From the NCBI RefSeq assembly GCF_025685655.1, contig NZ_JAGSYG010000002.1:682001-746000 (forward strand): a stretch of DNA of 64,000 nucleotides. The letters run 5' to 3'. The notes under the pieces were generated by a model that ran no database searches, had not been told where the DNA came from, and was given only the letters and a program-made list of their open reading frames with translations. The translations under genes and the position numbers were made by a program. Numbering within the stretch: position 1 is the stretch's first letter; every line of letters begins with the position of its first letter. Positions 1-64,000 of this stretch are shown in pieces. This DNA comes from Acidicapsa ligni (GTDB lineage: Bacteria; Acidobacteriota; Terriglobia; Terriglobales; Acidobacteriaceae).

Positions 1-803
1 CCGTCCGTCTTGTTGGCCAACGCCTCGACGGCCAGAATCCATTCGGCCGCAGTGGTCATGGCATCCTGCCGCAAATGCATCGGAGTCGTTCCGGCATGGT
101 TGGCACGCCCCTGAAAACTGAATTTGCAGCGCGTCTGCCCCACAATGGCGGTGACGACAGCGACGGACAGCCCTTCGGCCTCAAGCACCGGGCCCTGCTC
201 AATGTGAATTTCAAAAAAGCCAATCGCATCTTCGCCCACGATTGCCTCCTCGATTGCGCCAATGCCCGGCCCTGAATTGAGCGCTAAGTTCAATCCTGAG
301 TTGAGTCCAAAGTTGGCAATGGCCTGCCCCACCGAGATGCCCTCGGCATCCGTGAGCGCCAGCAGAGCAGGATCGAAGCGACCGGCCATCGCCCGGCTAC
401 CGAGAAATGGAACACCGAATCGCACACCCTCTTCCTCTGAAAACGCTACGACCTCAATCGCCAGAGGCAGGGAACTCGCCCGAGCCTCAGCCGCGAGGTG
501 CAAGGCCAGAACAACCCCAAGCACACCATCAAACGCCCCGGCATCGGGAACAGTATCGATATGCGAACCAATCACCAGGCGCTTTTGCATAGACGCGTCC
601 GATTGAAGGCAGCCGCGCAGGTTGCCGACCGCGTCGATGGAAACCGCCATGCCCAGCTCTTCCATACGCCTGCGAAGATAGGCATGAACCTGGGCGACGG
701 GCGGAGTCAGAAACCGCCGGGTCGTGCGCCCCGGTTCTTCGGTCATGGTTGCAAGCAACTGGCATTCGGCAAGGACTGCGGCGGCCCTCGTTCGATCACT
801 CAT
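1..803 (-). CDS. allC: allantoate amidohydrolase (M20 family), C-terminus outside window
   Basis: Probable allantoate amidohydrolase, which would hydrolyse the allantoate made by the preceding allantoinase, releasing ammonia and CO2 in purine/ureide breakdown. The reverse-strand translation shows the M20 metallopeptidase-fold signature: GSHIDTVP followed by GAFDGVLG (metal His and Asp), FSEEEGVRFG (catalytic and metal Glu), EIHIEQGP, and GRANHAGTTPM in the dimerisation domain. About 267 residues are present; the family is usually 400-420, so the C-terminal third lies before base 1. The ATG at 803 overlaps the allantoinase stop as ATGA, implying translational coupling. N-carbamoyl amino-acid amidohydrolase or ureidoglycolate hydrolase of the same family is possible, but the allantoinase partner favours AllC. 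Confidence 0.85.
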   Translation of the reverse strand, partial: MSDRTRAAAVLAECQLLATMTEEPGRTTRRFLTPPVAQVHAYLRRRMEELGMAVSIDAVGNLRGCLQSDASMQKRLVIGSHIDTVPDAGAFDGVLGVVLALHLAAEARASSLPLAIEVVAFSEEEGVRFGVPFLGSRAMAGRFDPALLALTDAEGISVGQAIANFGLNSGLNLALNSGPGIGAIEEAIVGEDAIGFFEIHIEQGPVLEAEGLSVAVVTAIVGQTRCKFSFQGRANHAGTTPMHLRQDAMTTAAEWILAVEALANKTD

Positions 804-2317
804 GCATTTCGCCGCAATTCGCGTCCTCGCGGCACCGGGTCCATGACGGCATCGGAACCGCGCCCCCAGAAAATGCATTCGCCACGGAGATAGGTTTCAA
901 GCACACGTCCGCGAAGTTGCGCTCCAAGATAAGGCGAAAGCTTATGCCGGAAGCGAAGATCCTGCTCCGTCACAGTCCACTCTTCATCCGGATCGAAGAT
1001 CACGACATCGGCGTCATATCCAATAGCGAGGGCGCCTTTTTGTCCTTGCCTGCCCTCAACTCCAGCTACACCAGCCAGCCCCGCCAGGCGTGCCGGTTCC
1101 TGGGCCAGCCATTTGGAGAGCAATTCCAGATCCCTGGCTTCCAGATCTTTGGATTCCAGATCTCTGCCACGGTGCTTCAGGCCGGTCCACACAATCGGCA
1201 GCGCCAGCCCAAGGCTCGCGATTCCGCCCCAGGCCTCATCGAAACGCCCGGTTTCCTTCTGTTTCAACTCGGGTTCACATGGGGAGTGGTCGGTAGCAAT
1301 CATGTCGATCACGCCCTCGCGCAATCCGTTCCAGAGAGCGTCGCGGTTTGCCGCGCTGCGAATCGGCGGCGCACACTTGTACTCCGTCGCTCCATCGGGA
1401 ATCTCTTCCGAGGCAAACCATAGATATTGCGGGCAGGTCTCGACAGTAATCTTCAGCCCGGCAGCGCGAGCCTTTTTCAGAATGGGCAACGCCTGAGCAC
1501 TCGATAGATGCACCACATGCAGCGGCGTGTCGAAGACGACGGCCAGTGCAATCAGCATCTCGATCGCTTCCAACTCCGCCTCATCCGGCCTGGAGGCGAG
1601 ATAGGTGGCATATTTTCGCCAGTCGCGCTGCTCGGAGTTGAGAAGCGCCGTCGCCTGTTCGACAGGCCCGGCCAGCTCCGCATGCGCCAGCAACGGCAGT
1701 CCGGAACCGTGCAGCTTGTCGAGAGCTACGCGTAGCTGCGGTTCATCGACCCAGGCAAAATCGTCAATGCCGGATGGCACCAGGAAGCATTTAAATCCCG
1801 CAACGCCTGCCTCGGCCAGCGGAAGCAACTGCTCCTCATTGCCGCCGATGCCCCCGTTGCCGACGATTCCACCCCAGGCTACCCAATCAACCCAGGCTTT
1901 TCCTTCGGCAGCTTTTCGCTTGGCTTCGAGTGCATCCGGTGACAGAGTTCCCGGTACGGAGTTAAGCGGCATATCCACAAGCGTAGTTACACCGCCTGCG
2001 GCTGCTGCCTGGGTCGCCGTGGCAAATCCCTCCCACGCGATGCGGTTGCCATCTCCATCCCCCGCATCATTGATGTGAACATGTGTGTCGACCATGCCCG
2101 GCATCAGGACGAAGTCGCCATAGTCACGCAGATGCGCATCTGGCGGTACATTTCCCCACTCGGCTACTTCGAAGATACGCCCGGCTTTTACCAGCAGAAT
2201 TGCGGGCCGTACACCTTCTGTCGTTACGACTCGCGTTGACCGGAACGCCCATGTGCGCGTTTCTTTCCAGTTTTCCGCAGGAGATTGACTCGTACTTTCA
2301 CGAAAACCCTGTGCCAT
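800..2317 (-). CDS. allB: allantoinase
   Basis: Cyclic amidohydrolase of about 505 aa, expected to open allantoin to allantoate. Metal ligands are visible: the HVH pair at residues 79 and 81, the lysine likely to be carbamylated at 176 in GFKCFLVPSG, His 212 in AHAEL, His 270 in HVVHLSS and the Asp of ATDHSPC. The GFKCFL..SG form is that of allantoinases rather than hydantoinases. I start it at the ATG at 2317, preceded by AAGGA at good spacing. The frame stays open further upstream, but that stretch is antisense to the guanine deaminase gene. The stop overlaps the allC start. Oddity: the C-terminal third contains an in-frame repeat, RDLES-KDLEA-RDLEL. Confidence 0.9.
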   Translation of the reverse strand: MAQGFRESTSQSPAENWKETRTWAFRSTRVVTTEGVRPAILLVKAGRIFEVAEWGNVPPDAHLRDYGDFVLMPGMVDTHVHINDAGDGDGNRIAWEGFATATQAAAAGGVTTLVDMPLNSVPGTLSPDALEAKRKAAEGKAWVDWVAWGGIVGNGGIGGNEEQLLPLAEAGVAGFKCFLVPSGIDDFAWVDEPQLRVALDKLHGSGLPLLAHAELAGPVEQATALLNSEQRDWRKYATYLASRPDEAELEAIEMLIALAVVFDTPLHVVHLSSAQALPILKKARAAGLKITVETCPQYLWFASEEIPDGATEYKCAPPIRSAANRDALWNGLREGVIDMIATDHSPCEPELKQKETGRFDEAWGGIASLGLALPIVWTGLKHRGRDLESKDLEARDLELLSKWLAQEPARLAGLAGVAGVEGRQGQKGALAIGYDADVVIFDPDEEWTVTEQDLRFRHKLSPYLGAQLRGRVLETYLRGECIFWGRGSDAVMDPVPRGRELRRNA

Positions 2318-2353
2318 ACTGTCCTTAATCCTCGGAGAATTCCTGAAGCCTAA

Positions 2354-2851
2354 GTGTATCGGAGGTATGCCCTGCTCAATCAGCCAAATCCAGCTCATCT
2401 TCGCCGCGCTATTGCACTCGCGACCGAAAACGTACTCTCCGGCAAAGGCGGCCCGTTCGCTGCAGTGATTGTTCGCGATGGAGAAGTTATTGCAGAGGCA
2501 GCCAATTCCGTCACTACGAGCAATGATCCCACAGCTCACGGCGAAGTGAACGCGATTCGTGCAGCATGCAAAGCGCTGGGCACATTCACGCTGACAGGCT
2601 GTGAGATTTACTCCAGTTGCGAACCATGCCCGATGTGCCTGGCCGCCATCTATTGGGCCCGGCTCGACGCGCTCTATTACGGCAGCAATCAGCAGGATGC
2701 AGCCAGGGCTGGCTTTGACGATGCCTATCTCTATGACGAGTTGCGTAAGGTGTACGCGGACCGCAGCATCCCCTCGCAGCAACTGCTTCAGGCCGATGCA
2801 TGGGAGTGCTTTTCAGCGTGGATCGATCATCCGGCAAAAGTGGATTACTGA
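2354..2851 (+). CDS. guaD: guanine deaminase (CDA-fold nucleoside/nucleobase deaminase)
   Basis: 165-residue zinc deaminase of the cytidine/deoxycytidylate deaminase fold, most like bacterial guanine deaminases, which convert guanine to xanthine. The zinc site is clear: His 62 and catalytic Glu 64 in AHGEVNA, and Cys 92/95 in PCPMC. The C-terminal DDAYLYDEL segment also fits GuaD. The only workable in-frame start is GTG 2354. An ATG at 2367 sits behind a good GGAGG but is out of frame. The gene diverges from allantoinase with only 36 bp between starts, so both promoters share that gap. It would feed the same purine-to-allantoin route. tRNA adenosine deaminase is less likely because of the C-terminal region. 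Confidence 0.85.
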   Translation: MYRRYALLNQPNPAHLRRAIALATENVLSGKGGPFAAVIVRDGEVIAEAANSVTTSNDPTAHGEVNAIRAACKALGTFTLTGCEIYSSCEPCPMCLAAIYWARLDALYYGSNQQDAARAGFDDAYLYDELRKVYADRSIPSQQLLQADAWECFSAWIDHPAKVDY

Positions 2852-2876
2852 GGCTGGCAGCGTTTTTCGCGCTGCT

Positions 2877-3953
2877 TCAAATACCAAGTTCGCGCGCTGC
2901 CATCTCTGTTCCCTCAACCCTCGCCTGAATCTTGCGGAAAGCAGTTTCACGAGCAGTGGATGTATCGTCCGCAAAGGGCGCAAAGCCGCAATCATCCGTT
3001 GTCCCCAGTTGCTCCGGTGGCAGAAAAGATGCCGCCTCCAGAACGCGCTCACGCACTTCCATCGCACTCTCCACACGAGGATTAATCGGATCGATAACAC
3101 CGATGAAGACCAGGGGCTTTGCATCGGAAACCTGCGCAGCCAGATCTCTCACCAGCTTCAACACACGCCCACGATCCGGCTCACTCGCCATCTGCAGGTA
3201 AAAGCGACCGACCCGCATCTGGAATAAATCCGGTAACAAACCTGCATAGTCCACATCCGCAGAGTGAGTCGAATCATGATCCCCACCGGGGCATACATGC
3301 ACGCCAATGAGACAACGTTCCTCGGCAGAGAATCGATCCAGCACATGGTTATTCAGCGCGATAAAACTTCGCAGTAATCCACCGCTCGGATCGAGCTTTA
3401 AAGACAACCGTCCCTCGGTGAAATCAATCTGCACACTATCCGCGCCTGCATCGAGAGCGCCGCGAATATCTGTCTCGGCCTCGTCCAGCAGATCGGCTAC
3501 AAATTCTTCCCGGGCATACCCGGCAATGCCGTCGCTCGGATAGAGCAGACTCAATGCGGAAGCCGAAATCACCGCCTGCTTGATTGGCCGTTGCGTATAA
3601 CTGCGCGCGGCCTTGAGATAACTCGACGCATGAATTCCATATCGAAACGGACGGGCAGTCAGTCGCGGCAACGGGCGCTGATGTCCATCCGCAAACGGAA
3701 TCACCACACCATCCGGCGCAAGATTTGTAAGGCCGCTCAGGGGATAGGTGGCAAAGCTTGGCTTCGTCTGTTCGCCATCGGAGAGCACCGGCGATCCCGT
3801 CTGCTCCAGACGCGCAATCGTGTCCTTGAGGGCTGCCACGTAGGCTTCGTTCAACACCTCTGAACTCACGATGCCGGCTTGAAAAGAAACCATTGCCTGA
3901 ATCAATTCAGGAGGACGAGGTATGCTGCCAATCAACTCAGTCGGAATCGCCAT
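2877..3953 (-). CDS. core MetE-like methyltransferase (cobalamin-independent methionine synthase C-terminal family)
   Basis: 358-residue protein matching only the catalytic C-terminal barrel of cobalamin-independent methionine synthase; the N-terminal half of true MetE is absent. The four zinc ligands appear in order: His 219 and Cys 221 in GVHVCPGGD, Glu 258 in MASEPDRG, and Cys 322 in TTDDCGFAPF. Such stand-alone core-MetE proteins transfer a methyl group to a thiol, but the donor is often unknown. I chose the ATG at 3953, with AGGA upstream; the frame is open to 4037 but that extension lacks family resemblance. It converges on guaD and sits inside the ureide island, though a link with purines is not evident from its residues. 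Confidence 0.75.
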   Translation of the reverse strand: MAIPTELIGSIPRPPELIQAMVSFQAGIVSSEVLNEAYVAALKDTIARLEQTGSPVLSDGEQTKPSFATYPLSGLTNLAPDGVVIPFADGHQRPLPRLTARPFRYGIHASSYLKAARSYTQRPIKQAVISASALSLLYPSDGIAGYAREEFVADLLDEAETDIRGALDAGADSVQIDFTEGRLSLKLDPSGGLLRSFIALNNHVLDRFSAEERCLIGVHVCPGGDHDSTHSADVDYAGLLPDLFQMRVGRFYLQMASEPDRGRVLKLVRDLAAQVSDAKPLVFIGVIDPINPRVESAMEVRERVLEAASFLPPEQLGTTDDCGFAPFADDTSTARETAFRKIQARVEGTEMAARELGI

Positions 3954-4167
3954 GCGCAAAATCCTATCAAGCTTTTGCCGATCCGCACGTCCACCCAAAG
4001 GATGAGTCGAGTGGAGGGGAACAGGACAAATCGGCATGCACTGTTGATAACGCGTTCAGTCCAGTTGTGCGATCTATTGCTGTGCTCACACGAAGCATAG
4101 ATAGAGTTCCCCGCTAAAAAACGATTGCTCTTGCAGCCCCTTTGCGATATTTTCAGAGACTCATCTA

Positions 4168-4215
4168 CCTCCCTGTTTTGAGGCCTCCCTGTTCTGAGAA
4201 CTCTCTGTTTTTGAG
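4168..4215. repeat. three tandem 15-bp repeats upstream of the permease
   Basis: Three near-identical units follow one another: CCTCCCTGTTTTGAG (4168-4182), CCTCCCTGTTCTGAG (4184-4198) and CTCTCTGTTTTTGAG (4201-4215). They lie about 70 bp before the NCS1 permease start, in the 331-bp gap between the MetE-like gene and the permease. Their regular spacing, close to 16-17 bp, suggests operator repeats or a small slippage-generated tandem array; the sequence alone does not separate these. No gene was seen elsewhere in 3954-4284. Confidence 0.5.
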
Positions 4216-4284
4216 ACCGCCGCAGTGAGGCCAGAGATCTAACTCTCTTTCTGATTCCTTCACGCATACCCATCCGGAGGCCCG

Positions 4285-5733
4285 TTGAGCACAGCCGCAA
4301 GCGCCATCGACTCTACTCTCATCAATGACGACCTCGCGCCCACGACAGCCGCACAGCGTACATGGGGAACCTATAACTACATTGCGCTCTGGTTCTCCAT
4401 GTCGATGGAAATTACGACTTATCAACTTGCAAGCTCGCTCATAGCGAAGGGCATGGACTGGAAGCAGGCAGTCGGTACCGTGTTGCTCGGCAACCTTATC
4501 GTGCTCGTCCCGATGCTGCTCAACGCACATGCCGGAGCCCGGTATGGCATTCCGTTTCCAGTCTTTATTCGCGCACCTTTCGGTGTTCGTGGCGCCAACC
4601 TCCCGGCAATCCTGCGTGCGCTCGTTGCATGCGGCTGGTTTGGTATTCAAACATGGATCGGTGGCATGGCCATTCACTCCATGCTGCTGGTGGCATGGCC
4701 CGGCGTTGCGCAGGCAGAGTGGGTTCTCTGGGCTTGCTTTCTCGGCTTCTGGTTATTGAACATGGTGGTGGTGTGGCGCGGCGTCGAATCCATTCGCTAT
4801 CTACAGGGCTTTGGAGCGCCGTTCATGTTTGTGATGGCTGCTGCGTTGTTGATCTGGGTGCGCGTCAAGGCAGGCAGTTTTGGCTCGATGCTTTCAACTC
4901 CGAGCAGGTTTCATTCATGGCATGAATTCCTGCCTGTCTTCTTTCCAACACTCACAGGAATCGTCGGCTACTGGGCAACCCTCGCTTTAAACATTCCGGA
5001 CTTCACTCGCTATTCAAAATCACAAGGCGCGCAGATTGTTGGACAGGGCTTTGGCCTGCCTGTCGCAATGACTCTGTATACCTTTGTCGGCATCGCGTGT
5101 ACCTCGGCATCGGTTGTATTGTTTGGTGAGCCCATCTGGAACCCGATAACTCTGATAGGTCGTTTCCATCAGCCGGTTATAGCGTTCGTCGCACTTATCG
5201 CCATACTTGTAGCGACGCTCAACGTCAACATAGGAGCCAACGTAGTCTCCCCATCAAATGATTTTTCCAACCTGTATCCGAGGCTGATCAGCTATCGCAC
5301 CGGAGGCATGATTACCGGCTTTCTAGGACTGGCGATGCAGCCCTGGAAGCTGCTCGCCACTCCGGATGCCTATATCTTCGGATGGCTTGAGGGCTACTCC
5401 GGATTGCTGGGACCGGTGGCAGGAATCATGATCTGTGATTACTTCTTTATCCGCAGGACAAAGCTCGATGTGAACTCGCTCTATCACCGCGACGGAATCT
5501 ATCACTACAGCAAAGGCATCAACCCGCGCGCGATTATCGCGCTCGTAGTTGGCGTTGTTGTTGCATTGATAGGCATGTTCGTTCCAACGTTGCGTTTCCT
5601 TTACGACTACAGTTGGTTCGTCGGATTTTTTCTCGCAGCGCTGATCTATGCATTCCTCATGCACTTATCCCCTGTGCCGATTATGGAGCAGGGCATGAAG
5701 CCGAACAAAGGCCCAATTAACGTCCAGCATTGA
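4285..5733 (+). CDS. NCS1 family nucleobase/allantoin:cation symporter
   Basis: 482-residue polytopic membrane protein of the nucleobase:cation symporter-1 family, which imports allantoin, hydantoins, cytosine or purines with H+ or Na+. Recognisable features are the N-terminal RTWGTYNYIALWFSMSM helix, the GARYGIPFPVFIRAPFG loop, LNIPDFTRYSKSQ and the NVVSPSNDFSNL segment. About 12 membrane helices can be traced. The start is TTG 4285 with GGAGG five bases upstream; no ATG fits the family N-terminus. It stands beside allantoinase, allC and guanine deaminase, so allantoin or a purine base is the most likely cargo. Three tandem repeats lie in front of it and may control it. Confidence 0.88.
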   Translation: MSTAASAIDSTLINDDLAPTTAAQRTWGTYNYIALWFSMSMEITTYQLASSLIAKGMDWKQAVGTVLLGNLIVLVPMLLNAHAGARYGIPFPVFIRAPFGVRGANLPAILRALVACGWFGIQTWIGGMAIHSMLLVAWPGVAQAEWVLWACFLGFWLLNMVVVWRGVESIRYLQGFGAPFMFVMAAALLIWVRVKAGSFGSMLSTPSRFHSWHEFLPVFFPTLTGIVGYWATLALNIPDFTRYSKSQGAQIVGQGFGLPVAMTLYTFVGIACTSASVVLFGEPIWNPITLIGRFHQPVIAFVALIAILVATLNVNIGANVVSPSNDFSNLYPRLISYRTGGMITGFLGLAMQPWKLLATPDAYIFGWLEGYSGLLGPVAGIMICDYFFIRRTKLDVNSLYHRDGIYHYSKGINPRAIIALVVGVVVALIGMFVPTLRFLYDYSWFVGFFLAALIYAFLMHLSPVPIMEQGMKPNKGPINVQH

Positions 5734-5754
5734 CGCCAGGTATTCGAGACAACA

Positions 5755-7113
5755 TTACTTCACCAGCGCATCCGCAATCGAGAGCGCTTCGTCCAGTGCG
5801 TCGATGCCTTCATCGAGTTCGGCTTCGGTGACGATCAGCGGCGGCGCGATTACGAAGTGGCTTATCCAGGCCTGCTGCGCTACGCCGCGAGCCATCATCT
5901 TAGCCGCAATCTGATCGACGACAAGCGGCTTGCCCTCGACCTTATCGCTCATCGTGTTGAAAGGCTCCTTGGTCTCGCGATTCTTGACGAGTTCAACCGC
6001 CCAGAAGAGGCCCATGCCGCGCACATCGCCGATGGAGGGATGTTTATCTTTGAGCGCTTCCAGCTTGGTGCGCACATACGGTTCAAGCGACGCGGCTCGC
6101 TCTACCAGGTTGAGACGCTGCATTTCTTCGATCGTAGCGACAGCCGGTCCCAGGGTCATGGGGTGCGCTTCGTAGGTGTGTCCGTGGGCGAAGTAATGCT
6201 CTTCGAAGTAGTCGGCTATCTTAGTCGTAGTGGCGCAGAGGCCAAGTGGAACATAGGCGGAAGTTATGCCTTTGGCTGTGACGAGGATGTCGGGTTTTAC
6301 TCCCCAGTTATCGACGGAGAACCACTTACCCGTGCGTCCCCAGCCAGCCATAACTTCATCGGCGATGAGCAATACGCCATTTTCTTCGCAGATAGCTTTG
6401 AGCCGCGGCAGATATTCTTTCGGCGGAACAAGTACGCCGTTCGTTCCCACGACTGGTTCTACGATGACCGCAGCAACATCGCTCTCATTACGGATCATGT
6501 GCTCGATGTAATCCGCACACGCGATGTTGCAGCCGGGATAGGTGTGCTTGATAGGGCACTTGTAACAGTTCGTCTCAGGCGCGAAAACGAAGCCCTGCCC
6601 CTTGCCGCCTGGCTCCATCGCCCAGCGACGCGGATCGCCTGTCGCTGCAATCGATGCAGTGGTAGAGCCATGATACGAACGATAGCGCGAAATGATCTTG
6701 GTCTTGCCCGTATACATGCGCGCAATCTTGAAGGCCGCTTCATTGGCCTCCGTGCCTGAAGTTGCGAAGAAAAACTTCTCCAATCCCTCAGGCAGCACTT
6801 CGAGAAGCTTCTTGCTCAGGCGTGCTCGCGAGGTTGTCGCATATCCCGGAGCCATGTAGGGAATATCGCGCGCCTGCTCCGCAATCGACTCGATGACGCG
6901 CGGATTTTTGTGGCCCAGATTGACGCACATGAGCTGAGAGGAAAAATCCAGATACCGCTTGCCCGCCGCATCCATGAAGTAGCAACCCTCAGCGTCCACC
7001 ACATGCATTGGCTTCCATGTCTTCTGGATGCGCCATGTTCCGTAGTTATTGGCGCGCGTGATAGATGTGACTTCTTCCGTAGTTAACAGGCCGTTGATAA
7101 GTGCGTCACTCAT
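5755..7113 (-). CDS. class III PLP-dependent aminotransferase
   Basis: 452-residue fold-type I aminotransferase of class III (omega-amino acid group). The PLP site is visible: ATSGTEANEAA for phosphate binding, ADEVMAGWGRTG with the ring-contacting Asp 252, and Lys 281 in LVTAKGITSAY forming the Schiff base. An insertion between residues 183 and 199 holds four cysteines in a C-x2-C, C-x3-C arrangement, possibly a structural metal site. It converges on the permease with only 21 bp between stops. The substrate cannot be read from sequence: beta-alanine, taurine or a ureide-derived amine with pyruvate or glyoxylate are all possible. The ureidoglycine:glyoxylate enzyme belongs to class V, so it is not that enzyme. 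Confidence 0.82.
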   Translation of the reverse strand: MSDALINGLLTTEEVTSITRANNYGTWRIQKTWKPMHVVDAEGCYFMDAAGKRYLDFSSQLMCVNLGHKNPRVIESIAEQARDIPYMAPGYATTSRARLSKKLLEVLPEGLEKFFFATSGTEANEAAFKIARMYTGKTKIISRYRSYHGSTTASIAATGDPRRWAMEPGGKGQGFVFAPETNCYKCPIKHTYPGCNIACADYIEHMIRNESDVAAVIVEPVVGTNGVLVPPKEYLPRLKAICEENGVLLIADEVMAGWGRTGKWFSVDNWGVKPDILVTAKGITSAYVPLGLCATTTKIADYFEEHYFAHGHTYEAHPMTLGPAVATIEEMQRLNLVERAASLEPYVRTKLEALKDKHPSIGDVRGMGLFWAVELVKNRETKEPFNTMSDKVEGKPLVVDQIAAKMMARGVAQQAWISHFVIAPPLIVTEAELDEGIDALDEALSIADALVK

Positions 7114-7233
7114 GGATTATTCCCCCGCAAGTTGGTCCTCAAATCCTACCACTACTGCATCCCGCACCTTCTAATATCCGAGAAGGTCGATCACGATCAG
7201 CGCTCTTCAGGCTGCGATGGCAATGCATTTTCT

Positions 7234-7680
7234 TTAGAAGAAACGGGCATCAAATGGGTGTTCATACGTCCTGGTAATTTTCAGCAGATTGGCTTCGGCG
7301 TGCCGAGGATTTACGAGCATGTTCCATGTCTCGGGGACCAGTACGCTGGGAACTTGCAGTAGAAAGGAACGTCCTTCAGAAAGCCACAGATCCCCCACCG
7401 CCTGCGTCACGGTCATGTCGTCGGTCCAGTTAGCAGTGAATGTATCGGCTTTGACTGTTTCTTGTGAAAGCGTATCCGGCCCTTCAATTCTCAGCACCTG
7501 AAAACGCTCAGGGCGATCCTCGGAGTCGATTTCGAGATGGACAAGGATTTCAAGCAAGGCGGTTGCTGGATTCAAGGTGCAATAGACGACCGGACGGCCC
7601 TTTGTGTGCCAGCGGCCGGACACATACAGGCCTCCCACTCCGTCTAAAGTCTCGTGGTTACTGACTCTCCAGAGGATCAC
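7234..7680 (-). CDS. RES-domain toxin
   Basis: 148-residue RES family protein. Members of this family deplete NAD+ in the cell when not held by their antitoxin. The family residues are visible: Arg in LWRVS near the N-terminus, GRW, Glu in TALLEILVHLE and Ser in LLQVPSVLVP. The start is GTG 7680. It begins 10 bp after the antitoxin stop, so the two genes are one transcript in the usual antitoxin-first order. Regulation is probably from the promoter upstream of the antitoxin. Length and residues look intact. Confidence 0.9.
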   Translation of the reverse strand: MILWRVSNHETLDGVGGLYVSGRWHTKGRPVVYCTLNPATALLEILVHLEIDSEDRPERFQVLRIEGPDTLSQETVKADTFTANWTDDMTVTQAVGDLWLSEGRSFLLQVPSVLVPETWNMLVNPRHAEANLLKITRTYEHPFDARFF

Positions 7681-7690
7681 AGGGCAATTC

Positions 7691-8146
7691 TCAAGCCGCG
7701 AATCCGTAGTCGAGTTGCAACAGCATCTCTTCTACAAGTCGCGCGCCAGCCTCAGTCCGCAGCATCTCAAGTGGGCTGCGTCCCTCGAAACGAGCCTTTG
7801 CCTTGCGTAGCCAACGCGAGGCTTTCGCGTCATCGCCAAAAACCTCTTCAGCGAGTGAGGTGACACGAGCGATCCGAACGGCGCGGTCCGATTCATCGTG
7901 GGTCAGAGACTCATGGCGAGTTTTGCGGTGTGCCAGGGTTCGTCGCGGAAGAATGAAGCTGTAGATTTCTTCATCGCTCATCCCATGATTGGAAAGCGAC
8001 TCGACAGAGGCGAGCGGGAGGCGTTCATCCACCAGCCGGGCGAGGTCACGGTCTGAGCGTAAGGGCGTCACCCCAAGTTTGGCCTCTATGCGGCGATAGA
8101 ACATCGCCGGTTCTCGCCTGGCACGAACCTCGGCAGCTTGAGCCAT
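7691..8146 (-). CDS. Xre/MbcA/ParS-type antitoxin of the RES toxin
   Basis: 151-residue antitoxin of the Xre/ParS/MbcA class (old DUF2384). The N-terminal half holds a helix-turn-helix-like region ending in SNHGMSDEEIYSFILPRRTLAHR. The C-terminal toxin-binding part includes AEEVFGDDAKASRWL, GRSPLEML and RTEAGARLVEEMLLQLDYG, typical of the family. It would neutralise the RES protein encoded 10 bp downstream and repress its own promoter. The ATG at 8146 has a strong GGAGGT nearby. An unambiguous promoter and a pair of 11-bp direct repeats precede it. Confidence 0.9.
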   Translation of the reverse strand: MAQAAEVRARREPAMFYRRIEAKLGVTPLRSDRDLARLVDERLPLASVESLSNHGMSDEEIYSFILPRRTLAHRKTRHESLTHDESDRAVRIARVTSLAEEVFGDDAKASRWLRKAKARFEGRSPLEMLRTEAGARLVEEMLLQLDYGFAA

Positions 8147-8158
8147 AAAGACCTCCCT

Positions 8159-8201
8159 GGCAACCTGCCAAAATTATAGTGGCAACTTGCTCAAGTCGCA
8201 A
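8159..8201 (-). promoter_or_regulatory. promoter with direct-repeat operator for the RES/Xre pair
   Basis: Reading the reverse strand, TTGCGA (8196-8201) and a perfect TATAAT (8173-8178) are separated by exactly 17 bp, so transcription should start near 8166, about 20 bp before the antitoxin ATG. On the forward strand GGCAACYTGCY occurs twice, at 8159-8169 and 8181-8191. The copies are 22 bp apart, two helical turns, and bracket the -10 box. This is the layout expected of an autoregulatory operator for the Xre antitoxin; repressor binding is inferred. Confidence 0.75.
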
Positions 8202-8306
8202 CTAAGGCCAAATCTTCTCAAATCTGCCTGCCACAAGCGCAGAGCTGCAGCGATCTTCCCAATTAGGAAACGTCTGCCTCCGGAAGTAGGATAACCACAA
8301 ATTCGC

Positions 8307-9086
8307 CTAGCTGAAGTGTCTCGCCCACGCCTCTACCCATGCGGTCGAGAGCGTTCTCCACGGTCCCCAGAAATACAACAGCGTGGCGCCATACTCGGTC
8401 AACAGCAGGGCCGCCGCGCCCATCACAAAAGACCGGATCAAGCGACCACGCCACCAGTCCCAGGCGACCATCAGGACAATCAGCAGCACATTGCCATAGA
8501 ACACTTCGGCGAACCATGGAATCACGTGGGTTGGCTCGGGCAGGAAATACCCGGAAATGCGCGAGAACCCAGGATCGGCCAGCGAGACTGTCGCCAGTAT
8601 CATCATTCTCTTGTGCGCAGCCGGATTCTTCCTGAGCGCTATTCCCCATGCCAGCAGAATCAGAAACCCGGCAATATCCAGCAGGTTCACCGACAGAAAC
8701 GGCGGACCGCTCGGGTCGTCGTGTAAATGCGGCACCTTGGACGCCATCGCCGCCCACGGTCCCATCACTGCCATCAGGCACGCCCATCCCGCGGCAAACC
8801 AGCCCAGCCTGCGATGCCATGCCACACGGTCGCGCAGCACCAGCAGCACCTGCGCCGCCAGCAATAACAGCCATATCGTGAACACAGCCGCATGTACATG
8901 CACAACCCAGGACGCTGGGGGATTTTCATGCATGTACCGGGGAATATCCATGCCGAATCCGGCAATGATTCCCACACACAGGATGCCGAGCCACACCGCA
9001 GAAGGCACGCGGTCTTCCCGTGCGCTCCACGTGCCACGCACATGCAACTTCGCCCTCGAACTTCGTACCGTCGGCGCTGTCGCCAT
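8307..9086 (-). CDS. multi-pass membrane protein of unknown function
   Basis: 259-residue integral membrane protein with about seven predicted helices. After a short cytoplasmic start it carries VWLGILCVGIIAGFGMDI, then a helix beginning WVVHVHAAVFTIWLLLLAAQ, then the loop VAWHRRLGWFAAGW. Conserved-looking histidines at helix ends (HVHAA, WHRRLG) recall haem or quinone-linked membrane proteins, but no firm family call is possible. The ATG at 9086 is preceded by AAGGTG; the frame is open upstream to 9209 without resemblance to a coding N-terminus. It lies alone between the toxin-antitoxin pair and clpC. Confidence 0.65.
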   Translation of the reverse strand: MATAPTVRSSRAKLHVRGTWSAREDRVPSAVWLGILCVGIIAGFGMDIPRYMHENPPASWVVHVHAAVFTIWLLLLAAQVLLVLRDRVAWHRRLGWFAAGWACLMAVMGPWAAMASKVPHLHDDPSGPPFLSVNLLDIAGFLILLAWGIALRKNPAAHKRMMILATVSLADPGFSRISGYFLPEPTHVIPWFAEVFYGNVLLIVLMVAWDWWRGRLIRSFVMGAAALLLTEYGATLLYFWGPWRTLSTAWVEAWARHFS

Positions 9087-9202
9087 CCACACCTTCTGTT
9101 GTTGTCTTGGAATAAGGTTGCTGGATAGACCTGTGGACGTCAACCAAATTTCTGGCGAATGCTTTGTTTCTGTGACCGAAGATGTCGTGGATGGCAGGCT
9201 CG

Positions 9203-9250
9203 AAAGCAAAAGCAGATTCCCTGCGGAAATGACAGCAAGAAAAGCAAAAG
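9203..9250 (+). repeat. dispersed repeat, copy 1 (degenerate)
   Basis: AAAGCAAAAGCAGATTCCCTGCGGAAATGACAGC-type sequence flanked by GCAAAAG runs. It matches the core of the dispersed repeat found again at 14560-14584 (reverse strand), 25288-25310, 25348-25372 and 25446-25464. The central hairpin carries one mismatch here. The copy is intergenic, upstream of the membrane protein gene and downstream of clpC. Confidence 0.6.
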
Positions 9251-9290
9251 ACTGACCCTTTGCTTAGGGTGACAACTGGAGATGCAAAAG

Positions 9291-9319
9291 CAAACCCCCG
9301 GCTGGTGGCCAGGGGTTTG
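9291..9319 (-). terminator. rho-independent terminator after clpC
   Basis: CAAACCCC pairs with GGGGTTTG, extended inward by GGC/GCC around a five-base loop with one C-A mismatch. Read on the reverse strand the stem is followed by GCTTTTGC, giving a short U tract. It lies 20 bp beyond the clpC stop. Confidence 0.75.
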
Positions 9320-9339
9320 TGGTTGAGTTGGACTTTGTT

Positions 9340-11805
9340 TTATGCGCTGTAAAGCAGGATTCCGTCGGTCTTTTCTTCCGACTCGCTGGGCGTGTTCGAG
9401 ACCGAGCGATAGAAGAGTTGGTTGTTGACGATGTAGACCTCCAGGAAGGCAGGACGATCGGTGATGTGGCCGCCGATGAGTGCTTCCGAGAGCGGGTCTT
9501 CAATGTAGCGTTGCAATGCACGGCGCAGAGGACGTGCCCCGTAACTGCGGTCGCCGAGGGTCTTGTCGAGAATCCACTTCTTGGCTTCACCATCCACTGA
9601 GATAGTGATCGATTTCTGCGCCAGATTCGCGTTGAGCTGGTTGACCAGCAGGTCCACGATCTGGATCAGGTCTGCATCCGACAACGACTGGAAGAGGATG
9701 ACTTCATCGATACGATTGAGGAACTCTGGATTGAAGGTGCGTTTGACTTCACCCTTCACCAGCTCTTCAATCTTCTCCATCACCAGGTCTTCACGATCGC
9801 TTGAGAAGCCGAGGCCTTTGTTCTTCTGCAAGTGCCGCGCGCCAATGTTGGAGGTCATGATGATGATGGTGTTCTTGAAGTCGACCGTGTTGCCGAGGCC
9901 GTCGGTGAGCTGCCCGTCTTCAAAGACCTGCAATAGCAGGTTGAAGACATCCGGGTGCGCCTTCTCGACTTCGTCGAGCAGTACGACAGAGTAGGGCGAA
10001 CGCTTGACGCGCTCGGTCAACTGACCGCCTTCTTCGTAGCCGACGTAGCCCGGAGGCGAACCGATCAGCTTCGATACGGAATGCTTCTCCATGAACTCCG
10101 ACATATCGAAGCGGATCAGTGCCTTCTCGCTGCCGAAGAGGAACTGCGCCAGGGTACGCGCGACTTCCGTTTTGCCGACGCCGGTGGGGCCGAGGAAAAG
10201 GAAGCTGCCGATGGGTCTTGCTGGAGACTTGAGGCCTGCGCGGGAGCGACGAATCGCACGTGCCAGCGCAGAGATTGCCTTGTCCTGCGAGATAACGCGC
10301 CGGTGAAGTTCTTCTTCCACGCGGAGCAGTTTTTGCGTCTCTTCTTCCTTGATCGAAGTGATCGGCACACCTGTCCAGCGGCTGACTACGTCCTCGATAT
10401 CTTCGCGGCCTACGATACCGGCGGCGGAGTCATCGAGATGATATTTTTCGCGCAGGGTGCGAAGATTCTCGCGCTCTTTGCGTTCTTCGTCGGAGTAGAA
10501 CCGCGCCTTCTCAAATTCATGATTGGCAATCGCGTTTTCCATGCGATGCACTATGAACTTGATACGCTTTTGAACCTCGGTAATCTCTTCGGGAAGGGAA
10601 GTCTGGCGAAGCTTTACGCGCGCGCCCGCTTCGTCGATGAGATCGATAGCCTTGTCAGGCAGGAAGCGATCCGGGATGTAGCGATTCGAGTGCGAGACAG
10701 CGAATTCGATGGCCGCATCGGTGTAGCTGACCGCGTGGAACTTTTCGTAACGATCCTTGATGCCCATGATGATGCGGATGGCATCGACTTCGTTAGGCGG
10801 CGGGACTTTTACGGCCTGGAAGCGGCGTTCGAGCGAGCGATCTTTTTCAATCGATTTGCGGAACTCCGCCGGTGTCGTCGCGCCGATGCACTGAATCTCA
10901 CCGCGTGACAGAGCGGGCTTGAGGATGTTGGCTGCGTCGAGCGAACCCTCCGCAGAACCGGCGCCAACCAGCGTGTGCAACTCATCTATGAAGACGATGG
11001 AGTTTTGATTCTCCATCAGCTCTTTCATGATGGTCTTGAGACGCTCTTCGAACTGGCCGCGATATTTTGTTCCTGCGACGATGAGCGAAAGATCGAGCGC
11101 AAGCACGCGCTTGTCGGCGAGGAAACTCGGTACTTCGCCATCTGCAATGCGCTGAGCAAGGCCTTCGACGATAGCCGTCTTACCTACGCCAGGCTCGCCG
11201 ATCAGCACGGGATTGTTTTTGGTGCGGCGGCAGAGGATTTGGATAACTCGTTCAAGTTCACCGTCGCGGCCGACGAGTGGATCGAGCTGGTTGTCCATCG
11301 CCGACTGCGTAAGATCGCGGCTGAACTCAGCCAGCAGGCTGCTCTCACGCTGACGGGCCTGCGTTGGCGCTTTCTCCTGCGTAACGCGTGCCAGCTCTTC
11401 GCGAATCTGCGCCAGCTTCAGGCCGCGCTCCTGCAATATCTCAGCCGCGAAGCACTTCTCTTCACGCAGCAATCCCAGTAGCAAATGTTCCGTGCCGATA
11501 TGCTTGTGGCCTAGTCGCTCGGCCTCTTCCGCTGCATAGGCGAGCACGCGCTTGCATTCATTCGAGAGCGGCAAATCGACGGAGGTCGAAACCTTCTCGC
11601 GGATGGTGGTATGCGCCTCAATCTGCTTGCGGATCGACTCCACCGAAGCATGGGAGCGCAAAAATCGGTTGGTGAGTGCCTTGTCTTCGCGCAACAGGCC
11701 GAGCAGCAAGTGCTCAGTCTCGATGTAAGGCGAGCCGAACTGGCTGGCCTCATATCTGGCAAAGAAAATAACGCGCCGCGCCTTCTCCGTGTAGCGTTCG
11801 AACAT
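9340..11805 (-). CDS. clpC: ClpC-type AAA+ protease ATPase
   Basis: 821-residue Hsp100 unfoldase that feeds substrates to the ClpP peptidase. Domains in order: two Clp_N repeats (residues 1-145, each with [10 protein letters not shown]), first ATPase domain with Walker A GEPGVGKT (203-210) and Walker [10 protein letters not shown], a UVR-like coiled middle segment (about 405-455), and a second ATPase domain with Walker A GPTGVGKT (539-546) and the GYVGYEEGG pore loop. The length is normal for ClpC. The start is ATG 11805, eight bases after AAAAGGAG. The open frame upstream overlaps the preceding ABC gene and is not part of it. No mcsA, mcsB or ctsR lies next to it. A terminator follows. Confidence 0.95.
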
Positions 11806-11879
11806 GATGCTCCTTTTCGTATGACTATCGGCTGCGGTGGCTGTTCGCGAGAAACATGCGAACAGGTTGGGTTGGGAAT

Positions 11880-12683
11880 TTACAGTCGATTGTCCTCGGA
11901 GGCACCTACCAGCCTGCCCCCTGCCAAACGCAATACCCGGGTACATCGCCCGGCCAGTTCAATATTGTGCGTTACCAGTACGGAGGTAAGTCCGTGTTCC
12001 TCATGCAGTCTTTCAATCAAACTAAAAACCATCTCTGCCGTGGCGTCATCCAGATCGCCGGTGGGCTCATCGGCCAGCAGCAGCTTCGGATTGGTCACCA
12101 GTGCTCGCGACAGCGCCACGCGCTGCTGTTCGCCGCCGCTCAACTCGCCGGGGCGGTGAGTGGCTCTGTCGGCCAATCCTGTTTCACCCAGCCAATGGGC
12201 GGCTTGCTGCATCGCTTCTTTCCGCGCCACTCCGCGTGCAAGTAACGGCATTGCAACGTTTTCCTGCGCCGTAAATTCGGGCAGCAGGTAGTGAAACTGC
12301 CATACGTATCCGACTTCCTCATTGCGAAAACGGGCCGCTTCCCGGGTGCTCAATTGAGTCACCTGAGTTGAGGCGCAGTATATCGTTCCAGCGGATGGCG
12401 CATCAAGAGCGCCCAGCATGTGCAAAAGTGTGCTTTTTCCCGATCCGGATTGGCCGACGATGGCGACCAGCTCGCCGCGCCCTATCTCCAGGTCGAGGCC
12501 GTCGAAGAGACGCAAGGCTCCGCGCGCCGTTTTATATTCCTTGCGCAGGCCCGTAACCCGCACCATTGGCTCACGAACCAGCTTTTCCCTACCCCCGGCA
12601 CCGGAAAGCGCAACACTCCCGATTCCGTTCGCAGGGCCGCCATAGTTGGCGTCGGAGTTCGGGGTGGAGAGGCTTTGTGTCAT
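11880..12683 (-). CDS. LolD/MacB-type ABC transporter ATP-binding protein
   Basis: 267-residue ATPase of the LolD/MacB/FtsE class. Walker A GQSGSGKST is at 77-85, the Q-loop region reads GYVWQFHYLLPEFTAQENV, the signature is LSGGEQQRVA and Walker B is LLLADEPTGDLD. The FHYLLPEFTAQENV stretch is characteristic of LolD, which powers release of lipoproteins from the inner membrane. No membrane partner (LolC/E) lies in the window, so it pairs with a distant permease. The first 40 residues are low-complexity and not part of the family, so a later start is possible. It sits 74 bp upstream of clpC on the same strand. Confidence 0.85.
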   Translation of the reverse strand: MTQSLSTPNSDANYGGPANGIGSVALSGAGGREKLVREPMVRVTGLRKEYKTARGALRLFDGLDLEIGRGELVAIVGQSGSGKSTLLHMLGALDAPSAGTIYCASTQVTQLSTREAARFRNEEVGYVWQFHYLLPEFTAQENVAMPLLARGVARKEAMQQAAHWLGETGLADRATHRPGELSGGEQQRVALSRALVTNPKLLLADEPTGDLDDATAEMVFSLIERLHEEHGLTSVLVTHNIELAGRCTRVLRLAGGRLVGASEDNRL

Positions 12684-12922
12684 TCCTGTGACTCATATCC
12701 TATCGCGCTGCAACAGGCTGTCCACGCTTTTGCTCGTAGAGAAATTACTACTTTTGTTGGATGCATGGGGACGCCGTTCGGAAGCAGCCGAATCCGGATT
12801 GAGCGCTGGATGAAGATAAAAAACGATTCTCAGGTATTCAGCACAGGTGTATGGCATCGTTATTGGCCAGCTATTGGGCCAGAATCTCGTGCATAGCTAC
12901 CGCCCAGGCCTTCTGCAGAGGC

Positions 12923-13168
12923 TCAGGGCTTTTCCGCAGACGCGCCTTTTCCGCGCGACGGGCGGGCGCTGCCGTCCTCGATGCACTTGTCGGAGACGCG
13001 CACCGGGTTGGAACACTGCCCGTAGGCTCCGCGCACAAACGCGCGATAGAGGCGGTTAACGTCCACCTTCTGGCCGGTGCGTACCTCGCGCTCGACGGCC
13101 GAGTGCATGGCCGAGAGCAACTGCGGCTTCAGCTCCGTCAGAACTTTTTCAATGTAGATGTACGGCAA
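12923..13168 (-). CDS. small protein of unknown function (81 aa)
   Basis: Not a family I recognise. It is an 81-residue basic protein starting at TTG 13168, four bases after a perfect AGGAGG on the reverse strand; the frame is open further up but without a matching ribosome site. The N-terminus reads LPYIYIEKVLTELKPQLL and the middle is helical and charged. The C-terminus is rich in Lys, Ser and Gly. Two cysteines occur in the second half. No gene was seen in the 239-bp gap before the ABC ATPase. Confidence 0.55.
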   Translation of the reverse strand: MPYIYIEKVLTELKPQLLSAMHSAVEREVRTGQKVDVNRLYRAFVRGAYGQCSNPVRVSDKCIEDGSARPSRGKGASAEKP

Positions 13169-13214
13169 TCTTCCTCCTGTAACCGTCTTACTCACGATAC
13201 AGGGGCGGCCGCAT

Positions 13215-14357
13215 TTATTTCTTTTCTGAGACGGATAAGCGTGCAATCCGCCCCTTTGGCCCCACTGCAAAGGGTAAGGACAAGGCATTCCAGTTGCCAT
13301 TGTCGAGCGGCTGCCAGGTCTTGCCGTCGTCGCGGCTCACATCCGAGCCGTTGGTTCCAGCGGTGATCCACGCCTCCAGCTCGGCGCTGAAAGCGACCGC
13401 CGAGCGGTAGCCATGGGGTGGTGTGCCTGCCGCCGTCCAATGAAGCCCCTTATCCGTAGACCACGCAGCAGTTCCAGTCGATTCACCGGGTTTTTGATAG
13501 TCGCCGCCGGTGGCGATCATTGTCACCTGCAGCGCAACAGTATTGCGATAAGGGAGGGACTCCGAATGGGCGGCAATCGAGAAAATCCCGGCAGAATCCG
13601 TTCCGCTGGTCAGGGGAAGACTGATCCTTCTCCAGCTGTGCTCCGGGGTCTTCTCAATCCACAGCAGCGCGCCGTCTCTGCCTCCGGAGGCGAAGATCTG
13701 CGGCATGTGGTCATTGTCCTGATTTCCGGGAAACAGGCTGTTGCTGGCAGCAAAGCCTGCCACATTGACGCCGCGGAGCGCGAGATCGGGGCTTTGCCGT
13801 GCGCTCCATGTAGCGCCGGAGTCGTGCGTATCGAAGATGCGAAAACTGCCGTGGACAGGATCGCCCAGCAGCGAACCCACCCAAAGCGGTGTTCCGCCCT
13901 CCTCTGACCAGTCGGCAAAGAAGCTGTCGAAGAACCCATCCGGGCTGTCAGGATTTTTGAAGAGCAGCGTCCACGATTTGCAGCCGTCATCCGTCCGATA
14001 GAGGCGGCTTTGCGTCCCGGGACCGGAAGACATCACGATAGCCTTCGCTCCATCCCAGGCCTGAACACCGCGAAAATCCAACGCCTGCCCGTCAGGCGGG
14101 GTAGCGCATTTTGTCCAATGAACGCCACTGTCGATGGTTTTGAGAACCGTCCCTTCCGTTCCGCTCGTCCAGGCAACTTTGCCGTCGATCGAGTAGATTC
14201 CACGCAGCGAAGCCGTCGTCCCGGATTCCTGCATGGTCCACGCAAGCGCCTGGGACGATTCGGCCATTCCTGCAGGCATTTGGGCACACATCGAACCATA
14301 GCCCAACAGAAAGATACCGCTCATGATCGCAGATGGTTTACAGAAAGAAATACGCAT
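13215..14357 (-). CDS. secreted Ycf48-like / BNR-repeat beta-propeller protein
   Basis: 380-residue exported protein: basic start, hydrophobic stretch and cleavage near SMCAQ. The mature part contains repeated photosystem II assembly (Ycf48)/BNR-type blades, for example GIYSIDGKVAWTSGTEGTVL, TIDSGVHWTK, RTDDGCKSWT, THDSGATWSA, STDKGLHWTA and SRDDGKTWQP. The spaced S/T-x-D-x-G-x-x-W motifs are the Asp-box turns of a propeller. In non-photosynthetic bacteria such proteins are extracellular or periplasmic binding scaffolds, and the exact role is unknown. It is transcribed alone and followed 46 bp later by the 81-aa gene. Confidence 0.75.
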   Translation of the reverse strand: MRISFCKPSAIMSGIFLLGYGSMCAQMPAGMAESSQALAWTMQESGTTASLRGIYSIDGKVAWTSGTEGTVLKTIDSGVHWTKCATPPDGQALDFRGVQAWDGAKAIVMSSGPGTQSRLYRTDDGCKSWTLLFKNPDSPDGFFDSFFADWSEEGGTPLWVGSLLGDPVHGSFRIFDTHDSGATWSARQSPDLALRGVNVAGFAASNSLFPGNQDNDHMPQIFASGGRDGALLWIEKTPEHSWRRISLPLTSGTDSAGIFSIAAHSESLPYRNTVALQVTMIATGGDYQKPGESTGTAAWSTDKGLHWTAAGTPPHGYRSAVAFSAELEAWITAGTNGSDVSRDDGKTWQPLDNGNWNALSLPFAVGPKGRIARLSVSEKK

Positions 14358-14539
14358 TGCCCAAAGTATAGAAGGCCAAGCGTGGCTTCTATAAGCTCTG
14401 ATCCCCAGAAGCGATAGAGAACGAGACAGCGCAGCACCAGGCGATTGACTGTGAGCTGCAGCTTCAGCCGCAAAACAAAACGCATAATATGCAGAGAATT
14501 ATTCTATAAACACGCACAATCAGAAGAGGCGATTGAAGC

Positions 14540-14584
14540 GAATTGCCCTTGCTTTTTTGGCTGTCATTCCCGCAGGGAATCTGC
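14540..14584 (-). repeat. dispersed repeat, copy 2
   Basis: On the reverse strand the core reads GCAGATTCCCTGCGGGAATG then ACAGC (14560-14584), followed by AAAAAAGCAAGGGCAA. ATTCCC and GGGAAT form a perfect six-base hairpin with a TGC loop. The same core recurs four more times in the window, always between genes. Confidence 0.65.
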
Positions 14585-14650
14585 TGTTAGCACTCGCCAG
14601 CTCGTAGCAGCCCGTTTCCGGCCGCTCGTCCGTACCTGTATGTAAATCTA

Positions 14651-14675
14651 CATAGCCCCCCTGGGGGGGGCTATG
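14651..14675. repeat. G/C-run hairpin
   Basis: CATAGCCCCCC (14651-14661) pairs perfectly with GGGGGGCTATG (14665-14675) around a TGG loop. No T tract follows on either strand, so it is not a standard terminator. The run of eight Gs makes it prone to slippage. Confidence 0.6.
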
Positions 14676-14696
14676 ATTCGTCATCCATTCGCCTGA

Positions 14697-14735
14697 GTTT
14701 GGTTTTTGGGCTGATCTTCAGCCCAAAAACCAAAC
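14697..14735. repeat. 18-bp perfect inverted repeat next to the UDP-xylose synthase stop
   Basis: GTTTGGTTTTTGGGCTGA (14697-14714) and its exact complement TCAGCCCAAAAACCAAAC (14718-14735) flank a three-base loop, four bases beyond the stop of the UDP-glucuronate decarboxylase gene. The T run is 5' and the A run 3' on both strands, the reverse of a normal terminator. It may still stop transcription or protect the mRNA 3' end. Confidence 0.6.
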
Positions 14736-14739
14736 ATCA

Positions 14740-15678
14740 TTAAACCTTGGACTGGAAGAAGTCGAGCGAAAGCTTCAGTCCTTCACGCAGGCCGATTTGC
14801 GGCTCCCATCCAAGCAGTTTCTTGGCCTTGGAAATATCCGGTTTGCGGCGTGTAGGGTCATCCTGAGGCAGCGGCTCAAAGCGAAGTTCGCTGCGTTTTC
14901 CTGTGACCGTAGCGGTTATTTCGAGAACGGCTTCGGCGCATTCGAGAATCGTGAATTCAGTGGGATTGCCAATGTTCGTCGGCAGATGCTCATCGGATCG
15001 CGAAAGGCGAAGGATGCCCTCAATGAGATCGGCTACGTAGCAGAAACTGCGTGTCTGCTGGCCATTGCCATAGACGGTCAGCGGTTCTCCGCGCAAAGCC
15101 TGCATCACAAAGTTGGAGATCACGCGGCCGTCAGAGGGATGCAGGCGTGGTCCGTAAGTATTGAAAATGCGAACCAGGTGCGTGTTAACGCCGCGATAGC
15201 GGTTGTAGGCCATCGTCAGGGATTCGGCATAACGCTTGGCTTCGTCATAGACCGAGCGAGGGCCTACAGGATTGACATTGCCCCAGTAGTTTTCCGTCTG
15301 CGGATGTTCCAGCGGATCGCCGTAGCACTCAGAGGTGGAGGCATGAAGGAAGACAGCTCCATACTTATGTGCAATTTCCAGCGTGTTTTCGGTTCCAACG
15401 GAGCCTACGCGAAGTGTTTCAAGCGCAAGTCTCAGGTATTCCGGCGGGCTGGCAGGCGAAGCCATGTTGTAGACCGCATCGACCTTGCCGGGATCGAATG
15501 GCTGGCATATATCGCGTTCTTCAAAGGCAAATCGCGATTCAGATTTCAAGTGCGCGATATTACCGAGATTGCCGGTGGAAAGATTGTCTATACCAAGGAC
15601 GGTGTGGCCCTCGCCGAGAAGACGATCGGTCAGGTGAGAGCCTAGAAAGCCGGCTGCGCCGGTCACAAGTACACGCAT
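14740..15678 (-). CDS. uxs: UDP-glucuronate decarboxylase (UDP-xylose synthase)
   Basis: 312-residue extended short-chain dehydrogenase that converts UDP-glucuronate to UDP-xylose. The NAD site [10 protein letters not shown] is at the N-terminus. Family marks are ASPASPPEY, then [27 protein letters not shown] and the catalytic Tyr144/Lys148 of YDEAK. These are specific to UXS rather than to UDP-glucose epimerases. Start choice: the ATG at 15678 gives the family N-terminus [10 protein letters not shown]; a TTG at 15684 sits better relative to an upstream GGAG. It follows UDP-glucose dehydrogenase on the same strand, so the two enzymes make UDP-xylose in two steps from UDP-glucose. Confidence 0.92.
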
Positions 15679-15726
15679 AGTCAAAGAATTACGCTCCGGG
15701 GAAAGTGCGCATCAACATAAATTTCT

Positions 15727-15748
15727 GGCGGGAACCGAAATTCCCGCC
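15727..15748. repeat. intercistronic hairpin between ugd and uxs
   Basis: GGCGGGAA (15727-15734) pairs with TTCCCGCC (15741-15748) around a six-base loop, between the ugd stop and the uxs start. No U tract follows, so it is more likely an mRNA stability or attenuation element than a full terminator. Confidence 0.5.
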
Positions 15749-15769
15749 GGTAGTTTTGCATTTTGCAGA

Positions 15770-17188
15770 TTAGGAAAGCACCAGTTTGCGCGGTTTACCC
15801 TGCTGTGCCGTGTAGGCTGCGGGTCGACCCACGCTGACGTAAGTGAAACCCTGCTCCTGCATCTCTGCTGGCTTATACAGGTTGCGTCCGTCAACAATGA
15901 TCGGGAAGCGCAGTGCCTGATTGAGCTTCTGCAGATCGAGCTTCGCGAACTCTGCCCAGTCGGTGAGGATGAGCAGGGCATCGGCGCCTTCAGCCGCGTT
16001 GTAGGCACTGGTCGCGTAGCTGAGATTTGCGGACGGAGGCAGAACCTCTTTCGCACGGTCCATTGCTGCCGGATCGTACACGGTGATCGATGCACCAGCG
16101 GAGAGCAGCTTCTTGATCACATCAATGGCTGGAGAGTCGCGGATATCGTCGGTATCACCCTTGAATGCCAGGCCGAGGGCGGCCAGCTTCTTGCCCCGAA
16201 GGGTCCACAGAGCGGAGCGCACTTTGTTGAAGAAGACTTCCTGCTGGGTTGCGTTGATCTTGCGGACTTCTTCCAGAATCTGAAAGTCGACACCCTGCTG
16301 CTGTGCGACCCAGTAAAACGCTGCAACATCCTTAGGGAAGCAGGAGCCGCCATAGCCGAGGCCTGCGCGCAGAAACTTCGGTCCGATACGGGAATCGAGG
16401 CCCATGCCGGCGGCAATGTCTTCGATGTCCGCGTCAACGGATTCGGCAAGGTTTGCCACTGCGTTGATGAAGGAAATCTTGAGCGCAAGAAAGGCGTTGG
16501 AAGCGTGCTTGATGATCTCGGCGCTCTGTGCGGAGGTGACCAGCAGTTTTGCCGGGTTTTCCGCGCTCAACATGCCTGGAAGAGCTCCTGGCTGCGAGAA
16601 GTAGCTGCCATCGGTGAGCGGCGCGTAGATGCGCTGCAGAACCTCGGCGGCGCGTGGGTTGTTGGCGCCGACGACGATTCGGTCAGGATGCAGGAAGTCG
16701 ATGATCGCCGTGCCTTCGCGGAGGAATTCCGGATTGGAAACGACATCGAAGTTTTCAGGGGTTACGCCGTGGCGATGCATAACGCGGCTGATCCACTCAT
16801 TGGTGTAGACCGGAACCGTGCTCTTTTCCACGATGACTTTGTAGCCGTTGACGGCGCGTGCAATCTCGCTGACCACAGCCTCAACGTAGGAGAGATCTGC
16901 CGATCCTGTGCTGCCCTGAGGGGTGCCGACGGCGATGAAAATCGCTTCGCACTCTGCAACAGCCGCGCCCAGATCCGTGGTGAACTCGACACCGCGGTTC
17001 AGGTGCTTGGCGAGCAGATCGGGGAGATGATGCTCGTAGATGGGCACTCCACCTTCACGAAGTTGTTTGACCTTAGCCTCGTTGTTGTCGACGCAGATGA
17101 CCTTGTGGCCTATCTCGGCGAAACATACGGCAGCGACCAGACCCACATAGCCTGATCCGATAACACAGATACTTACTTGCTTCGACAT
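15770..17188 (-). CDS. ugd: UDP-glucose 6-dehydrogenase
   Basis: 472-residue NAD-dependent dehydrogenase that oxidises UDP-glucose to UDP-glucuronate. It has the N-terminal Rossmann motif GSGYVGLVAAVCFAEIGH, the substrate segment NPEFLREGTAIIDFLHPDR, catalytic Cys283 in GYGGSCFPKD and the C-terminal UDP-binding fold beginning LGLAFKGDTDDIRDSP. Length and motifs are complete. The start ATG 17188 follows AAGGAG at nine bases. It lies upstream of UDP-glucuronate decarboxylase on the same strand, with a hairpin between them. The 419-bp region to the divergent mannose-6-phosphate isomerase gene must hold its promoter, but no confident boxes were found. Confidence 0.95.
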   Translation of the reverse strand: MSKQVSICVIGSGYVGLVAAVCFAEIGHKVICVDNNEAKVKQLREGGVPIYEHHLPDLLAKHLNRGVEFTTDLGAAVAECEAIFIAVGTPQGSTGSADLSYVEAVVSEIARAVNGYKVIVEKSTVPVYTNEWISRVMHRHGVTPENFDVVSNPEFLREGTAIIDFLHPDRIVVGANNPRAAEVLQRIYAPLTDGSYFSQPGALPGMLSAENPAKLLVTSAQSAEIIKHASNAFLALKISFINAVANLAESVDADIEDIAAGMGLDSRIGPKFLRAGLGYGGSCFPKDVAAFYWVAQQQGVDFQILEEVRKINATQQEVFFNKVRSALWTLRGKKLAALGLAFKGDTDDIRDSPAIDVIKKLLSAGASITVYDPAAMDRAKEVLPPSANLSYATSAYNAAEGADALLILTDWAEFAKLDLQKLNQALRFPIIVDGRNLYKPAEMQEQGFTYVSVGRPAAYTAQQGKPRKLVLS

Positions 17189-17607
17189 GCGCGACGACTC
17201 CTTGTCGATATAAGAACGGGGGCAGATTGTAAAAGAAATGCCCGCGAGTTAAGGTTGGCGGCGATCCCTGACTGCTGTAACCGGATATTCATAATGGTGA
17301 CAGGCCAATACGGGTTGCACACCTCCCAGGTATGGCCGACTTCAGCCGAAATTTGCTGGAGTCAAAGGAAAATATACGAGCTCCGAGCTTACCTGTCTGT
17401 TTCAGGTTATCTGGAATGAGCGATAAGAAGAAATATTTTTTAGATAGTGTGCGATGGTCTGGAAGGCTCTGCGGGGTAACATGCACGGTTTTTTGCTCGT
17501 GCCCGTCATGTGTCTATCGTGTGTCTGTAAGGTGTTCAGGGGTTGTGGCTTTGTTAGAGTGAGGGTACGGAAACTCGATTGAGAGTTTCACAATGCGGAG
17601 TTTAAAG
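17189..17607. other. divergent intergenic region, ugd / manA
   Basis: 419 bp without a credible gene between two divergent transcription units. AT-rich patches around 17430-17450 and 17550-17590 could hold promoters, but no pair of boxes with proper spacing stands out. No strong hairpin or repeat was noticed. Confidence 0.5.
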
Positions 17608-18678
17608 ATGGCTAAATCTGAAGTTGAATCTCTTGCGCCCTTTCGGCTGGAGCCGCTATTCGTACAGCGTATCTGGGGTACGGCTGATCTTCGTCCCTGG
17701 TACGACCACGTAACCGCACCGGGCGCAGGTGACCCGATTGGCGAGGTATGGCTGACGGGCGATAGCTGCAAGGTGCTGGATGGACCGCTGGCCGGAAAGA
17801 CGCTGGCGGATGTTTTCGCCGATCAGTCCGTTGCCATGCTCGGGGCCAGGTATGGAGACAAGTTTGGAGGCAAGGACGCAGAGCGGACAGCGGGGCAGTC
17901 GCCATTGCTGCTCAAGGTGATTTTTGCCCAGGAAAAGCTGAGCGTGCAGGTACATCCGGACGACCGCCTGGCGCAGAAGTACGGACAGCCCCGGGGCAAG
18001 ACCGAATGCTGGTATGCACTGGCAGCCGAGCCGGGTGCAAAGGTCGCAGCAGGGCTCAAGCCTGGCGTTACGCTGGAGCAGATCGAGCAGGAAGTCACTG
18101 ACGGAACGCTGGAGCAGAGCCTGGAAGTGCTGCCGGTTGCAGCGGGCGACATGGTATTTGTCGATGCCGGTACGGTGCATGCAATCTGGCCTGGATCGGT
18201 GCTGTTGGAGACGCAGCAGAACTGCGATATTACCTATCGTCTGTTCGATTATGGGCGTCCGCGCGAGCTGCATGTGGCCAAGGCTCTGGAGGCGATTCGC
18301 TTTCAGACGGCCGCCGGAAAAGTGCCTCCGGGCGAGCTTTCGGCTGGCCGCTCTGTGCTGGTCGAGAGCGATTATTTCCGCGTGGAAAAGGTCTTTGTGC
18401 AGGGAACGAGATCGGGCGACTCGTTGAACTCGGCTTCGCAGAACTTGACTTCGCAAGCGGGTGAGCCAGCCGGTCTGCAATATCTGTTTGCCGCAGAGGG
18501 AGCAGGCGTGATCTCGGCTGTGGACGGCGCTGCTTTTGAGAGCGTGACGCTGCCGAGCCGCGGCATCGTGGCTGTTCCTGCAGCAGCTCCGGCGTGGCAG
18601 ATTGAGGATCGTGGAGGATTGGAGTTGATTCGGATCACGCCACGATGGCCGGCGCAGGAAGCCGGATCGATTGCATGA
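17608..18678 (+). CDS. manA: mannose-6-phosphate isomerase, class I
   Basis: 356-residue cupin enzyme interconverting fructose-6-phosphate and mannose-6-phosphate. Zinc-site segments are present: SVQVHPDDRLAQKYG, GKTECWYAL and DAGTVHAIWPGSVLLETQQ, followed by TYRLFDYGR as in the Bacillus-type class I enzymes. I chose the ATG at 17608, seven bases after GGAG, over the ATG at 17593, which has a poor site. The stop overlaps the start of the HD-domain gene (ATGA). It supplies mannose-6-phosphate for GDP-mannose, relevant to the GDP-mannose 3,5-epimerase encoded 1.7 kb downstream. Confidence 0.92.
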   Translation: MAKSEVESLAPFRLEPLFVQRIWGTADLRPWYDHVTAPGAGDPIGEVWLTGDSCKVLDGPLAGKTLADVFADQSVAMLGARYGDKFGGKDAERTAGQSPLLLKVIFAQEKLSVQVHPDDRLAQKYGQPRGKTECWYALAAEPGAKVAAGLKPGVTLEQIEQEVTDGTLEQSLEVLPVAAGDMVFVDAGTVHAIWPGSVLLETQQNCDITYRLFDYGRPRELHVAKALEAIRFQTAAGKVPPGELSAGRSVLVESDYFRVEKVFVQGTRSGDSLNSASQNLTSQAGEPAGLQYLFAAEGAGVISAVDGAAFESVTLPSRGIVAVPAAAPAWQIEDRGGLELIRITPRWPAQEAGSIA

Positions 18679-19307
18679 CGGACCACGTAACGGATCGCAT
18701 AAAGGCTCGGTCGTGGCGGGAATCGGTGGTTGAATACATCCGCGTGGAGGCGACTCCAGCGGATAAATTCGGCCACCAGCCTCGTCTCTATGCTCTTGCG
18801 CAGCAGATTGCCAAGGGGCAGGATTGTGACGACGATGTGCTGTTTGCCGCCGCGTGGATGCACGATCTGGGGGTTTTTATCGGTCATCGGCCGAGTGACC
18901 CAGTTGAACTTGCGCGCTGGGATCATGTGCCGTACACCATTTCACGCAGCAGGGAACTGCTGCCGCAATGGGGGTTTCCAGCGGAGAAGCTGGAGGTTGT
19001 CGCTGAGACTATTCGGACACATGAGGCGAAATATACGCCGCTGGTGCCCGAAGCCGTTGTGCTGCGAGATGCGGATATCCTGGAGCAGCTTGGGGCGATT
19101 GGCGCGTTGCGAGCCTTCGTCAAGGTAGGGCGAGATACGCGGTATGCGACGTATTCCGATGTAATTCCAGTTTTGGAGCGGGCTCTGACGGTATTGCCAG
19201 GCCTGTTGCAGCTTGAGGTTTCACGGGAGCTTGCCAGGGAGAGAGTTGCTGCCTTGCGGTCTTTGTTGGAGGCAATCCGGGCCGAGGCTGCTGGTAACCT
19301 TCATTAG
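18675..19307 (+). CDS. HD-domain phosphohydrolase
   Basis: 210-residue HD superfamily protein. The metal-binding HD pair lies in AAWMHDLGVFIGH, preceded by the first His in FGHQPRLYALAQQI and followed by RTHEAKYTP and RDADILEQLG with the last Asp. This is the arrangement of small bacterial HD hydrolases acting on nucleotides or other phosphate esters; the substrate is unknown. Its ATG overlaps the manA stop, so the two are translated together and a role in sugar-phosphate or nucleotide clean-up can be guessed but not shown. No terminator was seen after it. Confidence 0.8.
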   Translation: MTDHVTDRIKARSWRESVVEYIRVEATPADKFGHQPRLYALAQQIAKGQDCDDDVLFAAAWMHDLGVFIGHRPSDPVELARWDHVPYTISRSRELLPQWGFPAEKLEVVAETIRTHEAKYTPLVPEAVVLRDADILEQLGAIGALRAFVKVGRDTRYATYSDVIPVLERALTVLPGLLQLEVSRELARERVAALRSLLEAIRAEAAGNLH

Positions 19308-19498
19308 CCTCAGCGAATATACATACCTGTTTGAATATCGAATAACGGTACATTTTTAATCAAAATCAAACACAAATCAGCGTAGCTGCTTTGTTTGCAA
19401 CTCTATGCAATTTCTTTACATGTAATTTGTCTAGTCCGATGTACACTGCCAATTAGACGGCCTCGGGGGAGGAGGTCTGCATTACAAGGAGACGTTGA

Positions 19499-20071
19499 AT
19501 GCGATCGAAGCTTGTTCTGGCAGCACTTTTCTTCCTCTCAACTTTGCCTGTTTTAGCCCAGGTGGCTCCTGCCGCCAGGATAAGTGGACTTCCTCTAGGA
19601 GTTGGTGCAGGTCTGTCGGACTATAGCGTCGATTATGGTCCGGGACGCAGGATGCTTGGTGTGTCGGCCTGGGCTGACTACAGTTTGTTTCACGGCTTGG
19701 GAATCGAAGCTGAAGGTACGTCGATTTTGTGGGACAAGCCTAGTTCCTTGCCTCGCATGAAGCAGGAAACGATCAAGGGCGGGGCGATTTACAAGTATCA
19801 CCAGGTCTTCCACGTTCGTCCTTATGTGAAGGGGCTTATTGGATTGGGAAAGATTGATTTCCCCTCAATTAATCCCTTGTATACGCAGGACACCTTTACC
19901 ATGTACGCAATTGGCGGAGGTGTTGAGTACAAGGTGTGGAAGACGCTCTCTGTACGGGGCGACTATGAGTATCAGTATTGGTCGAACTATCAAGGGAGTA
20001 ATTACTTGAACCCGAATGGATTCACGATAGGTGCGACTTACTATCTGCGCGGTGTTCACAGGCATTACTAA
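19499..20071 (+). CDS. outer-membrane beta-barrel protein
   Basis: 190-residue exported protein with a clean signal peptide (MRSKLVLAALFFLS through LPVLAQ). The mature part alternates polar and aromatic residues in about eight strands and ends in GATYYLRGVHRHY; aromatic-rich strand ends (YKYHQVFHVRPYVKG, YEYQYWSNYQG) are typical of OmpA/OmpX-like barrels. No OmpA peptidoglycan domain is present. A ribosome site AAGGAG lies seven bases before ATG 19499. The 191-bp region upstream shows no further gene. Function: small porin or adhesive barrel, not determinable. Confidence 0.75.
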   Translation: MRSKLVLAALFFLSTLPVLAQVAPAARISGLPLGVGAGLSDYSVDYGPGRRMLGVSAWADYSLFHGLGIEAEGTSILWDKPSSLPRMKQETIKGGAIYKYHQVFHVRPYVKGLIGLGKIDFPSINPLYTQDTFTMYAIGGGVEYKVWKTLSVRGDYEYQYWSNYQGSNYLNPNGFTIGATYYLRGVHRHY

Positions 20072-20338
20072 GTCGAGCAAATTTTTCTGGATTAGTTAAG
20101 TTGGAGCTTGGATGCTATCGATTCCAGATAGGGTTGCCCATCTGAATCAAAATCACAACGCTTCTATTCTCTATCTTGCTATTCAATCTGTTGGTACACT
20201 GAGTTAAGACCGTCTCCGGCGTTTTCATAGAAATGCCTCTACTGCGCAGGCGATTTTACTTGTTGCGCTTTTGCTAAGCACGGCTCATGCCATGACATTT
20301 TATTTGCATTCATCCATTTTTGAAAGGAATACCTAGCC

Positions 20339-21331
20339 ATGCATATTCGAGGCGCACACGCACTGGTTTGCGGAGCGGGCGGTTTTATCGGCGGTCATCT
20401 TGTGAATCGGCTTTTCGATGAGGGTGCGGCCAGTGTACGAGCGGTTGATGTGAAGCCGCTGGACGAGTGGTATCAGACAAACCCCAAGGCTGAAAGCCTG
20501 GTTCTCGACCTGCAGGAAAAAGATGCCTGCCTCACGGCGACTGAAGGCACTGATTCTGTTTTTCAGCTAGCCGCGGATATGGGCGGAATGGGCTTTATCG
20601 AAAATAACAAGGCGCTTTGCATGTTGAGCGTTTTGACCAATACGCATATGTTGCTGGCGGCCCGTAAGACCGGTGTAAAGCGGTTCTTCTATTCTTCGTC
20701 CGCATGCGTATACAACGGCGAAAAGCAGACCAATCCGGATGTGGTTGCTCTGAAAGAAGAAGATGCTTATCCTGCGTTGCCGGAAGATGGCTATGGCTGG
20801 GAGAAGTTGTTCAGCGAGCGCATGTGCCGGCATTTCTCTGAGGACTACGGCCTGGAGACACGCGTGGCGCGTTTCCACAATGTTTACGGCCCTCTGGGTA
20901 CGTGGACAGGCGGACGTGAAAAGGCTCCAGCGGCGATCTGCCGCAAGGTGCTTGAGGCCAAGGCCTCGGGCAAGCATGAGATTGAGATCTGGGGCGACGG
21001 TCATCAGACGCGCAGCTTCATGTACATCGATGATTGCACCAAGGGCGTTCTTGACATCTATCACAGCGATATTCTTGAGCCGATCAATCTTGGTTCGAGC
21101 GAGCTTGTGACGATCAATCAACTGGTGGATATCGCGGAAGATCTTGCCGGTGTAAAGCTGAAGCGCAACTACAACCTGAGCGCACCCAAAGGCGTGAACG
21201 GGCGCAATAGCGATAACACCAAGATCCTGGGTTACTTGAACTGGGAACCAAGCATCAAACTTCGCGATGGGCTTGCGCAAACGATGTCCTGGATTGAGCA
21301 GGAAATGCTTACCACTGTTACCAGCAGGTAG
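20339..21331 (+). CDS. GDP-mannose 3,5-epimerase-like enzyme
   Basis: 330-residue extended SDR closely resembling plant GDP-mannose 3,5-epimerase, which makes GDP-L-galactose and GDP-L-gulose. Beyond the NAD motif GAGGFIGGHL and the Tyr152/Lys156 pair (YGWEK), it keeps enzyme-specific features: AADMGGMGFIENN, catalytic Cys123 in SSSACVY, Lys195 in GGREKAPAA, GDGHQTRSFMYIDD and NGRNSDN. The length is slightly short of the plant enzyme. It lies 10 bp before a GT26 glycosyltransferase, and ManA is encoded nearby. An L-galactose-containing glycan is a reasonable inference; another GDP-sugar or NDP-sugar epimerase remains possible. Confidence 0.82.
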   Translation: MHIRGAHALVCGAGGFIGGHLVNRLFDEGAASVRAVDVKPLDEWYQTNPKAESLVLDLQEKDACLTATEGTDSVFQLAADMGGMGFIENNKALCMLSVLTNTHMLLAARKTGVKRFFYSSSACVYNGEKQTNPDVVALKEEDAYPALPEDGYGWEKLFSERMCRHFSEDYGLETRVARFHNVYGPLGTWTGGREKAPAAICRKVLEAKASGKHEIEIWGDGHQTRSFMYIDDCTKGVLDIYHSDILEPINLGSSELVTINQLVDIAEDLAGVKLKRNYNLSAPKGVNGRNSDNTKILGYLNWEPSIKLRDGLAQTMSWIEQEMLTTVTSR

Positions 21332-21340
21332 GAGTATTGC

Positions 21341-22093
21341 ATGAATTCTGTTTCACGGTTTCAGCAGATTCTGGGAGTGCGCTTTTTTGTAGGCGACGCC
21401 CAAGGAGCCATTGAGGAGGTGTCGCAGCACGGCGGTCTCGTCGTCGTGCCTGCGGCGCCAGCACTCAAGAACTTGGCTGTTGACAAGGGCTATCGGGAGG
21501 CTTTGCTGGGGGCGGATTTTGCTATCGCCGACAGCGCCTTCATGGTGCTCTTGTGGAACCTGATTGATCGCAATCGTATCCCCAAGTTATCCGGATTGAA
21601 GTATCTTCGCGCATTAGTGGAGGAGCCTGATTTTCAGAAGGGTGGCTCCTTCTGGGTTATGCCCACTGCTGCCAGCGCGCAACGTAACTTGCGCTGGTTG
21701 CAGGAGGCAGGTGTCCAGATTGCAAGCGAGGATGTGTATCTTGCTCCGCTTTACGGGCATGTAATTTCGGATGAGGAGTTGTTGGAACGCCTCGAAGAGC
21801 GCCAGCCCAAGCACATCGTGCTGGGGATTGGCGGCGGAACGCAGGAGCGGCTTGGGTTGTATCTGAAGCAGAATCTCAGCTATCGCCCGGCGATCCATTG
21901 CATCGGTGCGGCAATTGCGTTTCTGAGCGGCGATCAGGTACGCATTCCAGTCTGGGCGGATACGCTTGGTCTGGGCTGGCTGTGGCGTACGGTTGCCGAT
22001 CCGAAGCGGTTTTTCCCGCGGTACTGGGATGCCCGGCACCTGGCGCCCCTGCTCCTGAAATACAGAGACCGGTTGCCTATCACTACGGCTTAG
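21341..22093 (+). CDS. WecG/TagA/CpsF family glycosyltransferase (GT26)
   Basis: 250-residue GT26 enzyme of the WecG/TagA family, which adds a sugar to a lipid-linked acceptor at the inner membrane. Characteristic segments are the Asp-containing LLGADFAIADSAFM, the nucleotide-sugar region HIVLGIGGGTQERLG and the C-terminal CIGAAIAFLSGDQVRIP then ADTLGLGWLWR and DPKRFFPRYW. AGGAG lies six bases before ATG 21341, and the gene follows the epimerase by 9 bp, so they form an operon. It may transfer the sugar that the epimerase makes during exopolysaccharide or O-antigen assembly. The usual DG(M/V) motif is replaced by ADSAFM. Confidence 0.87.
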   Translation: MNSVSRFQQILGVRFFVGDAQGAIEEVSQHGGLVVVPAAPALKNLAVDKGYREALLGADFAIADSAFMVLLWNLIDRNRIPKLSGLKYLRALVEEPDFQKGGSFWVMPTAASAQRNLRWLQEAGVQIASEDVYLAPLYGHVISDEELLERLEERQPKHIVLGIGGGTQERLGLYLKQNLSYRPAIHCIGAAIAFLSGDQVRIPVWADTLGLGWLWRTVADPKRFFPRYWDARHLAPLLLKYRDRLPITTA

Positions 22094-22381
22094 CTGAGAT
22101 CACAGTAATTGGATTCACCGTAATTGCATTTTTCTGCTGATTGCTTTTTTTATTGATCCACCTTTTGTAGCCAGTCATAATTTTTTTGATCTGACGGGGC
22201 ATTCCTTGAGAGAGGATTGCCCCGTTGAACTTTGCATCGAATTTAATGTGCGGAACTTTTCGGTGCGGTCTGGGTCTAACAATGTGAGAGTCGTAGACTT
22301 CCTCCTCGTTGAGGTGGATAGTGGACGACGGACGGAAATTTCGTGAGTTCGTGATTGCGAAAGAACTTACACAGGAGCAGG
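22094..22381. other. gene-free interval with an imperfect 13-bp hairpin
   Basis: 288 bp without a gene. ACGGGGCATTCCT (22194-22206) pairs with AGGATTGCCCCGT (22213-22225) with one mismatch and a six-base loop. T runs lie before, not after, it. It may be a regulatory element of the downstream BON gene or a weak terminator for the glycosyltransferase operon. Confidence 0.45.
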
Positions 22382-23755
22382 ATGATTACCATGAAGAATA
22401 ATACTTTCCGCTCGTTTTATCCGGCGCGCCGCAAAACGGGTTTGGCGCTGGTTCTTCTCGGCGGCTTAGCCGGATTTGGGAATATTGCTGCATTGGCACA
22501 GGATACTGCTGATTCAGGGGCACAGGCTTCGGCCCCCGCTGGACAGCGCTCCGATGGGCAGATTGAGATGGATGTTGTCCATGCTCTGGATGCCTCTCAA
22601 GAGCTGAAGCAGGACTGGATCACGGCAGGGACCGTGCAGGGTGAAGTTACGCTCTCCGGTACCTCAGGTACGGAAGACAACCGCAAGCTTGCGGAGTCGA
22701 TTGCCAGCAAGGTGTCGGGCGTGACCAAGGTTGTAAACAACCTCAAGGTCGGCGATCCGCAGACTGCTGCGCAGCAGAATAATGCGCAGCCGCAGGATCA
22801 GCAGAATCCGGCTGACGATCAGGGCCAGTATGGGGATCAGGGTCAGGATCCGAGCCAGGGTCAGGATCCAGGTCAGGGACAATACCCGGCCCAGGGTCAA
22901 TATCCCGCCCAGGGCCAGGCTCAGGGACAATATCCTCCGCCGCAGGGTCAGTATCCTCCTCAGGGTCAATATCCCCCGCAAGGGCAGTACCCAGCTCAGG
23001 GCCAGTATCCTGGCGGCCAGCAGGCTGCCAATAACGGACCGATGCCGCCTCCCGGAGCGCGTCAGAACTACGCTCAACCGCAGGGTCCTCAGCAGCCTAT
23101 CGGACCTGTGACACTGCCTCAGGGAACTCTGCTGAAGGTTCGAACCAGTGAGCCTGTGGGCAGCAAGATGGCCAAGGAAGGCGCTGCGATCGAGTTCACC
23201 GTGGCTCGGGATGTGTACGCTGCAGGCATTCTGGCTATTCCGCGTGGCGCAACGGTTCACGGCGTGGTCACGAATGTGAAGAAAGCGGGCGCGCTTGGTG
23301 GACGTCCGGAAGTAGGACTGAATCTGCTGTCGCTGGATCTTGGCGGCAAAAACTATGCTCTGGCCACGGATCCTTACCAGGTGCAGGGGCCGAACAAGGC
23401 TGGTCGTACCGCAGGTAATGCCATTGGCGGCGCTCTATTTGGCGCGCTCGTCGGCGGCGCAGTAGGCGGCGGCAGCGGCGCTGCTATCGGTGCGGCGGCG
23501 GGTGGTGTTGGTGGAACAGCGGCTTCGGCTGCGACTCCCGGCCCACAGGTCTGGATTCCGGTAGAGGCTATGATGGATTTCCATCTGAATGCACCTCTGA
23601 CGGTAACTACAGTCAGTGCGGCTGAGGCGCAGCGTCTGGCCGCGAATGCCGGACCTTCTCCGCAGAACAGGCCGACTCTTTATCGCCGTGGACCCTATCC
23701 GTATGGATATCCTCCACCGCCACCACCGCCGGGCTATTACTACCGGCCTTACTAA
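22382..23755 (+). CDS. secreted BON-domain / glycine-zipper protein with QGQYP repeats
   Basis: 457-residue exported protein. Order: signal peptide ending near AALAQ; a BON domain at roughly 50-115 (EMDVVHALDASQELK, GEVTLSGTSGTEDNRKLA, VSGVTKVVNNLKV); a Gln/Gly/Tyr/Pro low-complexity tract with about ten QGQYP-type units; a conserved folded region (LPQGTLLKVRTSEPVGSK); a glycine zipper (GGALFGALVGGAVGGG); and a Pro/Tyr-rich tail. BON domains bind phospholipid membranes, so an envelope role is likely. I chose the ATG at 22382 behind AGGAG; a TTG at 22355 and an ATG at 22391 are alternatives. The type is common in acidobacteria; its exact role is not established. Confidence 0.8.
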   Translation: MITMKNNTFRSFYPARRKTGLALVLLGGLAGFGNIAALAQDTADSGAQASAPAGQRSDGQIEMDVVHALDASQELKQDWITAGTVQGEVTLSGTSGTEDNRKLAESIASKVSGVTKVVNNLKVGDPQTAAQQNNAQPQDQQNPADDQGQYGDQGQDPSQGQDPGQGQYPAQGQYPAQGQAQGQYPPPQGQYPPQGQYPPQGQYPAQGQYPGGQQAANNGPMPPPGARQNYAQPQGPQQPIGPVTLPQGTLLKVRTSEPVGSKMAKEGAAIEFTVARDVYAAGILAIPRGATVHGVVTNVKKAGALGGRPEVGLNLLSLDLGGKNYALATDPYQVQGPNKAGRTAGNAIGGALFGALVGGAVGGGSGAAIGAAAGGVGGTAASAATPGPQVWIPVEAMMDFHLNAPLTVTTVSAAEAQRLAANAGPSPQNRPTLYRRGPYPYGYPPPPPPPGYYYRPY

Positions 23756-23769
23756 CGATTGAAGAATTG

Positions 23770-23811
23770 ACAATACCGGCTCCGGGCATTGCCTGGGGCC
23801 GGTATTGTTTT
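23770..23811 (+). terminator. rho-independent terminator after the BON protein
   Basis: ACAATACCGGC (23770-23780) pairs with GCCGGTATTGT (23798-23808), extended inward by CTCC/GGGG, and is followed by TTTT. It lies 14 bp after the stop. Confidence 0.85.
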
Positions 23812-23886
23812 GGCTATTCGGCCTGTAATTCGTGGCAGTTGTCGCAGGGATTCCAGCGTCGTATCATCTTTCTATATGGAGTTGTG

Positions 23887-24105
23887 ATGGCGTTTCCAAT
23901 TAAAGTTTGTGCAGTCTGCGAGGAAGAGTTTGAGTTGAAGCCCGGTAAGCCGGGTTATGCCAATCGATGCCCGGAGTGCAGTGTCCCCGAAGTTACTGAG
24001 ACAACCACAAAGCAGCCTATGGATGCGGTGGATCGCAAGTCTGAGAGTGAAGCCAATGAGGCTCGCAGGCAGGCGATTCGCGAACTGCTTTACAGCCGCA
24101 AGTAA
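23887..24105 (+). CDS. small zinc-ribbon-like protein (72 aa)
   Basis: 72-residue soluble protein with two CxxC pairs: VCAVCEEEF at residues 8-11 and NRCPECSV near 28-31. Spaced about 17 residues apart, they can bind one zinc ion. The C-terminal half is a charged helix (EANEARRQAIRELLYSRK). GGAG lies five bases before ATG 23887. No family function is known to me. It is monocistronic, bounded by a terminator on each side, and could be a small nucleic-acid or protein-binding factor. Confidence 0.7.
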   Translation: MAFPIKVCAVCEEEFELKPGKPGYANRCPECSVPEVTETTTKQPMDAVDRKSESEANEARRQAIRELLYSRK

Positions 24106-24126
24106 TCCACGCAATTGAGCGTGCGA

Positions 24127-24171
24127 GCAACACAAAGGGGATGAGCCATTGGCTCATCCCCTTTGTGTTGC
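24127..24171. terminator. bidirectional terminator between convergent genes
   Basis: GCAACACAAAGGGGATGAGCCA (24127-24148) is followed, after one base, by its exact complement ending at 24171, giving 22-bp arms. It lies between the stop of the zinc-ribbon gene and the stop of the convergent aminotransferase gene, with short T-rich sequence on the forward exit side. Confidence 0.85.
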
Positions 24172-24194
24172 TTTCGGATTGTTCTTACTTGTTC

Positions 24195-25139
24195 TTACGC
24201 GCTGACGATTTCCGCGGTGTTCACCTTGACCGGGGTCAGCCAGCCGAAGCGATCCGGCTTGAGGCCGTTGGCGATTCCGAAGAACTCATCCGCGATCTTC
24301 TTGGTGATTGCGCCGGGTGTGCCATCGCCAATGACAATGCGGTCGATCGAGCGAATCGGCGAGACTTCCGCTGCCGTGCCGGTGAAGAAAACTTCGTCGG
24401 CGATGTACAGCAGTTCGCGTGGAATGGATTGCTCGGTGACAGGCAGGCCAAGGTGCCGGGCGATCGTCAGCACGGAGTCGCGAGTGATGCCGGAGAGCGC
24501 TGAATTGGCCAGCGGCGGCGTATACAGCACGCCATTGCGGACGACAAAAACGTTCTCGCCGGAACCCTCGGAGACCAGGCCATTGACATCCAGCGCGATG
24601 CCTTCCGAGTAGCCGTTGATGTCGGCTTCCATGCGGATAAGCTGCGAGTTCATGTAGTTGGCGCCAGCCTTGGCCAGAGCGGGCATGGTGTTGGGGGCCA
24701 GGCGGTTCCAACTGCTGATGCAGACATCGGCTCCGCCGTGTCCGCCGGCAACATATTTGCCCCACGGAAAGTTGGCGATGAACACGTCGGTAGGCGAGCC
24801 AGTCGGGTTGACGCCGATTTCGCCGTATCCGCGCATGGCAATGGGACGGATGTAGCAGGGCGCGACGCCGTTGGCTTCGATCACATCCACGACTGCTGCG
24901 CACAGCTCGTCGAGAGAGTAGGGCAGGGGCATGCGGTAGATCTTGGCGGAGTCAAGCAGGCGCTGCATGTGTTCGGGCAGGCGAAACACAGCCGCTCCCG
25001 AGGGCTGGCCGTAGCAACGGATTCCTTCAAATACGCTGGAGCCGTAGTGAACAACGTGGCTCATGACATGGATATTCGCCTGCTCCCAGGGAATGAGTTT
25101 GCCATTGCGCCAGATATTTTCTGTGGGCTGAATCGGCAT
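24195..25139 (-). CDS. ilvE: branched-chain amino acid aminotransferase
   Basis: 314-residue PLP enzyme of fold type IV catalysing the last step of leucine, isoleucine and valine synthesis. Class IV motifs are complete: HVMSHVVHYGSSVFEGIR, the catalytic Lys region PALAKAGANYMNSQL, ALDVNGLVSEGSGENVFVV and ADEVFFTGTAAEVSPIRSID. The start is ATG 25139 with AGAGGAG ten bases before it; longer in-frame extensions are not family-like. Aspartate 4-decarboxylase or D-amino-acid transferase are excluded by the length and the FFTGTAAEV motif. It is transcribed alone, ending at the bidirectional terminator. Confidence 0.93.
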   Translation of the reverse strand: MPIQPTENIWRNGKLIPWEQANIHVMSHVVHYGSSVFEGIRCYGQPSGAAVFRLPEHMQRLLDSAKIYRMPLPYSLDELCAAVVDVIEANGVAPCYIRPIAMRGYGEIGVNPTGSPTDVFIANFPWGKYVAGGHGGADVCISSWNRLAPNTMPALAKAGANYMNSQLIRMEADINGYSEGIALDVNGLVSEGSGENVFVVRNGVLYTPPLANSALSGITRDSVLTIARHLGLPVTEQSIPRELLYIADEVFFTGTAAEVSPIRSIDRIVIGDGTPGAITKKIADEFFGIANGLKPDRFGWLTPVKVNTAEIVSA

Positions 25140-25287
25140 GGGGTTGTGACTCCTCTTAAAGCACTGCTGTTGCACATCGAGATTACCGCTTAGGTTATCG
25201 CGAACAGCTATGCAATGTCACGAAGAAGGGCGAATTGGTTTTGGGTTCGTCGGGGATGATTGTTGTTCTGTGAAGATGCGGCGAAGA

Positions 25288-25372
25288 AGATTCGCTTTGG
25301 GAATGACAGCTGGAACGGCAAGGGCAAGAGCTGAGGCAAAAGCAAAAGCAGATTCGCTTCGGGAATGACAGC
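25288..25372 (+). repeat. dispersed repeat, copies 3 and 4 in tandem
   Basis: AGATTCGCTTTGGGAATGAC then AGC (25288-25310), a GGCAAGGGCAAGAG spacer, then GCAGATTCGCTTCGGGAATG then ACAGC (25348-25372). Both share the core of copies at 9203 and 14560. A partial fifth copy lies at 25446-25464. Confidence 0.7.
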
Positions 25373-25375
25373 CAG

Positions 25376-25438
25376 AACGGCAACGGCAACGGCAAATGCA
25401 ACGGCAAATGCAAGGGCAACGGCAACGGCTAAGGGAAC
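25376..25438 (+). repeat. GGCAAC hexamer run
   Basis: About ten GGCAAC/GGCAAA/GGCAAG-type hexamers in a row between dispersed repeat copies 4 and 5. Similar but shorter GCAAAAG/GCAAGG runs border every other copy, so the hexamers appear to be part of the repeat unit. Confidence 0.7.
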
Positions 25439-25445
25439 TGCAACT

Positions 25446-25464
25446 GCAGATTCGCTTTGGGATT
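25446..25464 (+). repeat. dispersed repeat, partial copy 5
   Basis: GCAGATTCGCTTTGGGATT matches the left part of the dispersed core and then diverges. It reaches the 3' end of the adjacent XRE regulator gene, whose stop is at 25463. Confidence 0.55.
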
Positions 25465-25669
25465 ATTCGGCATTCTCTGCTTCGTCGAAGAAGATGGCCT
25501 CGATGGTTGTGTCAAAGAGCCGCGCGAGGCGAAAGGCCAGTGGGAGGCTGGGGTCGAACTTGCCTGTTTCAATCGCGTTGACGCTTTGACGCGAAACTTC
25601 GAGTCTCTGGGCGAGGTCGGCCTGGCTCCACTGCCGCTCGGCGCGTAGAACACGAAGCCGGTTCTTCAT
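25463..25669 (-). CDS. small XRE-family transcriptional regulator
   Basis: 68-residue single-domain helix-turn-helix protein of the Cro/CI type: QADLAQRLEVSRQSVNAIETG is the HTH, preceded by MKNRLRVLRAERQWS and followed by PSLPLAFRLARLFDTTIEAIF. This matches the YozG-like group of short regulators usually paired with a small membrane protein. The ATG at 25669 overlaps the stop of that membrane-protein gene (ATGA), with GGAG six bases before it. The pair probably regulates itself from the promoter at 26110-26138. Confidence 0.9.
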   Translation of the reverse strand: MKNRLRVLRAERQWSQADLAQRLEVSRQSVNAIETGKFDPSLPLAFRLARLFDTTIEAIFFDEAENAE

Positions 25670-26079
25670 CGGTTTCTCCATAGCTGGATGCGCAGCGCGA
25701 TGGCAGCGGTGATGAGGAAAATCTCCAAATTAAAGGCTGTGAGAGCCGGTACATGGGGAGAGTTGTAGCCTACGATAATGTAGCCGAGAAAGGTGTCAAT
25801 CACCATGACCAGCCCGAACCCCCAGAGGATCGACTGAACGACGAGATGGCGCAGATACTCGTCCTTTTCTGCGGCTAGATAACGCGCGATAACGATCATG
25901 ACGCCGATGATGGGGGTAATGGCGAGCAACGCGATTACACAATAAGTCAGAGTGGAAAAGTGGCTCCGCTCGATTTTTGGGAGAATGCCACCTAGTCCGC
26001 CGCAGATCGCCATCATTGCCCCGATAAGCTGCATGGTGCGGCGCTGGAGAGCTGTGAGATTTCGATTACAGATTCGCAT
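25666..26079 (-). CDS. small four-helix membrane protein
   Basis: 137-residue membrane protein with four hydrophobic segments (about 14-34, 45-68, 80-105, 115-133), and a charged loop AAEKDEYLRHLV between the second and third. It is always first in such pairs with a short XRE regulator, as here. The biological role of these pairs is unknown. The ATG at 26079 is eight bases after AAGGA. Translation is coupled to the regulator by a 4-bp overlap. Confidence 0.7.
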   Translation of the reverse strand: MRICNRNLTALQRRTMQLIGAMMAICGGLGGILPKIERSHFSTLTYCVIALLAITPIIGVMIVIARYLAAEKDEYLRHLVVQSILWGFGLVMVIDTFLGYIIVGYNSPHVPALTAFNLEIFLITAAIALRIQLWRNR

Positions 26080-26109
26080 GATTGGTTTCCTTTGCAATGT
26101 GACAAGTAA

Positions 26110-26138
26110 ACATTACATTGGCCGTGTAGATATGTCAA
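26110..26138 (-). promoter_or_regulatory. promoter of the membrane protein / XRE pair
   Basis: On the reverse strand TTGACA (26133-26138) and TAATGT (26110-26115) are 17 bp apart, about 30 bp before the membrane protein ATG. The upstream base of the -35 box is the first base of the transposon target duplication, so the element sits directly against this promoter. Confidence 0.7.
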
Positions 26139-26145
26139 GCGTCCT
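26138..26145. repeat. 8-bp target site duplication, left copy
   Basis: AGCGTCCT immediately outside the left inverted repeat; the same eight bases recur at 30687-30694 outside the right inverted repeat. IS1595-family elements are known to duplicate 8 bp. Confidence 0.88.
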
Positions 26146-26168
26146 TATCATTATCCCTTTGACTGAGG
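26146..26168 (+). repeat. left terminal inverted repeat
   Basis: TATCATTATCCCTTTGACTG followed by AGG. It matches the reverse complement of 30664-30686 at all but positions 1 and 4. Confidence 0.9.
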
Positions 26169-26213
26169 GGAATAAACGTGCAAGAATAAGCCATCACTAA
26201 GAAGGATGGCTAT

Positions 26214-26507
26214 ATGACTGAACCAAAATCTATTGAGTGGCTGCTGTTGAATTTCATCCGAGAAGCGATATTAGCTGCGCAAGAACGTGATGTTTACAAG
26301 AACGCTGCTCAGAATACCGAAGTGACTAGAGTGTTGGTTCGGACCGCGTTTTCCAGTCCTGAATACGATTTGAAGCGTCGGCAATGTAACGCTCTATTTC
26401 AAGAGGTATGGGAAGCGGTTCAGAAGTCCGATCTGAGTAAAGTTGCTGAAGAACTGGGAGGACTTTCAGGAATATTAGGTCTGACTGTATCTGGTTCACA
26501 GGAGTAG
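26214..26507 (+). CDS. unknown protein encoded upstream of the transposase
   Basis: 97-residue soluble, mostly helical protein of no family known to me. It begins MTEPKSIEWLLLNFIREAIL and ends in a Gly/Ser-rich tail. A good AAGAAGGA lies seven bases before ATG 26214, and its stop is only 3 bp before the transposase start, so the two are co-transcribed and probably coupled. It could be a regulatory or accessory transposition protein, but nothing in the sequence shows this. It is the first gene after the left end of the element. Confidence 0.7.
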   Translation: MTEPKSIEWLLLNFIREAILAAQERDVYKNAAQNTEVTRVLVRTAFSSPEYDLKRRQCNALFQEVWEAVQKSDLSKVAEELGGLSGILGLTVSGSQE

Positions 26508-26510
26508 CCA

Positions 26511-27428
26511 ATGAATCTCTTCTCTCTAGCCAAAGAGTTTCCGACCGAATCCGATGCTCTTGAGTATTGGATCAAGACCCGATGGCCGGATGGTATACGT
26601 TGTGTTGAATGTAACCACAGTAAGGTTTACCGGATTGAGACAACGGGCAAGACTGGCAAATCTTGCCTAGTGTTGGAGTGTGCAAAGTGCGGGTTGCATT
26701 TTAGCCCGACCGCTGGGACGTTGTTCCACGATAGCCACCTCCCCTTACAGAAGTGGTTTGCGTGTATCGCTTTGATGTGTGAAGCGAAAAAAGGAGTGTC
26801 GGCCAATCAGATCAGCCGTCATATCGGAGTTACCTATAAGACCGCGTGGTATCTTTGTCACCGTATCCGCAAGGCAATGTCCGAAGAACCTTCGGTAATG
26901 GGTGGTCAGGGTCAAATCGTAGAGATTGACGAGTCCTTCATTGGTGGCAATATCCGTGGTGGTGGCGTAGACGGCAAGAAATCCAAGATCAAAGTCTTTG
27001 GAGTTGCCGAACGTGGCGGAAGAGTCCATCTACGGAAAATCAAGAATCTAAAGAAAGAAACTCTACAGCCTTTAGTTGACGCTATGGTAAGTCCGAACGC
27101 TTCTAAAGTCATTACAGACGGTGCGTATGTATACCGATCTCTAATACCCAAGGAAAAGCACATCGCCGGGAATCACTTTCAAGAAATCCGCAAAGGTGAG
27201 GCGATCACCAACAAAACCATAGAAGGTGCTTTTTCACTCTTCAAACGTGGTGTAGTCGGCAACTACCACAAAATAGGTGAAGAACACATGGATGCATACC
27301 TGGGTGAGTTCTGCTGGCGGTATAACCGTCGCAAGCATCAGCCCGAGATGTTCAATGAGGCTTTGAAGCGGCTGAATCAAGCGCCATTACCGTATAGCAA
27401 ATTGAAGGGTGGGGATAATCCGTTCTGA
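26511..27428 (+). CDS. IS1595-family transposase (ISXO2-like)
   Basis: 305-residue DDE-type transposase. An N-terminal zinc ribbon (CVECNHSKVY, then CAKCGLHFSPTAGTLF) is followed by a helix-turn-helix (GVSANQISRHIGVTYKTAWYL) and the catalytic domain: Asp in VEIDESFIGG, Asp in KVITDGAYVYRS and the C-terminal block EGAFSLFKRGVVGNYHK with EEHMDAYLGEFCWRYNRR. These are diagnostic for IS1595/ISXO2. The length is normal and no stops or frameshifts are seen. AGGAG lies six bases before ATG 26511. It should recognise the 23-bp terminal repeats at 26146 and 30686. Confidence 0.95.
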   Translation: MNLFSLAKEFPTESDALEYWIKTRWPDGIRCVECNHSKVYRIETTGKTGKSCLVLECAKCGLHFSPTAGTLFHDSHLPLQKWFACIALMCEAKKGVSANQISRHIGVTYKTAWYLCHRIRKAMSEEPSVMGGQGQIVEIDESFIGGNIRGGGVDGKKSKIKVFGVAERGGRVHLRKIKNLKKETLQPLVDAMVSPNASKVITDGAYVYRSLIPKEKHIAGNHFQEIRKGEAITNKTIEGAFSLFKRGVVGNYHKIGEEHMDAYLGEFCWRYNRRKHQPEMFNEALKRLNQAPLPYSKLKGGDNPF

Positions 27429-27737
27429 CTGCTAAACTACTAACGAACCGGAACTCCGGACGGAGGTGCCATTATGTCCAAGCTGATAACTTGGCTCCTG
27501 AAGATGTTCCCGGCGTCAGTAGTGCGAACAGCAACGGGAATATACCTCGCCTGACAACAAGGTAAACCGCTGTTCCGCCGTAGCGCAGCTTAACCGGTAG
27601 CTATGCATCCCTACATAGGTGGCTACTCACCACCATGATGGAAGCAGATTGGTCTAAAAGCCAGTTGGACCTACTGACACAGTTGTCGTGGATAGACAAG
27701 CCGCGTTAAAGGCTAGTGAGATTGGCACTAGCCCCAA
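27429..27737. other. gene-poor stretch inside the element, possible structured RNA
   Basis: 309 bp between the transposase and the XRE module with no gene over 26 codons that I trust. Several short hairpins can be drawn: CCGG-AACT-CCGG near 27449-27460, GGTGG/CCACC around CTACTCA near 27620, and GGCTAGTG/CACTAGCC (27710-27732) with a seven-base loop. A tRNA D-arm-like GTAGCGCAGCTTAACCGGTAGC is present, but no full tRNA folds. A small RNA or a regulatory leader is a guess. Confidence 0.35.
27474..27554 (+). CDS. possible 26-residue hydrophobic peptide
   Basis: Short frame starting MSKLITWLLKMFPASVV, then ending GIYLA, after an excellent GGAGG with ideal spacing before ATG 27474. The peptide is amphipathic and mildly basic, of the size of small membrane peptides or type I toxins. 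It lies 45 bp after the transposase stop. Coding is not certain; the ribosome site is the main argument. Confidence 0.35.
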   Translation: MSKLITWLLKMFPASVVRTATGIYLA

Positions 27738-27896
27738 CTACTTGTCAGTTTTAGGTACTGGTTTCTTTCTACTATTGGGCAGTGTCCCCACCACATCCTT
27801 GAGCGGTATCGGCCTGCTATTGATTAGCTTACTCAGTACCGCGTCAAATTTCTCTTTACTGACTTCTATGTCTTTTATTTCTTTTACGTCTTCCAT
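27738..27896 (-). CDS. small charged protein paired with the XRE regulator (52 aa)
   Basis: 52-residue protein starting MEDVKEIKDIEVSKEKFD, with a central AVLSKLINSRPIPLKDV and a basic C-terminus. It starts six bases after the XRE regulator stop on the same strand, so the two are one unit, and AGAGGA in the end of the regulator gene serves as ribosome site. Proteins of this shape (charged helix, then a Pro-Leu-Lys-Asp turn) are frequent companions of regulators and toxins on mobile elements. Its function is not known. Confidence 0.6.
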   Translation of the reverse strand: MEDVKEIKDIEVSKEKFDAVLSKLINSRPIPLKDVVGTLPNSRKKPVPKTDK

Positions 27897-27902
27897 CAAG
27901 AA

Positions 27903-28124
27903 TTAATCCTCTATGCCTTTAAGCAAATCAGACGGTTTGATCTCAAGCGCCCCAGCTATTGCCTCTAAACTCATTAAACCTAGTTCCCGTTCCCCTCGCT
28001 CTATTGTACTAATGTGATTCTTTCCAATCCCTGAATGTTCGGCAAGGTCGATTTGTCTCCAGCCTTTCTTTCTTCTCAAATCTTTGATTCTTTTACCCAG
28101 CCGGACACAAATACTGATTGCCAT
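27903..28124 (-). CDS. XRE-family helix-turn-helix regulator of the element
   Basis: 73-residue Cro/CI-type DNA-binding protein: RLGKRIKDLRRKKGWRQIDL, the HTH HSGIGKNHISTIERGERELG, and ALEIKPSDLLKG at the end. It is a single domain without a sensor region. It is read from a 58-bp gap shared with the divergent membrane protein gene at 28183, so it may control both directions. The downstream 52-aa gene follows after six bases. Likely keeps passenger genes or transposition in check, inferred from position only. Confidence 0.88.
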   Translation of the reverse strand: MAISICVRLGKRIKDLRRKKGWRQIDLAEHSGIGKNHISTIERGERELGLMSLEAIAGALEIKPSDLLKGIED

Positions 28125-28182
28125 CCGTACAGTCTCGTTATATTCTCATTTCAATAATCCCTGCATACATGGATTGAGACGA

Positions 28183-28467
28183 ATGAAACCACTGCTGTAC
28201 ATTTCGGGCGCTGCTTTATGCTTGATACTCTTTGGATCGGGAATGCTGGTTGGCCGTGAATTTCCATCTCACCGCTACGAAAAGATTTCGACTGGACCCT
28301 ACTTGCTGGATGTCTCTACCGGGAGAGTATGCTTTGTTTTCTTGGATTGGAGTGTTGATCCGACTTCGGAAACCCTTAAAGCCTACTCCACCCCACACAC
28401 TGACAACCTGATTGACAACTATTTGAGCAAAAAAGCGGCGGCTTCTGTACCAGACTGCCCAAAGTGA
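28183..28467 (+). CDS. small single-pass membrane protein, passenger gene
   Basis: 94-residue protein with one N-terminal membrane anchor (LLYISGAALCLILFGSGML) and a 65-residue outside domain that includes YLLDVSTGRVCFVFLDW and ends in PDCPK. Two cysteines could pair outside the membrane. ATG 28183 is the first good start; its ribosome site is weak. The gene is divergent from the XRE regulator and six bases upstream of a zinc-ribbon gene. No family function is recognised. Confidence 0.6.
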   Translation: MKPLLYISGAALCLILFGSGMLVGREFPSHRYEKISTGPYLLDVSTGRVCFVFLDWSVDPTSETLKAYSTPHTDNLIDNYLSKKAAASVPDCPK

Positions 28468-28473
28468 GGAAAT

Positions 28474-28662
28474 ATGAACTATTTTGGCGTGAAGTGTGCA
28501 AAATGTGGAAATCCACTTCTTCTAGAGAAGATAACCCCTGTTCCTGCGGGGAAAATCGATTTCTACACCATGCCTATAGACAAGAGAAAATGTTCGATCT
28601 GCTTTCACGAGCAGCAATACTTTATAGAACATCGAATTATCCTCTCGGTTTCGGTAACTTAA
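28474..28662 (+). CDS. small zinc-ribbon protein, passenger gene
   Basis: 62-residue protein with two CxxC pairs: VKCAKCGNP near residues 8-11 and RKCSICFHE near 40-43, consistent with one structural zinc. AGGA lies four bases before ATG 28474, and the gene follows the membrane protein gene by six bases. Its 3' end overlaps the 3' end of the convergent gene 28637-28804 by 26 bp. Function unknown; small zinc ribbons often bind RNA, DNA or a partner protein. Confidence 0.6.
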   Translation: MNYFGVKCAKCGNPLLLEKITPVPAGKIDFYTMPIDKRKCSICFHEQQYFIEHRIILSVSVT

Positions 28663-28804
28663 TCACTACCTGCAAAACAGACATCCATGCAATCTGTCCG
28701 GTTGTGTCAGATTCCGTGGCATACAGGTTCTCATTATCTGGATGCCAATGGGCCTCTACGCCGAAACGATTTGAGATAGGGATTTCTTCTAGCTTGGTAT
28801 ACAT
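28637..28804 (-). CDS. unknown 55-aa protein, last gene of the passenger operon
   Basis: 55-residue protein beginning MYTKLEEIPISNRFG and containing EAHWHPDNENLYATE and a hydrophobic WMSVLQVVIKL near the end. Its ATG directly abuts the stop of the preceding gene (TAGATG), a strong sign of translational coupling. It would be the sixth gene of the operon starting at 30567. No family is recognised. It converges on, and overlaps by 26 bp, the zinc-ribbon gene. Confidence 0.6.
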   Translation of the reverse strand: MYTKLEEIPISNRFGVEAHWHPDNENLYATESDTTGQIAWMSVLQVVIKLPKPRG

Positions 28805-29107
28805 CTAAACTCCATTAACCGGAATATCTAAACTCTTGAGGGCGGTGTTCGCGTTTGTGATCTCTGTTCGGAGAATTCGGGAGCGGCGCTGTTTCATGTC
28901 TAAAGCAGAAACGCTCTCTTTTACGGCATCTATACTGAATCCCCACTCTGGATCAGACTCCAGTTTCTGAGCAAGGTCGGCAAGACCTTGGGCGGTAGCC
29001 CTTATCTCACTGATTAGGTATTCGTGCTCTGCAAGATTTCTAGCTCGCTCCCTGAGCGCCCTTGCGAGAAAACTATCTTTATCATTTTCGATCTTGTTAT
29101 ATTCCAT
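28805..29107 (-). CDS. unknown helical protein, paralogue of the operon's first gene
   Basis: 100-residue, highly charged helical protein. It aligns along nearly its whole length with the protein of 30283-30567: RNLAEHEYLISEIRATAQGL against ENIREHTLLNDEIKVIAEGI, then DPEWGFSIDAV against NPEYSFDVQAA, then a matching C-terminal helix. The two genes therefore come from a duplication and may form a hetero-oligomer. Its start ATG 29107 lies two bases after the preceding stop, with GAGGT inside it. No known domain; a coiled-coil binding role is possible. Confidence 0.65.
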   Translation of the reverse strand: MEYNKIENDKDSFLARALRERARNLAEHEYLISEIRATAQGLADLAQKLESDPEWGFSIDAVKESVSALDMKQRRSRILRTEITNANTALKSLDIPVNGV

Positions 29108-29109
29108 AC

Positions 29110-29547
29110 TTACCTCAATAGCTGCCGTATCACCCAAACTGCGACTTCTTTAGGTGATACGGTCGCCCAAACACTTAGTGCTGGTTGGACTCGCCGAAAA
29201 ACCACATCTCGGTTCCACACGGCTATTTCGATAAACGAATCTCTTGTCATCGAGTGCCCCGTAAACAGGACTCTAGAAGCCTCTGGGTGATATTCAATTT
29301 TGATGTAATTACCATCCAGGAGTTTTAAAGTCAGCCCTTGAGGTTCTTCTTCGAGAAAGACTTCGGTTGAACCCGAGCCGACATTGAAGGCGGTTACAGA
29401 CTCCTTTAGTATTTCCCTTAGGTCGGACCAAAGCTTAGGACTCCGAGCCTTAATGAACTTACGTTCCTCTAGAAACGCAAGTTTCCCTAATTGATCATCT
29501 TGCTGCCTTCCCCTGTAGGAAAGGACCAAATCTTCTATGGATTGCAT
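29110..29547 (-). CDS. unknown 145-aa protein of the passenger operon
   Basis: Largest product of the operon, 145 residues. It opens with a charged helical region (SIEDLVLSYRGRQQDDQLG), then has an alternating beta-type section (STEVFLEEEPQGLTLKLLDG, NYIKIEYHPEASRVLFTGH) and a Trp-containing end. The helix-plus-sheet pattern suggests a globular domain, but no enzyme motif is seen. It lies 9 bp after gene 29557-29877 and 2 bp before the next start. Function unknown. Confidence 0.65.
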   Translation of the reverse strand: MQSIEDLVLSYRGRQQDDQLGKLAFLEERKFIKARSPKLWSDLREILKESVTAFNVGSGSTEVFLEEEPQGLTLKLLDGNYIKIEYHPEASRVLFTGHSMTRDSFIEIAVWNRDVVFRRVQPALSVWATVSPKEVAVWVIRQLLR

Positions 29548-29556
29548 AATACCCTT

Positions 29557-29877
29557 CTACTGCAAGAACTTATCTAAAGTAGAGCATTCCTTCAACAAGC
29601 CTCGAAGTTCACTTGCCAGAGAACGGATTCTCTCGGCGCTGAGATCGGGGATGCTGGACTTTGCAATTGCTCGAAAAGCATCAATCCCGTAATTATCACC
29701 CTCAAATACAACTTTCTCGGGCGCGCTGAGAAGATTGTTTCCAACCCAAACGAGAGTATTCCCTATTCGGGTTGATTCCTTACTTAGTTCGGCGATTTCG
29801 GTTTTAACTTGCTTTAGTCTGTCGTGGGCTTCTGTAATCTCCCGGTTACGGGCTTCTCTATTTAGCTGATATTCCAT
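29557..29877 (-). CDS. unknown coiled-coil protein of the passenger operon (106 aa)
   Basis: 106-residue protein with an N-terminal coiled coil (NREITEAHDRLKQVKTEIAE, then LSKESTRIGNTLVWVGNNLL) and a C-terminal helical region ERIRSLASELRGLLKEC. Its start is preceded by TTTAAAAAAGGATAGATATG, almost the same leader as gene 29896-30228, giving AAGGA at ideal spacing. Third in the operon. No domain is recognised. Confidence 0.65.
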   Translation of the reverse strand: MEYQLNREARNREITEAHDRLKQVKTEIAELSKESTRIGNTLVWVGNNLLSAPEKVVFEGDNYGIDAFRAIAKSSIPDLSAERIRSLASELRGLLKECSTLDKFLQ

Positions 29878-29895
29878 ATCTATCCTTTTTTAAAT

Positions 29896-30228
29896 CTATT
29901 CGTAGACGCCAAGTATTTCTTTTTCATCTTCCAACGCTTTTTTGCGGAACATTGCTTCCCTCAGAGTATCAGCCAACTTAAACGCCTCTAAGGGTTTCGC
30001 TAGAGTTGGAAGTTTTTGCGTGTCAAAGGCGATTGGATTAGCATTGTAGTGGTTTTGTTCTTGCCTCCACAATCGAGTAGTAGGGTAGTCTTTAGCAAAC
30101 ATCCCAAACTCTGAATACAAAGCACCGATTTCTTTTAAGTCTTTTTGTGTCTTATATATGAGTTTATTGATTTCGTAGAGATCGGCCAGAACTTCACCGA
30201 TACGAGTTTTTGTAGGGTTTGTATCCAT
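29896..30228 (-). CDS. unknown helical protein of the passenger operon (110 aa)
   Basis: 110-residue helical protein: GEVLADLYEINKLIYKTQKD, a middle section rich in Tyr, Trp and Asn (DYPTTRLWRQEQNHYNAN), and a final helix LREAMFRKKALEDEKEIL. Second gene of the operon, with the leader ATTTAAAAAGGATAGATATG shared with the next gene. No known family. Its size and helical make-up resemble its neighbours, so the operon may encode one multi-part assembly. Confidence 0.65.
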   Translation of the reverse strand: MDTNPTKTRIGEVLADLYEINKLIYKTQKDLKEIGALYSEFGMFAKDYPTTRLWRQEQNHYNANPIAFDTQKLPTLAKPLEAFKLADTLREAMFRKKALEDEKEILGVYE

Positions 30229-30282
30229 ATCTATCCTTTTTAAATTTGCCTTTAAATTCCATTAACAGGAATTCTGTTTGGT

Positions 30283-30567
30283 CTAGGAATCTAGGAAAAC
30301 AGTCCCTTTTAACTTTTTTGTGTCTTCGGCTATTTGAGTGCTTAGTGCGCCGCAGCGCGACTGTTTTTCCGGTAAGGACAATAGGCCGGTATTGGCCGCT
30401 TGTACGTCAAAGCTGTATTCCGGGTTCACTAGCAGTTGTTTACCTAAACTCTGAATGCCTTCCGCTATAACCTTAATTTCATCATTCAATAATGTATGTT
30501 CTCGGATGTTTTCTTTGCGACGAAGCGCGATCCGATATTCGCCTAGTTGTTTTTCTTCTTCCGTCAT
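30283..30567 (-). CDS. unknown helical protein, first gene of the passenger operon
   Basis: 94-residue charged helical protein, paralogous to the product of 28805-29107 (shared EH-x-L-x3-EI spacing, NPEYSF/DPEWGF and a matching last helix). It has the strongest promoter in the window 26 bp upstream and AAGAAGG in front of its ATG. No domain is known. Being first in the operon and the only duplicated gene, it may be the most abundant component. Confidence 0.65.
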   Translation of the reverse strand: MTEEEKQLGEYRIALRRKENIREHTLLNDEIKVIAEGIQSLGKQLLVNPEYSFDVQAANTGLLSLPEKQSRCGALSTQIAEDTKKLKGTVFLDS

Positions 30568-30592
30568 ACAACCTTCTTTTTAAGTATGTCTC

Positions 30593-30621
30593 ATTATATC
30601 AAAATAAAAAGAAAAAGTCAA
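30593..30621 (-). promoter_or_regulatory. near-consensus promoter of the passenger operon
   Basis: On the reverse strand TTGACT (30616-30621) and TATAAT (30593-30598) are exactly 17 bp apart within a long A/T-rich stretch. A second TTGACA lies 23 bp further up, without its own -10. It is 43-71 bp inside the right inverted repeat, so the element brings its own promoter. Confidence 0.85.
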
Positions 30622-30663
30622 GCATAAAATGAAATATTTGTCAAGAAAATAAGAGAATTTTAT

Positions 30664-30686
30664 CCTCAGTCAAAGGGATAATTATT
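30664..30686 (-). repeat. right terminal inverted repeat
   Basis: Read inward on the reverse strand: AATAATTATCCCTTTGACTG then AGG, matching the left end 26146-26168 at 21 of 23 positions. Confidence 0.9.
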
Positions 30687-30694
30687 AGCGTCCT
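30687..30694. repeat. 8-bp target site duplication, right copy
   Basis: AGCGTCCT, identical to 26138-26145, directly outside the right inverted repeat. Confidence 0.88.
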
Positions 30695-30751
30695 TGTCTT
30701 AAATGAGACTGAGCCAGCGTTGCTATCCCAGGCTCCTGGATCGCTGTAAGA

Positions 30752-30781
30752 TTTGAAGCGGTCCAATTTGAAACGGTCTAA
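30752..30781 (+). repeat. two tandem 15-bp repeats before a start codon
   Basis: TTTGAAGCGGTCCAA (30752-30766) is followed at once by TTTGAAACGGTCTAA (30767-30781), differing at two positions. The second copy ends in the first base of the ATG of the next gene. It may be an operator or a duplication. Confidence 0.5.
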
Positions 30782-32094
30782 TGGGATGGAAAATGCTGGA
30801 TTGGATGAGACGAGCACGTAAAACCCGTTGGCTTTCCGTGCAATGGCTCTTCGCACAATGGGTTTCCGCGAGAAGCTGTTTTAGGCCAAGGCTCATGGCT
30901 GTTGCGCTGGCCCTGGTCCTGGTCCTGGTTCTGGTCCTGCCGGGGACGGTGGCGCAGGCCTTTGCCATCAAACATGTCACCGTGGAGCAGTTGGAGAAGG
31001 AACTGGATTCGATTCGAGGCAAGTCGGATTCGAAGATTGCCCATCAGCTTGCGGGCATGGAATTGACGGAGCGGATGAATGTGAGCACACTTTCGCGATT
31101 GGAGAGTGGTTTGCGTGGCCGTCAGAGCCGCCAGGCATTGCTGCTGCTGGCGGATGATGCGGTCTTTCTGGATTCTCCCGCTGCAGAAGTTTCTACTGAT
31201 CCCAAGCCGGATGCAGCCGCGCGGCAGAAAATGGCGGACCTTATGGTGGCTTATGTAAAGAAAACCATATCGCGATTCCCCAATTTCTTTGCAACGCGCA
31301 ACACGACCTGGTTTGCGGATCAGCCGGATACGAGTTTTTCCGGATATGAGTCGATGCATGTTATTGGGAATGCCAGTGAGACCGTTCTTTACCGCGATGG
31401 ACACGAGGTGGTGGAGAACGCAAATGTGACAAATAAGAAAGCCAGCACCGGCACGCGGGGAGTGGTGACGACGGGGGAGTATGGCCCCATTCTTATCACC
31501 GCAATCATCGATGTAGCTCATGGCACGATGGCCTGGGATCGTTGGGAAAAAATCGAGAGCCCAAATCTAAATTCAAACCCCGGTGGAAGCACAAGTCAGA
31601 CACTGGCAGTCTTTCGCTTTAGCGTGCCCAGGGACAAATCCCATTACGGGGTGACGGTTTGTTGTTCAGAGGAAGGTCTTGGGAACAAACGCTTCAAACG
31701 ATTTCCCGCCTATCACGGAGAGATTGCTCTCGATCCGGAGACTGGCGCGATCTTTCGCCTGACGATGCAGGCCGATCTGGAGCCGTCGGATCTTGTCGTC
31801 GAGGCCGATCTGATAGTTGAGTTTGAGCCTGTTGAGATAGGCGGTATTGCCTACGTTTGCCCGGTAAGGAGCGTCTCAATCTCAGAGGAGCCGATGCGGG
31901 ATGATAGCTCCAGGCGTCCCAGCTATCGTAACGACGGGGGCTATCACAGCGATGCAGGAAAGCATGGCAACGCGGGAACTGAGGGTGGTTTGCCCAATGG
32001 GCGCGGGCGCTATCAGACATTTATGAGCGATGTTGTCTTTGAACGGTATCATCTGCTTCGCTCAGAGTCTCGAATGGTGATTGGCAACAATTGA
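30781..32094 (+). CDS. secreted protein of unknown function (437 aa)
   Basis: Exported protein. A basic N-terminus of about 39 residues precedes a hydrophobic core (LMAVALALVLVLVLVLPG) and a cleavage site near VAQAFA. The mature part begins with a helical EQLEKELDSIRGKSDSKIAH segment and continues as a mixed domain with DRWEKIESPNLNS and a VCPVRSVSIS strand. There is a Gly/His-rich low-complexity stretch near residue 390. I recognise no enzyme motif; similar secreted proteins occur in acidobacteria. The start is uncertain: ATGs at 30781, 30793, 30805 and 30898 are all in frame, and none has a strong ribosome site. It ends 19 bp before the kinase gene. Confidence 0.6.
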   Translation: MGWKMLDWMRRARKTRWLSVQWLFAQWVSARSCFRPRLMAVALALVLVLVLVLPGTVAQAFAIKHVTVEQLEKELDSIRGKSDSKIAHQLAGMELTERMNVSTLSRLESGLRGRQSRQALLLLADDAVFLDSPAAEVSTDPKPDAAARQKMADLMVAYVKKTISRFPNFFATRNTTWFADQPDTSFSGYESMHVIGNASETVLYRDGHEVVENANVTNKKASTGTRGVVTTGEYGPILITAIIDVAHGTMAWDRWEKIESPNLNSNPGGSTSQTLAVFRFSVPRDKSHYGVTVCCSEEGLGNKRFKRFPAYHGEIALDPETGAIFRLTMQADLEPSDLVVEADLIVEFEPVEIGGIAYVCPVRSVSISEEPMRDDSSRRPSYRNDGGYHSDAGKHGNAGTEGGLPNGRGRYQTFMSDVVFERYHLLRSESRMVIGNN

Positions 32095-32113
32095 TGAGAG
32101 GTGCGGAGATCGT

Positions 32114-33016
32114 ATGTATCGGATTCTAGGTATTGGCGAGTTGCTGTGGGATATGTTGCCGGAAGGGCCTCAGCTTGGAGGCGCGCCTGCAAATTACACC
32201 GTCATGGCTGGCAGACTGGGCGACCAGGCCGCGATCCTTAGCCGCATTGGGCATGATGAGCTGGGACTGCGTGCGCTTGAGATTCTGGAGCCTTTTCCAG
32301 TAGATTGCTCGCAGTTGCAGGTGGACTCCGCACAGCCGACGGGGCGGGTCACTGTTGAGTTGAACGATGGGCAGCCGAGTTACACGATTCATGAGCCGGT
32401 GGCATGGGATTCATTTGAGCTTACCGAGCAATGGCAGGCCACCGTGGCCCAGGCAGATGCGGTTTGCTTTGGATCGCTGGCGCAGCGGAACGAGCGGTCG
32501 CGCGAGACGATCCACGCACTGGTGCAGGCGACTCGTCCGGAGTGTTTGCGGATTTTTGATGTGAATCTGCGGGCACCGTTTTACACGGCGGAGATTTTGC
32601 GGGAGTCGTTGAAGCTGGCCTCTGTGGTGAAGATGAATGATGCGGAAGTACCCATGGTGCTGGGATTGCTGGAGCTGGATACGGCAGGGCCATTCCGTGA
32701 AAAGGCAAAGGCATTGCTTGGGGAGTTTTCTAACCTGACGCTGGCTGCGATCACCTGCGGAGGCGAGGGAAGTATGCTAGTGAGCCCGACGGAATGCCAG
32801 CGCCACCCTGGCGTGAATGTTCGCGTAGTCGACACGATTGGCGCGGGCGACGCGTTTACTGCGGCGATGACGCATTACCTGCTGCGCGGTGCTCCGCTGG
32901 CTGTGCTGAACGAAGCGGGAAATCGCTGGGGAAGCTTTGTGGCTTCGCAATCGGGAGCAATGCCGGAGATTCCTGAGGAGATCCTGCATCGAATTACGAA
33001 GGAAATCGAGGGCTGA
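32114..33016 (+). CDS. PfkB-family sugar kinase (fructokinase-like)
   Basis: 300-residue ribokinase/PfkB-family kinase. The N-terminal sugar motif reads GELLWDMLPEGPQLGGAPAN, GRLGDQAAILSRIGHDELG is the first family signature, and the C-terminal anion-hole/base motif is VDTIGAGDAFTAAM. The GELLWD...LGGAPAN form is most common in fructokinases. GGAG lies five bases before ATG 32114. It is probably co-transcribed with the secreted protein upstream. The substrate (fructose or another ketose) is inferred from the N-terminus. Confidence 0.85.
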   Translation: MYRILGIGELLWDMLPEGPQLGGAPANYTVMAGRLGDQAAILSRIGHDELGLRALEILEPFPVDCSQLQVDSAQPTGRVTVELNDGQPSYTIHEPVAWDSFELTEQWQATVAQADAVCFGSLAQRNERSRETIHALVQATRPECLRIFDVNLRAPFYTAEILRESLKLASVVKMNDAEVPMVLGLLELDTAGPFREKAKALLGEFSNLTLAAITCGGEGSMLVSPTECQRHPGVNVRVVDTIGAGDAFTAAMTHYLLRGAPLAVLNEAGNRWGSFVASQSGAMPEIPEEILHRITKEIEG

Positions 33017-33095
33017 GGCTTCTGAATTCCTGAGCTTTTAACTGGAGACGTACCCGGATCGCATTAGCATTCGGGTTGTAGTCTCAGGAGATGTG

Positions 33096-34304
33096 ATGTC
33101 GCAAAATTTCAGTACTGGACAGGGCAACGGTGGACGGCGCTCGCATGTGGCGCCGCAGGGAAGCCAGGGATTCACAGTACAGGCCAAGTCGGATTCGTTG
33201 CCGAGCTATCCGTTTCAGCCGCTGCCTACGCCAGCGGGGCCAGCTCCTTATCGGTTCGACCTGTCGCAGCTTTTGACAGCGGACCAGGTTGCGCAAATCG
33301 AGAATACAGGCTCGATGGTGGTGCATACAGTTGGGGACACGGGCGATTATCGCGGCCAGCAGCAGGACTTTGTCGCGGCGATGATGACTGCCGATAGTGA
33401 AGCGTTGCCGGCGGATAAGAAGCCTGCGTTCTTCTATCATCTGGGCGATGTTATTTACTTTGCCGGAGATATCGATAAGTATGGCGATAACTTCTATGCC
33501 ACGTATCAGGACTATCCTGGATTTATCGTTTCCATCCCTGGAAATCATGATTGCCAGCCGGATGATCCACAGGATGGGCCGGTGGATCCCACCAAGAAAC
33601 CGTTGGATGGGTGGGTACAGAACTTCATGTCCACCGACCCGACGCTGCCCGGTTCACTGAAGACTGGCGCGTCGCGAACGCAGATGGATTTGCCCAATGT
33701 TTATTGGACGTTTACGACTCCCTTTGCGACGATCATCGGACTGTTTTCAAATGTTGGAGAGACGCAGGGAGAGATTCACCAGGATCAGATCGACTGGTTT
33801 CAAGGCGAGTTGACTGCTGCTGCGACAGATCGGCCACTGATCGTTACGGTGCATCATCCGCCGTTTTCGGGAGATACGGAGCACTCGGGAAGCACGGCTG
33901 TTTACAAGGTATTGTTCGATGCTTTCGCGGCCACAAAACGGTATCCGGATTTGATCCTGTCCGGGCATGTGCATAACTATCAAAGGTTCACTTATGAGGT
34001 AACCGGGCCGACGGGTGCGTTGCAGATTCCCTGCATCGTGGCTGGTGCGGGCGGGTACACAAATCTCGGGAAATTGCAGAAGGTGAAGGGTGCATATCCC
34101 ACAACGCCCCTGACGCTGGATAACGGACTGACACTGGAGAAATACGACCAGGGCAACTTTGGATTTCTGCGGCTGGAGCTCACCAAAAGCCAGATTATGG
34201 GAAGCTATATCTCGGCTCCCTACGTGGCTGGCGCGACAGGTGCAGGGACGCTGGTGGAAAGCTTCGTAGTGGATCTTGCCACGCACACGGTGAAGTCCGC
34301 GTAG
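33096..34304 (+). CDS. calcineurin-like metallophosphoesterase
   Basis: 402-residue metallophosphoesterase. Metal motifs in order: VGDTGDYRG, YHLGDVIYFAGD, IPGNHDC, VTVHHPPFSG and LSGHVHNYQRF. A di-metal centre hydrolysing phosphate mono- or diesters is expected. No signal peptide is visible, although the fold resembles purple acid phosphatases that are often exported. AGGAG lies five bases before ATG 33096; a GTG at 33093 is next to it. A strong terminator follows. The substrate is unknown. Confidence 0.85.
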   Translation: MSQNFSTGQGNGGRRSHVAPQGSQGFTVQAKSDSLPSYPFQPLPTPAGPAPYRFDLSQLLTADQVAQIENTGSMVVHTVGDTGDYRGQQQDFVAAMMTADSEALPADKKPAFFYHLGDVIYFAGDIDKYGDNFYATYQDYPGFIVSIPGNHDCQPDDPQDGPVDPTKKPLDGWVQNFMSTDPTLPGSLKTGASRTQMDLPNVYWTFTTPFATIIGLFSNVGETQGEIHQDQIDWFQGELTAAATDRPLIVTVHHPPFSGDTEHSGSTAVYKVLFDAFAATKRYPDLILSGHVHNYQRFTYEVTGPTGALQIPCIVAGAGGYTNLGKLQKVKGAYPTTPLTLDNGLTLEKYDQGNFGFLRLELTKSQIMGSYISAPYVAGATGAGTLVESFVVDLATHTVKSA

Positions 34305-34328
34305 TCCTTGTTTATAGCGGCTGATAAT

Positions 34329-34357
34329 TGGGGCGGAGGCTAATGCCTGCCGCCCCA
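34329..34357 (+). terminator. rho-independent terminator after the phosphoesterase
   Basis: TGGGGCGG (34329-34336) pairs with CCGCCCCA (34350-34357); AGGC/GCCT extend the stem around TAAT. T-rich sequence TTCTGTTTGTATTTTTT follows. Confidence 0.85.
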
Positions 34358-34387
34358 TTCTGTTTGTATTTTTTGCTATTGGTGCTG

Positions 34388-35374
34388 TTAGCCGTTGATG
34401 GAACGCATAGCCGCTTCCGGGTAGCGCAGGCCGTCGGCGGAGTCAGGCGGAAGGATGCGGTCGATCTCCGCGAGGTCGTCTGCGGATAACTCCACTGTCA
34501 ATGCGCCGATGTTTTCTTCCAGGTACGAAATGCGCTTGGTGCCGGGGATCGGGAATATGTCCTCACCCTGGGCCAGCAGCCATGCAAGCGCGAGTTGCGA
34601 GGGCTTGCAGCCTTTGCTCGCGGCCAGCTTCTCGATATGGGCCACTAATTCCAGATTCTTTTGGAAGCTCTCGCCCTGGAAGCGCGGGTTGAGCCGTCGC
34701 CAGTCGCCTGGTTCGAGATCGTCGATGGTGCGAATTTGCCCAGTGAGAAAGCCGCGGCCCAGCGGGCTATAGGGAACGAAGGCGATGCCCAGCTCGCGGG
34801 TAACGGGAAGAATCTCCGCTTCCGGATCACGAGACCAGAGCGAGTATTCCGTCTGGAGAGCTGTAATGGGATGAACTGCGTGGGCGCGACGGATCGTGTT
34901 GGGTGCGGCTTCCGATAGGCCAAGAAAGCGAACCTTGCCCTCCTGGATCAACTCAGCCATGGCGCCGACGGTGTCTTCGATAGGTGTGTTGGGATCGACG
35001 CGGTGTTGGTAATAGAGATCGATTACCTCAACGTTGAGGCGCTTCAGGCTGGCTTCGCAGGCGGATCGGACGTAGTCGGGTTTGCTGTTCATGCCAAGGA
35101 ACTCGCCGGTGGCAGATCGTACGTTACCGAACTTGGTGGCGAGGAAGACTTCATCGCGGCGGCCTGCGATTGCCTGGCCGACGAGTTCTTCATTGCGGCC
35201 TACGCCGTAGATATCGGCGGTATCGAGGAAATTGGTGCCGAGGTCGAGTGCGCGATGAATTGTGGCGATGGCCGCAGCCGTATCGCCGGGAGCGTAAAAA
35301 TCAGACATGCCCATACAGCCGAGGCCGATGCGGGCGGATTGAATCCCAGAGTTTCCAAAAATGCGGGTTTCCAT
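34388..35374 (-). CDS. aldo/keto reductase
   Basis: 328-residue NADPH-dependent aldo/keto reductase of the AKR13/YajO-like group. The tetrad is visible: Asp in FLDTADIYG with Tyr five residues on, Lys in FLATKFG and His in [14 protein letters not shown]-binding segments IPGTKR and ALAWLLAQG close the barrel. ATG 35374 gives the family N-terminus [10 protein letters not shown]. The frame is open to 35458 with no resemblance. It reduces aldehydes or ketones; the substrate is not evident. A hairpin (CCATCCCC/GGGGATGG) lies about 90 bp upstream. Confidence 0.88.
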
Positions 35375-35549
35375 CAGGGGTATTACTCCTTGTTGAAGAG
35401 ATAGTACCCACATAGGATGCTGCAAAAGAGTTGATGACACAACATTCGCATCACCCATCCCCTGTATGGGGATGGATGAAACATTCGTGTAATGTTGAGG
35501 GATTTTGCGCTGTTGCGCCGGAACGTTTAAAGGATCGTGTATTTAAAGA

Positions 35550-35606
35550 ATCATGGATTCCCAATCCTGCGGCGTGTATACGCTATCGAGGTCGGGAATC
35601 CATGAT
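35550..35606. repeat. 13-bp inverted repeat upstream region
   Basis: ATCATGGATTCCC (35550-35562) and GGGAATCCATGAT (35594-35606) form perfect arms around a 31-base loop. The region 35375-35643 contains no gene. It lies between the tiny membrane protein gene and the aldo/keto reductase on the same strand, so it may be the transcript end of the former. Confidence 0.5.
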
Positions 35607-35643
35607 CTTCCGGGGGAGGAACTCAAAAATTGTTCCGGGTCGC

Positions 35644-35790
35644 CTAGACGGCTCGTCGGCCAGTAATGAGGTTGTAGATCAACACGATCACCGCAACAAC
35701 AAGGATGATGTGGATGAGTCCACCGGCGATGTGCAGGGAAAAGCCCAACAGCCACAAGATGAGCAGAATTACAAAGATTGTCCAAAGCAT
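35644..35790 (-). CDS. lmo0937-type tiny membrane protein (48 aa)
   Basis: 48-residue membrane protein beginning MLWTIFVILLILWLLG, followed by a second hydrophobic stretch HIILVVAVIVLIYNLITG and a short basic tail. This is the layout of the lmo0937 family, widespread small two-helix proteins often induced under envelope stress. AGGAGA lies eight bases before ATG 35790. It is monocistronic. The function of the family is not settled. Confidence 0.8.
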   Translation of the reverse strand: MLWTIFVILLILWLLGFSLHIAGGLIHIILVVAVIVLIYNLITGRRAV

Positions 35791-35890
35791 ATTGTTCGTC
35801 TCCTGTAGGGCTTAGAAGCAGGAGATTGCTTGTGGGATGGTACAACGCAATATTTATTCAGAGACTTGCAAAATCAGTGTTCTGGATTGC

Positions 35891-36280
35891 TCACTGTGCG
35901 GGCGCTGCGGGCGGTACTTCAGAGGGCGCAACAGGCGGTGCAACGGGACGATGTTTAGCGCGCAGGTAGGCGACCAACTGGGTTAATTCAACGTTGCTTA
36001 CTGCGTCTCCAAAGGGAGGCATCTTTTGGCCGCCCTTTTCGATTTGTTCCGCGATCTTGGGGGCTTTCCAGGTTTTGCGGATGTTGGCTAATGATGGACC
36101 CCTGGTGGTGCCTTGTCCGGTGCTGCCGTGGCAGTAGGCGCAACCTTTGTCGCGGAAGAGAACGGCTCCTGCCTGCTCGTTCGGCTTTGTACCGGCGAAA
36201 GCCCGCGATGGGTTGATGGCCAGTAAAAGCATGAGTGTTGCGGAAGAGAAGACAAGGGCGAGTGAGTGGTTCTTCATCAT
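35891..36280 (-). CDS. mono-haem class I cytochrome c
   Basis: 129-residue exported cytochrome c. Signal peptide to about SRAFA, haem-binding CAYCH at 47-51, the axial Met87 in GGQKMPPFG, and a C-terminal helix ELTQLVAYLRAKH. A Pro/Ala-rich tail follows. It probably carries electrons in the periplasm. Two adjacent ATGs (36280 and 36277) are possible starts and neither has a clear ribosome site. It lies 103 bp before the penta-haem protein gene stop on the same strand, so they may work in the same electron-transfer chain. Confidence 0.9.
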   Translation of the reverse strand: MMKNHSLALVFSSATLMLLLAINPSRAFAGTKPNEQAGAVLFRDKGCAYCHGSTGQGTTRGPSLANIRKTWKAPKIAEQIEKGGQKMPPFGDAVSNVELTQLVAYLRAKHRPVAPPVAPSEVPPAAPAQ

Positions 36281-36383
36281 GTGTGTACTTGACTTAGTGT
36301 AGCGAATTCATGGTTTGAGCACTTCACATCTCATACAGAGCATCTGTGCAGTCCTGTGAGATGCGGCAGGGTACGGGAAGATA

Positions 36384-38837
36384 TCATCCGCCGCCTGGGA
36401 TATAGGTGTAGTCGATCTTGGCGGGTTTGGTGATCGGGTCGCCGGTGAGATCGTGGGCATGCCAGACGACGCTTTCGCTGGCTACCTCAGGGTGCTTGCG
36501 CAGGAACTCAAGCGCATAGACCGAGGCGGTTGGATCGTCTTTCTGGTCGGCAAAGCGCGCGGCTTCGAAGCTTGCCTTTTCCTTCTCGCCGAGGCGGCGA
36601 TAGAGGATGGCAAGGTTGTAGTGCGCGGCGAGATCATCGGGGTCAATGCGCTGTAGCTGTTCGTAGATGTCGCGGGCTTTGGGATATTTATGCTGCTGGT
36701 AGTAGCTGAAGCCAAGTTCGCGCAGAGCGTCTTTGGAGCGTGGATATTTGACGAGGACGGCTTCGAGATCGTTGATGGCTTCGTTGACCTGGCCTCCGTT
36801 GCGCTCGACGAGTGCGCGATAGTACAGTGCGCGTGGATCGTCCGGCAGCAGGGCTAGAGCTTTGGCGAGGTTGGGACGGGCGTCATCATATTTTTCCCAG
36901 AGAATCTCAACAACGGCCATGTTGGTAAAGGCGTCAGCGTAGTCGGGTCGCAGCGCGGCGACATGTTCAAAGGCATGAACGGATGCCGCATACTGTTGGG
37001 CATCGAGCAGAGCGATGCCGTAGTTGTTCCAGCGCATCCATTCCTTGTTCTCATCTACGCCAGGTTTGACGATCCCGTTTTCGCCGAGATTGAAGGTGCG
37101 GGTCTGGCCCGCCATATCGATGACTGGTTCTGGATAATGCTTCTGCTTCATCGCGTAATCGATGAAATGCTGGTCGAAGCGCCGGTACTTGACGGTAGCG
37201 GTGATGTTGAATTGGCCAGTCAGATCTTTAGGAATGCGGAAGCGGTATCGCACGAGCTGGCTGCGGCCTGACTGGATGGTGTTGTTATAGGCCAGTACGC
37301 GATTGAACCAGATCTGATGAAGATCGTTGAATTCACCCTTGTTGTTGATGATGCGGTTGGTGAAGGAATGAGCGCTGGGGTCGATCTCCCCATCGGGGCG
37401 CAGGAAGCCGCTTTCACTGATGGTCTTGCCGCTGCCATCCTTGACGGTGAAGTTCACCCAGGACTCGTACATATCGCGCTGCTCCGGAACATGGGAGTGC
37501 GCGATGCCCTTGTTCTGGATGACGACATCGGCGGTGAGCGCTTCCCCGGCGGCCAGGGAGAAATTGGTGAGGCCAAGAGGAGCGATGAGGACAGAGTCGT
37601 TAGAGGTGGCGGCAGCGTTCTCTTTTTCGAGTGCGAAAATGTCGACGCTGAAGACGCCATTCTTGAGGAAAGCCTCAGTCTTCGCGGCCTGCTCATCGAA
37701 CTTGTAGTACTGCGGGATGAGCGTGTTTGCCCCGAGCCAGCGATGGCTGACCAGCTTGCCCTCTTTCGCTCCGTAATCGGAGGCGTTGGCGGCCAGCGGC
37801 TCCTTGACCATGTGGCAGGTCTGGCATGTGGAGACGACATCTTTGCGATAGAAGGGAAGCGGCGATTGCCTGGTGAAGCTGGCGGCCTGCCATTCGTCGT
37901 AAACGCTGAAGGCCCGGAGCCACTTGTAATCGTCGAGAGTGCGGGGGATAGCAGCCTTGTGGCAGGCGGCGCAAAATTCAGAGGTATGGAGCAAGGGGCG
38001 CATGACCGCCTTGGAATGGCGATCGAGGTGGGCAAGGATTTCGCTGTCCGCAACCGGCCGCGTGATCGGCGCGCCGCTCTCGTCGACAAGCACAGCCGGC
38101 ACTCCCATCACATAGCTGCCAGTGCCCATGGTGGTTGTCGATGTGATGGAGTGGCATGTGGAGCAGGTGATGCCTTCGTCCTCGAAGGGGCGTTTGCGCG
38201 GCATGCCCTGGGAGAGATCCCCGGAGAGCAGAGCTACCGGGTTGTGGCAACCCTCGCAGTGGCGCGAGTACTGCACGCCCTTCTGCTCAATAAGCATGTT
38301 TACGTTTTTGAGATACCAGGGAGCGCGGAAGCTATTGGAATGAGCCGACTGACGCCATTGGTGATAGCTCTCCTGATGGCAGTGGCCGCAGTACTGCGCG
38401 GTCAGGAAGCTCTTGGGGCTCATGAAATCGCCGTTGTAGGAGGTCGCGTTCGAGGGCAGAAAGGGCGTGTCTTTGCCGAAGGCGTAGTTGTATCTGGAGG
38501 CGACGTGTTTGTGATATTCGCTAGGCGGCACGGTCATCCACGGGGCGACCGTTGGAGTCGTACCGGCTGCGCCTGACGCCGCGCCCGGTGCTGAGCCGGG
38601 AGTGGGGCCGAATGTGCCTTCTTCATCGGCTGGTGCGGGCTGCTGGGGAGAAGTCTGTTGCTGTGCTGCCTGACCGCTACCCGCGTGGACAGATGGGACG
38701 AGTATCCCTGAAGTAAACATGAGAATGGCGGCGGCAAGAATGACAGTGGCGAGGGAAAGCCAACGTGCAGAGATGGGAAGGCGATATGAAAGATGCCTGA
38801 AGCGCTTTGACCGTGAAATAGATGGATTGCGGAACAT
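36384..38837 (-). CDS. penta-haem cytochrome c fused to a TPR domain
   Basis: 817-residue exported protein. Order: signal or anchor helix (about 27-52), Pro/Ala linker, a multihaem domain with five CxxCH sites (150, 194, 225, 289 and 338), a beta-rich region of about 270 residues, and five or six TPR repeats (about 620-780; for example NYGIALLDAQQYAASVHAFE and NLAILYRRLGEKEKA). It resembles cytochrome c554-like/DmsE-type multihaem proteins. Haem electron transfer with a TPR docking arm is expected in the periplasm. The start ATG 38837 lies at the family-like MFRNPSISRSKRF. Its redox partner is unknown. Confidence 0.87.
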   Translation of the reverse strand: MFRNPSISRSKRFRHLSYRLPISARWLSLATVILAAAILMFTSGILVPSVHAGSGQAAQQQTSPQQPAPADEEGTFGPTPGSAPGAASGAAGTTPTVAPWMTVPPSEYHKHVASRYNYAFGKDTPFLPSNATSYNGDFMSPKSFLTAQYCGHCHQESYHQWRQSAHSNSFRAPWYLKNVNMLIEQKGVQYSRHCEGCHNPVALLSGDLSQGMPRKRPFEDEGITCSTCHSITSTTTMGTGSYVMGVPAVLVDESGAPITRPVADSEILAHLDRHSKAVMRPLLHTSEFCAACHKAAIPRTLDDYKWLRAFSVYDEWQAASFTRQSPLPFYRKDVVSTCQTCHMVKEPLAANASDYGAKEGKLVSHRWLGANTLIPQYYKFDEQAAKTEAFLKNGVFSVDIFALEKENAAATSNDSVLIAPLGLTNFSLAAGEALTADVVIQNKGIAHSHVPEQRDMYESWVNFTVKDGSGKTISESGFLRPDGEIDPSAHSFTNRIINNKGEFNDLHQIWFNRVLAYNNTIQSGRSQLVRYRFRIPKDLTGQFNITATVKYRRFDQHFIDYAMKQKHYPEPVIDMAGQTRTFNLGENGIVKPGVDENKEWMRWNNYGIALLDAQQYAASVHAFEHVAALRPDYADAFTNMAVVEILWEKYDDARPNLAKALALLPDDPRALYYRALVERNGGQVNEAINDLEAVLVKYPRSKDALRELGFSYYQQHKYPKARDIYEQLQRIDPDDLAAHYNLAILYRRLGEKEKASFEAARFADQKDDPTASVYALEFLRKHPEVASESVVWHAHDLTGDPITKPAKIDYTYIPGGG

Positions 38838-39301
38838 CGGACTCGGATTCCCCCACGTAAAGCAACGGTCGAATGGCTGATTCCCAAAGCAGCGCGACAG
38901 ATAAGATCTCAACTGCGAAATCAAACTGCGAAATTACGCAGGAATCTACGTTACATACGCTACAAAGGGTAGCAGGTGTAGGACGTAAGCTGTCATCCAC
39001 CTTAGGATGGATAGGTAGCGAAGACACGGACGCTCTCCGGCGATCAAGAGTGCGCTTGAAGCGGAGAGACGATTGGCGAAAGGTCGATTTACAGTTCCCG
39101 ATTTGAGATGCACGGGACAAGTCCATATCGGCATCTGGAACATTCGCGGCATCTGCCTTTGCTCGCTATGGCGCAGCGAACGGTGAATACAGTAGGATGA
39201 AGTGCGAAATCCGCGATTTATTTGCGATGTCGTGGACAGTGATTCTTTATCGCGGTACGGGACTGGCAGGGAATCGAAGTAGCATTTTTTGCGACATAAT
39301 C
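38838..39301. other. 464-bp divergent region before the nuo operon
   Basis: No gene was found. The region separates the penta-haem protein gene from nuoA and must hold the nuo promoter, but no clear boxes were identified. A weak CATCC/GGATG hairpin lies near 38990-39010. Confidence 0.5.
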
Positions 39302-39673
39302 ATGGCATCCAACCCTTACTTTCCATTGGCAGTTTTATTTGTTGCGGCGCTGGGCTTCGGGCTGGCTCCACTGGGACTGGCATGGCTGTGGGCCCGGGTG
39401 TTTTCTCCGGCAAAGCCAAATGCCGTCAAGAACGCCATTTACGAGTGTGGGCTTGAGTCGCGCGGCGATGCCTGGGTGCAGTTTCGCTCGGCATACTATC
39501 TGTATGCGATCATCTTCCTCATCTTTGATGTAGAGGCGATTTTCCTGTTGCCGTTTGCGGTGGTGTTTACAGGGCTGGGCGCTGGTGCGTGCCTGGCGAT
39601 GCTGGTATTTGTGCTGCTGCTGGCTGAGGGATTGGCCTGGGCATGGGCTAAAGGTGTGCTCGCCTGGGCATAG
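39302..39673 (+). CDS. nuoA: NADH-quinone oxidoreductase subunit A
   Basis: 123-residue membrane subunit of complex I with three helices. The family loop KNAIYECGLESRGDAWVQF sits between helices 1 and 2, and FRSAYYLYAIIFLIFDVEAI carries the conserved Asp/Glu of helix 2. The ATG at 39302 has no good ribosome site; the frame is open further up without resemblance. First gene of a 12-gene complex I operon. Confidence 0.93.
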   Translation: MASNPYFPLAVLFVAALGFGLAPLGLAWLWARVFSPAKPNAVKNAIYECGLESRGDAWVQFRSAYYLYAIIFLIFDVEAIFLLPFAVVFTGLGAGACLAMLVFVLLLAEGLAWAWAKGVLAWA

Positions 39674-39716
39674 TAGTTTGTAGGCTGTGATTATGGGTTC
39701 GGGAATTGGAGCAGCG

Positions 39717-40358
39717 ATGGCGGTTAAGCCTGATTTGAAGATCGAACTCGGCAAGCAGGGCGTCTTTGTAACGACGATCAGCGATCTCTACAACTGGGGG
39801 CGCAAGAATTCTGTCTGGCCCATGCAGTTTGGATTGGCCTGTTGCGCTATCGAGATGATTGCGACCACAATGGCCCGGTACGATCTGGCGCGGTTTGGCG
39901 CGGAGGTATTTCGTCCTTCGCCGCGGCAGGCGGACCTGATGATCATTTCGGGGACAGTTACCAAGAAGATGGCTCCGCAGGTCGTGCGTCTGTATAACCA
40001 GATGGCCGAGCCGAAATATGTGATTGCGATGGGAGCCTGCGCTATCTCTGGCGGCCCGTTCAAACAAGGCTATAACGTGCTGAAGGGCATCGACCGCTAC
40101 ATTCCTGTAGACGTGCATATTCCGGGTTGTCCGCCGCGTCCCGAGGCTTTGATTCATGCCTTCATGACGCTGCAGGCAAAGATCGACGAGCAGCCGCTGA
40201 CCGGCAGTGAAAGGCCGCGTCATCTCGATGCTGAAGCGCAGGGAGAGTTTCCCATTCCGGTGCAGGGCGCGCATGATCTTGAGCCTCCGGTGAACCGGCT
40301 GGTGTGGCCGCTGCCGGCGCCTGCCGTAATTGGCACGGATGCGGAGAACTGCGGATGA
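39717..40358 (+). CDS. nuoB: NADH-quinone oxidoreductase subunit B
   Basis: 213-residue peripheral subunit that holds the last iron-sulphur cluster (N2) next to the quinone site. The ligands are visible: the tandem cysteines of GLACCAIEM, the Cys of [10 protein letters not shown] and the Cys of [10 protein letters not shown]. The C-terminus is longer than in E. coli (about 45 residues of Pro-rich tail). I start at ATG 39717, five bases after GGAG; an ATG at 39693 would add eight residues. The stop overlaps the nuoC start. Confidence 0.93.
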
Positions 40359-41008
40359 AGAGTGCCAAAGAGATCCTCATGGCGATTCAATCTGCATTGC
40401 CTGGGGCACAAGTAGAAGTTGTTTTGAATCCGAGTCCATCAGGGCAACATTCGCTGCGGATCGATCCTGCCTCGGCTCTTGCCGTCGCGGTGTTCCTGCG
40501 TGAAGACAGCGAGCTTGCACTCGATTACTGTTCCAATGCCACGGGGGTTGATTGGCCGGATAAGGAAGTCGCCGAGAAGGTCAAAGTCGCCAAGGTTGTG
40601 GAAGGTGTCGAGCAGGTTGTCGAAGAAACGATCAAGCACGTCGAGCCGGGTTATCTTGAGGCTGTCTACCACCTCTTCTCGATGAAGAAGGGGCCTGTAA
40701 ACGAGCCAGGGCCGGTAGTTTTGCGTATGCGGACGGTCAATCGTACCGATCAGGTCAAGCTGCCTTCTCTGACTCCGGTGTGGCGTTCGGTGGAGTTTCA
40801 GGAACGCGAGATTTTCGATCTTTTTGGCATTGTTTTTACGGGACATCCTGACTTGCGGCGCATCCTCATGTGGGATGAGTTTGAAGATCATCCCATGCGG
40901 CGGGATTATGTCGATCCGGATGATTATGAGTACGAGCCGACACCGCATGATGAGGTCTTGAAGCGCGCCGAAGAGCAGAAAGCCAAAGCTGCGGAGGTGA
41001 CGCAATGA
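40355..41008 (+). CDS. nuoC: NADH-quinone oxidoreductase subunit C
   Basis: 217-residue 30-kDa-type subunit of the complex I peripheral arm. The family signature is in [20 protein letters not shown] then [20 protein letters not shown]. It is separate from NuoD, not fused as in E. coli. It contains an inserted helical segment [20 protein letters not shown] between the two halves. Starts inside nuoB (ATGA) and overlaps nuoD the same way. Confidence 0.92.
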
Positions 41009-42159
41009 CCGCGACTGCCTTCAAGAGCTATCGGCCTCCCATCATCGAAGCAGATGGCGATGGAGAAGTGCTCGAAGTGGCGATGGGACCGCATCATCCC
41101 TCGACGCATGGCGTATTTCGCATGGATGTGGCGCTCGATGGCGAGCGTGTCATCCGGCTCAAGCCTGTCTTTGGCTATCTGCATCGCAATCACGAAAAGA
41201 TAGCCGAAAAGGGAAGCTATCTTGCCTCGATGCCGTATACAGACCGCCTCGATTATTTTTGCTCGCTGACCAATAACTGGGCCTATGCACTGGCGGTCGA
41301 AAAGCTGGCGGGGCTTGAGGTTCCGGAGCGCGCTGAGTACATTCGCGTAATCACGGCAGAGCTGACACGCATTCAAAATCATGCGAGCGCAATCGGCTTT
41401 TTGATGCAGGAGATGGGCGCCAGCGGAACGCCGTTGATGTATGCCTTTCGCGAGCGCGAAAAGATTCTCGATCTCTTTGAAGAGCTGACCGGCTCACGCA
41501 TGATGTGCAACTACATGCGTTTCGGTGGCTGTCGCTCGGAGCTGCCGACGGGCTGGCTGGAAAAAGTAAAGGTTATCGTTGCAGGGTTTCCCGCATTCAT
41601 CGATGAGATAGAGGCGCTGCTGACGAGCAATGAAATTTTGATGGCGCGGGCGCAGGGAGTCGGTGTACTCACGCCAGAGCTTGCAGTCAATGCCGGAATT
41701 ACGGGACCGATGCTGCGCGCCGCAGGTGTGAATTACGACATTCGCAAAGTGGATCACTATGGAATCTACGATCGCTTCACGTTCCGCGTGCCGCTTGGCG
41801 ATCATGGCGATATCTACGATCGCTACATGATTCGCGTACTCGAGATGCGTGAGTCGATCGGGATATTGGAACAGGCGATCCGAGATATTCCCGCAGGTCC
41901 GATCATGGACCCGAAGTCGAAGATTCGCGGATTCCGGCCCAAGGTTGGCGAGGCTTACGGACGCATCGAAGCCCCCAAGGGCGAACTGGGTTTTTATCTG
42001 ATCAGCGATGGCACCAGCAATCCGTATCGATATCGCGTGAGGCCGCCATCCCTGATCAATCTCACGGTGCTTGAGGATATGTGCCTGGGCCAGAATGTTG
42101 CCGATGTTGTGTTGATCTTTGGCAGTGTGGACATTGTGCTTGGCGAGGTGGATCGCTAA
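41005..42159 (+). CDS. nuoD: NADH-quinone oxidoreductase subunit D
   Basis: 384-residue 49-kDa subunit lining the quinone pocket. Conserved features are [15 protein letters not shown] with the quinone-headgroup His, [13 protein letters not shown] with the Tyr (here Asp-Tyr), [15 protein letters not shown] and the C-terminal LGEVDR. The length is normal. ATGA overlap with nuoC. Confidence 0.94.
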
Positions 42160-42184
42160 TGAACAGCGTGTGGATGGAGGGCCA

Positions 42185-42823
42185 ATGTTAGGCGAGGGAA
42201 TGCTGAAGGGACTGGCTGAAACGGCGAAGAACTTTGCCGGCAGCTTTGTCTCGAAAGGACGTCTGACCACGGTGCAGTATCCCGAGCAGCGCATTGCGCC
42301 GATCGAGAATACGCGTGACTTTCCATTCCTGATCTTTGACGGGGACGATGCAATGGCCGGGCTGCGTTGCGTGGCTTGCCAGATATGCGAAAAGGAGTGT
42401 CCGCCGAAGTGCATCTACATCACCAAAAGCGCCGATAAGAAGCCTGATTATGTTGGCAAGGCGCAGTTTTATCCGACGCGATTTGATATTGATATTTCGG
42501 TATGCATGAGCTGCCAGATTTGTGTGGAAGTGTGTCCGTTTGAAGCGATCAAAATGGATACCGAATTCGAATTGAGCACGACGGATCGCTTTGGCGGTCT
42601 GCTGCTCGATCGAGAGCAGCTTGCGAAATCGAACGAATACTACAACACGATTCATCCGACCGAAGCCGCTGAAGTGGATGCAAGATTAGCGGAAGAAAAG
42701 GCCAAGACTGAAGCGAAGGCAAAGGCTGCAGCAGAAGCGGCAGCAGCGAAGGCAGCCTCTGCGGCGGCGGCTTCGACTGCAGCAGCGATAGAAGCTCCAA
42801 AAACGAAGGAGCTGGGTGTATGA
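42185..42823 (+). CDS. nuoI: NADH-quinone oxidoreductase subunit I with Ala/Lys-rich tail
   Basis: 212-residue ferredoxin-like subunit with two 4Fe-4S clusters, in CVACQICEKECPPKC and CMSCQICVEVCPFEAI. These relay electrons toward cluster N2. Beyond residue 160 there is an unusual tail of about 53 residues made mostly of Ala, Lys and Glu, unlike the compact NuoI of model bacteria. GGAGGG is placed before ATG 42185. In this operon nuoI follows nuoD, and nuoG is absent. The stop overlaps nuoH. Confidence 0.92.
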   Translation: MLGEGMLKGLAETAKNFAGSFVSKGRLTTVQYPEQRIAPIENTRDFPFLIFDGDDAMAGLRCVACQICEKECPPKCIYITKSADKKPDYVGKAQFYPTRFDIDISVCMSCQICVEVCPFEAIKMDTEFELSTTDRFGGLLLDREQLAKSNEYYNTIHPTEAAEVDARLAEEKAKTEAKAKAAAEAAAAKAASAAAASTAAAIEAPKTKELGV

Positions 42824-44001
42824 GCTTCTTTCCTTTTCTGGACCAGATATTTGTCTTGTTGCAGCACTGGATTGCCGGGCTATTCCCGGTATGGTTGCAA
42901 CCGTTTGTAGGTACAGTAGTAGCGGTGATTGGGATTGTTGCTGCGTTCCCCGGAATTTTCGCGGTGACGACCGTGCTGGAGCGCAAGGGACTGGGGCGTA
43001 TTCAGAATCGTATCGGGCCAAATCGTGTCGGCCCAATGGGTCTTTTGCAGCCCGTCGCTGACGGCATCAAGTCGCTGACCAAGGAAGATATTGTTCCGTT
43101 GAGCGCAGATGCAGTGGTGCATTTTCTCGCGCCGGTTCTGCTGGTTGTCGCCGTGTTTCTGGGCTTTGCGGTGCTGCCTGTCGGGCGCAACATGGTGCTC
43201 GCAAACTTCGATGCAGGACTGTTGTTTTTCTTTGCCATCGGGGCATCGACAGAGCTGTCCATCTTTATGGCGGGCTGGTCGAGCCGCAATAAGTATTCGC
43301 TGCTTGGAGCGATGCGCGCTGTTGCCCAGATGATAAGTTACGAAGTACCGTTGCTGCTTTCGAGTGTCGTAGTCGTGATGATCACGGGGTCGCTTTCTAC
43401 CGTGAAGATCGTTGAAGCGCAAGGCGGATTCACCGGCATTTTTCCGCACTGGTATGTGTTCACCCCCTGGGGATTCGCGGGTTTTGTGTTGTTCGTTATT
43501 GCCGCGCTGGCCGAGACGAATCGTTCCCCGTTCGATCTTCCGGAAGGCGAGTCCGAGCTGGTCGCAGGCTACTTCACGGAGTATTCGGGATTCAAGTTTG
43601 CATTGTTCTTTCTCGGGGAGTACCTGGGGATGTTTTCGATAGCAGGCTTTGCTATCACGCTCTTTCTGGGCGGATGGGGCGCACCGTTTTCCTTTCTGAC
43701 ATTTGTGCCTTCGTGGGCATGGTTCTTTCTTAAATTGCTGGGTTCGATTGCGTTCTTCATCTGGCTGCGCGGGACGATGCCTCGTTTGCGCCAGGATCAA
43801 TTGATGAACTTCGCATGGAAGTTCATGTTGCCGATGACACTGCTTAATCTCGTCGTGGCAGGTAGCTGGCGTTTCTTTGGAGATGGCTGGCTGCGATGGG
43901 TGATCTGTAGTGCTGTGCTGCTTGCTGCTTATGTGCTGCTCGGTCGCACACTGATGCGAAAACAGCATCTCGGACCAAGGAGTTATCGCTATGCAGATTA
44001 A
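42820..44001 (+). CDS. nuoH: NADH-quinone oxidoreductase subunit H
   Basis: 393-residue membrane subunit with eight helices that forms the floor of the quinone tunnel. Diagnostic sequences are ERKGLGRIQNRIGPNRVGP, the cytoplasmic loop LAETNRSPFDLPEGESELVA and GFKFALFFLGEYLGM. The ATG overlaps the nuoI stop. The length is slightly above the E. coli protein. Confidence 0.94.
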   Translation: MSFFPFLDQIFVLLQHWIAGLFPVWLQPFVGTVVAVIGIVAAFPGIFAVTTVLERKGLGRIQNRIGPNRVGPMGLLQPVADGIKSLTKEDIVPLSADAVVHFLAPVLLVVAVFLGFAVLPVGRNMVLANFDAGLLFFFAIGASTELSIFMAGWSSRNKYSLLGAMRAVAQMISYEVPLLLSSVVVVMITGSLSTVKIVEAQGGFTGIFPHWYVFTPWGFAGFVLFVIAALAETNRSPFDLPEGESELVAGYFTEYSGFKFALFFLGEYLGMFSIAGFAITLFLGGWGAPFSFLTFVPSWAWFFLKLLGSIAFFIWLRGTMPRLRQDQLMNFAWKFMLPMTLLNLVVAGSWRFFGDGWLRWVICSAVLLAAYVLLGRTLMRKQHLGPRSYRYAD

Positions 44002-44019
44002 CCGTTGCAGGAGGGCGCA

Positions 44020-44538
44020 ATGATTTTTGGATTGAGCGTTGTCTTTCTGCTGATTGCTCTGGTGACGGTCGCTGGCGCGCTGGCTGCTGCATTACTGCGC
44101 AATCTGGTCCACTGTGCGTTGAGCCTGACTGTGACCTTTGCGGGGCTGGCGCTGATGTATCTACAGCTCGATGCGCAATTTGCCGGCTTCGCGCAGATCC
44201 TGGTGTATATCGGAGCAGTTGCGATTCTTGTCGTCTTCGCAATCCTGCTGACGCGTGGCGCAGGGACGCAGATGCATCAGGCTTACTCGTCGAGCTGGCT
44301 GTTAGGACTGGTGATTGCAGCCGCGGTATTTGCATTGCTCGCATGGGCTGTAATGAAGAGCCTGCCGTCTGCGGTTGCCACTGCTACACCGGTTGTCAGC
44401 GTCAAGTCGATTGGATATGCGTTGATGGGCAACTATGTATTGCCTCTCGAAATCGTAGCCGTGCTGCTGACGGTTGCCCTGCTTGGCGCGGTGATTGTTG
44501 CCATGCCGGATGTGCGCAGGAAAGGTGGCGTGCAATGA
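44020..44538 (+). CDS. nuoJ: NADH-quinone oxidoreductase subunit J
   Basis: 172-residue membrane subunit. Five helices, with the family motif LDAQFAGFAQILVYIGAVAI in helix 3, whose pi-bulge is part of the coupling path. GGAGGG lies before ATG 44020. The C-terminal helices are preserved through VALLGAVIVAM. The stop overlaps nuoK. Confidence 0.9.
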   Translation: MIFGLSVVFLLIALVTVAGALAAALLRNLVHCALSLTVTFAGLALMYLQLDAQFAGFAQILVYIGAVAILVVFAILLTRGAGTQMHQAYSSSWLLGLVIAAAVFALLAWAVMKSLPSAVATATPVVSVKSIGYALMGNYVLPLEIVAVLLTVALLGAVIVAMPDVRRKGGVQ

Positions 44539-44846
44539 GTCCGCTGACAGGTTGTCTCATCGTGGCTGCGCTGGTGTTTGCCATTGGACTTGCAATCGCA
44601 CTGACGCGGCGCAATGCGATTCTGGTGCTGATCGGCATCGAGCTGATGTTGAATGCCGCGAACCTGAACCTGATTGCTTTCTGGCGATTCGGACCGCATG
44701 CTGAATTGCTCACGGGAATGATGTTTGCTATCTTCTCCATTGCCGTTGCTGCTGCTGAGGCTGCGGTAGGGCTTGGGTTGGTGATCGCCTATCATCGCCA
44801 TTCCAAGTCGACAGACCTGGATGCCATGACGCGGATGAAGGGATGA
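44535..44846 (+). CDS. nuoK: NADH-quinone oxidoreductase subunit K
   Basis: 103-residue, three-helix subunit with the two conserved membrane glutamates, in GIELMLNAANLNLIAF and VAAAEAAVGLGLVIA. These are part of the proton path between NuoJ and NuoN. ATGA overlap with nuoJ; 7 bp separate it from nuoL. Confidence 0.92.
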   Translation: MSPLTGCLIVAALVFAIGLAIALTRRNAILVLIGIELMLNAANLNLIAFWRFGPHAELLTGMMFAIFSIAVAAAEAAVGLGLVIAYHRHSKSTDLDAMTRMKG

Positions 44847-44853
44847 GCGAGCG

Positions 44854-47016
44854 ATGATTGCAAGTACTGCATCCCTTATGGCGAACTGGCTGGCGCAGGG
44901 GCCAGCAGCCGAGTTTCCGGCAGAGGTAATCGATCAGACATCTTCCTGGATCGTGCGGAATCTCTGGCTGATTCCAGCGGTGCCGATGGTTGCCGCGGGC
45001 TTGATCGCACTGCTGAAGCAGCCGATGCGCAGGACCGCGGCCACGCTGGCAATTGGCGGGCTGTCTTTCTCGCTGCTGCTTTCGTTGTGCGCCTTTGCAC
45101 ATGTGCTGACTGCGTGGAGCCACGGTGGAGTTACCCGCGAAGTGGTTAACTTCGATTGGCTCTCATTGGGGTCGGGTTCGTTGCAACTCGGCTGGCTTCT
45201 TGACCCTCTTGCCGCCGTAATGTTGGTGATGGTCACATTTGTTGGTCTGCTCATTTTCATCTACTCCACTGGCTATATGGAGCATGATGAAAACTTCACG
45301 CGCTTCTTCTGCTTTCTCTCTTTGTTTGCAGGCGGAATGCTGGGCGTGTTGATTGCCAACAGTCTGCTGCTTCTCTTCATGTGCTGGGAGATCGTGGGGC
45401 TTACTTCGTATCTGTTGATCGGCTTCTGGTATCACAAGCCAAGTGCGGCGGCTGCGGCAAAGAAGGCGTTTCTCACCACCCGTGTCGGCGACATCTTTTT
45501 TCTATTGGGCATTGTCTGGTTGTTCGCGCAGACGGGCACGACTCTCTTCTACAACAGGGGCGCCGGTGCGATAGAGCCTGCTGCATTGGCATCATTGTTG
45601 AGTCAGCCTGCTGCTTTTGGACTCACTGCGGCCACCGCGATTGGATTATTGATCTTCGCTGGAGCTGCAGGCAAGAGCGGGCAATTGCCGTTGCACGTCT
45701 GGCTGCCGGATGCGATGGAGGGCCCAACGCCGGTCTCGGCATTGATCCATGCAGCGACAATGGTGGCTGCTGGAGTGTACCTCGTCGCGCGGGTCTATCC
45801 GCTGATGTCTGCTGGAGTCGGTGTCGGGCCCGGTGTCGGGAGTACTACAGTTTCGCTCACCGTTATTGCATGGATCGGTGCGTTGACGGCGCTCTTCGGC
45901 GCTCTTGTCGCCGTGGCTCAGAACGATATCAAGCGTATCCTTGCTTACTCGACCGTATCGCAACTCGGGTACATGATGGTTGGTCTCGCAACGGGCGGAG
46001 TTGCGGTTGGCATGTTCCATCTCATCACGCATGCCTTTTTTAAAGCGCTGCTTTTTCTCGGGGCAGGATCGGTGATTCACGGCTGTCATGAGGAGCAGGA
46101 CATTCGCCGCATGGGGCGTTTGCGTATCGACATGCCGTTGACCTTTGTGACGTATTCCGTGGGCATGCTGGCGCTAAGCGGCTTTCCGATTTTCTTCTCG
46201 GGCTTTTGGAGCAAGGATGCGATTCTTGGCGCGGCACATAGCTGGCCGGTATCGAAAGGACCGTTCGTGCTGTTGCTTATTGGCGCGTTGCTGACCGCGT
46301 TCTACATGACCCGGCAGGTGGCGTATGTGTTTTTCGGGCATTGGCGCGGGCCAAAGCATGCTCATGCGCATGAGAGCCCGTTGGTCATGACGGGTCCGCT
46401 GGCGATTCTTGCCATCTTCGCGGTCGGACTCGGAGTATTCGGTACTCCGCTGTGGCCCTGGTTTACCGGCTTTCTTGAGAGCAGGTCTGTTGCATTCGAT
46501 GTGCATGGATTCAGTGAACCGGGACTGCTGCCGTTGATGGGCTCTGCGACGTTGATCGTCTTTGCCGGTCTGCTGCTGGGCTGGTGGTTGTATATTCGCA
46601 GGCCGATTGTTTTGCCCGAGTCAGAGGATGCAATAGAGCAGCTTATTCCGACTCCGTGGGCGTGGCTGGCGAATCGGCTCTATTTCGATGAACTGTATGC
46701 TGCAACAGTCCTGCGCTGGTATGCCGCGCTGGCGTGGATTGCCGGGTGGCTCGACCGGCGTGTCTGGGGTGGGATTGTGGCGGCTGTAGCTGAGAGCTTT
46801 CGCGGATTGGGCTGGTTCAACAAGGGGCTGGATTCGCAGTGGATCGATGGTGGCTTCGACAAGGGCTGTGAGGAACTGGTGACCAGCGGCGGAGTATTGG
46901 CGTGGCTACAGGCCGGGCGTGCTCCTGGGTATCTTCGCGTGATGGGTGTGGGTGTTTTGCTGCTGGCTGGCATTGCGCTTGTGATCGGCGCAGTTACAGG
47001 GCAGGTGCGTCTATGA
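44854..47016 (+). CDS. nuoL: NADH-quinone oxidoreductase subunit L (long form)
   Basis: 720-residue antiporter-like subunit, about 100 residues longer than the E. coli protein. Proton-path residues are present: Glu in LLFMCWEIVGLTSYLLIGFW, the PLHVWLPDAMEGPTPVSALI region with HAATMVAAGVY (replacing the usual Lys), and Lys in AVAQNDIKRILAYSTVSQLG. The C-terminal lateral-helix part includes WFNKGLDSQWIDGGFD and WLQAGRAPGYLRVMG. The extra length could come from a longer lateral helix, which in enzymes with two NuoM must span an added subunit; this is inferred. It overlaps the first nuoM. Confidence 0.93.
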   Translation: MIASTASLMANWLAQGPAAEFPAEVIDQTSSWIVRNLWLIPAVPMVAAGLIALLKQPMRRTAATLAIGGLSFSLLLSLCAFAHVLTAWSHGGVTREVVNFDWLSLGSGSLQLGWLLDPLAAVMLVMVTFVGLLIFIYSTGYMEHDENFTRFFCFLSLFAGGMLGVLIANSLLLLFMCWEIVGLTSYLLIGFWYHKPSAAAAAKKAFLTTRVGDIFFLLGIVWLFAQTGTTLFYNRGAGAIEPAALASLLSQPAAFGLTAATAIGLLIFAGAAGKSGQLPLHVWLPDAMEGPTPVSALIHAATMVAAGVYLVARVYPLMSAGVGVGPGVGSTTVSLTVIAWIGALTALFGALVAVAQNDIKRILAYSTVSQLGYMMVGLATGGVAVGMFHLITHAFFKALLFLGAGSVIHGCHEEQDIRRMGRLRIDMPLTFVTYSVGMLALSGFPIFFSGFWSKDAILGAAHSWPVSKGPFVLLLIGALLTAFYMTRQVAYVFFGHWRGPKHAHAHESPLVMTGPLAILAIFAVGLGVFGTPLWPWFTGFLESRSVAFDVHGFSEPGLLPLMGSATLIVFAGLLLGWWLYIRRPIVLPESEDAIEQLIPTPWAWLANRLYFDELYAATVLRWYAALAWIAGWLDRRVWGGIVAAVAESFRGLGWFNKGLDSQWIDGGFDKGCEELVTSGGVLAWLQAGRAPGYLRVMGVGVLLLAGIALVIGAVTGQVRL

Positions 47017-48536
47017 CATCTGTTCTTACGATCCTGACCGCGATTCCCGCAGTGGCCGCAGTGGTTGCATTGCTTGCTGGGAATCGGCTTCACCTGGCGC
47101 GCGGCATTGCGTTTGTTGCGGCTCTTGCCTCGCTCGCTCTCTCCATCTGGATATGGCTGGGGCTTTCGGGCAATGGGGCAATGTCTTTCATCGAACGGTC
47201 GGCATGGGTGCCGAAGCTGGGGATCGAGTATCATCTCGGCGTTGATGGGTTGGGCGGACTGATGCTGCTGCTTGCGGCGATCGTTTCGCTGATGTCGGTT
47301 GCAGCGTCGCGGACTGTAAAGACTCAGCCCGGATTGTATTTCGCGTTGATTCTTCTGTTGGAGTCGGGACTGTTTGGAACGTTTACGGCGCTGAATTTCT
47401 TTCATTGGTTTTTGTATTGGGAGCTGAGCCTGATTCCAGCGTTCTTCCTGATCAAGCTATGGGGCGGTTCAAAGCGCGGCTCGGCAGCGACACAGTTCTT
47501 TGTCTATACGATGGTTGGTTCCGTGGCTCTGCTGCTGGCATTTCTCGCGGTATTTGTAGCTACAGGCAGTATGGATTTTGAAGTGCTGACACAGATGGCT
47601 TCGACAGGCGAACTGGTCGCTGCCATTCAAACGCATCTCGGGCCTATCGGGCTTTGGCTGGCGCTCGCTGTGTTGCTTGGCTTTGCTGTAAAAGTCCCAT
47701 TGATGCCGTTTCATACATGGCTGCCCGCAACATATGCGGAGGCTCCGACGGCTGTCACCATGTTGTTGACCGGTGCTATGTCGAAGATGGGCGTATACGG
47801 ATTGCTGCGACTGGCTCTCCCGATCTTCGGTCATGAATTAGCGCAGGTACGGACTCCGCTTCTTGTGCTTGCAGTGCTTACTGTCGTGGCTGGCGCATGG
47901 GCTGCAGTTGTTCAAAAGGATTTGAAGCGGGTCTTTGCATACTCCTCCATAAATCACCTTGGATATTGCCTGCTGGCGATCTTTGCCGTAGCGCTGCCTT
48001 CCGGTGTTGATTCCGCTGTTCGTTTGAGCCAGGTAGCTGCGCTCGATGGCGTGGTGCTGCAGATGTTCAATCATGGGCTGACCGCAGCCGCCATCTTCTG
48101 GTTCCTGTCGCTGCTTGAGGAGCGCTCAGGCGGCCAGTTAGGCATCGATAGTTTCGGCGGATTGCGCAAGCCCGCGCCTGTGCTCTGCGGGCTTATGGGC
48201 GTCGCGCTTTTCTCCTCACTGGGGTTGCCGGGCTTGAATGGTTTTGTAGGCGAGTTCCTCATCTTTCGTGGCGTGTTTCCGCTGAGCTGGTGGGCGGCTT
48301 CGATCTCCGTGCTGGGACTGTTGATTACGGTGGCGGTGATTTTGACAGTCATTCAACGAGTCTTTACCGGTCCTGTATCGGAGCGTTGGAAATCGTTCCA
48401 GGATATGACGGCGATTGAGCGGTTGGATTTTGCGCCGGTGCTACTGCTGATGTTGTTGCTGGGACTGGTGCCGCAGGTGGTGCTGGGCACAGTGAATGCG
48501 ACGGTGATGCATCTCGTGGCGGGGTGGAGATTCTGA
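47013..48536 (+). CDS. nuoM: NADH-quinone oxidoreductase subunit M, first copy
   Basis: 507-residue antiporter-like proton pump subunit. Glu of the fifth helix lies in FLYWELSLIPAFFLIKLWGG. The Lys of the central helix is in LLTGAMSKMGVYGLLRL, and the distal Lys follows in VVQKDLKRVFAYSSINHLG. Its ATG overlaps the nuoL stop and it ends one base inside the second nuoM. The order LM-M-N is the arrangement of complex I with an extra pump. Confidence 0.92.
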   Translation: MTSVLTILTAIPAVAAVVALLAGNRLHLARGIAFVAALASLALSIWIWLGLSGNGAMSFIERSAWVPKLGIEYHLGVDGLGGLMLLLAAIVSLMSVAASRTVKTQPGLYFALILLLESGLFGTFTALNFFHWFLYWELSLIPAFFLIKLWGGSKRGSAATQFFVYTMVGSVALLLAFLAVFVATGSMDFEVLTQMASTGELVAAIQTHLGPIGLWLALAVLLGFAVKVPLMPFHTWLPATYAEAPTAVTMLLTGAMSKMGVYGLLRLALPIFGHELAQVRTPLLVLAVLTVVAGAWAAVVQKDLKRVFAYSSINHLGYCLLAIFAVALPSGVDSAVRLSQVAALDGVVLQMFNHGLTAAAIFWFLSLLEERSGGQLGIDSFGGLRKPAPVLCGLMGVALFSSLGLPGLNGFVGEFLIFRGVFPLSWWAASISVLGLLITVAVILTVIQRVFTGPVSERWKSFQDMTAIERLDFAPVLLLMLLLGLVPQVVLGTVNATVMHLVAGWRF

Positions 48537-50044
48537 TGCTGGCGTATACGATCTATCTCTCATTTGCAGGTGCGCTGATATTGGCTTTGCTGCCGCGTGT
48601 TCCAGCATCGTTCGCGCGCGTGCTGGCTTTATTCTTCGCTCTCGGTGGACTGGCTGTTGCGGTTGCAGGATTTATCGCTGGCGGAACGCAGGGCAATGTG
48701 GCTGTTGCGGACGTGGCATGGGTTCCCGCTATGGGGATTCATTACACGCTTGCGGCAGACGGCATCAGTCGCGTGCTGGTTCTGCTGACTGGCCTGGCTT
48801 CTGTCGCGGGTGTATTGTTTTCCTGGAATATAGATGAGCGCACGAATGAGTTCTTTGCCTTCTATCTGGTGCTGATCGGTGGCGTTTACGGGGTCTTTCT
48901 GTCGGTCGATCTCTTCCTGCTGTTTGTCTTTTACGAGATTGCGATTGTGCCCAAGTATTTCCTGATCGCTATATGGGGCTCGACGCGGCGCGAATATGGA
49001 GCGATGAAGCTGGCGCTCTACTCCTTTGCCGGCTCGGCGATGGTGCTTATTGGGCTGCTGGCGGCATACGCCACGGCTGGCGCGCACACCATGGACCTGC
49101 ATGCTCTCGCGCGATATCCGTTTCCGGTGAGCTTCCAGATGTGGGCGTTTCCGCTGGTGTTTACAGGGTTTGCAATACTCGCGGGCATGTGGCCGTTTCA
49201 TACATGGGCGCCGACCGGCCATGTTGCTGCGCCGACGGCCGCATCCATGCTGCTTGCAGGCGTGGTCATGAAACTTGGCGCCTATGGCTGCCTGCGTGTG
49301 GCGATGACGCTGTTTCCGCATGGCCTCGATCCGTGGGGATTCTCGTTCTTCGGGCTCGATTCGTGGCGCACTGTATTCGGCCTGCTGGCAGTGATTGGAA
49401 TTGTCTACGGCGCTGCTGTGGCCCTGGTGCAGGATGACTTCAAGTTTGTCATTGGCTACTCCAGTGTGAGCCACATGGGGCTTGTTCTACTGGGCCTGTT
49501 GACGCTGAGCCAGATCGGAATAGACGGCGCGGTCCTGCAGATGTTTTCGCACGGAGTGCTGGCCGGGTTGCTGTTTGCGATTGTCGGGCGCGTCGTTTAT
49601 GGACGCACGCATACACGCGATCTCAATAAGTTAAGCAAGCTGCAGTTGGGCAAAGCGATGCCCTTTGCCGCATGGCTATTTGTCATTGCCGGCATGGCCT
49701 CAATGGGGCTGCCCGGGTTTAGCGGGTTCATCGCGGAGCTGCAGGTGCTGATCGGCGCATGGCAAGTGTATCCGTGGTTTGCGGCTGTGGCTGGGGTGGG
49801 TATCGTAGTGGGCGTTGCATATACATGGCGAGCGATGCAGAAAGCATTTTTCAGCGACACTCCCGCAGTAACCGCCGATGGAGCAGCCGTGCCGATTCCC
49901 AGGTATGAGCCGATTACCTGGCCAGAAGCGGCTGGCGTGATCCTGCTGGCTGGGACAAGCCTGGTGGTCGGTTTGTACCCACGGCTGCTGCTGGATGTGA
50001 TTACTCCTGCAACGCATGCATTGCTCATGGGAGGCCGCCCATGA
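48536..50044 (+). CDS. nuoM2: NADH-quinone oxidoreductase subunit M, second copy
   Basis: 502-residue NuoM-type subunit, clearly divergent from the first copy but with all pump residues: Glu in FVFYEIAIVPKYFLIAIWGS, Lys in LLAGVVMKLGAYGCLRVAM and Lys in VQDDFKFVIGYSSVSHMG. Its start overlaps the stop of the first nuoM as TGATG, and its end overlaps nuoN. Two adjacent nuoM genes suggest a complex I with four antiporter-like subunits rather than three. Alternatively one copy could replace the other under certain conditions, but single-operon coupling argues for both in one enzyme. Confidence 0.9.
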   Translation: MLAYTIYLSFAGALILALLPRVPASFARVLALFFALGGLAVAVAGFIAGGTQGNVAVADVAWVPAMGIHYTLAADGISRVLVLLTGLASVAGVLFSWNIDERTNEFFAFYLVLIGGVYGVFLSVDLFLLFVFYEIAIVPKYFLIAIWGSTRREYGAMKLALYSFAGSAMVLIGLLAAYATAGAHTMDLHALARYPFPVSFQMWAFPLVFTGFAILAGMWPFHTWAPTGHVAAPTAASMLLAGVVMKLGAYGCLRVAMTLFPHGLDPWGFSFFGLDSWRTVFGLLAVIGIVYGAAVALVQDDFKFVIGYSSVSHMGLVLLGLLTLSQIGIDGAVLQMFSHGVLAGLLFAIVGRVVYGRTHTRDLNKLSKLQLGKAMPFAAWLFVIAGMASMGLPGFSGFIAELQVLIGAWQVYPWFAAVAGVGIVVGVAYTWRAMQKAFFSDTPAVTADGAAVPIPRYEPITWPEAAGVILLAGTSLVVGLYPRLLLDVITPATHALLMGGRP

Positions 50045-51531
50045 ACGGCGTGAACTACTGGAATCTGTTTGCAATTACACTGCCTGAGAGCCTGCTCGAA
50101 GTCATCTCGCTGGTGGTGCTGATTGTCGATCTGGGCCTGCTGCGCAAGAGCTCTCATGCAACGCGTATGGCCGTGGCAGCGGTGCTTGGAGTTGTAGGTT
50201 GCGCTGCTTCAATCTGGTGGCTGTCAGGACATGCAGGGTCCGAGGCGGCTGTTGGAGATTTTCTTGTTGCGACGCCTTTGGTGGCCGCAGCACAGATCGG
50301 AATATTGATCCTGACCGGGCTGGTGTTGCTGCTGAGCATCAAGGCAGAGTTCTCGCGTAATCCAGGCGAGTTCGTTGCTATCGTGTTGCTGGGCACAACC
50401 GGCATGATGCTGGTAGCAGCGGCGCGCGATCTGCTGATGATCTTTGTCGCGCTTGAACTACTGAGCCTGTCGCTCTACGTGTTGACCGCCTTTGCAAAAA
50501 ACTCGGCGCAATCGGCTGAGGCTGCGCTGAAATATTATCTCTTCGGTGGAATGTCCGCCGCGCTGATGCTCTTCGGATTCAGCTATCTTTACGGCCTTAC
50601 AGGAACGACTAGCCTGCCGGGTATAGCGCAAATGCTTGCGACAGGAGCTACGAGTCCATTGCTCATCGTAGCCCTGGTGCTGGTGGCGGCGGGGTTAGGC
50701 TTCAAAGTGGCAGCGGTGCCGTTTCATTTATGGGCTCCGGACACGTACCAGGGAGCGCCTGCTCCGGTCACGGCGCTCATTGCTTCAGGGTCAAAGGTGG
50801 CCAGTTTTGCCGTGTTGGTCGCTTTGACAACAGCTCTCGCAGGTGCTTCCAGCAGCGCATCAGGTACATCCGCATCCAGCATGTCCGCATCCAGCATGTC
50901 ATGGATCGTTCTGCTGCTGTGGATGGCTGCCGGATCAATCGTACTCGGCAATCTGGCTGCCCTGGTGCAGACCAGCGTAAGGCGATTGCTGGCATATTCC
51001 GCCATCGCACATGCTGGATACATGCTGCTGGGCATTGCCGCGCATACGCCGCAGAGTGGTGCTGCGGTGCTTTACTATGCGCTGACTTACGCCCTTACGA
51101 CCGTTGGAGCCTTTGGCGTAATTGCCGTTGTGGAGCGCGCGACGGGAAGCGATCGGCTTGATGCCTTTGCTGGTCTCAGCAGACGCAGCCCATTGCTGGC
51201 CGGGACGATGCTGATCTTCCTGCTATCCCTGGCGGGCATTCCGCCGTTGGTCGGCTTCTGGGCCAAGTTCAATCTCTTTGCCTCAGTCTTGCGTGCTGGA
51301 ACAATCGGCGTATGGGGCTTGGGACTTGTAGCAGTCGCGTTGGCGGCAAGCGCTGTTTCGCTCTATTACTATCTGCAGGTGTTAAAACGCATCTATGTGA
51401 TCAAGCCGGTTCAGGCTGAACCGCTCGCCATCTCGTTCGTCGAGTTGACTACGCTGATTTTGATTGCGCTGGCTGTCATTGCGCTGGGGGTTCTGCCTGG
51501 CGCTCTCAGCGGCTGGATACAGCTCGGATAA
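50041..51531 (+). CDS. nuoN: NADH-quinone oxidoreductase subunit N
   Basis: 496-residue antiporter-like subunit closing the operon. Glu lies in IFVALELLSLSLYVLTAF, Lys in FHLWAPDTYQGAPAP-TALIASGSKVA and Lys-equivalent residues in LVQTSVRRLLAYSAIAHAG. A tandem DNA repeat (50869-50898) adds SASSM twice in a loop between helices. ATGA overlap with the second nuoM. No terminator was seen in the 355 bp that follow. Confidence 0.92.
   Translation: MNGVNYWNLFAITLPESLLEVISLVVLIVDLGLLRKSSHATRMAVAAVLGVVGCAASIWWLSGHAGSEAAVGDFLVATPLVAAAQIGILILTGLVLLLSIKAEFSRNPGEFVAIVLLGTTGMMLVAAARDLLMIFVALELLSLSLYVLTAFAKNSAQSAEAALKYYLFGGMSAALMLFGFSYLYGLTGTTSLPGIAQMLATGATSPLLIVALVLVAAGLGFKVAAVPFHLWAPDTYQGAPAPVTALIASGSKVASFAVLVALTTALAGASSSASGTSASSMSASSMSWIVLLLWMAAGSIVLGNLAALVQTSVRRLLAYSAIAHAGYMLLGIAAHTPQSGAAVLYYALTYALTTVGAFGVIAVVERATGSDRLDAFAGLSRRSPLLAGTMLIFLLSLAGIPPLVGFWAKFNLFASVLRAGTIGVWGLGLVAVALAASAVSLYYYLQVLKRIYVIKPVQAEPLAISFVELTTLILIALAVIALGVLPGALSGWIQLG
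50869..50898 (+). repeat. tandem 15-bp repeat within nuoN
   Basis: TCCGCATCCAGCATG occurs twice in direct succession, encoding Ser/Ala/Ser/Ser/Met units in a loop rich in Ser/Ala. It is in frame and adds five residues per copy. Confidence 0.85.
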
Positions 51532-51886
51532 AACCAAAATAAAATTGTATAGAGGATCGATGCGGCCATAGTGGAGAGTGCCTGGTCAACGGCCGTCCTC
51601 GTCTATGTAGTTCCATTCGTTGTAAAGCAACTCATACTTTTACGATGCCTTTAGCGACGGCTTTTCATGGCTGCATAACGGGATCGTAATGTCTTCTTAC
51701 TGTTTTGCTTATGTAAAACTTATGGCTTCGCCTCTAAGAATAGAACAGCCCCGAATGGAATTTACGCGGCTAATGTGTTGCGTATCAGATGCTTTCGGGC
51801 TTCGCTACTGCTAAAAAAACTGCGGTAATAGAAGGCTTACAATCGCTGACTTCATTGCGACTGAAGGGCTTGGTATAGAGGAAAGA
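51532..51886. other. 355-bp interval after nuoN, no gene
   Basis: No gene or strong hairpin was seen. AT-rich stretches near 51530-51555 and 51700-51740 could be a transcript end and the promoter of the porin gene. Confidence 0.45.
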
Positions 51887-53662
51887 ATGAAATCGAGCTT
51901 GAGCCGTCTGTTGTATGTAAACGTCATAACTCTGGTATACGTACTATTTTTTTCGCTGCCATCCGCATCTGCTCTCCAAAGTGAAACTGCGGGGAAAGAT
52001 TCCGTTACGCCCATTGAGGCTTCTGGAACTCCGCAGCCGAAAGCGATTGCGCAGGGTACATTGAACATGCAGGGAGCGATGGCGTCACTGCCGTCTCAAC
52101 CTGCAACTGCGGAAGGCGCAGATGCCCAGGCATCGGCTTCATCCCCAACTCCCGCGCCTTATTTCAAAGCCTCCGATGGCCTCTTCAAGCGATGGGGCAA
52201 GGCATATTTAGCGGACTGGACGGGAACCGCGCCGAGCGATCCTAACGCGCCGAAACGTCGTGGAACGGATGCGCCACTCTCATCCCCGCCATTTCCCTCC
52301 GCAGATTGGCCGATCGGTGGAACGCAGGTGATTGGTGCTCCTGACTATCAGACATACATGTTGCAGCAGGCCATCAGTAAGGACCAACTGAAGTTGAGCC
52401 GCGTGAAATGGTATGGCTACATTTCCATCGGCGCGAATGGCTCGACCAGCAATCGCAGCAATGCGAGTAAAGGCATTCCTGCTAATTTTCCATCGGCCTA
52501 CGATGAGTTCTCAAACACGATTGTTCTTGATCAACTCGCACTCTACACAGAGCGCCTTGCGGACACAACTCAGACCGATCATTTCGACTGGGGATTTCGT
52601 CTGACGAATCTATATGGGCAGGACTATCGATTTACAACGAGTCACGGAATGTTCAGCCAGCAGTTATTGGTAAAGAATGCGCAGTATGGATACGACCCGG
52701 TGATGTTTTATGTTGATCTCTATTTTCCCAAGTTGGGTAAGGGAGCCGATCTTAGAATAGGCCGGTATATCTCCTTGCCGGATATCGAAGCGCAGCTTGC
52801 GCCGAATAACTATACCTACTCTCATTCCATTTTATATACGGTGGATTGCTACACGCAGTTAGGCGCAAACCTCACGACCAAGGTCAACGATCATTGGACT
52901 TTTCAGGCTGGCATCTCTCCAGGCTGCGACACGATGCCATGGACGACGGATGCGAAAGTAACCGGAAATGCCTGCGCGGTTTATACGTGGAAAGTTGGCG
53001 GCGATACGCTTAATACATGCGCCAACTCGATCAACGACGGTAAGTACGCTTATAACAATCTGGCTGCTTACTACGAAACCTGGTATCACAAAATCAATGA
53101 CCACTGGCATACGGATACAGAATTCTGGTACCAGTACATGCGAGACACGCCAAACATGTATTGGTATAACACCGGAGTTTCACCGTCCGGCACGACTCCC
53201 TGGCCGGAGCACACTGCTGCAAATACGACGTTGAATTTTGGCGCAGTCTGCCAGGATCCGCGGCTACCGGCGAGCCAGCAATCAGCACGATGCTATGCGC
53301 AAGAATGGGCTGTGGCCAACTATGTCGAACATGATTTCTGGCATCACACGGCCTCGCTCAACATTCGCAACGAACTTGTCAACGATATCAAGGGTCAGCG
53401 CACCGGTACTCCTGGCTACTATGAAGAACACATGGTGGGCTTCGATTTCTGGGCTGGTTCCACTGTGACTTTTCGGCCTGAACTTAGCTACATGCATACA
53501 TTCAGCCCGTATGGCCTTCACGCATTGGATATAGATCCTGGATCTTCCGTAGCGGCGCTCTCAAAGCTGGCTCCGGGAGAGACAGCAGCAACAGCGATGG
53601 GATTGATTGGTGCCAAGACGCAGGCACTTGTGCTCGCGGCGGATATTATCTGGCACTTTTGA
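51887..53662 (+). CDS. BBP2/OmpL-type outer-membrane porin
   Basis: 591-residue exported protein of the putative beta-barrel porin-2 (OmpL-like) kind. Signal peptide to about SASALQ, an Ala/Ser/Pro-rich linker of some 65 residues, then a long strand-rich barrel with aromatic girdles (WYGYISIGANGSTSNRSN, DLRIGRYISLPDIEAQLAP, YETWYHKINDHWHTDTEFWY) and a last strand ending AADIIWHF, with the C-terminal Phe typical of BAM substrates. GAGGAAAGA precedes ATG 51887. It likely allows uptake of solutes across the outer membrane. The cargo is unknown; its neighbour cluster uses L-fucose, but it is not in that operon. Confidence 0.8.
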   Translation: MKSSLSRLLYVNVITLVYVLFFSLPSASALQSETAGKDSVTPIEASGTPQPKAIAQGTLNMQGAMASLPSQPATAEGADAQASASSPTPAPYFKASDGLFKRWGKAYLADWTGTAPSDPNAPKRRGTDAPLSSPPFPSADWPIGGTQVIGAPDYQTYMLQQAISKDQLKLSRVKWYGYISIGANGSTSNRSNASKGIPANFPSAYDEFSNTIVLDQLALYTERLADTTQTDHFDWGFRLTNLYGQDYRFTTSHGMFSQQLLVKNAQYGYDPVMFYVDLYFPKLGKGADLRIGRYISLPDIEAQLAPNNYTYSHSILYTVDCYTQLGANLTTKVNDHWTFQAGISPGCDTMPWTTDAKVTGNACAVYTWKVGGDTLNTCANSINDGKYAYNNLAAYYETWYHKINDHWHTDTEFWYQYMRDTPNMYWYNTGVSPSGTTPWPEHTAANTTLNFGAVCQDPRLPASQQSARCYAQEWAVANYVEHDFWHHTASLNIRNELVNDIKGQRTGTPGYYEEHMVGFDFWAGSTVTFRPELSYMHTFSPYGLHALDIDPGSSVAALSKLAPGETAATAMGLIGAKTQALVLAADIIWHF

Positions 53663-53678
53663 TCGACCTGTTATTCGC

Positions 53679-54884
53679 TTATTGAGGCCCGCGTAGAACC
53701 GTGCAAACCGAGGCACAAACCGGGCCTCCAATATTGAAAGTTGCAGCATGTTCTGCGGCCTTGACCTGCAATGGAGCAGGTACTTTTTGCAGGAGTTGCC
53801 ACGCTGCCCAGCCGATCATCGCGATGCCTGTTGCACCAACCGGGTGTCCCTTGGCGATGAGGCCGCCGGATGTGTTGATGCCGCATTCACTCCCGGGTGC
53901 GGCGTTGCCATCGGCCCAATAAGCAGCGCCTCTGCCGGGTCTCGCACGGCCGAGAATTTCGGTGCCCAGCGCTCCCATCACCGTAAAGCAGTCATGAATC
54001 TCCGCAGCCTGAATCTCTGCGGGAGTGATCCCCGCCATTGCATATGCAGAGTTCATGGCCTTGTAGGCTCCGATGGGTTCAAGCACCTGGCGCTGTTGAT
54101 GCTGTAGTGGATCAACAGCCTGTCCCCAGCCCGCAACCTGTACGCAATCATGCTTGTCTATTCCCAGGCGAACCAGGCCTTCTTCAGTCGCCACGATGAT
54201 CGCCGCGTAACCATCGGTGATTTGGGAGCAATCGTACGTCTTGAGCGGCAGGCCTTCTACGAGATAACGGTTGGGGCCGGCGATGGTCATTGCCTGTTCG
54301 ACTGTCAATTCGACGCTCCGCATCTGGGCAAATGGATTGTGCCGGGCGTTCGCGTACTCCTGCACGGCAATGGTTGCTAGGTCAGCTTCCGATACGTTCC
54401 AGGTCTTCATGTAAAGCTGCATGATTTCGGCGAAAATATGAGGAAAGACAAAGGTCTTGCCCTCGCGCTCCGTTGGGTCAGAGAAGTAGCCGAGCGCCTC
54501 GCCTACGCGCTTGCCATCGGCTCGTCCCTCGGCATCGCGCATCTTTTCGAGGCCCACGGCGATAGCTGTTTCGCCCATCCCTGCCTGCAGTTTTGTGATG
54601 CAGGAGAGTACTGCCTGGCCACCCGAAGCACAGGCGTTCTCGACAGCTTCAAGGGGCTTTGCGGCCATGCCCGGAACTCCGGCAAGCAAACCCGCGAGCA
54701 ACCCCTGCTGATGCAGCGAGAAATTGCATGCCGCAGCAATGGAACCTGAATCGAGTTGATCGGCGGTAATGCCAATTTCAGCACAGGTATCCGTAACCGC
54801 GAGGCGAATCATTTCGGCCTGTGTGAGCGACAACAACTTGCCAAATCTGGACTGGTGATATGCCGCAATGTAGATAGGTTTCAT
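53679..54884 (-). CDS. thiolase-superfamily protein (SCP-x/lipid-transfer thiolase type)
   Basis: 401-residue thiolase fold protein. The nucleophilic Cys is in EAVENACASGGQAV. The second half has EIHDCFTVMGALGTEILG, GGLIAKGHPVGATGIAM with catalytic His, and a C-terminal NIGGPVCASVCTVLRG with Cys. The HDCF and GHP motifs fit SCP-x-like thiolases rather than acetyl-CoA acetyltransferases with NEAFA. Such enzymes cleave or form acyl-CoA in lipid or steroid metabolism. It is transcribed alone and converges on the porin gene. Confidence 0.82.
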   Translation of the reverse strand: MKPIYIAAYHQSRFGKLLSLTQAEMIRLAVTDTCAEIGITADQLDSGSIAAACNFSLHQQGLLAGLLAGVPGMAAKPLEAVENACASGGQAVLSCITKLQAGMGETAIAVGLEKMRDAEGRADGKRVGEALGYFSDPTEREGKTFVFPHIFAEIMQLYMKTWNVSEADLATIAVQEYANARHNPFAQMRSVELTVEQAMTIAGPNRYLVEGLPLKTYDCSQITDGYAAIIVATEEGLVRLGIDKHDCVQVAGWGQAVDPLQHQQRQVLEPIGAYKAMNSAYAMAGITPAEIQAAEIHDCFTVMGALGTEILGRARPGRGAAYWADGNAAPGSECGINTSGGLIAKGHPVGATGIAMIGWAAWQLLQKVPAPLQVKAAEHAATFNIGGPVCASVCTVLRGPQ

Positions 54885-54972
54885 CGGTACCTTTCAACGG
54901 GTGAGAATACCATAGCCAAGGCATCGTGCGATTCGATAGGATTGCGGTGTTTACTGCATGTGAGGAAACCCA

Positions 54973-55821
54973 ATGCGCATCGATGCGCACCAACATTTCT
55001 GGCATTACACGGACGACGAGTATGGTTGGATCACGGACGCGATGGCCGCGATTCGAAGAGATTTTCTGCCTCGCGATCTAGTGCCTTTGCTGGATGAAGC
55101 AAGCATCGATGCAACGATCGCCGTTCATGCGCGTCAATCTCTACATGAAACAAACTGGCTCCTCGATCTGGCGGAAGAGCATGCGTGGATTGCAGGCGTT
55201 GTCGGTTGGGTTCCGTTGGCCGAGGCTGGCGTCAATGCTGAAGCCGAGAAGGCGTTGGCGCTTCTGGTCGAGAACCACAAACTCAAGGGCGTTCGACATG
55301 CATTGCAGGGTGAGCCGGACGAGTATTTTGAACGCGATGATTTCAATGCAGGCGTAGGGCTGTTACGGAAATATTCGTTGTCTTACGACTTGCTGATTCT
55401 GGAGCATCAATTGCCAATGGCTCTTCGTTTTGTGGACAGGCATCCGGAGCAACCGATCGTGCTCGATCATGCGGCCAAGCCGTTGATTGCGGCTCAGGTG
55501 TTTGAGCCCTGGCGCGCGCGAATTCACGAGCTTGCCAGGCGGCCGCATGTTTCGTGCAAGCTCTCCGGGTTGGTGGCCGAAGCGGACTATGAGCATTGGA
55601 CAGTGGATGATCTGCTGCCTTACGCAGAAACAGTGCTGGAGGCTTTTGGACCGAAGCGTATTCTCTTTGGCTCGGATTGGCCGGTATGCACGGTGGGCGT
55701 GAGTTATTCGCACTGGGCTGCGGTGGTGCACGATTTTATTGCTCAGCTCAGCGTCGAAGAGCAGGATGCAATCCTCGGTGGCAATGCGGCCAGGTTTTAC
55801 GGTATTTCTCAAATTCAATAA
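54973..55821 (+). CDS. L-fucono-1,5-lactonase-like amidohydrolase
   Basis: 282-residue COG3618-type metal-dependent hydrolase. It starts MRIDAHQHFWHYTDDEYGWI with the HxH pair, has IVLDHAAKP, SCKLSGLVAEADY and the late Asp of ILFGSDWPVC. The closest functions are L-fuconolactone and L-rhamnonolactone hydrolases. Followed by a FucP-type transporter on the same strand, this supports ring opening of L-fucono-1,5-lactone. The start ATG 54973 is unambiguous. 51 bp separate it from the transporter. Confidence 0.85.
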   Translation: MRIDAHQHFWHYTDDEYGWITDAMAAIRRDFLPRDLVPLLDEASIDATIAVHARQSLHETNWLLDLAEEHAWIAGVVGWVPLAEAGVNAEAEKALALLVENHKLKGVRHALQGEPDEYFERDDFNAGVGLLRKYSLSYDLLILEHQLPMALRFVDRHPEQPIVLDHAAKPLIAAQVFEPWRARIHELARRPHVSCKLSGLVAEADYEHWTVDDLLPYAETVLEAFGPKRILFGSDWPVCTVGVSYSHWAAVVHDFIAQLSVEEQDAILGGNAARFYGISQIQ

Positions 55822-55872
55822 GTGATTCGCAATAAGTGATTAGATTGACGAATTCAATGAGGCGGTAGTCGT

Positions 55873-57186
55873 TTGAATATCTCTGTACCAGGTGTCGACC
55901 GAGGTCCGGTTGCTGGATCTAAACAACCTATCGTACCTGCTGGCCGCATGCTGCCATTTGTATTGGTGACAGCGCTTTTCTTCCTGTGGGCAATACCAAA
56001 TAACTTGAACGATATCCTGATCCGTCAGTTCATGAAGTCATTTGCCTTGTCACGTTTTGAGGCTGGCTTTGTGCAGACGGCGTTTTATCTCGGCTATTTT
56101 GGATTGGCCATTCCCGCCGGAATGATCATGCGTCGATTCGGTTACAAGACAGGTATTCTCACTGGATTGTGCCTGCTTGCATCGGGCTCGTTTCTCTTCT
56201 GGCCTGCGGCGAATGCTGGAAGTTATAGCTTCTTTCTTCTGGCACTGTTCGTAATCGCGTCCGGCCTGTCGTTTCTGGAGACGGCGGCCAATCCGATGAT
56301 TGTGCGCATTGGCTCTCCTGAAAACTCGGAACAGCGATTGAATCTCTCGCAGGCGTTCAATCCCCTGGGCAGTATCTGTGCCGTGCTGGTGGGAACGCTC
56401 TTCATCTTTTCCGGTGTCGAGTTGACGCAGAGCCAGGTCGCAGAGCGGCAGGCTGCAGGAACTTACGCCGCATATCTGCACTCGGAGATTCTTCGCGTCA
56501 TCACTCCGTATCTTGCTCTCGGTGTAATTGCGTTGCTGCTCGCATTGCTTATCGCGCGCACAAAATTTCCATCACTTGATGCCGAAGAAGAAACGCAGGA
56601 CGCAGGGCACGGTCATGGTCTCGGAGTGCTCTTGCAGCGGCATTTTCTTCTCGGACTGGCTGCGCAGTTTTTGTATGTGGGCGCCCAGGTATGCACATGG
56701 AGCTACTTCATTCAGTATGTACAGTCGTACGCGGGTGTTCCCGAACGCACCGCGGGCTACATGCTCACCGGCACGATGGCGGCGTTTGCGATTGGTCGAT
56801 TTCTCTCCGCATGGCTATTGAAATTCATTCGCGCGGATAGGCTGTTGGCGCTGTTCGCTGTCGGCAACGTGGTGCTGGTGCTTGTTGCTATTCTTCAGAC
56901 GAATTGGATCGGCGCGATCTGCCTGCTGAGCAGCAGTTTCTTCATGTCGATGATGTTCCCGACGATTTTTGCGTTGGGCATTCATGGACTGGGATCACGC
57001 ACCAAGACTGGCGGATCGCTGATGGTGATGGCGATCATCGGCGGTGCGGCGCTCACTCCATTGATGGGCAAAATCTCTGACGGGTTGAGCGTGAGTATCG
57101 CTTACACCGTGCCGTGCATCTGCTATGTTGGCGTGGGGCTCTATGCCTGGTTTGGCGCACGGCCCAAGGCAATGAAAACTATTTAG
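55873..57186 (+). CDS. fucP: L-fucose:H+ symporter, FucP family
   Basis: 437-residue major facilitator of the FucP family. Twelve helices can be traced, with the family segments ALFFLWAIPNNLNDILIRQF, QTAFYLGYFGLAIPAG, SGLSFLETAANPMIVRIG and LNLSQAFNPLGS. The inner Asn and Glu residues used by FucP (NDIL; FLETAANP) are conserved. The start used is TTG 55873, with a G-rich weak ribosome site; an internal ATG at 55948 would truncate the first helix region. Sugars other than L-fucose are possible for this family, but the cluster points to fucose. A bidirectional terminator follows. Confidence 0.88.
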   Translation: MNISVPGVDRGPVAGSKQPIVPAGRMLPFVLVTALFFLWAIPNNLNDILIRQFMKSFALSRFEAGFVQTAFYLGYFGLAIPAGMIMRRFGYKTGILTGLCLLASGSFLFWPAANAGSYSFFLLALFVIASGLSFLETAANPMIVRIGSPENSEQRLNLSQAFNPLGSICAVLVGTLFIFSGVELTQSQVAERQAAGTYAAYLHSEILRVITPYLALGVIALLLALLIARTKFPSLDAEEETQDAGHGHGLGVLLQRHFLLGLAAQFLYVGAQVCTWSYFIQYVQSYAGVPERTAGYMLTGTMAAFAIGRFLSAWLLKFIRADRLLALFAVGNVVLVLVAILQTNWIGAICLLSSSFFMSMMFPTIFALGIHGLGSRTKTGGSLMVMAIIGGAALTPLMGKISDGLSVSIAYTVPCICYVGVGLYAWFGARPKAMKTI

Positions 57187-57210
57187 AACAGAAGCAATCA
57201 AGCGCTCGAA

Positions 57211-57254
57211 AAAAGCCTCCGATTTTTGCTTACACGCAAAGGTCGGAGGCTTTT
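57211..57254. terminator. bidirectional terminator between convergent fucose genes
   Basis: AAAAGCCTCCGA (57211-57222) and TCGGAGGCTTTT (57243-57254) form a 12-bp stem with A run before and T run after, working on both strands. It lies between fucP and the FAH-type hydrolase gene. Confidence 0.92.
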
Positions 57255-57272
57255 CAATTGAGGACGAATGCT

Positions 57273-58100
57273 TTATCCGGCAATAACAGGATTGACGATT
57301 TGCCCCAGTCCTTCGATGGAGACAGTCACCGTTTCGCCTGCCTTGAGCCAGCGCTTTGGAGTGCGGCCCAGGCCGACGCCTGCGGGCGTGCCGGTGCTGA
57401 TGATGTCGCCGGGCAACAGCTCGGTGATCGAGGAAATATATTCGATCAGCTCAGGAATGCGGAAGATCAGTTCGCGCGTGTTGGAGTGTTGCAGCACTTC
57501 GCCGTCGATCGAGAGCTGAATGTCCAGTGCGTGCGGATCGGCAATCTCATCGGCAGTCACGATTGCAGGACCCAGTGGGCAGAAGGTCGGGAGGCTCTTC
57601 GAGAGCGACCATTGCGAGGTGGAGAACTGAATATCGCGCGCGCTGACGTCATTGAGAACCGTGTAGCCGTAGACGTGATCCATCGCGCTGTATGCGGGAA
57701 TGCGATAACCGCCTTTGCCTAGAACGACTGCAAATTCAGCTTCGTAATCCGGCTCCTGAGTGATGGACGGCAGGACGATGTTTTCGCCGCTCGCGATGAT
57801 CGACGGAACCATCTTGAAGAAGACGACAGGGAACTTGGGCAGCTCCATCTTCGACTCAATGGCGTGATCGCGATAGTTGAGACCAATGCAGAAAATACGC
57901 GGTGGGTTGGCGAGTGGCGCATGCAGTTTTACATCCGCGAGAGGAAGCTTTGCTGCCGGTGTTGCAGGCCTGGCTGCGCTGCTGATCACTGCGAGCGTAT
58001 CGCTGAAAGAAGAGGATAGATCCGCAACTTCACTGGTGGCTTCGAGCAGGTAGCCAGGGCGGATCTTGCCGTCTGCGGCTGAAAAGGAAACTAGCTTCAT
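57273..58100 (-). CDS. fumarylacetoacetate hydrolase family protein (diketo-deoxy-sugar acid hydrolase)
   Basis: 275-residue FAH-family hydrolase. The metal ligands lie in PDYEAEFAVVLGKGG and the downstream Asp region NDVSARDIQF. GLNYRDHAIESKMELP is also typical, as is IISTGTPAGVGLGR. In L-fucose and L-rhamnose oxidation, relatives split 2,4-diketo-3-deoxy-L-fuconate or rhamnonate to pyruvate and L-lactate. That is the best call here. It is followed on the reverse strand, in transcription order, after the SDR gene with an 18-bp gap. Confidence 0.85.
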   Translation of the reverse strand: MKLVSFSAADGKIRPGYLLEATSEVADLSSSFSDTLAVISSAARPATPAAKLPLADVKLHAPLANPPRIFCIGLNYRDHAIESKMELPKFPVVFFKMVPSIIASGENIVLPSITQEPDYEAEFAVVLGKGGYRIPAYSAMDHVYGYTVLNDVSARDIQFSTSQWSLSKSLPTFCPLGPAIVTADEIADPHALDIQLSIDGEVLQHSNTRELIFRIPELIEYISSITELLPGDIISTGTPAGVGLGRTPKRWLKAGETVTVSIEGLGQIVNPVIAG

Positions 58101-58118
58101 AAGTATTCTCCGAGTGAG

Positions 58119-58889
58119 TTATGCAGCGGTCCAGCCGCCGTCGAGTGTGAAGAGAGATCCGTTGATAAATCCAGCTTCGCGAGAAGAGAGATAGCGAACC
58201 ATGGAGGCAACTTCTTCCGGCTGTCCGAGCCGGCCCATCGGCTGACGCGCTTTCAGTTCTTCGCGAATCTTTTCTTTCTCGTGCGCGTGATACTTGTCGA
58301 GATAGCCTTCGACGAACGGAGTCTCTACAGTGCCGGGGCAGATGGCGTTGACGCGCAACTCTTTCGCGTATTCAACGGCGAGCTGACGGGTCATCGCAAG
58401 CACCGCGCCCTTGGTGGTGCAGTACGCGAAACGCTGCTTGATGCCGATGAGTCCTGCGACAGAGCCAATGTTCACGATGCAACCCTTGGAAGGGCTGGCC
58501 AGGAGCAGAGAAAGCAGGCCACGCGTGACCAGGAAGACGGAACGCACGTTGACATTGAGCAACTTGTCAAAGTCTTCAATGGACGTAGTCGCTACGCTGC
58601 CCACGTGGCCGATCCCCGCGTTATTGACGAGAATATCGAGCTGGGGCAGGATCGCCGCGACGGCTTCAATGGATTCGGTGCTTGTGACATCCATCTTGAC
58701 TGCGCGTGCATTGCCGAGTGACGTTGCGAGAGCTTCGGCTGCCGACAGGTTGATGTCAGCGATCCAGACGAAGGCTCCGGCCCTCACCAGTTCTTTGCTG
58801 GTAGCTTCGCCAATGCCGCTTGCACCGCCCGTTACGAGCGCATGCAGGCCATCCAAACGAAAGGCATTGTCCGTGGTTGCAGTTGTCAT
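58119..58889 (-). CDS. short-chain dehydrogenase of the fucose cluster
   Basis: 256-residue classical SDR. Cofactor motif TGGASGIG at 20-27, NNAG at 89-92, catalytic Ser143, Tyr156 and Lys160 (YCTTK), and a C-terminus FTLDGGW. Asp 45 after the second strand (WIADIN) points to NAD rather than NADP. It is either L-fucose dehydrogenase or 2-keto-3-deoxy-L-fuconate dehydrogenase; the latter would directly supply the FAH-type hydrolase downstream. The start overlaps the preceding stop (ATGA). Confidence 0.87.
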   Translation of the reverse strand: MTTATTDNAFRLDGLHALVTGGASGIGEATSKELVRAGAFVWIADINLSAAEALATSLGNARAVKMDVTSTESIEAVAAILPQLDILVNNAGIGHVGSVATTSIEDFDKLLNVNVRSVFLVTRGLLSLLLASPSKGCIVNIGSVAGLIGIKQRFAYCTTKGAVLAMTRQLAVEYAKELRVNAICPGTVETPFVEGYLDKYHAHEKEKIREELKARQPMGRLGQPEEVASMVRYLSSREAGFINGSLFTLDGGWTAA

Positions 58890-59998
58890 TTCGCCTCGCT
58901 TTCAATCTCAGGTAAAGTTTGTCCGTCGAGTTCGCTGGAGAGATAAGCGGCTTCGACTGTGCGCATGGTATCGAGTGCATCGGAGACTCGTGTTGGGAGT
59001 TCGCTGGATGCGCCGCAGACAAAGGCCTGCAACGAACCCATAGATCCCATGAACGCTTCCGGAAACCAGTTGCCCTCGGTTGGCAGCGTCTGCCATTTGC
59101 CTGCGTCTTCGCCGGTTCGAGGTGCATAACGCAGGCGATCGGGCTTGCCCGCAGGATAGTCTAGGTTCACGCCCATGATGGCCTCAAGCGCGCCTTCTGT
59201 GCCTTCCCAGGTGACCTGGCTTTGCTGCGTCTCGGGATAGGTATGCGCGTGTGTAGAAGAGATGCTGACGCGCTTCCAATCGTCGTATTCGAGGATGATG
59301 ACAGAGCGCGTTGCAACCAGATCGGGAGTCAGCGGATTACGCGACGTCTTGGCGAGAACCCTGCGCGGATTGCCGAACCACGCGCGGCAGAGATCGACGT
59401 AGTGGATGCTGTGATAGAGAATTTCAAGTCGCGAAAGCCGCGCCATAAAGTTCCAAAGATCCCAGGGCATAAACACGGTGACGTCGACTTTCATATCGTG
59501 GACGTCGCCGATGGTTCCTGCCAGTGCGATGTTGCGTGCAGCCTGCATCACTGGGGACCAGCGAAGCTGAAAATTGACAGCGGCTGTCAGGTCTTTCTCG
59601 CGACAGAGGCGCTCGATGGCGACTGCTTCGGCGAGAGTTTCGCCCATGGGTTTCTGGATCAGGACCGCGGCTCCATCCGGAAGCTGCGCCAGAACTTTGA
59701 GGATTGCGTTTGCCGGTACAGCTACATCGAAGATGACCTCGGACGGAAGCTGCGGCAATGCCTCAGCAACCGAGGAATAAACCTTCGGAATATCGAACCT
59801 GGCCGCGAGCGATTCTGCCTTGGTCTTGTCTGGATCAAGGATGGCAATAACCGGAAAACCAGCTTTGCGATAGGCGGGCAGGTGCGCATCATTCACGATG
59901 CCGCCAGCTCCTACGGAGACTATAGGGCGTGGAATAAAGTTCAGTTCTGACGCGTTCAGTTGTGAGTTAGAAATAGGAATCAGATTGGACACGGTCAT
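58886..59998 (-). CDS. Gfo/Idh/MocA-family oxidoreductase
   Basis: 370-residue NAD(P)-dependent sugar oxidoreductase. The N-terminal Rossmann fold begins IVSVGAGGIVNDAHLPAYRK; the family lysine is in AVLIQKPMGETLAEA; the substrate domain has LEILYHSIHYVDLCRAWFG with the catalytic His region. It is first in the three-gene operon with the SDR and FAH-type hydrolase, so it may oxidise L-fucose or a derived acid. It is longer at the N-terminus than most members by about 20 residues. No good ribosome site precedes ATG 59998. Confidence 0.85.
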   Translation of the reverse strand: MTVSNLIPISNSQLNASELNFIPRPIVSVGAGGIVNDAHLPAYRKAGFPVIAILDPDKTKAESLAARFDIPKVYSSVAEALPQLPSEVIFDVAVPANAILKVLAQLPDGAAVLIQKPMGETLAEAVAIERLCREKDLTAAVNFQLRWSPVMQAARNIALAGTIGDVHDMKVDVTVFMPWDLWNFMARLSRLEILYHSIHYVDLCRAWFGNPRRVLAKTSRNPLTPDLVATRSVIILEYDDWKRVSISSTHAHTYPETQQSQVTWEGTEGALEAIMGVNLDYPAGKPDRLRYAPRTGEDAGKWQTLPTEGNWFPEAFMGSMGSLQAFVCGASSELPTRVSDALDTMRTVEAAYLSSELDGQTLPEIESEAK

Positions 59999-60254
59999 AG
60001 TGCGTACTTGTTCTCAGGGGGGATTTTTCTTGCCAGACGGGGAAATCATACATGGTAGCGTCCGGCATTGTCAGTCATCGATAAAGTTGTGAACTTCGTT
60101 TTTGCTGTGACTGCGTGCTTTCGGTGCAGTTCCGAATGGTGCAAGAGGATGCGAGATGGTGGGAGGAGATGAAGAAGAAGCCGTGCAAGGAATCCGGCAA
60201 TAGAGTCAGGCCATAAAGGTTGGTGCTTTCCTGCTAGTGTTTCCCCAGCCGTGG

Positions 60255-60476
60255 CTAATTTTCCGTTGGGAAAGCTTCCAGCTTATGGCCGCCATCACGC
60301 TGCTTGACCAGCATTTGTACTTTACCTTCAGCGGCATCCAGTTCCTGCTTGCATGCGGCAGACAAGCTCACGCCTTCTTCAAACAGCTTGAGGGACTGCT
60401 CCAGGGCAAGGTCGCCCTGTTCCAGTTGTTCGACGATAACTTCCAGCTTTTTTAGTGACTCTTCAAATTTTGCCAT
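60255..60476 (-). CDS. xseB: exodeoxyribonuclease VII small subunit
   Basis: 73-residue XseB: MAKFEESLKKLEVIVEQLEQ, then GDLALEQSLKLFEEGVSL and KVQMLV, which matches the family end to end. It binds XseA, which is not in the window, to degrade single-stranded DNA. It is downstream of the methionine gene on the same strand with 43 bp between. The 256 bp beyond its stop (to 59999) contain no gene. Confidence 0.95.
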   Translation of the reverse strand: MAKFEESLKKLEVIVEQLEQGDLALEQSLKLFEEGVSLSAACKQELDAAEGKVQMLVKQRDGGHKLEAFPTEN

Positions 60477-60519
60477 CGTGCTGTAATTGCTCCTGAATAC
60501 TGCGAACGCGACGAAATAC

Positions 60520-62427
60520 TTATCGCGGAAGGCTTGTTTGTGGCAACACGGAAGCGATGGCTTCAGCGGCCAGTGCGTAACGGCCAAAGGGTGCGCTGAC
60601 CTGCACTCCCTGGACCATCGGGCGTGCTTCCGTAAGCATCTCCTGGGCGATTCGGACGCCCTCCATGCGAGCGGCATCGGGATTTTCTGCCTGGGCCATG
60701 CGCAGCATGACTGCTTCGGGCATGGACACGCGCAGGTCGTTACGCATGAACTCGGCATTGCGCAGGCTGGTGAGTGGCCAGATACCGGCGATCACCGGAA
60801 TGCGGAACTCCTCGATGCGCTTGAGAAAGCTTTCCAACAGGCGCAGATCGAAGACCGGCTGCGTGATGGCGTATTCAGCCCCGGCTTCCACCTTCCACGC
60901 GAAGCGGCGAATCTCCTGTTCAATATCTGGGACACCGGGATTGGCGGCGACGGCAATAGTGAAGTTCGTCGATGCCCCAATCGAATTGCTACCGATATCG
61001 AGCCCGTGATTGAGGCGGCGGACGATATTGACGAGACCGATTGCATCCACATCAAAGACCGCGGTTGCGTCGGGATAGTTGCCCAGCTTGGGCGGATCGC
61101 CGGTGAGGCAAAGAACATTGCGCAGGCCGATCGACGAAGCTCCCAGCAAATCGGACTGGATACTGAGGACGTTGCGGTCGCGGCAGGTGTAATGCAGCAC
61201 CGTTTCAATGCCGGCCTGCTGCTGAATCTGAATGCAGAGGCTCTGAGCGCTCATGCGAGCAGAGGCGCGAGGCGAATCCGGAATGTTGATCGCGTGAACG
61301 CCGAGCGAGGCTAGGAGGCGAGCGCCTTCAATCTCCTTAATGCAATCGATCCCACGTGGTGGAACAATTTCAACCAGCGTGACGAAAGTGCCTTCGGCAA
61401 TCAGCGCTCCAATACGGGAGCGTTCCGCGAGCGGAGCCGGAGGAATTTCAATGGTGTTTGTAGCAGTTGCATTCTTCTGGGCCGCTATTCCGGAGGCCGA
61501 ATTCTGGTTGCGATTTTGGGCATCGATAGCCCGGATGGCTGACTTCATGGCGCGGATATGATTCGGAGTGGTTCCGCAACAGCCGCCGACGAATTGTGCT
61601 CCGGCCTTGATCGCCTTGCGTGCGAAGCTGGCCATATACTCCGGCGAGCAAAGATAGATGTTGCGCCCTTCAATCGCGCGGGGCATGCCTGCATTGGGCA
61701 TGGCAACAATGGGCAGGGAACTGGCAGCACGCATTGCTTCAATTGCGGTTAGAACATTTGCCGGACCGGTAGAGCAGTTGCAGCCGATCGCATCCGCGCC
61801 CCACTCCGTGAGCAGTGTCGCGGCCTGGCCGGGCGACGATCCGTCGAGGCAGTTGCCATCGTCATCCACGGTGACCATGAGGAAGACGGGCAGTTCCGGA
61901 GCAGTCGCCTTGGCGGCCAGCAGGGCCTCGCGAGCCTCGTTCAACGCCGGCATGGTCTCAATGATCAAAAGATCTGCACCGGCGGAGGCAAGGGCTCCTA
62001 TCTGCTCGGCAAAGGCAGCGCGAGCCTCTTCCAGGCTGGTCTTGCCCAATGGCTCAAGATGCACGCCCAGCGGGCCGATGGATCCGGCAACCCACGCGTC
62101 GCCTGCCTGCTTGTCTTTCAGGTGCTCGGCAGCTTGGCGCGCAATGCGTACTCCCGCCTCGTTGATCTCGACGGTGCGGCTGGCAAGGCCATGACGAGCC
62201 AAGCGGAAGCGATTGGCTCCGAAGGTGTTCGTCTCCAAAATTTCGGCGCCGCTCTGCAGATACTCCTCATGAACGGAGAGGATCAGGGCCGGGTCGGAGA
62301 GGTTGAGTTCGTCGTAACAGCGGTTGATAAAAACTCCGCGAGCATAGAGCACAGTACCCATTGCTCCGTCACAAAGGACCGGTCGGTCGGCAAAAATGTC
62401 TTTCAGTGTACGCACGTTACCAATCAT
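60520..62427 (-). CDS. bifunctional homocysteine S-methyltransferase / methylenetetrahydrofolate reductase
   Basis: 635-residue fusion, as in Bacillus YitJ. Residues 1-300 are a homocysteine methyltransferase: LCDGAMGTVLYARGV, ETNTFGANRFRLA, the zinc Cys of IGCNCSTGP and the CC pair of FVGGCCGTTP. After a linker (about 300-350), residues 355-620 are MTHFR: LVEIVPPRGID, HYTCRDRN, LCLTGDPPKLG and the FAD region GAEYAITQPVFD. Together they reduce methylene-THF and methylate homocysteine to methionine. The start ATG 62427 has no ribosome site, so an earlier start cannot be excluded. Confidence 0.92.
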   Translation of the reverse strand: MIGNVRTLKDIFADRPVLCDGAMGTVLYARGVFINRCYDELNLSDPALILSVHEEYLQSGAEILETNTFGANRFRLARHGLASRTVEINEAGVRIARQAAEHLKDKQAGDAWVAGSIGPLGVHLEPLGKTSLEEARAAFAEQIGALASAGADLLIIETMPALNEAREALLAAKATAPELPVFLMVTVDDDGNCLDGSSPGQAATLLTEWGADAIGCNCSTGPANVLTAIEAMRAASSLPIVAMPNAGMPRAIEGRNIYLCSPEYMASFARKAIKAGAQFVGGCCGTTPNHIRAMKSAIRAIDAQNRNQNSASGIAAQKNATATNTIEIPPAPLAERSRIGALIAEGTFVTLVEIVPPRGIDCIKEIEGARLLASLGVHAINIPDSPRASARMSAQSLCIQIQQQAGIETVLHYTCRDRNVLSIQSDLLGASSIGLRNVLCLTGDPPKLGNYPDATAVFDVDAIGLVNIVRRLNHGLDIGSNSIGASTNFTIAVAANPGVPDIEQEIRRFAWKVEAGAEYAITQPVFDLRLLESFLKRIEEFRIPVIAGIWPLTSLRNAEFMRNDLRVSMPEAVMLRMAQAENPDAARMEGVRIAQEMLTEARPMVQGVQVSAPFGRYALAAEAIASVLPQTSLPR

Positions 62428-62639
62428 GCTATCGCGTTTCCGAACCGCCTGTCGCGATTGTCGAAGGCAACTGCTTTCCTGTGTCAATGGTCCGCGTCCA
62501 AGCAGAAGCGACCGCAAGGGAAGACAGCGTTATTGGGTTCAGACATATAGAAGGGGCAGGGGCAACTGGCTGAGGCCTGCAGGTCGACCCGTATTTGTTA
62601 TACTTTGCCAGTCAGCTCGTTTATCTGAGGTATAGGATT

Positions 62640-64000
62640 TTGAAGAAGAGAAGTCTCGTAATTTGCGCCCTGGCGGCACTGGTGACCGCGGGTGTACTGG
62701 CGGGCTGTGGTAGTAACCTTTATTTTGCTGGTCGAGTTCTGCCTCCCAGCGGAATCGCCAATCGCGTTCTGATTGCTATTCAGAACCCCAGTCCGGCTTC
62801 TCGCGGCGCACTCCAGTTTGTGGATGCGTTCTACGATATTCGGCAGAGCTTTAAGGATACGATCCCGTTTTTCAGCATCGCTGGATATAGCGGCGCGCTT
62901 CCGATCACCATCCAGAACATGCCCGAAGAGCAGCTCGGGGCAGTCTATGGATCGGGCGACGGCACCTTTACGCTGATCAACTATGCGAAAGAAACGACAT
63001 CGGGACCGGCTGCTACGCTGAGCTCGCTGTCCTCTAGCATATTTGTCTCCCGTAACCAGCTTTTCGTCTTTGCCGCCAGCCAGCAGACACACGTGATGAC
63101 GGTGGTGGACAGCGCAGCGGGCAAGCAATACAGCCTGAGCCTGCCGGGCGTTTATCGCGTTTCGACGAATCCCGGCGGATCGATGGCGCTGGCTTTCGTG
63201 CAGAACTCGAATTTTGTGTATTACCCGCGCAAATTGCAGACATCCGAGTCCACATCGCTGGCAGCATACTTTCTGACGAATCACAGCTGGCCGCAGCCGT
63301 ATGTTGATTGCGAGCCGCAGAATTTGCCCGGCATGTGCCTGGCTCAAATGCAGAGCCCGGACAGTTTGAACACGAATTCCAACCTCTTTGCAGGCGCGCC
63401 GCTTAGCTTCGACCGTCCTGTAAAGGCGCTGTTTTCGGCAGATGGCTCTTCGGCCTATATCCTGAACTGCGGACCGGAGTGCGGCGGAACGGCATCCTCG
63501 GTATCGATTGTTCCCATCGCTCCCATGATTCTGCAGAGTGGCCAGCAATCCGGCCAGTTGCCGACGCAGAGCGCGCTGACCAAGGCGACGATTCTTGCCC
63601 CTGGTGGAGCAAGCAATGGGCTGGTGAATTCGAATATGTTGTACGTCATGGGTCAGCAACCGCAGACTCAGGCCGACGGCCAGGTGCTCTACGCTGGAAA
63701 TCTGACACAGATCAATCTGACCAACAACAGTCTTGCCGGTCAGGCTATCTCGGTGAGCGATGGCGCTCCCGGACAGCCGACGAAGATGATTCTGGCGGAT
63801 GACAACACGCTCTGGGTTGGTACAACTCGTTGCTCAGAGGGTGTGCGCTTTGCCCAGGGACTGCCCTACGGTTGCCTGACAATGCTTACGACCTCAAGCG
63901 ATCCAGGCACTCCCCCAACGGTTACGATGATCGAGCCTTTCCAGGGCGATCTGACCGGTATTGCCGCGGTGACAACTCTGCATAAGATCTATATTGCCGA
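62640..64000 (+). CDS. secreted lipoprotein, C-terminus outside window
   Basis: At least 453 residues, open to base 64000. It starts at TTG 62640 with a lipoprotein signal: KKRSLVICALAALVTAGVLA followed by GC, so Cys 24 would be lipidated. The rest is strand-rich with many Ser/Thr/Asn and repeats of the kind FVSRNQLFVFAASQ and KALFSADGSSAYILN, resembling lipid-anchored beta-propellers. A -10-like TATACT is at 62599-62604. Function unknown; an envelope or extracellular binding protein is likely. Confidence 0.75.
   Translation, partial: MKKRSLVICALAALVTAGVLAGCGSNLYFAGRVLPPSGIANRVLIAIQNPSPASRGALQFVDAFYDIRQSFKDTIPFFSIAGYSGALPITIQNMPEEQLGAVYGSGDGTFTLINYAKETTSGPAATLSSLSSSIFVSRNQLFVFAASQQTHVMTVVDSAAGKQYSLSLPGVYRVSTNPGGSMALAFVQNSNFVYYPRKLQTSESTSLAAYFLTNHSWPQPYVDCEPQNLPGMCLAQMQSPDSLNTNSNLFAGAPLSFDRPVKALFSADGSSAYILNCGPECGGTASSVSIVPIAPMILQSGQQSGQLPTQSALTKATILAPGGASNGLVNSNMLYVMGQQPQTQADGQVLYAGNLTQINLTNNSLAGQAISVSDGAPGQPTKMILADDNTLWVGTTRCSEGVRFAQGLPYGCLTMLTTSSDPGTPPTVTMIEPFQGDLTGIAAVTTLHKIYIA

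Follow-up and report, generated by a model that had tools for sequence, protein, structure and literature searches.

The window, a 64,000-nucleotide stretch of the genome of the soil acidobacterium Acidicapsa ligni, contains six minus-strand open reading frames (ORFs) of 94, 110, 106, 145, 100, and 55 codons, designated g1 to g6 (Table 1). The six head-to-tail genes described in the sequence-only reading are real. Their intergenic gaps, from g1 to g6, are 54, 18, 9, 2, and 0 bp, the stop codon TAG of g5 directly abutting the ATG of g6, and together the ORFs occupy 1,848 of 1,931 bp. Minus-strand ORFs of at least 50 amino acids cover 0.95 of positions 28637 to 30586, compared with a mean same-strand coverage of 0.19 (maximum, 0.57) in 500 dinucleotide shuffles of that interval. 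The leaders of the six genes are mostly purine-rich, and the 21-nt leader of g3 is shared with g2. The near-consensus promoter that had been proposed is also present in front of g1, with 11 of 12 consensus bases and a TG before the −10 element, in a region where the number of promoter-like sites (three) is not above that expected by chance (3.7; standard deviation, 2.0).

Table 1. Features of the element and its borders (positions in the window)
Feature	Positions	Strand	Remarks
IS1595-family element (transporter IS)	26146..30686		GC 0.446 (10-kb flanks, 0.556 and 0.560)
Target-site duplication, left copy, 8 bp	26138..26145		AGCGTCCT
Target-site duplication, right copy, 8 bp	30687..30694		AGCGTCCT
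Left terminal inverted repeat	26146..26168	+	Core RATTATnnnYTTGACnnA at 26149, one mismatch
Right terminal inverted repeat	30664..30686	-	Core at 30666-30683, no mismatch
97-aa ORF	26214..26507	+	Directly 5′ of the transposase; sole match in PADLOC, E = 0.019
IS1595-family DDE transposase, 305 aa	26511..27428	+	N-terminal zinc ribbon; Pfam, NCBIfam
"KFD"-motif companion protein, 53 aa	27738..27899	-	Unnamed family; convergent with the transposase
XRE/Cro-type HTH regulator, 73 aa	27903..28124	-
94-aa protein	28183..28467	+	N-terminal hydrophobic segment by eye
62-aa ORF	28474..28662	+	CxxC pairs, resembling a zinc ribbon by eye; end overlapping that of g6
g6, 55 aa	28637..28804	-	Related to a cargo gene of an Edaphobacter lichenicola M8UP30 element
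g5, 100 aa	28805..29107	-	Predicted two-helix hairpin
g4, 145 aa	29110..29547	-	Model: long helix, beta sheet, helix; unnamed cargo family
g3, 106 aa	29557..29877	-	Charged; weakly similar to g1
g2, 110 aa	29896..30228	-	No relative detected (Pfam, NCBIfam, plasmids, viral contigs, related elements)
g1, 94 aa	30283..30567	-	Paralogue of g5
Promoter-like TTGACT-17-TATAAT	30593..30621	-	Directed toward g1; 65 bp inward of the right end

A complete IS1595-family element of 4,541 bp (positions 26146 to 30686) encloses the operon; it has a DDE transposase, both terminal inverted repeats, and an exact 8-bp duplication, and the six genes, the transposase, and further ORFs all lie between its ends. 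The duplication, AGCGTCCT, is perfect over 8 bp on either side of the element, and the terminal repeats belong to the longest inverted pair (26131 to 26168 and 30664 to 30701) within positions 25150 to 30900. With at most one mismatch allowed, the end motif matches the 5.68-Mb genome twice, exactly at the two ends of the element; the control, the same pattern read backwards, likewise yields two matches. The location on a mobile element that had been suggested from the sequence is thereby borne out by an IS1595-family transposon delimited by inverted repeats and an 8-bp target duplication. There is no sign of movement within the genome, since both the transposase and the ends are single copy. 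An empty site was not shown among 15 genomes of the genus with the 437-aa right-hand neighbor as the query, because this neighbor was found only as distant copies (14 of the 15 genomes, including its own; best other match, 46%).

The transposase scores above the curated cut-offs of Pfam DDE_Tnp_IS1595 (PF12762; E = 1.1e-26; 94.1 bits versus 27), Pfam Zn_ribbon_IS1595 (PF12760; E = 4.1e-7; 30.3 bits versus 25.4), and NCBIfam NF033547 (178.8 bits versus 75). In the part of the literature available to us, the IS1595 family is characterized by the DDE_Tnp_IS1595 catalytic domain, by a zinc finger at the N terminus, with the IS1016 group as the exception, and by a target duplication that is usually 8 bp long (PMC8101967). 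The element in the window has the catalytic domain, the zinc finger, terminal inverted repeats, and a duplication of this length. Relatives of its transposase occur in 143 of 250 genomes of the family Acidobacteriaceae, its own included.

A scan for the end core covered 70 transposase loci, including the one in the window. At least two cores were present at 36 loci and one at most of the others, many of which are cut by contig ends; two loci (L152 and L158) had none. Where a locus had extra cores, the pair flanking the transposase was taken. The duplication test was applied to 29 of the 36 loci, leaving out three that are second copies (L137, L140, and L144, of L096, L099, and L098, respectively) and four with odd spacing, odd orientation, or a contig edge (L111, L115, L127, and L157). 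A perfect 8-bp duplication flanks 24 of these 29 elements, including the one in the window, versus 3 of 812 swapped-flank pairs; no clear duplication was found at L136 (best, 6/8) or L134 (best, 5/8). These data bear on the explanation that the six genes are ordinary chromosomal genes beside, rather than inside, an insertion sequence (IS). IS elements often adjoin unrelated genes, but here the repeats and the exact duplication enclose the transposase and all six genes, so that the end positions rule this explanation out unless the duplication is coincidental, and we regard it as scarcely credible.

For comparison of cargo, four repeat-bounded elements (L058, L063, L095, and L097) were added to the 29, giving 33, whereas L048, which has a repeat pair of another type, was left out. 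Single genes of the element in the window recur elsewhere: relatives of g6, of the 94-aa membrane-type gene, and of the HTH gene are each found in a different IS1595-type element. The membrane-type protein has its relative in L136 (42% identity over 67 aa; E = 1e-14), and the HTH regulator is 66% identical to one adjoining the transposase of a Terracidiphilus gabretensis IS1595-type element, which is delimited by its repeat only. The g4 family occurs in 6 of the 33 elements, including the one in the window. Related elements are many, and their passengers differ and are mostly uncharacterized; among them are toxin-antitoxin-like genes, Abi_2, and an HTH gene accompanied by a Gp49-like gene, along with subthreshold matches to UPF0150, Trypsin_2, and AAA_16. 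No relative of g1, g2, g3, or g5 was found in related elements with similar ends and transposases, and the genomes, elements, and plasmids searched yielded no second example of the six-gene set, the genome searches having covered g4, g5, g6, and g1 together with g5. The idea of a six-gene system conserved in gene order across genomes is therefore not supported, as no second set came to light and g4 and g6 have relatives without the other five; a gene order conserved nowhere was part of what the sequence-only reading had itself named as contrary evidence. With the full set seen only here but individual passengers recurring elsewhere, the element is a "transporter IS" whose cargo is apparently interchangeable, judging from sequence comparison.

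It is the small KFD gene that accompanies the transposase. The 111 transposase loci compared were classed, from their source and record title, as 54 "Acidobacterial-type" and 57 "other" loci; a KFD gene of 40 to 65 aa convergent with the transposase was found at 39 of the 54 and at none of the 57. Ten duplicate loci had been removed first, ORFs of at least 120 aa were excluded, and L132 and L133 were scored as misses despite having the motif in a longer frame. The profile was trained on 12 of the 54 loci; among the 42 left out, 27 scored positive. As far as was searched, the KFD gene appears to be a new, unnamed convergent companion. This association weighs against the idea that the six-gene operon aids or regulates the element's own transposition, through target choice, transposase control, or copy control, rather than being host cargo. 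The position of the operon between the ends, with expression predicted to run from the right end into the element, and the XRE-type regulator in the same element would suit such a role, but no relatives of g1, g2, g3, and g5 were found in similar elements, and we consider it improbable.

The g4 family extends beyond IS1595-type elements. One relative lies in an IS1-family element of T. gabretensis (L044) that resembles the element in the window in carrying g4-family cargo and having an 8-bp duplication (with a perfect 21-bp repeat) but differs in its IS1-type transposase and its end sequence. The family is not exclusive to such elements, since members were also found in a Mu-like prophage and at places where no transposase was noticed up to 2.5 kb away. 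The first g4 search gave matches in 7 of 398 genomes; three of the six foreign matches, in frames of 751 to 1,005 aa, were rejected as chance. Within the scope searched, g4 would represent a new, unnamed cargo family common to two transposase families. Residues 31 to 145 of g4 are predicted to form a helix-sheet-helix arrangement like the frataxin/CyaY fold (Z = 10.1; rmsd, 2.1 over 88 residues), a match to be read against a Foldseek E value of 0.05, a mean model pLDDT of 66, and Z scores of up to 8.1 for unrelated entries. Pfam frataxin had no match at an E value of 0.01 in g4 or 20 relatives, and the best match of the g4 profile in a PDB sequence search had an E value of 0.18.

The first and fifth products are paralogues, as had been noticed: g1 and g5 are 36% identical over 76 aa (E = 4e-13; z = 17.9), with none of 1,000 shuffles scoring as high. 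The similarity of g3 to g1 is weak, equaled by 5 of 1,000 shuffles in one test and by 2 of 1,000 in another. The description of most products as charged and helical or coiled-coil fits g5, which is modelled as a hairpin of two helices (mean pLDDT, 79); the model of g4 is mixed alpha/beta. A common helical-hairpin family comprising g1, g2, g3, g5, and cargo of L098, L099, and L103 is not claimed; apart from the strong g1-g5 pair and the weak g1-g3 and L099-L103 pairs, similarities are at or near chance. Matches were obtained in 11 of 398 genomes of the family with the g1/g5 profile and in 4 of 297 genomes of the phylum with g5, its own genome included in both counts, and the foreign ones were rejected as chance (best E = 0.0011; longer or stop-containing frames). 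The best PDB sequence match of g5 had an E value of 0.47. For g6, 11 of 300 genomes matched, convincingly so only in its own genome and at the Edaphobacter locus that the profile already contained.

The C-terminal end of g1 appears frame-shifted relative to g5, a change that could represent decay. Together with the low GC content, the orphan proteins, and the lack of a conserved set among the genomes, elements, and plasmids searched, this feature suits the explanation that the six genes are decaying, neutral hitchhikers that were picked up by chance and have no current function. Against it stand six open, tightly packed frames with mostly purine-rich leaders and a strong promoter-like site, as well as the sequence conservation of g6 and the g4 family elsewhere. 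We find this explanation doubtful, while giving it some weight.

That no motif reveals the function, as had been remarked, was confirmed in that none of the six proteins scored above a curated Pfam or NCBIfam cut-off; the best subthreshold match was that of g5 to TIGR03899 (E = 0.0013; 18.4 bits versus a cut-off of 155.65). None of the six matched a toxin or antitoxin family in Pfam, PHROG, or NCBIfam or any entry of PADLOC (PADLOC-DB of 2023) at an E value of 0.1, and the 62-aa ORF had no match of weight in Pfam, PHROG, or NCBIfam. Searches of 72,556 plasmid records with g4, g5, g3, and g2 (tblastn) gave a single match, of g4 at an E value of 0.7, and 50,697 phage records searched with g4 and g5 (tblastn) gave none. 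Scans of viral contigs with g4, g3, and g2 and of genome contigs with g4 alone revealed no relative. Small coiled-coil proteins are common in phage and plasmid transfer modules, and the g4 relative in a Mu-like prophage would be in keeping with such an origin, but with no PHROG or NCBIfam match of note, next to nothing among plasmids and phages, and the borders of a transposon, we judge a transfer module very improbable. The defence, competition, or transfer roles first envisaged stay conjectural in view of the lone plasmid match and the lack of a PADLOC match; toxin-antitoxin-like and Abi_2 cargo does occur in other such elements.

We therefore interpret the six genes, with a probability of about 95%, as an operon carried as cargo by a complete transporter IS of the IS1595 family. 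The transposase would recognize both ends and mobilize the 4.5 kb as one unit together with its cargo, and, from a position just within the right end, a sigma-70-type promoter would drive a single transcript of the six genes. Comparison of the elements suggests a backbone made up of the transposase and the ends, joined in most elements by the convergent KFD gene, and modular cargo, in which g4-like, g6-like, HTH, and membrane genes would turn up singly in different elements. Since the set is seen only here, it is the operon layout alone that unites the six genes as one system. Its products may form one hetero-oligomeric complex, in which the helical hairpins of g1, g5, and perhaps g3 would combine with g4, an alpha/beta protein, and which would favor retention of the element through a role akin to defence or addiction; we hold this possible, if short of probable. 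Such a role is our leading guess in view of the toxin-antitoxin-like and Abi_2 cargo found in other elements. More tentatively, and with rather less conviction, we suggest that Acidobacteriaceae harbor a cargo-swapping IS1595 branch that passes small operons from host to host on a constant backbone of transposase, dedicated KFD protein, and ends in which TTGAC is usable as an inward −35 element, the six-gene operon being an undescribed multisubunit immunity or addiction system. If so, the end motif and the companion gene would provide a search handle for many uncharacterized, possibly defence-like cargo genes. Small orphan operons of soil bacteria are hard to interpret; this one stands alone in one genome because it is enclosed by transposon borders, and relatives are to be sought between similar ends in other genomes.

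A transporter IS is an IS with passenger genes between its ends (PMC9330008; PMC11891212), as is found at positions 26146 to 30686, and its passengers are described, in the portion of the source available, as having no direct part in transposition (PMC11891212). Known IS1595-family examples in the excerpts available are tISCpe8 and MTnSag1, presented in reference titles as a lincomycin resistance element and a mobilizable transposon, respectively (PMC5704250), and ISNha5, which carries a regulator gene (PMC11891212). The element described here resembles all three in its IS1595 DDE transposase, inverted repeats, target duplications, and internal passengers. It differs in its convergent small companion gene, of which the portions of the literature on these three elements available to us make no mention, and, from tISCpe8 and MTnSag1, in that its cargo is a six-gene operon of uncharacterized proteins.

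The GC content across the region drops from about 0.56 to about 0.44, and the longest inverted repeat found within positions 25150 to 30900 (38 nt per arm, 79% identity) encloses a gene for a 305-aa IS1595 transposase and the six operon genes (g1 to g6), together with an XRE gene and several small ORFs. In related loci, the transposase is bounded by the same kind of repeat, with the core RATTATnnnYTTGACnnA. The octamer AGCGTCCT is present on both sides of the window element, three bases outward of each core. Cores at both ends were present in 29 elements, that of the window among them. A perfect 8-bp repeat was found in 24 of the 29, at the same offset in 22 of the 24, and flanks matching at 7 or more of 8 positions were found in 26; the loci L134, L136, and L201 showed no duplication at that threshold. 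When flanks were exchanged between elements as a control (812 pairs), 3 pairs matched perfectly and 50 matched at 7 or more of 8 positions. Because AGCGTCCT flanks both cores and duplications are this frequent relative to swapped flanks, the element is delimited as listed in the table, with a length of 4,541 bp. The end motif, with up to one mismatch, occurs in the whole 5.68-Mb genome at these two ends only (a reversed control pattern also gives two matches), and the transposase is present there in a single copy. To the left of the element lie tandem-like direct repeats of 12 nt, of the AACGGCAACGGC type, spaced by 12 and 62.

Positions of the element, its genes, and features of related loci (window positions unless a locus is named)
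Feature	Position	Strand	Basis
IS1595-family element	26146-30686		cores and flanking duplication
Left inverted repeat	26131-26168		repeat search
Right inverted repeat	30664-30701		repeat search
Operon genes g1 to g6	28637-30567	-	ORF check
Promoter-like site of operon	30621-30593	-	sequence check
KFD gene	27738-27899	-	motif/profile, locus comparison
Direct repeats left of the element	25284-25460
IS1-family element with g4 relative	L044:7137-10056		perfect 21-bp repeats
Element with AAA_16 and Abi_2 genes	L103:8027-12821

The operon is close to certain (probability about 0.95) to be cargo within an IS1595-family transporter IS (tIS), an insertion sequence with passenger genes. The sequence-only reading had described six small ORFs with short gaps, a TAGATG join, and a TTGACT-17-TATAAT promoter-like site, and all of these were recovered by ORF and sequence checks; the coding density on the operon strand is 0.95 versus a maximum of 0.57 among 500 shuffles. 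The proposed paralogy of g1 and g5 was likewise borne out by sequence comparison. Since a stretch of 20 bases at the g5 end recurs at 90% identity directly past the g1 stop in a different frame, the end of g1 seems to have undergone a frame change after the duplication. A 21-nt leader is common to g2 and g3 (95% identity), and g5, modeled from three sequences, is predicted to form a two-helix hairpin (at a mean pLDDT of 79). The TTGAC of the element ends could also be usable as an inward −35, judging from sequence: a −10 with 5 or 6 of 6 bases at 16 to 18 nt was found at 9/29 transposase-side ends (expected, 0.77) and 3/29 far ends (expected, 0.48). The best promoter-like site of the operon is separate from the end TTGAC, 65 bp inside the right end.

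Transposase relatives (E values up to 1e-20) were present in 143/250 family genomes, own genome counted, and a scan of genome contigs yielded 110, the top 80 being retained. The most similar of these 80 (68% identical) lies on a contig of 3.1 kb (L134) with a Puia sp. bin label; those ranking next are acidobacterial, and the placement could stem from a binning error or from horizontal transfer. The related elements, about 1.7 to 4.8 kb in size, differ widely in cargo. Pfam searches with ten of their cargo proteins placed one HTH gene and one Abi_2 gene above the curated cutoff, with Gp49-like (adjoining the HTH gene), UPF0150, Trypsin_2, and AAA_16/ATPase_2 below it and no match for four. The L103 element combines the subthreshold AAA_16 gene with the Abi_2 gene, and its cargo is possibly defensive. 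A protein of roughly 280 to 305 aa, Ntn-hydrolase-like by eye, recurs as cargo in L122, L124, and L125 (Pfam matched neither the L122 nor the L124 protein), and protein starts in L058 and L063 resemble it. For the operon itself, a defense- or addiction-like complex is the leading though tentative reading, neutral cargo is only slightly less likely, a role in transposition is improbable, and the remaining probability falls to functions that cannot be named.

The cargo is shared piecemeal. A g6 relative (E = 7.7e-7; 44% identity over 45 aa) is cargo of an element of Edaphobacter lichenicola M8UP30 whose duplication is perfect, a 94-aa membrane-type ORF of the window has a relative in L136, and the XRE gene has a 66% relative in a Terracidiphilus gabretensis element that also holds a g4 relative. 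The taxonomy places T. gabretensis in the Acidobacteriaceae under the name Occallatibacter gabretensis. The complete six-gene set was not found in the other loci scanned (L014 to L016, L044 to L063, and L094 to L213), nor were g1, g2, g3, and g5 individually.

The g4 family was found in 6/33 bounded IS1595-type elements, the window's counted, using an iterated profile that recovered 30 ORFs across the loci examined, a count that takes in duplicates and g4 itself. A single-sequence search had matched 7/398 family genomes, own genome counted, and a profile at an E value of 0.001 matched 21/250, including the own genome and two of the sources of the profile. One relative resides in a 2.9-kb element of L044 that has an IS1-family transposase and whose flanks read as an 8-bp duplication. 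This element also carries a 98-aa gene, and a gene similar by eye follows the g4 relative of L045. Another relative, in a Mu-like prophage (L014), adjoins a D12 DNA methyltransferase and has Mu-type transposase and portal genes nearby; for several, among the loci listed, no transposase was noticed within 2.5 kb. PHROGs covered none of 21 family members, Pfam matched 1 of 21 (E = 0.009), and NCBIfam was applied to g4 only. The g4 model, built from four sequences, shows a long helix, then an antiparallel sheet and a second helix, at a mean pLDDT of 66 (under 50 for residues 100 to 127). Foldseek ranked CyaY best (E = 0.05), and a structural aligner gave frataxin/CyaY a Z score of 10.1 over 88 residues, with unrelated entries reaching 8.1. 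The predicted likeness may serve as a lead to the fold, not to the function.

A companion of the transposase, the KFD gene, encodes a protein of 40 to 65 aa (53 aa in the window) with the motif VDKxKFDxxLxxxLxxxP. It lies no more than 4.5 kb from the transposase in 39/54 Acidobacterial-type loci (27/42 without the training set), always downstream and convergent (39/39) and overlapping the end of the transposase gene in 15/39, and was found in 0/57 other IS1595-type transposase loci and 0/20 loci without this transposase. Pfam and NCBIfam gave the protein no name above chance. Literature on IS1595, Acidobacteria, passenger genes, and transporter IS, searched with most subscription papers outside its scope and with a nameless protein itself unsearchable, yielded no account of it. 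The features of the IS1595 family are given in PMC8101967, and tIS are described in PMC9330008 and PMC11891212; known passenger-carrying IS1595 elements include MTnSag1 and tISCpe8 (PMC5704250).
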